Of a stretch of 32,816 nucleotides of DNA, positions 1-32,816 are shown piece by piece (within the stretch, counting starts at the first letter, position 1; every line of letters begins with the position of its first letter). The stretch comes from Alphaproteobacteria bacterium (GTDB lineage Bacteria; Pseudomonadota; Alphaproteobacteria; ATCC43930; CGMCC-115725). The stretch covers positions 1 through 32,816 of the forward strand of contig JAFAOB010000274.1 in assembly GCA_019238055.1 (NCBI GenBank). The letters run 5' to 3'. The position numbers were made by a program, and so were the translations under genes. A model generated the notes under the pieces. It saw only the letters and a program-made list of their open reading frames with translations, was not told the origin of the DNA and searched no databases.

Positions 1-389
1 CCCGCGGCATTGGTATCGACCAACGGTGTCTTGCCCTCGGCAGTCAACGGCGCCACTGCGGCGGCAACCGGCGACAGGATCACACCGGCCAACAAATTCA
101 CATGGTCACGAGCGATCAGTTCCTGTGCCAGCCGCTTGCCGACATCGGGTTTCGAGGTGTCGTCGCGCTTCAGGATGTCGAGTGTGACACCGGCCGGCAG
201 GTCCTTTTCATGCAGCTTCACGTAAAGGTCGATGCCTTTTTGCATCTGGTCTGCGGCTTGCGCGACAAAGCCGGAATAGCTGTTGATGATCCCGATCTTG
301 ACGGTCTGCGCCGATACATGCTCGGACGAAACGGCGAGCGAAGCGGCGCCGATTGCCAACGCCGTCAAAGCCAAATATCCACGCGACAT
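1..389 (-). CDS. ABC transporter substrate-binding protein (Leu/Ile/Val-binding-like), N-terminal part, truncated at window edge
   Basis: Reverse-strand translation from ATG at 389: MSRGYLALTALAIGAASLAVSSEHVSAQTVKIGIINSYSGFVAQAADQMQKGIDLYVKLHEKDLPAGVTLDILKRDDTSKPDVGKRLAQELIARDHVNLLAGVILSPVAAAVAPLTAEGKTPLVDTNAA; signal peptide followed by a periplasmic-binding-protein pattern. Absent from the ORF track because it has no stop in the window. Confidence 0.85.
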   Translation of the reverse strand, partial: MSRGYLALTALAIGAASLAVSSEHVSAQTVKIGIINSYSGFVAQAADQMQKGIDLYVKLHEKDLPAGVTLDILKRDDTSKPDVGKRLAQELIARDHVNLLAGVILSPVAAAVAPLTAEGKTPLVDTNAA

Positions 390-556
390 ACCAAACGCTC
401 CCTGCTGCTTTTCTGCCGCAACCTAGCACAAACCGTTGCAGGTTCGCGCTATCTCCTTGCCAAATCACATCGGCATTAATTCGGGGCGATGACTCTGCCG
501 CTGCAGCACACGGGCACCGCAGCACACGGGCGATCGTCGTCCAAACGGTTCGCGCT

Positions 557-1138
557 TCAGCTTTGCGGATGGGTAAAGCGCAGGATCAGTCCAGCCGCAC
601 CTTTGGTGTGCCCCTTGAGATCGGCAAACAGTTCGTCGCGGGTCAGGCCGGGCGGCAATGCTTTGGGGTCGAGGTCGGTGGCGATCAGGGTCAGCGTGTA
701 ATGATGATAATCGCCCGGTGGTGTGCACGGCCCGAAATAGGTCGCCTTTCCCATCGTGCTCTTGCCGTCGACGTATTCGTCGGAGGGCTTGCTCAACGCG
801 CCTTCGGCGAAGCCGTTCACCGAGGTCGGGATGCCATAGGTGACCATGTGCACCACCCCCAATCCGCCGCGCCCTTCCGGATCGACCATGATCAGCGCGA
901 AACTCTTGGTGCCGGCCGGCGGGTTCGACCAAGCGAGCGGCGGCGAAACATTATCGCCGACGCAATTGGGGCTCGCCTTGTTGTTGCCGGCATTCTTGGC
1001 TGCGATAACGGCGTCGTCCGGGTATTGCGGCGAGGTGAGCTTGAACGGTTCGGCCGCTCCGGCACCAAGGCCGATCGTAGCCAGTGTCACTGTGAAGAAG
1101 CCCGCGACAATCAGATTACCGACAGCGAGCCGCATCAT
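557..1138 (-). CDS. YbhB/YbcL family Raf kinase inhibitor-like protein with signal peptide
   Basis: 193 aa; N-terminal signal sequence; motifs NVSPPLAWSNPPAGTKSFALIMVDPEG, TYFGPCTPPGDYHHYTLTLIATD typical of the PEBP family. Confidence 0.9.
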   Translation of the reverse strand: MMRLAVGNLIVAGFFTVTLATIGLGAGAAEPFKLTSPQYPDDAVIAAKNAGNNKASPNCVGDNVSPPLAWSNPPAGTKSFALIMVDPEGRGGLGVVHMVTYGIPTSVNGFAEGALSKPSDEYVDGKSTMGKATYFGPCTPPGDYHHYTLTLIATDLDPKALPPGLTRDELFADLKGHTKGAAGLILRFTHPQS

Positions 1139-1282
1139 TTTCCCTCCCCTGCTTCTCTTGCGAGACCAACCATAGCGATGCGAGCTGCGTAAGGCGAGCG
1201 GCCGGCGCAGCCAAGTGTCCGACTATTCCGGCCTTGGTTGGAAAGAGGCTATGCTCGGCATTTCAGAACGAGGAGGAACGCC

Positions 1283-2362
1283 ATGGCGGTATCCGCACGG
1301 GGGGCCCAATGGGGACGGACCATCGAGCGACCGAACGAAGCCTGGCTCGCCCGCCAAACGGCAGAGCCGATCCTTGACCCCGATCTGCCGATCGTCGACC
1401 CGCATCATCATTTCTGGGATCGGCCCGCTGAGCGCCCCGGCCATCGCTATCTGCTTGATGAATTGCTCGCCGACATCGACACCGGGCACAATATCGAGGC
1501 AACGGTCTTTCTCGAATGCCGCTCGATGTATCGCGCTGGCGGCCCACCCGAACTGCGCCCGGTTGGCGAAACCGAATTTGTCACCGGGCTCGCTGCGATG
1601 AGCGACAGCGGCGGCTATGGCAAGACGCGGGTTGCCGCGGGTATTGTCGGTTTTGCCGATCTGACCCTGGGCGACCGGGTCGAGCCGGTACTCGAAATGC
1701 ATATCCGCGCCGGCGGCGGACGATTTCGCGGCGTACGCCATTCGGCGGGCTGGGATCAGAGTGAAACGATCGGCAATAGCCGTGCCGACATGCAGCCGGG
1801 TCTTTATCAGCGAGCGGATTTCCGCGCCGGTTTCGCCCGTCTGATCGGGCGCGGCCTGTCGTTCGACGCGTGGCTGTACCATCCGCAGCTCGGCGATGTC
1901 GTCGACCTCGCCCGCGCCTTTCCGACCGCACCGATCGTGATGGGCCATGTCGGCGGCGTTCTTGGCTATGGCCCCTACGCCGGCAAAAAGGACGAGGTGT
2001 TCGCCGATTGGAAGCGGTCCATGGCAGCCCTCGCCGCCTGCCCCAATGTCTCGGTCAAGCTCGGCGGGCAGATGCGGCGGCTGGCTGCATTCGATTACAG
2101 TGCTGCCGCGATGCCGCCGACCTCCGAGCAGCTTGCCGGCTATTGGCGGCCTTACATGGAGACCTGCATCGAATTGTTTGGCGCACGTCGCTGCATGTTC
2201 GAAAGCAATTTCCCGGTCGAAAAGGTCGGGACCGGCTATGCCGTACTGTGGAATGCGTTCAAGCGGATCGCCTCAGGCACCTCTCCCGAAGAGAAACGCG
2301 AACTTTTCGCCGGCACCGCCCGCCGCTTCTACCGCCTCGATCACAGCGAGCTACAACAATGA
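1283..2362 (+). CDS. Amidohydrolase family protein (metal-dependent hydrolase, TIM barrel)
   Basis: Contains LPIVDPHHHFWDRP, IVMGHVGG, ARRCMFESNFPVEK; AGGAGG ribosome-binding site at 1271-1276 positions the start at 1283. Confidence 0.85.
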   Translation: MAVSARGAQWGRTIERPNEAWLARQTAEPILDPDLPIVDPHHHFWDRPAERPGHRYLLDELLADIDTGHNIEATVFLECRSMYRAGGPPELRPVGETEFVTGLAAMSDSGGYGKTRVAAGIVGFADLTLGDRVEPVLEMHIRAGGGRFRGVRHSAGWDQSETIGNSRADMQPGLYQRADFRAGFARLIGRGLSFDAWLYHPQLGDVVDLARAFPTAPIVMGHVGGVLGYGPYAGKKDEVFADWKRSMAALAACPNVSVKLGGQMRRLAAFDYSAAAMPPTSEQLAGYWRPYMETCIELFGARRCMFESNFPVEKVGTGYAVLWNAFKRIASGTSPEEKRELFAGTARRFYRLDHSELQQ

Positions 2363-3717
2363 GTGACGAACTGCCGACCGCGGCGCGGGTCTCGGATCCG
2401 GGGGTCCGCGCCCTTTATGCCCAGGAAAACCGCTGGCAGGCCTGGCTCGATGTCGAGGCGGCCTTGGCCAAAGCCGAGGCCGAGCTCGGCATTATCCCGA
2501 AAGAGGCGGCCGACGCAATCGCGCCCAAGGCCCGGCTCGAACTTCTCGACCGCGCCCGCATCGATGAGGGCTTTGCCCGCACCGGCCATACGATCGTGCC
2601 GCTCGTCTGGGAATTGTCGCGGGTCGTCGGCGAGCCCCATGGCGGTTGGGTGCATTGGGGGGCAACAACGCAAAACATCACCCAGACCGGCGATCTCTTG
2701 GTTCTGCGCCAGGCGCATCGGGTTTTTCTGCGGCTGATCGGCGAAGCGCTAAAAGCGATGGCTGATCTGGCCGAACGCGGCGCCGACATGCCGATCGCCG
2801 GGCGCACCCATGGCCAGCACGCGGTGCCGGCGACCTTTGGCTACAAGCCCGCGGTGTGGATCGATGAGATGATCCGTCACATCGAGCGGCTGCGCCAAGC
2901 GGCGCCGCGCATCTTTGTCGCGATGCTCGGCGGCGGTGCAGGCACCTTTGCCTCGCTCGGTACGCAAGGCCCTAAAGTGCAGGAAGGGATCGGCCGCCAG
3001 CTCGGCATGCTGCCGATGCGGGTGCCGGCGCGGACGATTGGCGATCATCTCGCCGAAAACATCTGCCTCTTTGGTCTCGTCGCCGCGACCTGCGCCAAGA
3101 TCGCGCGCGAAATCTATACCTTGATGAAAACCGAGTTCGGCGAAGTCGAGGAGCCGGTGCCGCCGGGAACGGTCGGCAGCTCGACAATGCCGCAAAAGCG
3201 CAATCCGAAGCTGTGCCAGGACATCATCGCCGCCGCTGCGGAAGTGCGCGCCTGCGTGCCGCTTGCCCTTGAAGCAATGCAGACCGAGCATGAGGCCGAC
3301 CGCACCACAAGCCTGATCATGGAGGCGGCCGAGGCGCGCGCCGCGATCGCAATGGGCGACATGCTGGCCCGCCTCGTCGAGGTGCTGCGCGGGCTGCGGC
3401 TCGACCCCGCGCGCATGCGCAAGAACCTCGATCTCGGCGGCGGTCTGATCATGGCCGAGGCGGTCATGCTGAACCTCGGCGCCGCAATCGGCCGCCAGCA
3501 TGCGCACGACGTGGTTTACGACGCAGCCCAGGCGGCTTTTATCGAGGACCGCCCCTTTGCCGAACTGCTCGCCGCCGATCCGCGCGTCTCGGCGCATCTC
3601 GATCGCGCGGCGATCACGAAGCTACTCGACCCGACCGCCTACACCGGGCTCTGTGCCGAGATGGCGCGCGATGCCGCCCAGCGCGCCCGCGCCGCCGCCA
3701 CCGAGATCGCAGGTTAA
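2359..3717 (+). CDS. Adenylosuccinate lyase / 3-carboxy-cis,cis-muconate cycloisomerase superfamily protein
   Basis: Superfamily signature GSSTMPQKRNPK plus GRTHGQHAVPATFGYK and WGATTQNITQTGD; start ATG overlaps upstream stop (ATGA). Confidence 0.85.
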   Translation: MSDELPTAARVSDPGVRALYAQENRWQAWLDVEAALAKAEAELGIIPKEAADAIAPKARLELLDRARIDEGFARTGHTIVPLVWELSRVVGEPHGGWVHWGATTQNITQTGDLLVLRQAHRVFLRLIGEALKAMADLAERGADMPIAGRTHGQHAVPATFGYKPAVWIDEMIRHIERLRQAAPRIFVAMLGGGAGTFASLGTQGPKVQEGIGRQLGMLPMRVPARTIGDHLAENICLFGLVAATCAKIAREIYTLMKTEFGEVEEPVPPGTVGSSTMPQKRNPKLCQDIIAAAAEVRACVPLALEAMQTEHEADRTTSLIMEAAEARAAIAMGDMLARLVEVLRGLRLDPARMRKNLDLGGGLIMAEAVMLNLGAAIGRQHAHDVVYDAAQAAFIEDRPFAELLAADPRVSAHLDRAAITKLLDPTAYTGLCAEMARDAAQRARAAATEIAG

Positions 3718-3756
3718 ACGACCTCGACTTCGGTGGGCGACACTGCCGCGATTTGG

Positions 3757-5292
3757 TCAGTGGGCGACCATGTGATCGCCATCCCCATGCTGGGCCCGGC
3801 GGAAGAACAGCAGCAGCGGAAAGGCGGCCAGAGTGAGAAACATCAGCAGCCGGAAATCGTCGATATAGGCGATGATCTGCGCCTGGGTTGCGATCGTGGC
3901 GTCGAGTGCGGCGCGGCCCGCGGCGGTGTAGGGGTTCCAATAATGCGCAATCGCCGGGTTTTGCAGCGCCCGGTTGACCGGGTTTACGTAGGAGGTGATG
4001 TCGGCATTGTTGATCTGGGTGAAGGTCACGAGCAGCGCCGAGACGATCGATGTGCCGACACTCGACCCGAGATTGCGCGCCAGATTGTAGAAGCCCGCAC
4101 CTTCGGTGCGGCGTTCGGGGGCCAGGGTTGCGAGCGTGGTCACGCTTAGCGGCACGAACAGAAATCCCATTCCAGCACCTTGGACAATGCCGTTGATGCC
4201 GACCGTCCATTCCGAGATGCTGGGAGTCCAGTTGCTCATATCCCACATTGCCCAGGCGGTCAGCGCGAGCCCGATGCCAAGCAACACGCGCGTGTCGACG
4301 CGCCCGATCAAGCGGCCCACGATCAGCATCGCGAACAATGTGCCGACACCACGCGGCGCCATCGCAAATCCCGCCGTCAGGATCGGGTAACCCATCAAGT
4401 CCTGCAAGTAGAGCGGCAACAGCGCCAACGGCGCGAAAAAGACGACGCCGATGATGAAAACAAAAAGCATTCCAGCCGAAAAATTTCGGTCGCGAAACAG
4501 TCTTGGATCGACAAACGGCGACTTCGTCGTAAAGGTATGCGCCAGAAACAGCCAAAACGCCGATGCGCTGACGACGGCCAGAATGATGATTTCGCCGGAG
4601 CCGAACCAATCGAGCTCCTCGCCTTGGTCGAGCAAGACCTGCAATGCCCCGACTGCGACGCTCAGCATGGCAAAGCCGAACCAGTCGAGTTTGCCATGTT
4701 GCCGTTCAGTTTCGGGAAGAAACATGATCATTCCGATAAAGGCGAGCGCCCCGATCGGAAGATTGATGTAAAAGACCCAACGCCAGCTGTAGTTGTAGGT
4801 TAGCCAGCCGCCGACGATCGGCCCGATGATCGGACCGATCATGATCGCCATGCCCCAATAGGAAATCGCCGCGCCCTGACGCTCGGGCGGATAAATGTTC
4901 ATCAGCACCGATTGCGACAATGGCACGAGCGCCGCGCCGAATGCGCCCTGGAGCAGGCGGAACAGCACGATTTGGGTCAGCGAGGTAGCCATGCCGCACA
5001 GCATCGAGGCTACCGTGAAGCCGACGATCGAGACCAAAAACAGGCGCCTGAGACCAAAACGGCCGGCAAGATAACCGGTCGGCGGCGTCATGATTGCGGC
5101 GGCGACGATGTACGAGGTCAGAACCCACTCGATCTCGTCCTGATTGGCCGCCACACTGCCCTGGATGTAGGGCAGCGAGACATTGGCGATCGTCGTGTCG
5201 AGCGCCTGCATAATGGTCGCGAGCCCGACGCACGCCGTGATCGCGAAGCGGTTGGGGGCTGCTGCCGGGTGCGCGGTGTCGGCTGCTGCCAT
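3757..5292 (-). CDS. DHA2 family (EmrB/QacA-type) MFS efflux transporter
   Basis: 511 aa; LDTTIANVSLPYIQGSVAANQDEIEWVLTSYIVAAAIMTPPTGYLAGRFGLRRLF; many hydrophobic segments; paired with HlyD-type gene. Confidence 0.92.
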   Translation of the reverse strand: MAAADTAHPAAAPNRFAITACVGLATIMQALDTTIANVSLPYIQGSVAANQDEIEWVLTSYIVAAAIMTPPTGYLAGRFGLRRLFLVSIVGFTVASMLCGMATSLTQIVLFRLLQGAFGAALVPLSQSVLMNIYPPERQGAAISYWGMAIMIGPIIGPIVGGWLTYNYSWRWVFYINLPIGALAFIGMIMFLPETERQHGKLDWFGFAMLSVAVGALQVLLDQGEELDWFGSGEIIILAVVSASAFWLFLAHTFTTKSPFVDPRLFRDRNFSAGMLFVFIIGVVFFAPLALLPLYLQDLMGYPILTAGFAMAPRGVGTLFAMLIVGRLIGRVDTRVLLGIGLALTAWAMWDMSNWTPSISEWTVGINGIVQGAGMGFLFVPLSVTTLATLAPERRTEGAGFYNLARNLGSSVGTSIVSALLVTFTQINNADITSYVNPVNRALQNPAIAHYWNPYTAAGRAALDATIATQAQIIAYIDDFRLLMFLTLAAFPLLLFFRRAQHGDGDHMVAH

Positions 5293-6683
5293 TACCTGCT
5301 CGCCTCAGGGCGGCCGGCCCCATTACTGCTGCTCAAAGGTGGGTGAGCGGCCTTGCCGTTGGTGGTAGGGCCGGGCCCTTTGCCGCTTGTTGGAGGGGCG
5401 TTAGCCGGATTGGGCATTGGGCTGCCGGAGTTTGCACCGTTCCCCCCGCTCCCGCCACCAAACAGCCCTGTGAGAAAATGCGGCAGACCACGCTTGTGGC
5501 CGGTGTGGACCGAGACCTCGGCGCTCATACCCGCGCGCAGCGGCGGATTGTCGCGCAACGAGGCGCCATTGATGGCGACGCGCATCGGGATGCGCTGGAC
5601 GACTTTGACCCAGTTACCGCTCGTGTTTTCCGCGGGCAGCAACGAGAACTGCGAAGCCGCTGCCGGTCCGAGGCTTGCAACCTTTCCGTGCCAAGTATGC
5701 CCCGGATAGGTGTCCACGGTGATTGTGGCCGGCTGGCCGGCGCGCACATAGGTCAGTTCGGTTTCTTTCGGCTGCGCCTCAACCCAGACCCGGTGCGTAT
5801 CGACGAGGTAGAAACCAGTCGTCGACGCCGTCAGATACATCCCGGGCCGTAACGCGTCGACATGAGTGACGGTGCCGGGGAATGGGGCACGGACCACGGT
5901 ATCGTGCAACTCACGTGCGTCCTCGTTGCGCGCCGCGAGCGCTTGGCGATAGGTCGGATACTGATCGAGTGCAATGTTCGGATTGCCGCCCAGATTAGCC
6001 ACGATCCCCGCCAACTGATGCTTCAGCGAAGCCAGTGATTGTTCCGCGTTTTGCAGATTGACACGGGCCTGATCGACTGCTGCTTGTGCAGCGAATCCTT
6101 TTGTTGCCAAAATAGCCTGGCGCTCATATTGACGTTGGTTAAACGTTACCTGGTCTTGGGCCTGGACTATCTGAGCTTCCACGCTTTGATAATTCTGTTT
6201 AAGCGCGCGGAAATTGTCGGCAACTACGCCGAGCTGGGCTTGAGCTTGGTCCAATTTGAGCTGGAAGGGTGCCGGGTCGAGTTGGAACAGGACCTGTCCT
6301 TTGGTGACCTGCTGGTTGTCTTTGACGTCGACGGATTGGACCATGCCGGACACATCGGTTGATAGCCCGACCTGGTCGGCCTCGACATAGGCGTCGTCGG
6401 TCGTCATGTAGGCGCCGCCCTTAAAATAAAAGTAGGCGCCGACAATCAGTACGACCGGCAGCAGCGCAAACAGCGCCCAACGCAGCCAGCGTCGGCGCCT
6501 CGATATCGGCTGCTCCTCCGCCGCAGGTCGTTCCGCCTGCGGCCCTTGCTGTTCCCGCAGCGGCGCAACGGGCGCCGGCCTCCGATCCGTTGGCGCTCGG
6601 CGCCTTTCAGGGGCGCCGCGGGCTTGCGCAGGCGCTTCGAGAACATCCGCGCCCTGCAAGCCCGGGTCGCGGTCATAGGGCAT
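5292..6683 (-). CDS. HlyD/EmrA family membrane fusion protein (efflux periplasmic adaptor)
   Basis: One TM near the N terminus, then YMTTDDAYVEADQVGLSTDVSGMVQSVDVKDNQQVTKGQVLFQLDP and a coiled-coil region; start codon abuts/overlaps the MFS gene layout. The ORF track start (6806) is probably too far upstream. Confidence 0.9.
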   Translation of the reverse strand: MPYDRDPGLQGADVLEAPAQARGAPERRRAPTDRRPAPVAPLREQQGPQAERPAAEEQPISRRRRWLRWALFALLPVVLIVGAYFYFKGGAYMTTDDAYVEADQVGLSTDVSGMVQSVDVKDNQQVTKGQVLFQLDPAPFQLKLDQAQAQLGVVADNFRALKQNYQSVEAQIVQAQDQVTFNQRQYERQAILATKGFAAQAAVDQARVNLQNAEQSLASLKHQLAGIVANLGGNPNIALDQYPTYRQALAARNEDARELHDTVVRAPFPGTVTHVDALRPGMYLTASTTGFYLVDTHRVWVEAQPKETELTYVRAGQPATITVDTYPGHTWHGKVASLGPAAASQFSLLPAENTSGNWVKVVQRIPMRVAINGASLRDNPPLRAGMSAEVSVHTGHKRGLPHFLTGLFGGGSGGNGANSGSPMPNPANAPPTSGKGPGPTTNGKAAHPPLSSSNGAGRPEASR

Positions 6684-6786
6684 AATCTCTCCTTGCTTCG
6701 TTGATTGACGAATTCCTTTGCCAAGGTGTTGATGGAGAAGGAAAGGAAAATCCCATGACGATTGCATTCGGTATTGAAGAGTTTTC

Positions 6787-7734
6787 ATGAAGCGCCGCGG
6801 TGACATTTCCGCGCTGATGGCGTTCGTTGCGCTGGCGGATCACCTCAATTTCCGGGTTGCGGCGGCACGTCTGGGCGTCACACCTTCGGCCCTCAGTCAT
6901 ACGATCAGACAACTTGAGGAACGCTTGGGCGTGCGGCTGCTCAACCGTACGACCCGAAGCGTGTCCCTGACCGATGCCGGGCTTCGTCTGGTCGAGCGGC
7001 TGCGGCCCGCGGTCGACCAGATCTCGGCGGCGCTCGAAGACCTTGGGGAGGAGCAGAGCCGGCCCTTCGGGCGATTGCGGCTCTATGCGACGCATTCGGC
7101 CGCCGCAGCGGTTATCGTGCCGGTCTGGGCGCGGTTTTTATCGACCTATCCCGATGTTCATCTTGAACTGCACCTCGACGAGGCGCCGACCGACATTGTC
7201 GCGAAAGGCTTTGATGCGGGCATCGGGCCGCAGGACCGCGCCGACGCCGATATGGTCGCTGTTCGTGTTACCGGCCCAATGAAATTGGCAGTCGTCGGCT
7301 CTCCCTCGTATTTCGCCCGAAAACGGCCGCCACGTGTTCCCGAGGACCTCACCAGGCACGACTGCGTGCAGTATCGGCGCATCGCCGAGGGCGCCACGAT
7401 CGAGTGGCCATTCGAACGCGCCGGCAAGTCGCTGCGGATTTCGGTCGATGGACGGGTGACCGTCAATGATCCCGAACTGGCGCTGAGAGCCGCCGTCGAT
7501 GGGCTCGGCATCGCCTATACGATCGAGTCTTTGGCCGAGCCGTTCCTGCGCTCGGGGCAACTCGCGCGCACGCTGGAGGAGTGGTCGATCTCGTTTCAGG
7601 GGCTTTATCTGTATTATCCCGGGCACCGGCAAGTGCCGGCGGCGCTGCGCTGCCTGATCAATATGATCCGCGCCGGGCCGCGTGCGAAACCCGCCTCGGG
7701 TCTACACGACAGCACCTTCGCCGCTGCGGATTGA
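6787..7734 (+). CDS. LysR family transcriptional regulator
   Basis: N-terminal HTH: ISALMAFVALADHLNFRVAAARLGVTPSALSHTIRQLEERLGVRLLNRTTRSVSLTDAG. Confidence 0.93.
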   Translation: MKRRGDISALMAFVALADHLNFRVAAARLGVTPSALSHTIRQLEERLGVRLLNRTTRSVSLTDAGLRLVERLRPAVDQISAALEDLGEEQSRPFGRLRLYATHSAAAAVIVPVWARFLSTYPDVHLELHLDEAPTDIVAKGFDAGIGPQDRADADMVAVRVTGPMKLAVVGSPSYFARKRPPRVPEDLTRHDCVQYRRIAEGATIEWPFERAGKSLRISVDGRVTVNDPELALRAAVDGLGIAYTIESLAEPFLRSGQLARTLEEWSISFQGLYLYYPGHRQVPAALRCLINMIRAGPRAKPASGLHDSTFAAAD

Positions 7735-7878
7735 TGCGGTCTGATGCCCGCTCGCTACTGCGAGCCTTCCAGACCTCCAATGCGGGGCGCGGGACGGGTC
7801 CACGACCTCGCAAAGCCGCTCGCCCCTAATTTGGCGACGGGATACCCTTGCCGGGACCGGCGCTCGAGCGAGAGGGTT

Positions 7879-8457
7879 ATGACAGAGGCAACGCAACCAC
7901 ACTCAGCCGACCCGACGCAAATCAGTCTAGCTGCGATCTTCGCGGCGTTCTTCCGCCTTGGCGTGACCAGTTTTGGCGGCGGCACCGCGGCTTGGCTTTA
8001 CCGTGCGATCGTGCAACACCGGCACTGGATCGATGACCAAACCTATCTCGCCGGGGTCGGGCTCAGCCGCATCGTGCCGGGCTCGGCTGGGGTCAGCCTT
8101 ACGGTGCAGGTCGGTCAGCGCCTGCGCGGCGGTTGGGGCGCGTTGGCGGCGGTTCTCGGCCTGTTGTCCGGACCGTTGTTCATCGTGATTGGCGTGGCCA
8201 CGGGTTTTGCGCGGATTGCCGGAAGCCCGGTCGCGCACGCCTTTCTCGACGGGGTCGCCGGGGCGGCGATCGGGCTGACCTTTGCCACCGGCCTGGTGCT
8301 GGTGCCGCGCGGCCGAACCCAGATCGGGCAACTCATACTCACGATCGTGACGTTTGCCGCAGTTGGCATCCTGCGCTGGCCGATGCTGCCCGTCATCTTC
8401 TGCTTGGCGCCGGTCGGCATCGCTCTCGCGTTATTGCGGCAGCCTGGACGCCGCTGA
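7879..8457 (+). CDS. Chromate transporter, N-terminal-type half (CHR domain)
   Basis: FFRLGVTSFGGGTAAWLYRAIVQ...LSRIVPGSAGVSLTVQVGQRLRGGWGAL; in-frame ATG at 7879. Confidence 0.85.
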   Translation: MTEATQPHSADPTQISLAAIFAAFFRLGVTSFGGGTAAWLYRAIVQHRHWIDDQTYLAGVGLSRIVPGSAGVSLTVQVGQRLRGGWGALAAVLGLLSGPLFIVIGVATGFARIAGSPVAHAFLDGVAGAAIGLTFATGLVLVPRGRTQIGQLILTIVTFAAVGILRWPMLPVIFCLAPVGIALALLRQPGRR

Positions 8458-8458
8458 C

Positions 8459-9001
8459 ATGCCCGGGGATTGGCGAAATCTGTTGGCATTGATCTTGGTC
8501 TTTGGTCCGCTGTCGTTGTTTTCGATCGGCGGCGGCGCGTCGCTGCTGGCCGAAATCGAGCATCAATCGGTCGCGGTCCATCATTGGACGACGCATCGCG
8601 AATTTGCCGATCTGTTCGCGATATCGCGTGCCGCCCCCGGCCCCGGCACGATGCTGTCAACCCTGATTGGGTGGAAGGTCGCGGGCTGGACCGGAGCCCT
8701 GAGCGCGACGGTGGCGCTCTATCTGCCGTCATCGCTGGTCGCGTTTGGCGTTTCCAAGATGTGGGGACGCTGGCGCGGCTCGCCGTGGCACGGCGCTATC
8801 GAGCGCGGGCTGGCGCCGATCGCTGCGGGCCTGGTGTTGGCAGGTGGATTGGCAGTGCTGCAGGCGGCCGGCGGCGCTGCGGTCTGGACCGCCGCAGCGG
8901 TCAGCACCGCTATTCTGCTCGCCCGGCCGCAGCTTAATCCGCTGATCCTGTTCGGCGCGAGCGGCGTGCTGTTCGCGCTGGTGGCAGCATTCTCTGGTTG
9001 A
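8459..9001 (+). CDS. Chromate transporter, C-terminal-type half (CHR domain)
   Basis: FGPLSLFSIGGGASLLAEIEHQSV...ISRAAPGPGTMLSTLIGWKVAGWTGAL; start ATG at 8459, 1 nt after the preceding stop. Confidence 0.85.
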   Translation: MPGDWRNLLALILVFGPLSLFSIGGGASLLAEIEHQSVAVHHWTTHREFADLFAISRAAPGPGTMLSTLIGWKVAGWTGALSATVALYLPSSLVAFGVSKMWGRWRGSPWHGAIERGLAPIAAGLVLAGGLAVLQAAGGAAVWTAAAVSTAILLARPQLNPLILFGASGVLFALVAAFSG

Positions 9002-9016
9002 GATTGGAGCCTCGCG

Positions 9017-9484
9017 ATGACCAATGAGACGACTGACGAATGGCTTGATGCGCTTCTCCCGCGTCTTGTGATCGATTGCCCCGATGCTGTGATCGTCGCC
9101 GACCGCGACGGCAGGATCCGGTTCTGGAACCCGGCGGCATCACGAATTTTCGGCTTTGCCGAGAGCGAAGCCTTGGGCCAGACGCTCGATCTGATCGTGC
9201 CCGAGCGGTTGCGGGCGCGTCATTGGGAAGGCTACAACCGGGTTATGGCGGGGGCGCCGAGCCGCTACGGTGAAGGCGATCTGCTCTCGGTCCCGGCGAT
9301 GCGCAAGGACGGTTCGCGCCTCTCGATCGAGTTCACGATCTTCCCGGCGCGAGATGCCGTCGGTGAGATGATCGGCATCGCCGCTTTTCTACGCGATGTC
9401 ACCGCCCGATTTGAAGAAATCCGCGCATTGCGCCGCGAACTCGCCGAACTGAAAGCAAATTCGCCGGCAGCCGAGAGCTTATAG
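9017..9484 (+). CDS. Single-domain PAS sensor protein
   Basis: DAVIVADRDGRIRFWNPAASRIFGFAESEALGQTLDLIVPERLRARHWEGYNRVM; PAC-like IEFTIFPARDAVGEMIGIAAFLRDVTARFEE; no output domain. Confidence 0.88.
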   Translation: MTNETTDEWLDALLPRLVIDCPDAVIVADRDGRIRFWNPAASRIFGFAESEALGQTLDLIVPERLRARHWEGYNRVMAGAPSRYGEGDLLSVPAMRKDGSRLSIEFTIFPARDAVGEMIGIAAFLRDVTARFEEIRALRRELAELKANSPAAESL

Positions 9485-9499
9485 CTTCGCGTCAAGTCA

Positions 9500-9525
9500 G
9501 GCGATTGCGTCGATGCGCAATCGCC
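9500..9525. terminator. Candidate bidirectional stem-loop terminator between convergent genes
   Basis: Perfect 10-bp stem GGCGATTGCG / CGCAATCGCC with 6-nt loop TCGATG, located between the PAS gene stop and the convergent deacetylase stop; no clear T-run. Confidence 0.5.
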
Positions 9526-9532
9526 GTCGACG

Positions 9533-10414
9533 TCAGAAGATGGCGCCCGATTGCAGCCAGTGACGCACGATCTCCTCGCCGGTGGCAAACCACACCGCAT
9601 CATGGGCGCGGATATAGGCGAGCGCCGAATCGAGCCCTTTGATGCGGTGCGGCACGCCGGTCAGGTAAGGGTGGAGACAGATCGCCATGACCCGGCCCGA
9701 TTCGGCGCCCTCGGCGTATAATGTGTCGAATTGGCGGCGGATCGCGGTTTCGAACTCGTCGATCGTGCCGAGGCGCGTGTTGATGAAGGGCGCGTCGTTG
9801 ATTTCGTAGGAATATGGGATCGAGACCAGCGGTCGCCCGCCGATATCCATCATATAGGGTTGATCGTCATTGACCCAGTCGGCAACATACAGGCAACCCT
9901 CATCGGCCAGGAAATCGAGCGTGTGCCAGGTCTCGGCAAGACCGCTGCCGAGCCAGCCCGACGGCTTTTTGCCGGTCATCTCGGCGATGCGCGACAGGGT
10001 GCGGCGGATCGTTTGGCGCTCCTCCTCCGGGCTCAGCGTGTCGAGCCACACACTATTCGTCTGATTGTGGCCGAGGATCTCCCAATCGAGCTCGATTGCT
10101 GCGCGGACGATTTGCGGATGATGGTCGCAGATGTCGCTGTTCAGGGTCGGGCTCGCGCGAACCCCGTGTTTGCTCAGCACATCCATGATCCGCCAGATGC
10201 CGACACGGTTGCCGTAGTCGCGCTGGGCCCAGGCGCGCACCGATGGCGGCGTGCCGGCCGGTGCCCCCGGCTGCGGCGGGATCCCTCGGGTTAGCGGGAA
10301 GAACTCGATATTCGGAATGATCCAGACTGCGAGCCGGGCATTGTTCGGCCAGGTCAGCTTTGGCCGATCCTTGATCGGAACATAGGGAAAGGGTCCATAA
10401 TCTCGCGGTTGCAT
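9533..10414 (-). CDS. Polysaccharide deacetylase family protein (PuuE-like allantoinase/deacetylase)
   Basis: MQPRDYGPFPYVPIKDRPKLTWPNNARLAVWIIPNIEFFPL..., SPTLNSDICDHHPQIVRAAIELDWEILGHNQTNSVWL, GRVMAICLHPYLTGVPHR. Confidence 0.85.
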   Translation of the reverse strand: MQPRDYGPFPYVPIKDRPKLTWPNNARLAVWIIPNIEFFPLTRGIPPQPGAPAGTPPSVRAWAQRDYGNRVGIWRIMDVLSKHGVRASPTLNSDICDHHPQIVRAAIELDWEILGHNQTNSVWLDTLSPEEERQTIRRTLSRIAEMTGKKPSGWLGSGLAETWHTLDFLADEGCLYVADWVNDDQPYMMDIGGRPLVSIPYSYEINDAPFINTRLGTIDEFETAIRRQFDTLYAEGAESGRVMAICLHPYLTGVPHRIKGLDSALAYIRAHDAVWFATGEEIVRHWLQSGAIF

Positions 10415-10448
10415 AACAAAGTCCTCCGCTGCTGAGACGAGGGTCAGC

Positions 10449-10910
10449 TTGCCAAAGATTGCCCACGGGATCACCACCGAATGGCGGCGCTTCGATCAGC
10501 TGTCGGCCGAAGCACTCTACGAAATGCTGCGCTTTCGCCAGCAGATCTTTGTCGTCGAGCAGCGCTCGCCTTATCTCGATCTCGACGGTTTCGATCAGTC
10601 CGCCCATCATCTCCTGCTGAGGATCGAGGGCACGATTTCCGGGTACCTCCGCTTGATGCCTCCGGCTGATCGTGGGGCGGTGGTCCGGATTGGCCGGGTT
10701 GCGATCGCCGCCGGCTTGCGCCGACAAGGGCTCGGCCGGCGCCTGATGACAGAGGCGTTGTCATTTTGCCGCGAGCGTTATTCCGGGCATGCGATCGGGC
10801 TCAGCGCCCAATGTTATCTCGTCGGCTTTTACCACAGCTTCGGTTTTATCGAATTTGGCGCGCCCTTCGACGACGGCGGTATTCCCCACATCGAGATGCG
10901 TAGAGACTGA
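10449..10910 (+). CDS. GNAT family N-acetyltransferase (ElaA-like)
   Basis: EALYEMLRFRQQIFVVEQRSPYLDLDGFDQSAHHLL, VRIGRVAIAAGLRRQGLGRRLMTEAL; start codon is TTG in the track and therefore uncertain. Confidence 0.82.
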   Translation: MPKIAHGITTEWRRFDQLSAEALYEMLRFRQQIFVVEQRSPYLDLDGFDQSAHHLLLRIEGTISGYLRLMPPADRGAVVRIGRVAIAAGLRRQGLGRRLMTEALSFCRERYSGHAIGLSAQCYLVGFYHSFGFIEFGAPFDDGGIPHIEMRRD

Positions 10911-11043
10911 TGGTCGCCGCCCATGCAAACGCGATGGAATGCGGCGGGGGCCGGCTGGTTTTCTCGCACTGCATGCGAGGATTTGGCGCAAAGCATGTCC
11001 AACGGGTCTTGCGAGACGGCCAATGCGAGAGCAATTTGACTGG

Positions 11044-11736
11044 ATGTGTGGCCGCGCGCGACTCTCTACCGATCTCAGTCAAGTAAAGCTCGTCTTTTCG
11101 ATCCCACCGGAGCGCCCGACCCCCAATGTCGCTGCCACCTGGAACCTTGCGCCGACCCAATCTGCGCCGGTCGTCCACTTTGATCCCAGGGCCGGTGAGC
11201 GCAGCCTCGATGTGATGCGTTGGGGACTCGTGCCGCACTGGGCGAAGGACATCAAAATCGGCTATTCGACCTTTAACGCCAAGGCCGAGAGCATTGACAC
11301 CAGACCGGCCTTTCGTGAACCGTTTCTGCGGCGGCGTTGCCTCGTTCCGCTCGACGGCTTTTACGAATGGAAAAAGCAGGGCCGGGAGCGGCAGCCCTAT
11401 GCGGTGGCGCTGGCCGACAGGCGGCTGATGGCAATGGCCGGGTTGTGGGACAGCTGGCAGTCGCCCAATGGCGAACGGGTGCGCAGCTTTACGATCATTA
11501 CAACCGACGCTAACGCGCTGTTGGCCCCTTTGCACGACAGGATGCCGGTCATCCTCGGGGCGGAAAACTGGGGGGTGTGGCTCGGCGAGGTGGCGGCTGA
11601 TCCGCAGCATCTAAAGGGGCTGCTCGTCCCTTATCCGGCGAACGACATGGTCATCTGGCCGGTCGACAAGCGCGTCGGTAATGTCAAAAACAACGATCCG
11701 TCTCTGATCGAGCCGGTCTCGCCTGCCCTTCTATAG
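11044..11736 (+). CDS. SOS response-associated peptidase (SRAP/YedK/HMCES family)
   Basis: MCGRARLSTDL with Cys2, TFNAKAESIDTRPAFREPFLRRRCLVPLDGFYEWKK, MPVIL; start set at the conserved MCGR. Confidence 0.92.
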   Translation: MCGRARLSTDLSQVKLVFSIPPERPTPNVAATWNLAPTQSAPVVHFDPRAGERSLDVMRWGLVPHWAKDIKIGYSTFNAKAESIDTRPAFREPFLRRRCLVPLDGFYEWKKQGRERQPYAVALADRRLMAMAGLWDSWQSPNGERVRSFTIITTDANALLAPLHDRMPVILGAENWGVWLGEVAADPQHLKGLLVPYPANDMVIWPVDKRVGNVKNNDPSLIEPVSPALL

Positions 11737-11879
11737 CTTACCGGCACATGCGTCGGAGGGGTGGGCTCCCTCGCGACAACAGGCCGCGGACCCGGTCGGC
11801 TGTTGGACTGGCAAGCCGCAGCACCGCCACGAGATATTGTTAAGCGACAATAACGAGCGCGGATCGACGCGCCCACGCG

Positions 11880-12335
11880 GTGACAGGAGATTGGTCGGTA
11901 ATGGTCGAAAACGGCCGAGAACCGGAAGCAGCAGATACGGCATTCTGGTCCTGGCTCGGGTTTTGGGTTCAGTTTCTGGTTCTTGGGATCTGTCTCGTAC
12001 TCGGCGCCTTTGCTGCCAGCGGCGCCGAGGAATCAGGCGATTATGCGGCTGGTATCGTCTTGATCATCTGCGCGCTGGCGCTTGCTTTCCTGCGGCTGAA
12101 GCAAAGTTTTGACGGGTGGCCCTCGAGCCTGAGTGCCTTGCTGCTGGTCGACAATCTCGCCGGCTTGGCCGTCGTCATTCCGCTGTTTACGGTAATCGGC
12201 ATTGCCGGTCTGTTTCTCGCCCAAGCCTGGTCTTACGGCAGTCTGCACGATGCCGGAATAGCGCTCTTCGTGTTTAGCGGTGTAATCGTCTTTCTCGATA
12301 TCAAGCAAGTGTTTGATCGCATGAGTTCGGGTTAG
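11880..12335 (+). CDS. Uncharacterised small membrane protein (about four predicted TM segments)
   Basis: Hydrophobic stretches WSWLGFWVQFLVLGICLVLGAF, GIVLIICALALAFLRL, LAGLAVVIPLFTVIGIAGLFLAQ, IALFVFSGVIVFLDI; start GTG 11880 or ATG 11901. Confidence 0.6.
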   Translation: MTGDWSVMVENGREPEAADTAFWSWLGFWVQFLVLGICLVLGAFAASGAEESGDYAAGIVLIICALALAFLRLKQSFDGWPSSLSALLLVDNLAGLAVVIPLFTVIGIAGLFLAQAWSYGSLHDAGIALFVFSGVIVFLDIKQVFDRMSSG

Positions 12336-12524
12336 CGGATGAACAACCTACTCATTTTCGACAGTTCTCGATACCACTGTCGCTGTTGGCGCCCGGCGAT
12401 TTGGTGGGGCGCGCCATAGTTGCTTGACGCGCCGGTTTATCTCCGTCATCCGCTACTGCATGTTTTTGTTGAATCCGTTCCGAGCGCAAGACGTTTGCAC
12501 TCATGTGAACAGCGATCGTTCGAA

Positions 12525-13394
12525 ATGAGCGCGGCAAGCTCCGAGCCCCATACCGTCGTCGCGGCCAGCGTTGAAACGCCATCCGGCAAATGGCGCGGCG
12601 GTGAAAATTTCCCGGTCGGGTCGCTGCTGATTCGGCGCGATCTGCGCCGCCATGTTCATGCCTTTTACCGGTTTGCGCGCAATGCCGACGATATCGCGGA
12701 CAATCCGGCGCTGGCACCCGCAGACAAGATCTATCGGCTTGATCGAATGGCGGCGGTGCTGGACGGCGCGCCGGGTCCCGATTCGCCAGCCGCCGCGGCG
12801 ATGCGCCAGAGCCTGCTCGAAACCGGAATGACCGCCCAGCATTGCCACGATGTGTTGCGCGCGTTCCGGCAGGATGCTGAGCAGCGGCGCTATCGCGATT
12901 GGGCCGACCTAATGGACTATTGCCGCTACTCAGCGGCGCCGGTCGGACGGCAATTGCTCGATCTGCACGGCGAAAGCCGTTTTACCTGGCCCGCCTCGGA
13001 CGCGCTGTGCGCTGCCTTGCAGGTGCTGAACCATCTCCAGGATTGCGCTCTGGATTATCGCCGGCTCGATCGCATCTATTTGCCGCTCAGCGACCTCGCG
13101 GCCGCCGGGATCGGGGTCGAGGCTCTGACAGCCCCGGCCGCGAGCGCAGCGTTGCGCCAGGTGCTTGACATCCTGCTCGATCGCACCGCCGTGCTGGTCG
13201 CGACCGCGCGCGGGCTGCCGTCCGCTGTAGCAGCGGCTGGGCTGCGCTGCGAATGTGCCGTGATCGTCGAACTGGCGGTGCGCTTGCTTGCGCGGCTGCG
13301 CCGCGGTGATCCGCTCACCCATCGGGTCGGACTCAGCAAAGTCGATTTTCTCGCAGCCTTTGGGCTGGGTGTGCTGCGCGGAGCGCGACGATGA
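12525..13394 (+). CDS. hpnC: Hopanoid biosynthesis squalene/phytoene synthase-like HpnC
   Basis: VGSLLIRRDLRRHVHAFYRFARNADDIADNP, LMDYCRYSAAPVGRQLLDLHGE, LNHLQDCALDYRRLDRIYLP; first of the hpnCDE trio. Confidence 0.9.
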   Translation: MSAASSEPHTVVAASVETPSGKWRGGENFPVGSLLIRRDLRRHVHAFYRFARNADDIADNPALAPADKIYRLDRMAAVLDGAPGPDSPAAAAMRQSLLETGMTAQHCHDVLRAFRQDAEQRRYRDWADLMDYCRYSAAPVGRQLLDLHGESRFTWPASDALCAALQVLNHLQDCALDYRRLDRIYLPLSDLAAAGIGVEALTAPAASAALRQVLDILLDRTAVLVATARGLPSAVAAAGLRCECAVIVELAVRLLARLRRGDPLTHRVGLSKVDFLAAFGLGVLRGARR

Positions 13395-14269
13395 GCGAGG
13401 CGGCCTTTGATGAGGTCGCGCCAGCGCCGAACGGTGCAGCGTTGCGCCAGTCGATCCGTCAGCGGGTCGAGGCCGCAGGTACGTCGTTCTACTGGGCGAT
13501 GCGCCTGCTGCCGCGGGATCGACGTGATGCGATGTACGCGATCTATGCCTGGTGCCGCGAGGTTGACGACATCGCCGATGGCGAGCGGCCAGTCGCGGAC
13601 AAGCTTGCCGCGCTGCGGACCTGGCGTGAGGAGATCGAAGCACTTTATGCCGGGCGTCCGCGCCACCTCATTGCCCGCGCGTTGCACCAACCGATGTTGT
13701 GCTATGCGCTGCGCCGACAGGACTTTCTCGCTGTTATTGACGGTATGGAAATGGATGCGCGCGAGAATATCCGCGCCCCCGACCTCGCCACCCTGGACCT
13801 TTATTGCGCCAGGGTTGCGAGTGCCGTCGGCCATCTTTCGGTTCACGTCTTTGGCGATGCGAGCCCCGCCGCCCATGGCGTGGCCGACTCGCTCGGTCGC
13901 GCACTGCAATTGACCAACATCCTGCGCGACCTTGGTGAAGACGCGCAGCACGGCCGGCTTTATCTGCCGCGGGAAATCCTCGAACATCACGGCATTCGCG
14001 GTGCCGATCCGATCAGCGTGCTGCTCGATCCGACATTGCCGGCAGTTTGCCGCGAGGTTGCCGCGATTGCCGAGCGGCATTTCGAGGATGCCGAGCGGAC
14101 GATGGGTCAATGCCGGCACCGGGCCATGCGGCCCGCCGCTGTCATGGGTGCAGTCTACGGTGCGATCTTGCGCGAGCTGTTGCGCCGGGGATGGCGCGAT
14201 CCCATGGCACAGGTCGCATTGTCGAAGAGCTTGAAATTGTGGCTGGCACTGCGCCATGGCCTGTTATGA
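13391..14269 (+). CDS. hpnD: Presqualene diphosphate synthase HpnD
   Basis: SFYWAMRLLPRDRRDAMYAIYAWCREVDDIAD, LGRALQLTNILRDLGEDAQHGRLYLP; starts within hpnC stop (ATGA). Confidence 0.92.
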   Translation: MSEAAFDEVAPAPNGAALRQSIRQRVEAAGTSFYWAMRLLPRDRRDAMYAIYAWCREVDDIADGERPVADKLAALRTWREEIEALYAGRPRHLIARALHQPMLCYALRRQDFLAVIDGMEMDARENIRAPDLATLDLYCARVASAVGHLSVHVFGDASPAAHGVADSLGRALQLTNILRDLGEDAQHGRLYLPREILEHHGIRGADPISVLLDPTLPAVCREVAAIAERHFEDAERTMGQCRHRAMRPAAVMGAVYGAILRELLRRGWRDPMAQVALSKSLKLWLALRHGLL

Positions 14270-15624
14270 AGGGCCGGGTAGCGAGCGGAGTTGTCCACAT
14301 TGTCGGGGCGGGTCTGGCCGGGCTTGCCGCCGCAGTCGTACTCGCGTCAGAAGGACGCGAGGTGCGGCTTTATGAGGCCGCTGGTCACGCCGGCGGCCGG
14401 TGTCGCTCCTATTTCGATGCTGAACTCGGCTGTCGGATCGACAATGGCAACCACCTGCTGCTGTCCGGCAATTACCGCGCGTTGAACTACCTCGAACGAA
14501 TTGGCGCGCGCGGCACGCTGATCGGACCCGAGGACGCGGTATTCCCGTTCTTTGATGCAACCACCGGGCAGCGCTGGGTTTTGCAGCCGAACCGAGGGCG
14601 CCTCCCGTGGTGGATCTTGCGTCAATGGCGGCGGGTTCCGCAAACACGCGCCACCGACTATCTCAAAGCGCTGGCGCTGCGCCGCGCCGCGCCGGGCGCG
14701 GTGGTTGGTGAGGTGCTCGACCCCAGGGGAGCGCTATTCGCCCGGTTATGGGAGCCGCTCGCGGTTGCGGCGCTGAACGCCGGGGTCAACCAAGCCTCGT
14801 CGCGGCTGTTCTGGCGAATTCTTGTCGAGACGTTGGGGCGCGGCGGCGCTGCCTGCCGACCTCTGGTGCCGCGCACGGGCTTATCGGAAACATTTATCGA
14901 TCCGGCACTTGAGACTTTGCAGCGGCTCGGTGCGGCCTTGCATTTTTCGGCGCGGTTGCGCGCGCTCGACCTCTCGGCCGAGCGCGTCTCGATCTTGCGA
15001 TTTGACGGCGGACCCGTCGAACTCGCCGCCGAAGATCGGGTGATACTGGCAACGCCTGCCCCGGTCACAGCGCGGCTCGTGCCCGATCTTGTTGTGCCCG
15101 AGCGCTATTCGCCGATCGTCAATGCCCATTTCCACTGTGCGGCCCCCCCTCACTCGCCGTTATTCGTGGGTGTGATCGGTGCGACCGCCGAATGGATTTT
15201 TCACAAACCGCAAGTGTTGTCGGTAACCGTCAGCGCAGCGGATCGAATTATCGACCTTTCAGCCGAGGAATTACGCTCGACTTTATGGCGCGACACTATG
15301 GCTGGTTACCAAATTCCTGCAGCCCCGATGCCGCCGGTGCGGATTGTTAAGGAGCGGCGAGCGACGTTTCTTGCCAGCCCCGAGCAGTTGTTGCGTCGAC
15401 CGCGCGCGGTAACGCGCTGGCAAAATCTTCTGCTCGCCGGCGACTACACCGAAACCGGGTTGCCGGCGACGATCGAGGGCGCGATCTGTTCGGGTTTTAC
15501 CGCCGCGCGTTGCGTGCTGAGCCATGAGCTTAGGCGTCGCGAGGCGATGAGGCACCGGGCACGGCCCCGCGCGACAGCCGGCGTACAACACCGGCGCACA
15601 CAAAAAGCAAACCTCATGCGATGA
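14266..15624 (+). CDS. hpnE: Hydroxysqualene dehydroxylase HpnE (FAD-dependent)
   Basis: Rossmann VHIVGAGLAGLAAAVVLASEGREVRLYEAAGHAGGRCRSYFD; start in ATGA overlap with hpnD; C-terminal GDYTETGLPATIEGAICSGFTAA. Confidence 0.92.
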   Translation: MKGRVASGVVHIVGAGLAGLAAAVVLASEGREVRLYEAAGHAGGRCRSYFDAELGCRIDNGNHLLLSGNYRALNYLERIGARGTLIGPEDAVFPFFDATTGQRWVLQPNRGRLPWWILRQWRRVPQTRATDYLKALALRRAAPGAVVGEVLDPRGALFARLWEPLAVAALNAGVNQASSRLFWRILVETLGRGGAACRPLVPRTGLSETFIDPALETLQRLGAALHFSARLRALDLSAERVSILRFDGGPVELAAEDRVILATPAPVTARLVPDLVVPERYSPIVNAHFHCAAPPHSPLFVGVIGATAEWIFHKPQVLSVTVSAADRIIDLSAEELRSTLWRDTMAGYQIPAAPMPPVRIVKERRATFLASPEQLLRRPRAVTRWQNLLLAGDYTETGLPATIEGAICSGFTAARCVLSHELRRREAMRHRARPRATAGVQHRRTQKANLMR

Positions 15625-17594
15625 GCGAACACCGCGCAGAAACGATCAGCGGCCGACGCCCCCGTTCGCAGCATCCAGGCGGCCGTGATCTCGCGCTCGA
15701 CGACGCGATTGGCCGGGGGACCCGATCGCTGCTGGCGCTGCAGAAGGATGACGGGCATTGGCTGTTCGAGCTCGAAGCCGATGCAACAATCCCTGCCGAA
15801 TACATCTTGCTGCAACATTACCTCGGCCGCGAAGAACCCGAGATCGAGAGGCGCATCGCCGAATTTTTGCGCGCCGAACAAGGGGCGGACGGCGGCTGGC
15901 CATTGTTTCATGGCGGCGCGCTCGATCTCAGCTGCTCGATCAAAGCGTATTTCGCATTGAAGGCCGCGGGTGACCCGATCGATGCGCCGCACATGGCCCG
16001 GGCTCGCGCCGCAATCCTGGAGAGAGGCGGCGCGCGGCGCAGCAACGTCTTTACCCGCATCCTGCTGGCATTGTTCGGGGAAGTACCGTGGCGCGCCGTG
16101 CCGATGATGCCGGTCGAGATTATGCTGTTGCCGCAATGGTCACCGTTTCACATCAGCAAGGTTTCGTATTGGTCGCGCACGGTATTGGTGCCCTTGTTGG
16201 TGTTGATGGCCATGCGGCCGCGTGCCCGCAACCCGCGGGGTGTGACGATTCGCGAGCTGTTTCTCGAGGACCCCGAGAGCGTGCGGGATTGGATCACCGG
16301 GCCGACACGGTCGCCGCTGGCGACCGCGTTTGCGGTCCTCGACCATGTCTTGCGTCGGACAGAGCCGATCTTTCCCAAGGGCACCCGGCAGCGGGCGATT
16401 GATCAAGCAGTCGCCTTTGTCAATGAGCGGCTCAACGGTGAGGACGGTCTCGGCGGCATCTTTCCGGCAATGGCCAATGCGCTGATGATGTACGACTGTC
16501 TCGGATACTCACCGGACCATCCGTGCTATCGAACCGCCGATGCAGCTCTGCACAAGCTTCTCGTCCTCGAACCCGGACGAAGCTATTGCCAGCCCTGCCT
16601 GTCACCAGTCTGGGATACCGCGCTCAGCTGCCACATCTTGATGGAGATTAACGATCCCGATCTCGAACCAGCCATAGAGCGGGGTCTCACCTGGCTAGCC
16701 GAAAAGCAGGTGCTGGAGGTGGTCGGTGACTGGGCTGCGGTGCGGCCTGGCTTGCGGCCGGGCGGCTGGGCGTTTCAATACGAGAATCCGTTCTATCCCG
16801 ATGTCGACGACACCGCGGTCGCCGCCTTGGCCCTCGATCGCTTCGATCGGGAGCGCTGGCGTCCAGCGATTGACAGGGCGGCGGAATGGATTGTCGGCAT
16901 GCAAAGCCGCGATGGCGGTTGGGGCTCATTCGACACCGGCAACACGCATTTCTACTTGAATCATATCCCGTTTGCCGACCACGGTGCACTGCTCGACCCG
17001 CCGACCGCAGATGTCAGCGCCCGCTGCCTTGGGTTTCTCGCGCAACGCGGCGATCCGGCACACAATGCCTGCGCCGCGACCGCACTCGCCTATCTCAAGC
17101 GCGAGCAGGAGCCCGATGGGAGCTGGTATGGCCGCTGGGGAACCAACTACATCTATGGCACCTGGTCGGCGCTGGCGGCCCTCAATGCCGTCAATGCGGA
17201 CGTCGAGGCTTCCGAGATTCGCCGCGCAGTCGAGTGGCTCTGCGCCCGGCAGCGTGACGATGGCGGTTGGGGCGAGAGCGAAGAATCTTATTGGCCGGAC
17301 AGACCGCGCGGCACGGCTCCTTATAGTACCGCATCGCAAACCGCTTGGGCCCTGCTTGGGATGATGGCGGCCGGCGAAGTGCACAACCCGGCGGTCGCCC
17401 GCGGGATCGCCTATCTGATCCGGACACAGAATGCAGCCGGCGGTTGGGACGAGCCATGGTTTACCGCGGTCGGCTTTCCCCGCGTATTCTTTCTGCGTTA
17501 TCACGGCTATTCTGTATATTTTCCGTTATGGGCGCTCGCCCGCTACCGTCGGTTGACGACGAGCAATTCGCAGCATGTGCCGTTCGGCCTTTGA
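15621..17594 (+). CDS. shc: Squalene-hopene cyclase
   Basis: 657 aa; catalytic DVDD in YPDVDDTAVAALAL; repeated QW-type motifs (QSRDGGWGSFD, QEPDGSWYGRWGTNYIYGTW, QRDDGGWGES, QNAAGGWDEPWFTAVGFPRVFFLRYHGY). Confidence 0.97.
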   Translation: MSEHRAETISGRRPRSQHPGGRDLALDDAIGRGTRSLLALQKDDGHWLFELEADATIPAEYILLQHYLGREEPEIERRIAEFLRAEQGADGGWPLFHGGALDLSCSIKAYFALKAAGDPIDAPHMARARAAILERGGARRSNVFTRILLALFGEVPWRAVPMMPVEIMLLPQWSPFHISKVSYWSRTVLVPLLVLMAMRPRARNPRGVTIRELFLEDPESVRDWITGPTRSPLATAFAVLDHVLRRTEPIFPKGTRQRAIDQAVAFVNERLNGEDGLGGIFPAMANALMMYDCLGYSPDHPCYRTADAALHKLLVLEPGRSYCQPCLSPVWDTALSCHILMEINDPDLEPAIERGLTWLAEKQVLEVVGDWAAVRPGLRPGGWAFQYENPFYPDVDDTAVAALALDRFDRERWRPAIDRAAEWIVGMQSRDGGWGSFDTGNTHFYLNHIPFADHGALLDPPTADVSARCLGFLAQRGDPAHNACAATALAYLKREQEPDGSWYGRWGTNYIYGTWSALAALNAVNADVEASEIRRAVEWLCARQRDDGGWGESEESYWPDRPRGTAPYSTASQTAWALLGMMAAGEVHNPAVARGIAYLIRTQNAAGGWDEPWFTAVGFPRVFFLRYHGYSVYFPLWALARYRRLTTSNSQHVPFGL

Positions 17595-17738
17595 CCTGCG
17601 ACATTTTGGAGCTTTAAACTGCAGAAAACATTGCTAGAAGCGCCGCTTGGCAGGGAAGCGAGCCGCTCGGCTGTTCTCGAAGCAAAGTCTGCGGGTTCGA
17701 ACATTGATCCCCGCCGATCGATCCGCGGGGAATTCTTC

Positions 17739-18416
17739 ATGCCGACATTTCCGGGGCAGGTGCTTTGCACAACCGGGCTCTTGGCCGAAGCGAGAATTGC
17801 ACGGGCCGCCGGTTTTTCGACTGTGGTTGGCGGCGGAGACCGCCACCGCACCGCGGCGCTCGTCGAACGCGCAGTGCGGCATGCGAACTGCCTTGTCAGC
17901 TTTGGCATCGCCGGTGGCCTCGCGCCGCAGTTGCGCGCGGGCGACGTCGTCATTTCCACCGAGGTGCTGGCTGACGGTGATCGCTGGCAAAGCGAAGAAG
18001 CATTTCGCACTCGGATCGCGGGGCTTGCGGCCAAGATCGGTGCCGTCGAAGGTCCGGTGCTCGGAACCTCGAGGGTCATGGCCAGCACCGACGAAAAGCG
18101 CCGAACCTGGGACGAGACAGGCGCACTCGCCGCCGATCTCGAAAGCGATGTTGTGGCGCGTATCGCCGAATCGGCCGGTATTCCGTTCGTCGTCGTGCGC
18201 ACAATCGCAGACAGCGCGTATCGGGCGCTGCCGCCGGCGGCGCTTATTCCATTGGGCGCAAATGGCACCCCAAAATTGGCTCGGGTGCTCGCCTCGGTAG
18301 CGCGCCGCCCGCGGCAAGTCGCGGCGCTGGTCGGGTTGGCGCGCGAAACCCGGACCGCGCTGGCGGCGCTAGTGCTGCCCGCCCGCGCTCTGCACGGTCT
18401 CGTCGCGGCGGTCTAA
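17739..18416 (+). CDS. hpnG: Hopanoid-associated phosphorylase / purine-nucleoside-phosphorylase-like HpnG
   Basis: LCTTGLLAEARIARAAGFSTVVGGGD, LVSFGIAGGLAPQLRAGDVVIS, ALAADLESDVVARIAESAGIPFVVVRTIADSA; follows shc. The ORF is open from 17631, but the conserved part fits the start at 17739. Confidence 0.87.
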   Translation: MPTFPGQVLCTTGLLAEARIARAAGFSTVVGGGDRHRTAALVERAVRHANCLVSFGIAGGLAPQLRAGDVVISTEVLADGDRWQSEEAFRTRIAGLAAKIGAVEGPVLGTSRVMASTDEKRRTWDETGALAADLESDVVARIAESAGIPFVVVRTIADSAYRALPPAALIPLGANGTPKLARVLASVARRPRQVAALVGLARETRTALAALVLPARALHGLVAAV

Positions 18417-19511
18417 CCGAGCCATCATCTCGGCGACATGCCGAGAGAGAACATATTCGGCGGGGCGCTGGTGATCGAGGGGGATTTCCGGCGCCATCTC
18501 GCCTTTGGTGCGCACCCCGCGTAGCGCCACTCTCAGCACCTTCAGCGGATGGCGTACCGAATCCACGACGGCGGTGGCCTCATAACCGCTATGGACCATG
18601 CAGTCGGCGCATTTTTCATAATGGCCGGTGCCGTAAGCGTCCCAGTCGGTATCCTCCATCAATTCCTTGAAGGTCTTGGCATAACCTTCGCCGAGCAGGT
18701 AACAGGGCCGCTGCCAGCCAAAGACGTTGCGTGTCGGATTGCCCCAAGGTGTGCACCGATAGGCTTGATTGCCGGCCAGGAAATCGAGGAACAGGCTCGA
18801 TTGATTGAACGACCAGCGGCCGCGGTCATGCGCGAAAATATCGCGGAACAGTTCCTTGGTGCGGCGGCGGTTCAGAAAATGCTCCTGATCGGGCGCACGC
18901 TCATAGGCATAGCCCGGCGACACGGTGATTCCGTCAATGCCCATGGCACTGACTTCATCGAAAAACCGGGCGACGCGTTCCGGCTCCGCCGTGTCGAATA
19001 GGGTAGAGTTGATGTTGACGCGAAAGCCGCGTCGCTTCGCTTCCGCGATCGCCGCGACCGCGCGATCGTAGACCCCCTCCTGGCACACTGTTCGGTCGTG
19101 CTCTTCACGCTCGCCATCGAGATGCACCGTCCAGGCGAAATTGGGATGCGGCTGGAATTGATCGATTTTCTTCTCGAGCAATAGCGCATTGGTGCACAGA
19201 TATACGAACTTTTTCCGACCGATAATCCCCTTGACGATGTCCCCGATGTCGCGGTGCAGCAACGGCTCGCCGCCGGCGAGCACCACGACCGGTGCGCCGC
19301 ACTCATTGACGGCTTCGAGGCACTCAGCGACGCTCAGACGCTGATTGAGGATCGCGTCCGGATAATCGATTTTGCCGCAGCCGGCGCAGGCGAGATTGCA
19401 GCGGAACAGCGGTTCGAGCATCAACACCAGCGGATAGCGCTCGATGCCGCGCAGATGCCGTCCGAGGACATACGCCCCGACACGGATGGTTTGCCGCAAT
19501 GGAATGCCCAC
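18369..19511 (-). CDS. hpnH: Radical SAM protein HpnH (adenosyl-hopane synthase)
   Basis: MLEPLFRCNLACAGCGKIDYPDAILNQRLSVAECL, VVLAGGEPLLHRDIGDIV, ITVSPGYAYERAPDQEHFLNR. Confidence 0.95.
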   Translation of the reverse strand: MGIPLRQTIRVGAYVLGRHLRGIERYPLVLMLEPLFRCNLACAGCGKIDYPDAILNQRLSVAECLEAVNECGAPVVVLAGGEPLLHRDIGDIVKGIIGRKKFVYLCTNALLLEKKIDQFQPHPNFAWTVHLDGEREEHDRTVCQEGVYDRAVAAIAEAKRRGFRVNINSTLFDTAEPERVARFFDEVSAMGIDGITVSPGYAYERAPDQEHFLNRRRTKELFRDIFAHDRGRWSFNQSSLFLDFLAGNQAYRCTPWGNPTRNVFGWQRPCYLLGEGYAKTFKELMEDTDWDAYGTGHYEKCADCMVHSGYEATAVVDSVRHPLKVLRVALRGVRTKGEMAPEIPLDHQRPAEYVLSRHVAEMMARLDRRDETVQSAGGQH

Positions 19512-19561
19512 GACACAGCCTCTTCAGAGATTTGCGTTCAAAAAGTCAGCTGGCAAAAACG

Positions 19562-20497
19562 TCAGCCGGCCGCGCCCTCGGCGAGTTGCGGCGGCATGCG
19601 GAAGCGCACGTTTTCGGTCACCCCCGACAGTTCCTCGACCTCGATCTCCGCCAGATCGCGCAGACGGTCGATCAGCGCTTTGACCAATTCGGCGGGAGCT
19701 GAGGCGCCCGCTGTAATGCCGACTGCCGAGGCATCTTTGAGCCAGCGCGGATCGAGCGCCGCGGCATCTTCGATCAAATAACTCGGCACCCCGCTTTCTG
19801 CGGCGATTTCGCGCAGCCGGTTTGAATTCGAGCTGTTCGGAGCGCCCACAACCAGCACGACATCGACCATCGCCGCGAGATTGCGTGCCGCCCGCTGGCG
19901 ATTTTGCGTGGCGTAGCAGATGTCCTTGGTGTCGGGGCCGACAATGGTCGGAAAACGCGCCTTCAGCGCCTCGATCACCGCGTGCGTATCATCGACGCTG
20001 AGTGTCGTTTGGGTGATAAAAGCGAGCTTGTCGGGGTTGGAAACCTGCAGCCCGGCCACCTCTTCCGGTGTCGAGATCAAATGCACGCGGCCGATGATAC
20101 GACCCATCGTGCCGACAATTTCGGGGTGGCCGGCATGCCCGATCAGAATGATCTCGCGGCCCTGGTTCGCATAACGCTGGCCTTCGATGTGCACCTTTGA
20201 GACGAGCGGGCAAGTTGCATCAATGACCGGCAGCCCGCGTGCCCCGGCACGCTCCTCGATCGCGCTGGCGACGCCGTGGGCGCTGAAAATCGTGACATTA
20301 CCCGGCGGGATCTCGTCGATTTCGTCCACAAAATAGGCGCCTTTGGCGCGCAGACGCTCGACCACATGGCGGTTATGGACGATCTCGTGACGCACATAGA
20401 TCGGCGGCCCATATTTATCGAGAGCGCGCTCGACGATCTCGATCGCTCGTTCGACCCCGGCGCAGAAGCCTCGCGGCTGAGCTAGCACGACACGCAT
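19562..20497 (-). CDS. ispH: 4-hydroxy-3-methylbut-2-enyl diphosphate reductase IspH
   Basis: [73 protein letters not shown]. Confidence 0.97.
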
Positions 20498-20596
20498 GAT
20501 CTTGCCTCATCACCCCGACGACAGGCCGAACCTGCCAACGCAATCGATTATATGTGAGCACGGTTGCGCTGCTACCAATTGCGGCGGCTTGCATTG

Positions 20597-20621
20597 GGAA
20601 CGCGCACCGGTGCCTTTCGTT
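20597..20621 (+). promoter_or_regulatory. Candidate EcfG-type (general stress sigma) promoter upstream of hpnI
   Basis: GGAAC-N16-CGTT (GGAAC gcgcaccggtgccttt CGTT), 47 nt before the hpnI ATG at 20669, in the ispH/hpnI divergent intergenic region. Confidence 0.5.
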
Positions 20622-20668
20622 TCCGAGACCGCTATCTAACCGGATTTCGGTCCGACGCGGTTTGTTGA

Positions 20669-21814
20669 ATGAGTTTGGGAATGGGTTCGGCTCTCCCGAT
20701 TGTTGCCGTGGTCCTCGCCAGCTGGCTTTGCCTCGGCGGTCAGGTGCTGGCCGCCCTTCGCTTCGCCCGGCGGCCGCTTGCGGGCGCGGAAACGGGTAAG
20801 CAGCCGCCGGTTTCCATCCTTAAGCCTCTGCATGGCGCCGAGCCTGGGCTTTACGAGAACCTCCGTTCATTTGTCGAGCAGGACTATCCGTCGGTCCAGA
20901 TCGTGCTCGGCGTCAACAGCCCGCAAGACGCGGCGCTCGAGGCCGCACGGGTGCTGATCCGCGACGTCCCCGAGACCGATATCGCGCTCGTCGTTGACAG
21001 CCATATCCGCGGCAGCAACCAAAAGGTCTCCAATCTCGAAAACATGCTGACGGCCGTGCAGCACGACACGTTGGTCCTGGCCGACAGCGACATGCGGGTC
21101 GATCGAGGCTATCTCGATGCGGTGACGGCACCGCTGCGGGATTCGCGAATCGGCGTCGTGACCTGCCTCTACAAAGGCGTCTCGACCGGTGGGCTGTGGT
21201 CGGATTTGGGCGCATTGCAGATCAATTTCGCATTCCTGCCGAATGCGCTCTTAGCCGATGCATTGGGGATCGGGGGCGGCTGTTTTGGCGCCACGATCGC
21301 GCTCACCCGTGCGACTCTCGGCCGCATCGGCGGCTTTGCACCATTTCGCGACGAGCTCGCCGACGACCATCGATTGGGCGACGCCATTCGAGCAGTTGGG
21401 CTGGACGTGATGCTGTCGCGCTACCTCGTCGAGGACCTGGTGTACGAGCCGAGCTTTGCCGCACTTTGGCGGCACGAGCTGCGCTGGGCGCGTACAATGC
21501 GCGGACTGGCGCCGATCGGATATGTCGGATCGGTCGCGACCCACCCGCTGGCGATCACCTTCTTCGCCGCCGCAGCGAGCGGCTTCGCAGCAGGCGCTTG
21601 CCTGCTGTTCGCGGTCACTTTGCTGTTGCGATGGGCCGCAGCGGGAGCCGTCGCGCGAGCTCTCGGGCTGTCGACAACGCGATTGTGGCTGTTGCCACTG
21701 CGCGATGGCTTGTCCTTTTCCGTGTTTGTCGCCAGCTTTTTTGTTCGGCGCGTCCGGTGGCGGGACCTCAGCCTCGATGTCGCACCAAATGGTCGCATGA
21801 CCGTCGCCGATTGA
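20669..21814 (+). CDS. hpnI: Hopanoid biosynthesis glycosyltransferase HpnI (GT2, ceramide glucosyltransferase-like)
   Basis: PVSILKPLHGAEPGLYENLRSFVEQDYPSVQIVLGVNSPQDAALE, LADSDMRVDRGYLDAV, EDLVYEPSFAALWRHELRWARTMRGLAP. Confidence 0.92.
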   Translation: MSLGMGSALPIVAVVLASWLCLGGQVLAALRFARRPLAGAETGKQPPVSILKPLHGAEPGLYENLRSFVEQDYPSVQIVLGVNSPQDAALEAARVLIRDVPETDIALVVDSHIRGSNQKVSNLENMLTAVQHDTLVLADSDMRVDRGYLDAVTAPLRDSRIGVVTCLYKGVSTGGLWSDLGALQINFAFLPNALLADALGIGGGCFGATIALTRATLGRIGGFAPFRDELADDHRLGDAIRAVGLDVMLSRYLVEDLVYEPSFAALWRHELRWARTMRGLAPIGYVGSVATHPLAITFFAAAASGFAAGACLLFAVTLLLRWAAAGAVARALGLSTTRLWLLPLRDGLSFSVFVASFFVRRVRWRDLSLDVAPNGRMTVAD

Positions 21815-21828
21815 GTAAGGGTATTCTG

Positions 21829-23253
21829 ATGAAGACCTTGTTCCTGCATCCGCCGTCCTTCGACGGCTTTGATGGCGGCGCTGGTTCGCGTTATCAGGCG
21901 CGGCGCGAGATCCGCTCGTTCTGGTATCCGACCTGGCTCGCTCAGCCGGCCGCATTGGTTCCCGAGAGCCGCCTCGTCGATGCGCCGCCGGCAAAGCTCA
22001 AACTCGGCGATGTTCTGCCGCTCGCCGCCGATTACGAGCTGGTTGTCCTGCACACCTCGACCCCGTCCTTTGCTTCGGATGTCAGGGTCGCCCAAGCACT
22101 GAAGGACGCCAATCCGCGCCTGAAGATCGGCATGGTCGGCGCCAAAGTGGCGGTCGAACCGGAGGAGAGCCTCCAGGCGTCATCCGCTCTCGACTTTGTC
22201 GCCCGCGAAGAATTCGATTTCACGATCAAGGAGGTCGCCGAGGGCCGAGCCTTCGATGCGATCGACGGCCTCAGCTATCGCACGCCGAGCGGCACCATCA
22301 GCCACAATCGCGATCGCGCGATCCTCGAAGACATGGACCAGCTGCCGTTTGTCAGCGCGGTCTATAAGCGTGACCTCAAGATCGAAAACTATTTTATCGG
22401 GTATTTACTGCATCCGTATCTGTCGCTCTACACCGGGCGCGGCTGCCGCTCGAAATGCACGTTTTGCCTGTGGCCGCAAACGGTCGGGGGGCATCGCTAC
22501 CGGGTGCGCAGCGTCGCTCATGTCGTCGAAGAGATCCGCCTCGCCAAGAGCTGGTTTCCGCAAGTAAAGGAGTTTTTCTTCGACGACGATACCTTTACCG
22601 ACGACCGGCCGCGCGCCGAGGCGATCGCCCGCGAGTTGGGCAGGCTCGGCGTCACCTGGTCGTGCAATGCCAAGGCGAATGTGCCGCGTTCGACCCTCGA
22701 GATTCTGCGCGACAACGGGCTGCGGCTGTTGTTGGTCGGGTACGAGACCGGTAACCAGCAGATCCTCAACAACATTAAAAAGGGGATGCGGATCGATATC
22801 GCGCGCCGCTTTACCAAGGATTGTCACGAGCTCGGGATCACGATCCACGGCACCTTTATTCTCGGGCTGCCCGGCGAGACCAAGGAGACGATCGAGGAGA
22901 CGATCCGCTTTGCCGGCGAAATCAACCCGCACACGATCCAGGTATCGCTCGCCGCCCCTTATCCCGGAACCTATCTCTATCGCCAGGCGGTCGAGAATGG
23001 CTGGCTTGATACGAGCCATGCCGAATTGATCGACGATCACGGGGTGCAGATAGCACCCTTGCATTATCCGCACCTGTCGCACACCGAGATCTTTGAGTCG
23101 CTCGAAACCTTCTATAAACGTTTCTATTTCCGCCGCCGGAAAATTGCCGCGCTGGTCGCCGAAATGATCAAGAGCCCGCAAATGATGCGCCGGCGGCTGC
23201 GCGAGGGTGTCGAGTTTTTCCAGTTTCTGCGCAGTCGCGAGATGACCGGCTGA
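21829..23253 (+). CDS. hpnJ: Hopanoid biosynthesis radical SAM protein HpnJ (B12-binding-domain class)
   Basis: MKTLFLHPPSFDGFDGGAGSRYQARREIRSFWYPTWLAQPA; radical SAM GRGCRSKCTFCLWPQTVGGHRYR; follows hpnI by 14 nt. The ORF track start (21196) overlaps hpnI and is not used. Confidence 0.94.
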   Translation: MKTLFLHPPSFDGFDGGAGSRYQARREIRSFWYPTWLAQPAALVPESRLVDAPPAKLKLGDVLPLAADYELVVLHTSTPSFASDVRVAQALKDANPRLKIGMVGAKVAVEPEESLQASSALDFVAREEFDFTIKEVAEGRAFDAIDGLSYRTPSGTISHNRDRAILEDMDQLPFVSAVYKRDLKIENYFIGYLLHPYLSLYTGRGCRSKCTFCLWPQTVGGHRYRVRSVAHVVEEIRLAKSWFPQVKEFFFDDDTFTDDRPRAEAIARELGRLGVTWSCNAKANVPRSTLEILRDNGLRLLLVGYETGNQQILNNIKKGMRIDIARRFTKDCHELGITIHGTFILGLPGETKETIEETIRFAGEINPHTIQVSLAAPYPGTYLYRQAVENGWLDTSHAELIDDHGVQIAPLHYPHLSHTEIFESLETFYKRFYFRRRKIAALVAEMIKSPQMMRRRLREGVEFFQFLRSREMTG

Positions 23254-23398
23254 ACGCGGTCCTTTACAAGCGCGCACCGGCCGCGATGATCCAATCGAAT
23301 ACGCGGTCTCTTTCTTACACCATTGTGGATAGGCTTGCGGGCTCTGCTGTTCACGCAAATCAGACATTTGTTTTGGCTCAAGGCTCAAGGAGCAGCGG

Positions 23399-24331
23399 AT
23401 GAAAGTCGGAATTATCGGTGCGGGGGCGGTAGGCGCAGCCTGTCTGACCGCCTTGATCACCCGCGGCTGTGCCCGGGAGATCGTCGTTGTCAATCGTAAT
23501 CGGGAACGGGCGCGCGGATTGGTAACTGACGCGCGATACGGGGCCGTGCTGCTTCCCGCAATCGAGCTTCGCGATGGAGACTATGCCGATCTTAAAGATG
23601 CGGATTTGATCCTGCTGACTGCCGGTCTCAATGAAAAAACCGGTGGCGCCACCGACCGTAGCGATCCTCGCGGCCGCCTGCGTCTGCTCGATGCCAATGT
23701 CGCCGCCTACAAGGAAATCGTCCCTCGTTTGCATGCGGCGGCGCCGCAAGCAATGGTCCTCGTTGTCACCGATCCGCCCGATCCGCTCGCCGACGTCGTA
23801 CGCATGCTGGGTCACGAACGGGTTCTCAGCACCGGGACCTATCTCGACAGCCTGCGTTTCCGCTATCATTTGGGGCGGCGGCTCCGCGTCAGCCCGGCGA
23901 GCGTCGAGGCGCAGGTTTTGGGCGAGCACGGAACTTCTGAAGTCTTCGTGTGGTCCTCGGCCCGCATCGCTGGAGCGCCCGCGCTCGAGCTGTTGGCAGA
24001 ATCCGAAGACGATCGCGCAAAGCTCAGCAAGGACATCGAAGACGAGGTGCGCTATGCGAATATCGCGATCATTGAGGGGATTGGCGCGAGCCAGCATGGC
24101 ATCGGCATGGTTTCGGCGCGGATCGCTGAAATCGTGTTGCGCGACGAGCGGGCCGTGATCCCGATTGGTTCTTTCAACCATCGGTACGGTGTCACACTTA
24201 CATTGCCGAGTGTTCTGGGTCACGACGGCGCCATCGAGATCTGCGAGCCTGCAATGTCCGAGGGTGAGCGCCAAGCGTTGCAGCGCAGTGCCGAGACACT
24301 CAAATCGGCAATCGAGCAGATCAGGATTTGA
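23399..24331 (+). CDS. Lactate/malate dehydrogenase family protein (atypical)
   Basis: Rossmann MKVGIIGAGAVGAACLTALITRG; LDSLRFRYHLGRRL; VLGEHGTSEVFVWSSA with catalytic-type His; IGSFNHRYGVTLTLPSVLGHDG. Confidence 0.87.
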   Translation: MKVGIIGAGAVGAACLTALITRGCAREIVVVNRNRERARGLVTDARYGAVLLPAIELRDGDYADLKDADLILLTAGLNEKTGGATDRSDPRGRLRLLDANVAAYKEIVPRLHAAAPQAMVLVVTDPPDPLADVVRMLGHERVLSTGTYLDSLRFRYHLGRRLRVSPASVEAQVLGEHGTSEVFVWSSARIAGAPALELLAESEDDRAKLSKDIEDEVRYANIAIIEGIGASQHGIGMVSARIAEIVLRDERAVIPIGSFNHRYGVTLTLPSVLGHDGAIEICEPAMSEGERQALQRSAETLKSAIEQIRI

Positions 24332-24360
24332 GACGAGCTTCCGCGCCTCGGACACAACCT

Positions 24361-24372
24361 GGAACCGGTTCC
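24361..24372. promoter_or_regulatory. Perfect 12-bp palindrome GGAACCGGTTCC upstream of hpnK (candidate operator or part of a terminator)
   Basis: Direct reading; immediately followed by a second short palindrome CCCCGGTCGGGG-like (ccccggtcgggg). Confidence 0.35.
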
Positions 24373-24428
24373 CCGGTCGGGGCCTATGATAATCGGGCGT
24401 TGGCCGGCTCGCCGTCGGTCGAGCCGCG

Positions 24429-25295
24429 ATGCGGCGGCTGATCGTCTGCGCCGACGATTTCGGGCTCGACACCGCGGTCAATGCGGCGGTCGAGGAAGGG
24501 CACAAGCGCGGCATTTTATCGACCGCGAGCCTGATGGTCGGTGCGCCGATGGCAGCCGATGCCGTCGAACGAGCCCGCTGCCTCCCCGAATTGCACGTCG
24601 GTCTCCATCTCGTGCTGGTCGATGGCCAGCCCGTGAGCCCGCCAGAGAACGTGCCGGGATTAGTCGGACGCGACGGCCGCTTTCTCTCGAATATGGCGCG
24701 GGCCGGCTTTCGGTTCTTCTTTCGCCCCGATATCAGGCGCCAGCTCGCGCACGAGATTAGAGCCCAGTTCGAGGCGTTTCACGCGACCGGCCTCGATCTC
24801 GATCACGTCAATACCCATAAGCACATGCATCTCCACCCGACGGTTGCCGATCTGATCCTCAAAATTGGGCGCGATTATCGCATGCGGTCGATGCGGGTCC
24901 CGGCCGAGCCGCGGGCGCCGCTGCGCCGCGCCTTCCCGCAAGAGCGCACTCCGCCCGTACTGTACCGCCCGTGGGTCGAGCGCCTGCGCCGCCGCCTGCG
25001 TGGCGCCGGGATGGTGGTCAACGACCATGTCTTCGGTCTCGCCTGGAGCGGCAGGATGGTTGAGGAACGGATATTGCGGCTGCTGCCATATCTGCCCGAG
25101 GGCGTCAGTGAGATTTATTGTCACCCGGCGACCGAGCGCAGTCCGGCGCTGGCCGCAGCGATGCCCGAATATCACCACACCGAGGAATTGGCGGCCTTGA
25201 CGAGCCCCGCGATTGCCGCCCGGATCGCAGCCCTCGGCATCGAGCTTTCGACCTACAGCGCGCTCGCCAGCTGGGCTGGAGGGTGCTCGCCGTAG
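24429..25295 (+). CDS. hpnK: Hopanoid biosynthesis deacetylase HpnK (YdjC/ChbG family)
   Basis: MRRLIVCADDFGLDTAVNAAVEEGHKRGILSTASLMVGAPMAADAVERAR, LHVGLHLVLVDGQPVSPP, DLDHVNTHKHMHLHPTVADLI. Confidence 0.94.
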   Translation: MRRLIVCADDFGLDTAVNAAVEEGHKRGILSTASLMVGAPMAADAVERARCLPELHVGLHLVLVDGQPVSPPENVPGLVGRDGRFLSNMARAGFRFFFRPDIRRQLAHEIRAQFEAFHATGLDLDHVNTHKHMHLHPTVADLILKIGRDYRMRSMRVPAEPRAPLRRAFPQERTPPVLYRPWVERLRRRLRGAGMVVNDHVFGLAWSGRMVEERILRLLPYLPEGVSEIYCHPATERSPALAAAMPEYHHTEELAALTSPAIAARIAALGIELSTYSALASWAGGCSP

Positions 25296-25385
25296 GATGG
25301 GCTGACCCCGGCCCTGATCCGGGGGAAGCCCATCGCGCGCCTCCGCGCCGGCGATGACGGGCTTCGCAAGCTCAGCCCATCCTAC
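25292..25385. repeat. Inverted-repeat (palindromic) intergenic element
   Basis: 14-nt perfect terminal inverted repeats GTAGGATGGGCTGA (25292-25305) / TCAGCCCATCCTAC (25372-25385), with inner arms GAAGCCC (25325-25331) / GGGCTTC (25359-25365). Confidence 0.8.
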
Positions 25386-25471
25386 ACGCTATCGCAATTC
25401 TATAACAGCCCGACCCTGGACAGCGCGCTTTAACCAAACGATGATCCGTTCGGGGCCTGTGGAGTACGGCC

Positions 25472-28400
25472 ATGGATGTCGGGGGTTGGCTCAGAAGTCT
25501 CGGCCTCGGACGGTACGAGGCGCTCTTTCGCGCGAGTGAAATCGACGCCGATATCCTGCCGGAGCTGACCGACGTCGACCTCAAGGAGCTTGGTGTGCCG
25601 CTCGGGCACCGCAAGCGTCTCCTTAGGGCCATCTCCGGCTTGGCCGTCGCGGCGACATCGGCGGCGCCCTCCGGTTCGACCGACGCGAAGCCCCATGACG
25701 CCGCCGAACGGCGGCAGCTCACCGTGATGTTCTGCGATCTGGTCGGCTCGACGGCGCTGTCGCGGCAGACCGATCCCGAGGATCTGAACACGCTGATCGG
25801 CACCTACCATCGTGCCGTTGCCGAACGGGTCGGGCGGTTCGGCGGCTACGTCGCCAAATACATGGGCGACGGCGTGCTGATCTATTTCGGCTATCCGCAA
25901 GCCCATGAGGACGATGCAGCGCTGGCGATCCAGGCCGGTCTGGCGATCCTCGACGCGGTTCCCGGCTTCACCGCGGCAGCAGCGGCGGTAGCGCAGCCGC
26001 AAGTGCGGATCGGCATCGCGACCGGCCTTGTCATCGTCGGCGAGCTGATCGGCGAGGGCGTGGCGCAGGAGCGAAACGTCGTCGGCGAGACACCCAACCT
26101 GGCGGCGCGGCTGCAAAGCCTCGCCGATCCCGGCACGCTGGTAATCGCCGAGACCACCCATCGCCTCGCCGGTGGCCTTTTCGAGTACCGCGACCTTGGG
26201 TCGGTCAGCCTCAGAGGCTTCGCCGAGCCGGTGCCGGTCTGGCAGGTGTTGCGGCCGAGCACCGCCGAAAGCCGCTTCGAGGCGGCGCGCCGACGGATCA
26301 CCGATCTCGTCGGGCGGGCGGCGGAGAGTGCGATATTGCGCGACCGCTTGCGCCGGGCCTGGGCCGGCGCCGGCCAGATTGTCCTGCTCTCGGGCGAAGC
26401 CGGCATCGGCAAGTCGCGGCTCGCCGCTCAGCTCGCCGCCGAGGTCGCGAGCGAGCCGCATACGCGGCTGCGCTATCAATGCTCGCCCTATCATCGCGAC
26501 AGCGTCCTGCACCCCTTTGTCGTGGCGCTCGGACGCGCCGCCCGCCTCGCCCCCGACGACCCGGCGGAGACGCAGCTCGACAAGCTCGAAGCCATCTTGG
26601 CGCCGGCGCGGATCGTTGAAACCGCACCGCTCTTCGCTTCCCTGCTGTCGATCCCGACCGGCGAGCGCTACCCGCCGCTCGCATTGAGTGCCGCGCAGCA
26701 GCGGCGGCTGACCCTCGCGGCCCTGCTCGACCAGCTCGAAGCATTGGCGCGGGCAAAGCCGGTATTGATGCTGTTCGAGGACGTCCACTGGGCCGATGCG
26801 ACCTCGCTCGAAGTGCTCGATCTGACGGTCGAGCGCGTCCGCGCCTTGCCGGTATTGGCGCTCTTCACCTTCCGGCCGGAATACGAGGCGCCCTGGACCG
26901 GGCTCTCTCACGTCACCAGCATCGTACTCGACCGCCTGGCTCCCGCCGAGGTCGCGACCCTGGCCGGGCATGTCGCCGGCCGGAAGCTGCCCCCCGAGGT
27001 GACGGCGCAGATTGTCGCCAAGACGGACGGGGTGCCGCTCTTTGTCGAGGAACTGACCAAGACGGTGCTGGAATCGGGCCTCCTGATCGAGGGGTCACAG
27101 GGCTGGCGCCTCAACGGTCCATTGCCGCCTTTCGCGGTCCCTGCGACGTTGCAGGATTCATTGGCGGCCCGTCTCGACCGGCTGGCGCCGGTCAAGGAGG
27201 TGGCGCAGATCGGCGCCGCGATCGGCCGCGAATTCTCCTACCCGCTGCTGCGCGCGGTCGCCGGCCGCGACGAGCCGGCATTGCGCGCAGCATTGGCGCA
27301 GCTAGAAAAGGCGGAGCTTCTGTTCCGCTCGGGCATGCCGCCCGATGCGCGCTACACCTTCAAGCACGCGCTGGTCCAGGAGACGGCCTACGAAACCCTG
27401 CTCAGGAGCCGGCGGCAGATCCTGCACCGGCAGATCGCCAATGCCTTGCGCGATCAGTTCCCGGCGATCACGGTGGCCGAGCCGGAACTCGTCGCCCATC
27501 ATCTGACCCAGGCCGGGCTCGACGAGCCGGCGATCGAATGGTGGGGCAAGGCCGGCGACCAGGCCTCGCGCCGTTCGGCGTTTAAGGAGGCCGCCGCCCA
27601 TCTCGGCAAAGCGGTCGAATTGGCCGACAAGGTTGCTGCGACGGCGCCGAGAGCCGCGACGGGCAGCAACCGGCTGCGTCTACAGACGAGTCTCGGCAAT
27701 GCGCTGATCTGGGCCAAGGGACAACACGCGCCGGAAACGAGCGCAGCCTTTGAGCGCGCCCGCGAATTGGCGAGCCGGGAGGAAGACGTTTCGGAGCGTT
27801 TCTCCGCCTATTACGGTCTATGGCTGGGGCATCAGACGAGCGGCGAACCCGAGCCGATGCGCGAAATGGCGCAGCTTTTCCTACGCGAAGCTGCGGCCCG
27901 GCCGGATTGTCCCGAGAGCTTAATCGCGCACCGCATTTCCGGCTCGACCTGCTTCTATTTCGGCGACTTTGCCGGCGCCCATCAGCATTTTCAGGAGACT
28001 GTCGAACTCTACGACCAGGCACGGCATGGCGATTTCGCCAACCGGTTCGGCTGGAATCCCCGCATTGTAGCGGAGATAATCGACGCCCTCACATTGTGGG
28101 TGCTCGGTCGAATCGACGAGGCTTTGCGCCTTGCCGACCGCGCCCTCGCCGACGCCGAGTCGGCAGCGCATGCTCCGACGATGGGTCATGCGGTCGCATT
28201 CGCGGCGCTGCTAGGGCTTGTTCGCTGCAATCCCGAAGCGGTCGCGACCTATGGCCAAGGGCTCGCCGATATCGTGTCTCGATGCTATCTCGCAGCCTTT
28301 TGGGGTGGCATGGCGGTATTTTTTCAGGGCTGGGCAAAATCCTCCGACTCCGCCGATGAGTCGAGACTTGCCGAGATGCGACGCGGCCTCGCCATCCGTC

Positions 28401-28852
28401 GGGAGCAAGGCAATGTTTTTCTCCTGCCCAGTCTCGAAGCGGCCCTGGCCGAAGCCGAAGCGAGGACCGGCGAGACGGATGCCGGGCTCCGCCGCCTGGA
28501 CGATGCGCTCGCCGAGCTGGGGCGCACCAAGGAGCGTTGGTACGAAGCGGAGATGCACCGCATTCGCGGCGAGATCCTGCTGCAGCGCGACCCGGCTAAT
28601 ACCGCGGCGGCCGAACAGGCTATGCAGGCCGCGATCGCTATCGCGCAGTCGCAAAAAGCGCGCAGCTTCGAACTGCGCGCCGCGTTGGCTCTGGCGAAGC
28701 TTTACCGCGCGGCCAGTCGCGACGCCGATGCCCACGCCGTGCTGGCGCCGGCGCTCGAGGGCTTCCCGCCAACCCGACAATTCCCCGAACTCACCGAGGC
28801 GCAAACCCTCCTCACGGCGCTAGTCCCTCGGTGCGAAAGTCCGCGCATATGA
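25472..28852 (+). CDS. SAM domain + class III adenylate/guanylate cyclase + AAA ATPase + TPR-like signalling protein
   Basis: SAM-like MDVGGWLRSLGLGRYEALFRASEIDADILPELTDVDLKELGVPLGHRKRLLRAI; cyclase AERRQLTVMFCDLVGSTALS...KYMGDGVLIYFGYPQAHEDDA; P-loop LLSGEAGIGKSRLA; Walker-B-like LMLFEDVHWAD; C-terminal alpha-helical repeats. 1126 aa. Confidence 0.92.
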   Translation: MDVGGWLRSLGLGRYEALFRASEIDADILPELTDVDLKELGVPLGHRKRLLRAISGLAVAATSAAPSGSTDAKPHDAAERRQLTVMFCDLVGSTALSRQTDPEDLNTLIGTYHRAVAERVGRFGGYVAKYMGDGVLIYFGYPQAHEDDAALAIQAGLAILDAVPGFTAAAAAVAQPQVRIGIATGLVIVGELIGEGVAQERNVVGETPNLAARLQSLADPGTLVIAETTHRLAGGLFEYRDLGSVSLRGFAEPVPVWQVLRPSTAESRFEAARRRITDLVGRAAESAILRDRLRRAWAGAGQIVLLSGEAGIGKSRLAAQLAAEVASEPHTRLRYQCSPYHRDSVLHPFVVALGRAARLAPDDPAETQLDKLEAILAPARIVETAPLFASLLSIPTGERYPPLALSAAQQRRLTLAALLDQLEALARAKPVLMLFEDVHWADATSLEVLDLTVERVRALPVLALFTFRPEYEAPWTGLSHVTSIVLDRLAPAEVATLAGHVAGRKLPPEVTAQIVAKTDGVPLFVEELTKTVLESGLLIEGSQGWRLNGPLPPFAVPATLQDSLAARLDRLAPVKEVAQIGAAIGREFSYPLLRAVAGRDEPALRAALAQLEKAELLFRSGMPPDARYTFKHALVQETAYETLLRSRRQILHRQIANALRDQFPAITVAEPELVAHHLTQAGLDEPAIEWWGKAGDQASRRSAFKEAAAHLGKAVELADKVAATAPRAATGSNRLRLQTSLGNALIWAKGQHAPETSAAFERARELASREEDVSERFSAYYGLWLGHQTSGEPEPMREMAQLFLREAAARPDCPESLIAHRISGSTCFYFGDFAGAHQHFQETVELYDQARHGDFANRFGWNPRIVAEIIDALTLWVLGRIDEALRLADRALADAESAAHAPTMGHAVAFAALLGLVRCNPEAVATYGQGLADIVSRCYLAAFWGGMAVFFQGWAKSSDSADESRLAEMRRGLAIRREQGNVFLLPSLEAALAEAEARTGETDAGLRRLDDALAELGRTKERWYEAEMHRIRGEILLQRDPANTAAAEQAMQAAIAIAQSQKARSFELRAALALAKLYRAASRDADAHAVLAPALEGFPPTRQFPELTEAQTLLTALVPRCESPRI

Positions 28853-28901
28853 TCGCTGCAGGCTGCGAGCCCCGTAAAAGTATGGACAGCGCGTCCAATT
28901 A

Positions 28902-29040
28902 CCTCGCCCCGCTCGCGGGGAGAGGTCGGAAGCTGCGTTGCGCAGCTTCCGGGTGAGGGGAAAGACTCTGCCGCCCCGTGTGGCTGCCATGCGGTCGCCA
29001 AATGCCCCTCACCCAACCTCTCCCCGCAAGCGGGGCGAGG
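28902..29040. repeat. Mosaic palindromic repeat with nested hairpin
   Basis: Left arm CCTCGCCCCGCTCGCGGGGAGAGGT (28902-28926) + GGGTGAGGGG (28951-28960) matches the reverse complement of the right arm CCCCTCACCCAACCTCTCCCCGCAAGCGGGGCGAGG (29005-29040). A separate hairpin GGAAGCTGCG-TTG-CGCAGCTTCC (28928-28950) lies inside the left arm. Confidence 0.85.
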
Positions 29041-29051
29041 AGCATCGTGGG

Positions 29052-29627
29052 TCAGCTGGTGAGGCGCGTGCCCCGGTAGAGTTCTGTCAGGTTCGTTCGG
29101 AAGCCGATGGTTTCCAACATCAGCTCGCCACCAATCGCTGCCGGGCGCGCGGGCCACTCACCCTGCGGTGAGCGCCGCAACAGTTCAGCTCCGATCCGAT
29201 CGGCCCGCAAGACCAGAATTTCCCGAACGCTCGGGATGCTGGTGTACGCCCAGATGTTGGTCCAGGTCTTCGCCTGATTGCTCGGCGAGAGGATCTCGAT
29301 CAACAAGACCGGATCGGTCAGCACCGTTTCTTCGGTCTGGTACGGGGCGCAAGTCACCGCCAAGTCCGGCACACGCACATTATAATCGGACAGCAGATGC
29401 GGGACGACGCCGGGCTCTACCACCAAGCTGCATGGGCGATTTTCGCGATCCAGGTGATTGTTGATCAGCGTCGCCAACCGACCTTGCAGAGTACCGTGGG
29501 TCCGGTTGGCCGGCGCCATGGCACGCGGCTCGCCGTCCACCAGCTCATACCTCAGGGCATCGCCGGAATCCCAATTCAGGAACTCGTCGACCGACATCCG
29601 AGCGGAGATTTTGGCTAACACAGCCAT
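29052..29627 (-). CDS. Uma2 family (DUF820) restriction-endonuclease-fold protein
   Basis: MSVDEFLNWDSGDALRYELVDGEPRAMAPANRTHGTLQGRLATLINNHL, VRVPDLAVTCAPYQTEETVLTDPVLLIEILSPSN. Confidence 0.88.
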   Translation of the reverse strand: MAVLAKISARMSVDEFLNWDSGDALRYELVDGEPRAMAPANRTHGTLQGRLATLINNHLDRENRPCSLVVEPGVVPHLLSDYNVRVPDLAVTCAPYQTEETVLTDPVLLIEILSPSNQAKTWTNIWAYTSIPSVREILVLRADRIGAELLRRSPQGEWPARPAAIGGELMLETIGFRTNLTELYRGTRLTS

Positions 29628-29955
29628 GGGGCATCTATATCAGAATATCGTCAGCTCACGATAGCCGCGTGACCGGTCGACCGTTGGTCCCAGCTTTTGG
29701 CTGCCGTCGCCGTCAGCAGGGTAGCCGCCCGAATATCCGTCCGTCTACAGCCTATGGCTGCGCCTCGTTTCGAGTGCGGTGGTGAACAACCGCGAAATTG
29801 CCGCAGTCGCATTATACTATCACCAACTGCCATGAAGTTCGGGAATTGTTTGTTCCCGGCGTTCGCCCGCCTGATCTCGACCTGATAAAACAGGAAAACA
29901 GGAGCTTGCCGATATATTCTGCGACCAAAAACGGATTATGCTGCCGATGCAATAG

Positions 29956-30831
<876 letters not shown>

Positions 30832-30850
30832 GTTGCAGGAGGCATTGCCG

Positions 30851-31699
30851 GTGAAGCTTCTCCGCTATGGCCCGCCGGGCCAAGAAAAGCCCGGTCTCTT
30901 CGATCGCGATGGCAGGATCCGCGATCTGTCCGGAGCCGTCCACGATATCGACGGCGCGGCGCTGGCGTCTTCCGAACTCGATCGGCTGCGCCGGCTCGAC
31001 CCCGCGAGCTTCCCGCTCGTGCCAGGCACGCCGCGGCTCGGGCCATGTGTCGCCGGCGTCTCCAAGATCGTCGCGATCGGTCTCAATTATCGCCTGCACG
31101 CGCAGGAAGCCGGAGCCGCGATCCCGACCGAACCGATCTTTTTTATGAAAGCGCCGTCGTCGATTTGCGGCCCGAATGACGATGTCATGACCCCGAAAGG
31201 GTCGCAAAAGCTGGATTACGAGGTCGAACTCGGCATCGTCATCGGCAGCCCGACCCGCTATATCGCGGTCCACGATGCACCCAAGCACATCGCCGGCTAT
31301 TGCGTCGTCAATGACGTGTCCGAACGCGAGTTCCAGATTGAGCGCCTCGGGCAATGGACCAAGGGCAAAAGCGCCGACACCTTCTGCCCGATCGGTCCGT
31401 GGCTGGTGACCGCGGACGAGGTGCCGGACCCCGGCAAGCTTGCGCTGTGGACCGAGGTCAATGGCGAGCGCCGGCAGAACAGCAACACCGCCGACCTGAT
31501 CTTCGGGGTCGATCATATTGTCAGCTATGTCAGTCATTTTATGACGCTGTTGCCGGGGGACGTGATCCCGACCGGGACGCCGTCGGGGGTCGGCATGGGT
31601 TTCAAGCCGCCCAAATTCCTGAAGCCCGGTGACCGGGTCCGGCTGTCGGTCGAGGGGCTGGGCGAGCAGAATCAGCGCATTATCGCCTTTTCTGAGTAG
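30851..31699 (+). CDS. Fumarylacetoacetate hydrolase family protein, 2,4-diketo-3-deoxy-L-fuconate hydrolase-like
   Basis: VKLLRYGPPGQEKPGLFDRDGRIRDLS, LDYEVELGIVIG, CVVNDVSEREFQIERLGQWTKGKSADTFCPIGPWLVT, GDVIPTGTPSGVGMGFKPPKFLKPGD; GTG start at 30851. Confidence 0.88.
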   Translation: MKLLRYGPPGQEKPGLFDRDGRIRDLSGAVHDIDGAALASSELDRLRRLDPASFPLVPGTPRLGPCVAGVSKIVAIGLNYRLHAQEAGAAIPTEPIFFMKAPSSICGPNDDVMTPKGSQKLDYEVELGIVIGSPTRYIAVHDAPKHIAGYCVVNDVSEREFQIERLGQWTKGKSADTFCPIGPWLVTADEVPDPGKLALWTEVNGERRQNSNTADLIFGVDHIVSYVSHFMTLLPGDVIPTGTPSGVGMGFKPPKFLKPGDRVRLSVEGLGEQNQRIIAFSE

Positions 31700-31831
31700 C
31701 GGGCTGCGAGCCGCGTTCCCCCAAAATGGGGCGGCAATGGGGCGAGGTTACGGCTGGCGTAAGGCACCTCATTTCGGATAAGTTTTGATGCTTTCAGGCT
31801 AGTTGGGCTTTGCCCCACGCTCGGAGGAACG

Positions 31832-32362
31832 ATGTACGAGCGCCGCCCCGGCTTCTTTCGCGAAGACACCCTGCCGGGTCATCGCGTCGAAGCCAGAGTG
31901 AAGTGGTTTAACGCCAGCAAGGGCTTTGGCTTTGTCACGCCGATCGACGGTTCGCAGGATGCGTTTTTGCCGATGGCGGTCTTGCGCCGCGCCGGCTACG
32001 AGGATTTGCGCGACGGCGTCTCGATCACTTGCGAGATCAGCGCCGGTGCAAGGGGGCCGCTGGTCACCAGCATCTTGAATATCGACAGCAGCACCGCCAC
32101 GGCACCTCAATCTACAGGCAGCAGCGGCTTCGATCGCCGCGCGCCTCGCCCGGTAACGACCGTAGAAGGCGCAGTCAAATGGTTTGAGCCCGAGAAGGGC
32201 TACGGGTTCATTTCGCCCGACGGCGGCGGCAGGGACATCTTCATCCATATCACCGCACTGCGCCGCAGTGGGGTTACGGCGCTCGATCCGGGTCAGCGGG
32301 TCCGCGTCGAGGTCGTCGAGGGGAAAAAAGGCCAGGAGGCCGAGCGGATCACATTGATCTGA
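31832..32362 (+). CDS. Two-domain cold-shock protein
   Basis: Two CSD modules: [29 protein letters not shown] and [40 protein letters not shown] Shine-Dalgarno at 31823-31827. Confidence 0.92.
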
Positions 32363-32816
32363 AAGCACACCCAGCATCGGCCGCACCGCTGACAGATGCT
32401 GCGCAACGGGGTGCCTGTATTGGCTAGTTGGGCTAGCTGGGCAGCTTCCAAATTGACCACCGCAAGCAGCGGAGCTGTTAAGGGAGGGTCGGTCCGGCTG
32501 CCATTCCACTGGCCCGGCACAACCCGGGCCGGCATTGGGTTCGGTGGCGCTCAAAATAATTCCGATATTTTTGATTTATTGACCCGGAATTGACGTCGCG
32601 TTGCGGGCAGGGCGGTAGGATTTAACGTCTCCCGGTGCCTTTGCCCATATGGCGGCGGGCAAGGCATCACCTGCCCCGGCCTGCGCCCATAGGCGCTAAA
32701 AATTGCGCAGCATTCGCTGGTCGTTGCGTTTTTTCCTCGGCGGTTCGTGCAAGTGTCTTCGGAGGGAAAGCCTGTTGGCTTGGAGAGCGGCGAAGCTTGG
32801 TTGCGGCATGATCGCC

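Follow-up and report, generated by a model that had tools for sequence, protein, structure and literature searches.

The window analysed here, a stretch of 32,816 nt, is a single contig (G000:C203) of an alphaproteobacterial draft genome of 4.72 Mb, which is about 91% complete and divided into 516 contigs. It carries an hpn cluster in which hpnI, hpnJ, a lactate dehydrogenase (LDH)-like gene and hpnK follow one another in that order on the + strand. The three hpn genes score well above the cut-offs of their models: the glycosyltransferase gene hpnI (20669–21814; TIGR03472, 418 bits against 310), hpnJ, whose radical SAM product acts in the cyclitol-ether step (21829–23253; TIGR03471, 825 bits against 578), and the deacetylase gene hpnK (24429–25295; TIGR03473, 394 bits against 233). 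In the positions of hpnC, hpnD and hpnE, the cluster has two genes of the squalene/phytoene synthase family and one for an amine-oxidase-family flavoprotein; it also contains a putative squalene-hopene-cyclase-like gene, named by sequence, as well as hpnH, ispH and an hpnG that scores slightly below the cut-off of its model. hpnH and ispH are oriented opposite to the remaining cluster, and hpnG (+) and hpnH (−) converge with their 3′ ends overlapping by 48 bp (18369–18416). Downstream of hpnK, on the + strand, lies a gene (25472–28852) whose product, of 1126 aa, combines a SAM (sterile alpha motif) domain with nucleotide-cyclase and AAA ATPase domains.

The LDH-like gene occupies positions 23399–24331 (+) as an intact frame of 310 codons that starts with ATG and is preceded by a good Shine–Dalgarno sequence, AAGGAG, at 23387–23392. 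Its 310-aa product matches both domains of the LDH/malate dehydrogenase (MDH) superfamily in Pfam (Ldh_1_N, E = 1.6e-21; Ldh_1_C, E = 3.2e-26) and has the catalytic residues Arg109, Asp168, Arg171 and His195 that define the superfamily. The sequence-only reading had placed a dehydrogenase-like gene between hpnJ and hpnK at exactly these coordinates, and the domain matches together with the flanking hpn models bear it out. Compared with its two closest homologues, the gene has a dN/dS of approximately 0.09, with dS near saturation, which argues for a real gene under purifying selection rather than a chance open reading frame.

Within the superfamily, the protein falls on the LDH side, in an unusual branch. 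Its best NCBIfam match, the L-LDH model TIGR01771, gives 242.5 bits, below the cut-off of 303.55, and all MDH models remain far below theirs. In a phylogenetic tree, the branch forms a clade with 100/100 support on a long stem among bacterial LDHs, although the point at which so long a stem joins its neighbours may be unsure, and it is separate from the MDH-like genes carried by nearly all genomes of the order. The structure model, with a mean pLDDT of 92.4, is matched best by a Thermus LDH (TM-score of about 0.87). The catalytic residues, Arg93 (R109), Asp150 (D168), Arg153 (R171) and His177 (H195), are invariant in the LDH alignment. At specificity position 102, the protein has Glu79, neither the Gln of canonical L-LDHs nor the Arg of MDHs. 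Between Glu79 and Arg93, eight extra codons (23648–23671, +) add residues 84–91 (ATDRSDPR) to the active-site loop. This insertion and Glu79 mark the branch, and the insertion occurs in no other aligned LDH (37–42% identity); the lowest-confidence block of the structure model, residues 81–90, lies within the inserted loop. Further, Asn32 takes the place of the ribose-binding Asp of most aligned LDHs, so use of NADPH is possible. In apicomplexan LDH, the insertion displaces residue 102 from the active site (PMC4109310), and for this reason nothing firm about the substrate can be read from Glu79.

The position of the gene between hpnJ and hpnK is not conserved. We surveyed 43 genomes of the order, comparing hpnJ and hpnK positions and reading the junctions. 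In the 18 other genomes that have the two genes together on one contig, 2–312 bp separate them and no dehydrogenase intervenes; the widest junction, of 312 bp (G006), is rich in GC and gave no match to an LDH. In the remaining genomes of the order, hpnJ and hpnK are far apart or on separate contigs. A class-wide sample of 385 genomes gave 21 further close junctions, 19 of them direct and 5–188 bp wide. The other two hold hpnI (G224) and, in a genome of a different family (G087:C345; locus L139, 8707–9777), a macro-domain gene with a small open reading frame that has no Pfam match; in one genome of this sample (G098), hpnJ and hpnK are 12 kb apart. Across the 18 order-level and 21 class-level junctions, none of the 39 contains an LDH. 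The sequence-only reading had proposed a survey for conserved hpnJ–LDH–hpnK synteny; we saw the arrangement in this genome only, and the conserved association with hpn genes expected of a hopanoid component does not appear. In the closest relative by HpnJ (92%; G008), a genome only 79% complete, the hpnJ contig stops 627 bp past the gene, with neither an LDH nor hpnK, the hpnK contig breaks inside hpnK, and we found no member of the LDH branch.

Homologues of the gene lie elsewhere. The branch is present in 6 of the 43 genomes of the order, whereas a full-length close HpnJ is present in 30. Among the genomes with the nearest homologues, one (G005) has two copies, of 73% and 72% identity; others have homologues of 71% (G024), 65% (G040), 61% (G037) and 57–61% (G006), and two Ramlibacter metagenome-assembled genomes have homologues of 63–64%. 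The G024 copy (L109, 2301–3099) and the G006 copy (L110, 3042–3780, at a contig end) have broken frames, either as pseudogenes or through assembly errors; the G006 copy also shows the loop insertion. The two G005 copies (L105, 429–1358; L106, 64–993) are 81% identical and similar just upstream, with different downstream neighbours; they either arose by duplication or come from variant strains merged in one bin. In the locus stretches examined for this set (about 60–73% identity), no hpn genes lie near the homologues; the neighbours include genes for a malic enzyme (G024), a dCTP deaminase (G037), a LysR regulator (G006) and an alpha/beta hydrolase (one G005 copy). Outside the order, the class sample contained nothing above 42% identity, and among 399 genomes sampled across the phylum no additional branch member appeared at E < 1e-58, indicating that the branch is rare.

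The spacers on the two sides of the LDH-like gene, of 145 bp after hpnJ (23254–23398) and 97 bp before hpnK (24332–24428), show no similarity beyond chance to the other loci retrieved for relatives. When the boundaries of the gene were searched for traces of a mobile element, only short, chance-like repeats turned up, and a search of plasmids returned only LDHs below 60% identity. The first spacer contains a weak promoter-like site (23263–23290), and a search of the + strand between hpnJ and the LDH-like gene showed no terminator-like site, so the two may be co-transcribed. With the shared strand and short spacers, co-transcription with hpnJ and hpnK together is possible as judged from sequence; transcription may run into the gene from hpnJ or start in the gene's own upstream region.

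Relatives with adjacent hpnJ and hpnK lack the gene at this junction, and some have it at other sites, so that it is in all likelihood a passenger unrelated to the cluster. We put at roughly 0.85 the probability that it is a 2-ketoacid/2-hydroxyacid dehydrogenase unconnected with hopanoids, which in this lineage was inserted, or relocated, to a place between hpnJ and hpnK and has no role in the head group. The possible co-transcription with its neighbours, which leaves some room for a role newly acquired in this one lineage, and the breaking of the G008 contigs at the junction count against this. An arrangement seen only once, on one contig of a 516-contig draft, might also reflect an assembly or binning artefact, in which a contig join placed a foreign LDH between hpnJ and hpnK. 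Such an error would, however, need two joins within intergenic DNA, and we consider it very unlikely: the window contains no N, the edges carry no long repeat, the composition is similar (GC of 0.60 in hpnJ, 0.61 in the LDH-like gene and 0.66 in hpnK), and the closest relatives of the LDH are in the same genus.

A rival reading gives the gene a hopanoid function. The gene is intact and under purifying selection, encodes an altered substrate loop, and lies on the same strand within the hpnI–hpnJ–hpnK module, possibly co-transcribed with it; the hpn operon of this lineage could have recruited an oxidoreductase that tailors the composite hopanoid head group. We hold this to be highly improbable, given that the synteny is not conserved and that homologues exist without hpn neighbours. 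In LDH chemistry, the arginine at position 171 binds the carboxylate of the substrate; the conserved Arg153 therefore implies a carboxylate substrate, and the aminocyclitol head group has no carboxylate. BHT-glucosamine is an isomer of the cyclitol ether, and the head-group route therefore has no net redox step left to fill. According to the published account, HpnI, HpnK and HpnJ alone convert BHT to its cyclitol ether in three steps, and no further enzyme is needed (PMC12583986). We found no literature linking an LDH to hpnJ or hpnK. The reduction of ribosylhopane to bacteriohopanetetrol has no assigned gene (PMC12583986), and a reductase-like gene in an hpn cluster could be the missing enzyme. 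That it is so here seems to us extremely improbable: most genomes of the order that have hpnJ lack the branch, so the gene cannot be a general ribosylhopane reductase, and ribosylhopane again offers Arg153 no carboxylate. Thus, between the two options left by the sequence-only reading, a head-group redox enzyme or an insertion, the junctions without an LDH (0/39 with one) and the homologues in unrelated places favour the insertion and speak against the head-group enzyme. The gene thereby drops out as a head-group enzyme of hopanoids, tempting though it was as a candidate. Location inside an hpn cluster is by itself no evidence of a role, as the unrelated macro-domain gene of G087, in another family, indicates that the hpnJ–hpnK junction accepts unrelated genes.

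If the gene is a passenger, its product would be an NAD(P)-dependent enzyme performing ordinary LDH chemistry on a 2-keto acid/2-hydroxy acid with altered side-chain selectivity. His177 and Asp150 would form the proton relay, Arg153 would bind the substrate carboxylate and Arg93 would polarise the carbonyl, while the enlarged loop, with its eight extra residues and Glu79, would select neither pyruvate nor oxaloacetate but a different substrate. Three loci suggest a candidate. In G040, genes for an FAD-SLDH subunit, a GMC oxidoreductase and a cytochrome c lie upstream of the LDH-branch gene, and in both Ramlibacter loci the LDH-branch gene is followed by genes for gluconate-2-dehydrogenase subunit 3, a GMC oxidoreductase and a cytochrome c. 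These three-part FAD (GMC)/cytochrome c sugar-dehydrogenase loci (PF12318 or PF13618) span 2168–7042 of the alphaproteobacterial L107, and 3991–8526 of L006 and 6001–10824 of L007 in Ramlibacter. From this adjacency to membrane gluconate/sorbitol-dehydrogenase-type genes, the extended-loop branch could conceivably be a new specificity class of the LDH fold, reducing a 2-keto sugar acid (for example, 2-ketogluconate) alongside periplasmic GMC/cytochrome c sugar dehydrogenases; the present copy would then have reached the hpn operon by chance. We regard this proposal as doubtful: across the order, neither PF13618 (gluconate-2-dehydrogenase subunit 3) nor PF12318 (FAD-SLDH) correlates with the branch, which leaves the proposal with the three loci described, two of these in a single genus.

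Hopanoids aside, the gene represents a rare and unstudied branch of LDHs whose substrate loop is enlarged, and this branch can be set beside several known systems. Canonical bacterial L-LDHs (TIGR01771; Thermus 3vpg and 2e37, Deinococcus 2v6b) are like it in fold, share about 36–42% identity and have all of its catalytic residues. The gene product differs from them in its score below the TIGR01771 cut-off, the eight-residue loop insertion, Glu instead of Gln at 102, HGT instead of HGD after the catalytic His, and Ser instead of Thr at 246. In the clade of bacterial L-2-hydroxyisocaproate dehydrogenases (HicDHs), residue 102 is neither Gln nor Arg, the loop carries insertions and the other catalytic residues are kept (PMC4109310). 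By that description, our protein matches the HicDH pattern at position 102, in the insertion between 102 and 109, and in Arg109, Asp168, Arg171 and His195; its nearest solved chains, by contrast, are ordinary LDHs. FrsC, the phenylpyruvate reductase of FR900359 biosynthesis, likewise belongs to the LDH/MDH superfamily and has an extended substrate loop (PMC9299796). Unlike the gene described here, which is on the LDH side and has no conserved link to a cluster, FrsC derives from MDH and acts in the pathway of its own cluster. Finally, compared with the known hpnI–hpnJ–hpnK cyclitol-ether module, the locus has all three genes present and intact, and differs by one extra, most probably unrelated, gene between hpnJ and hpnK.
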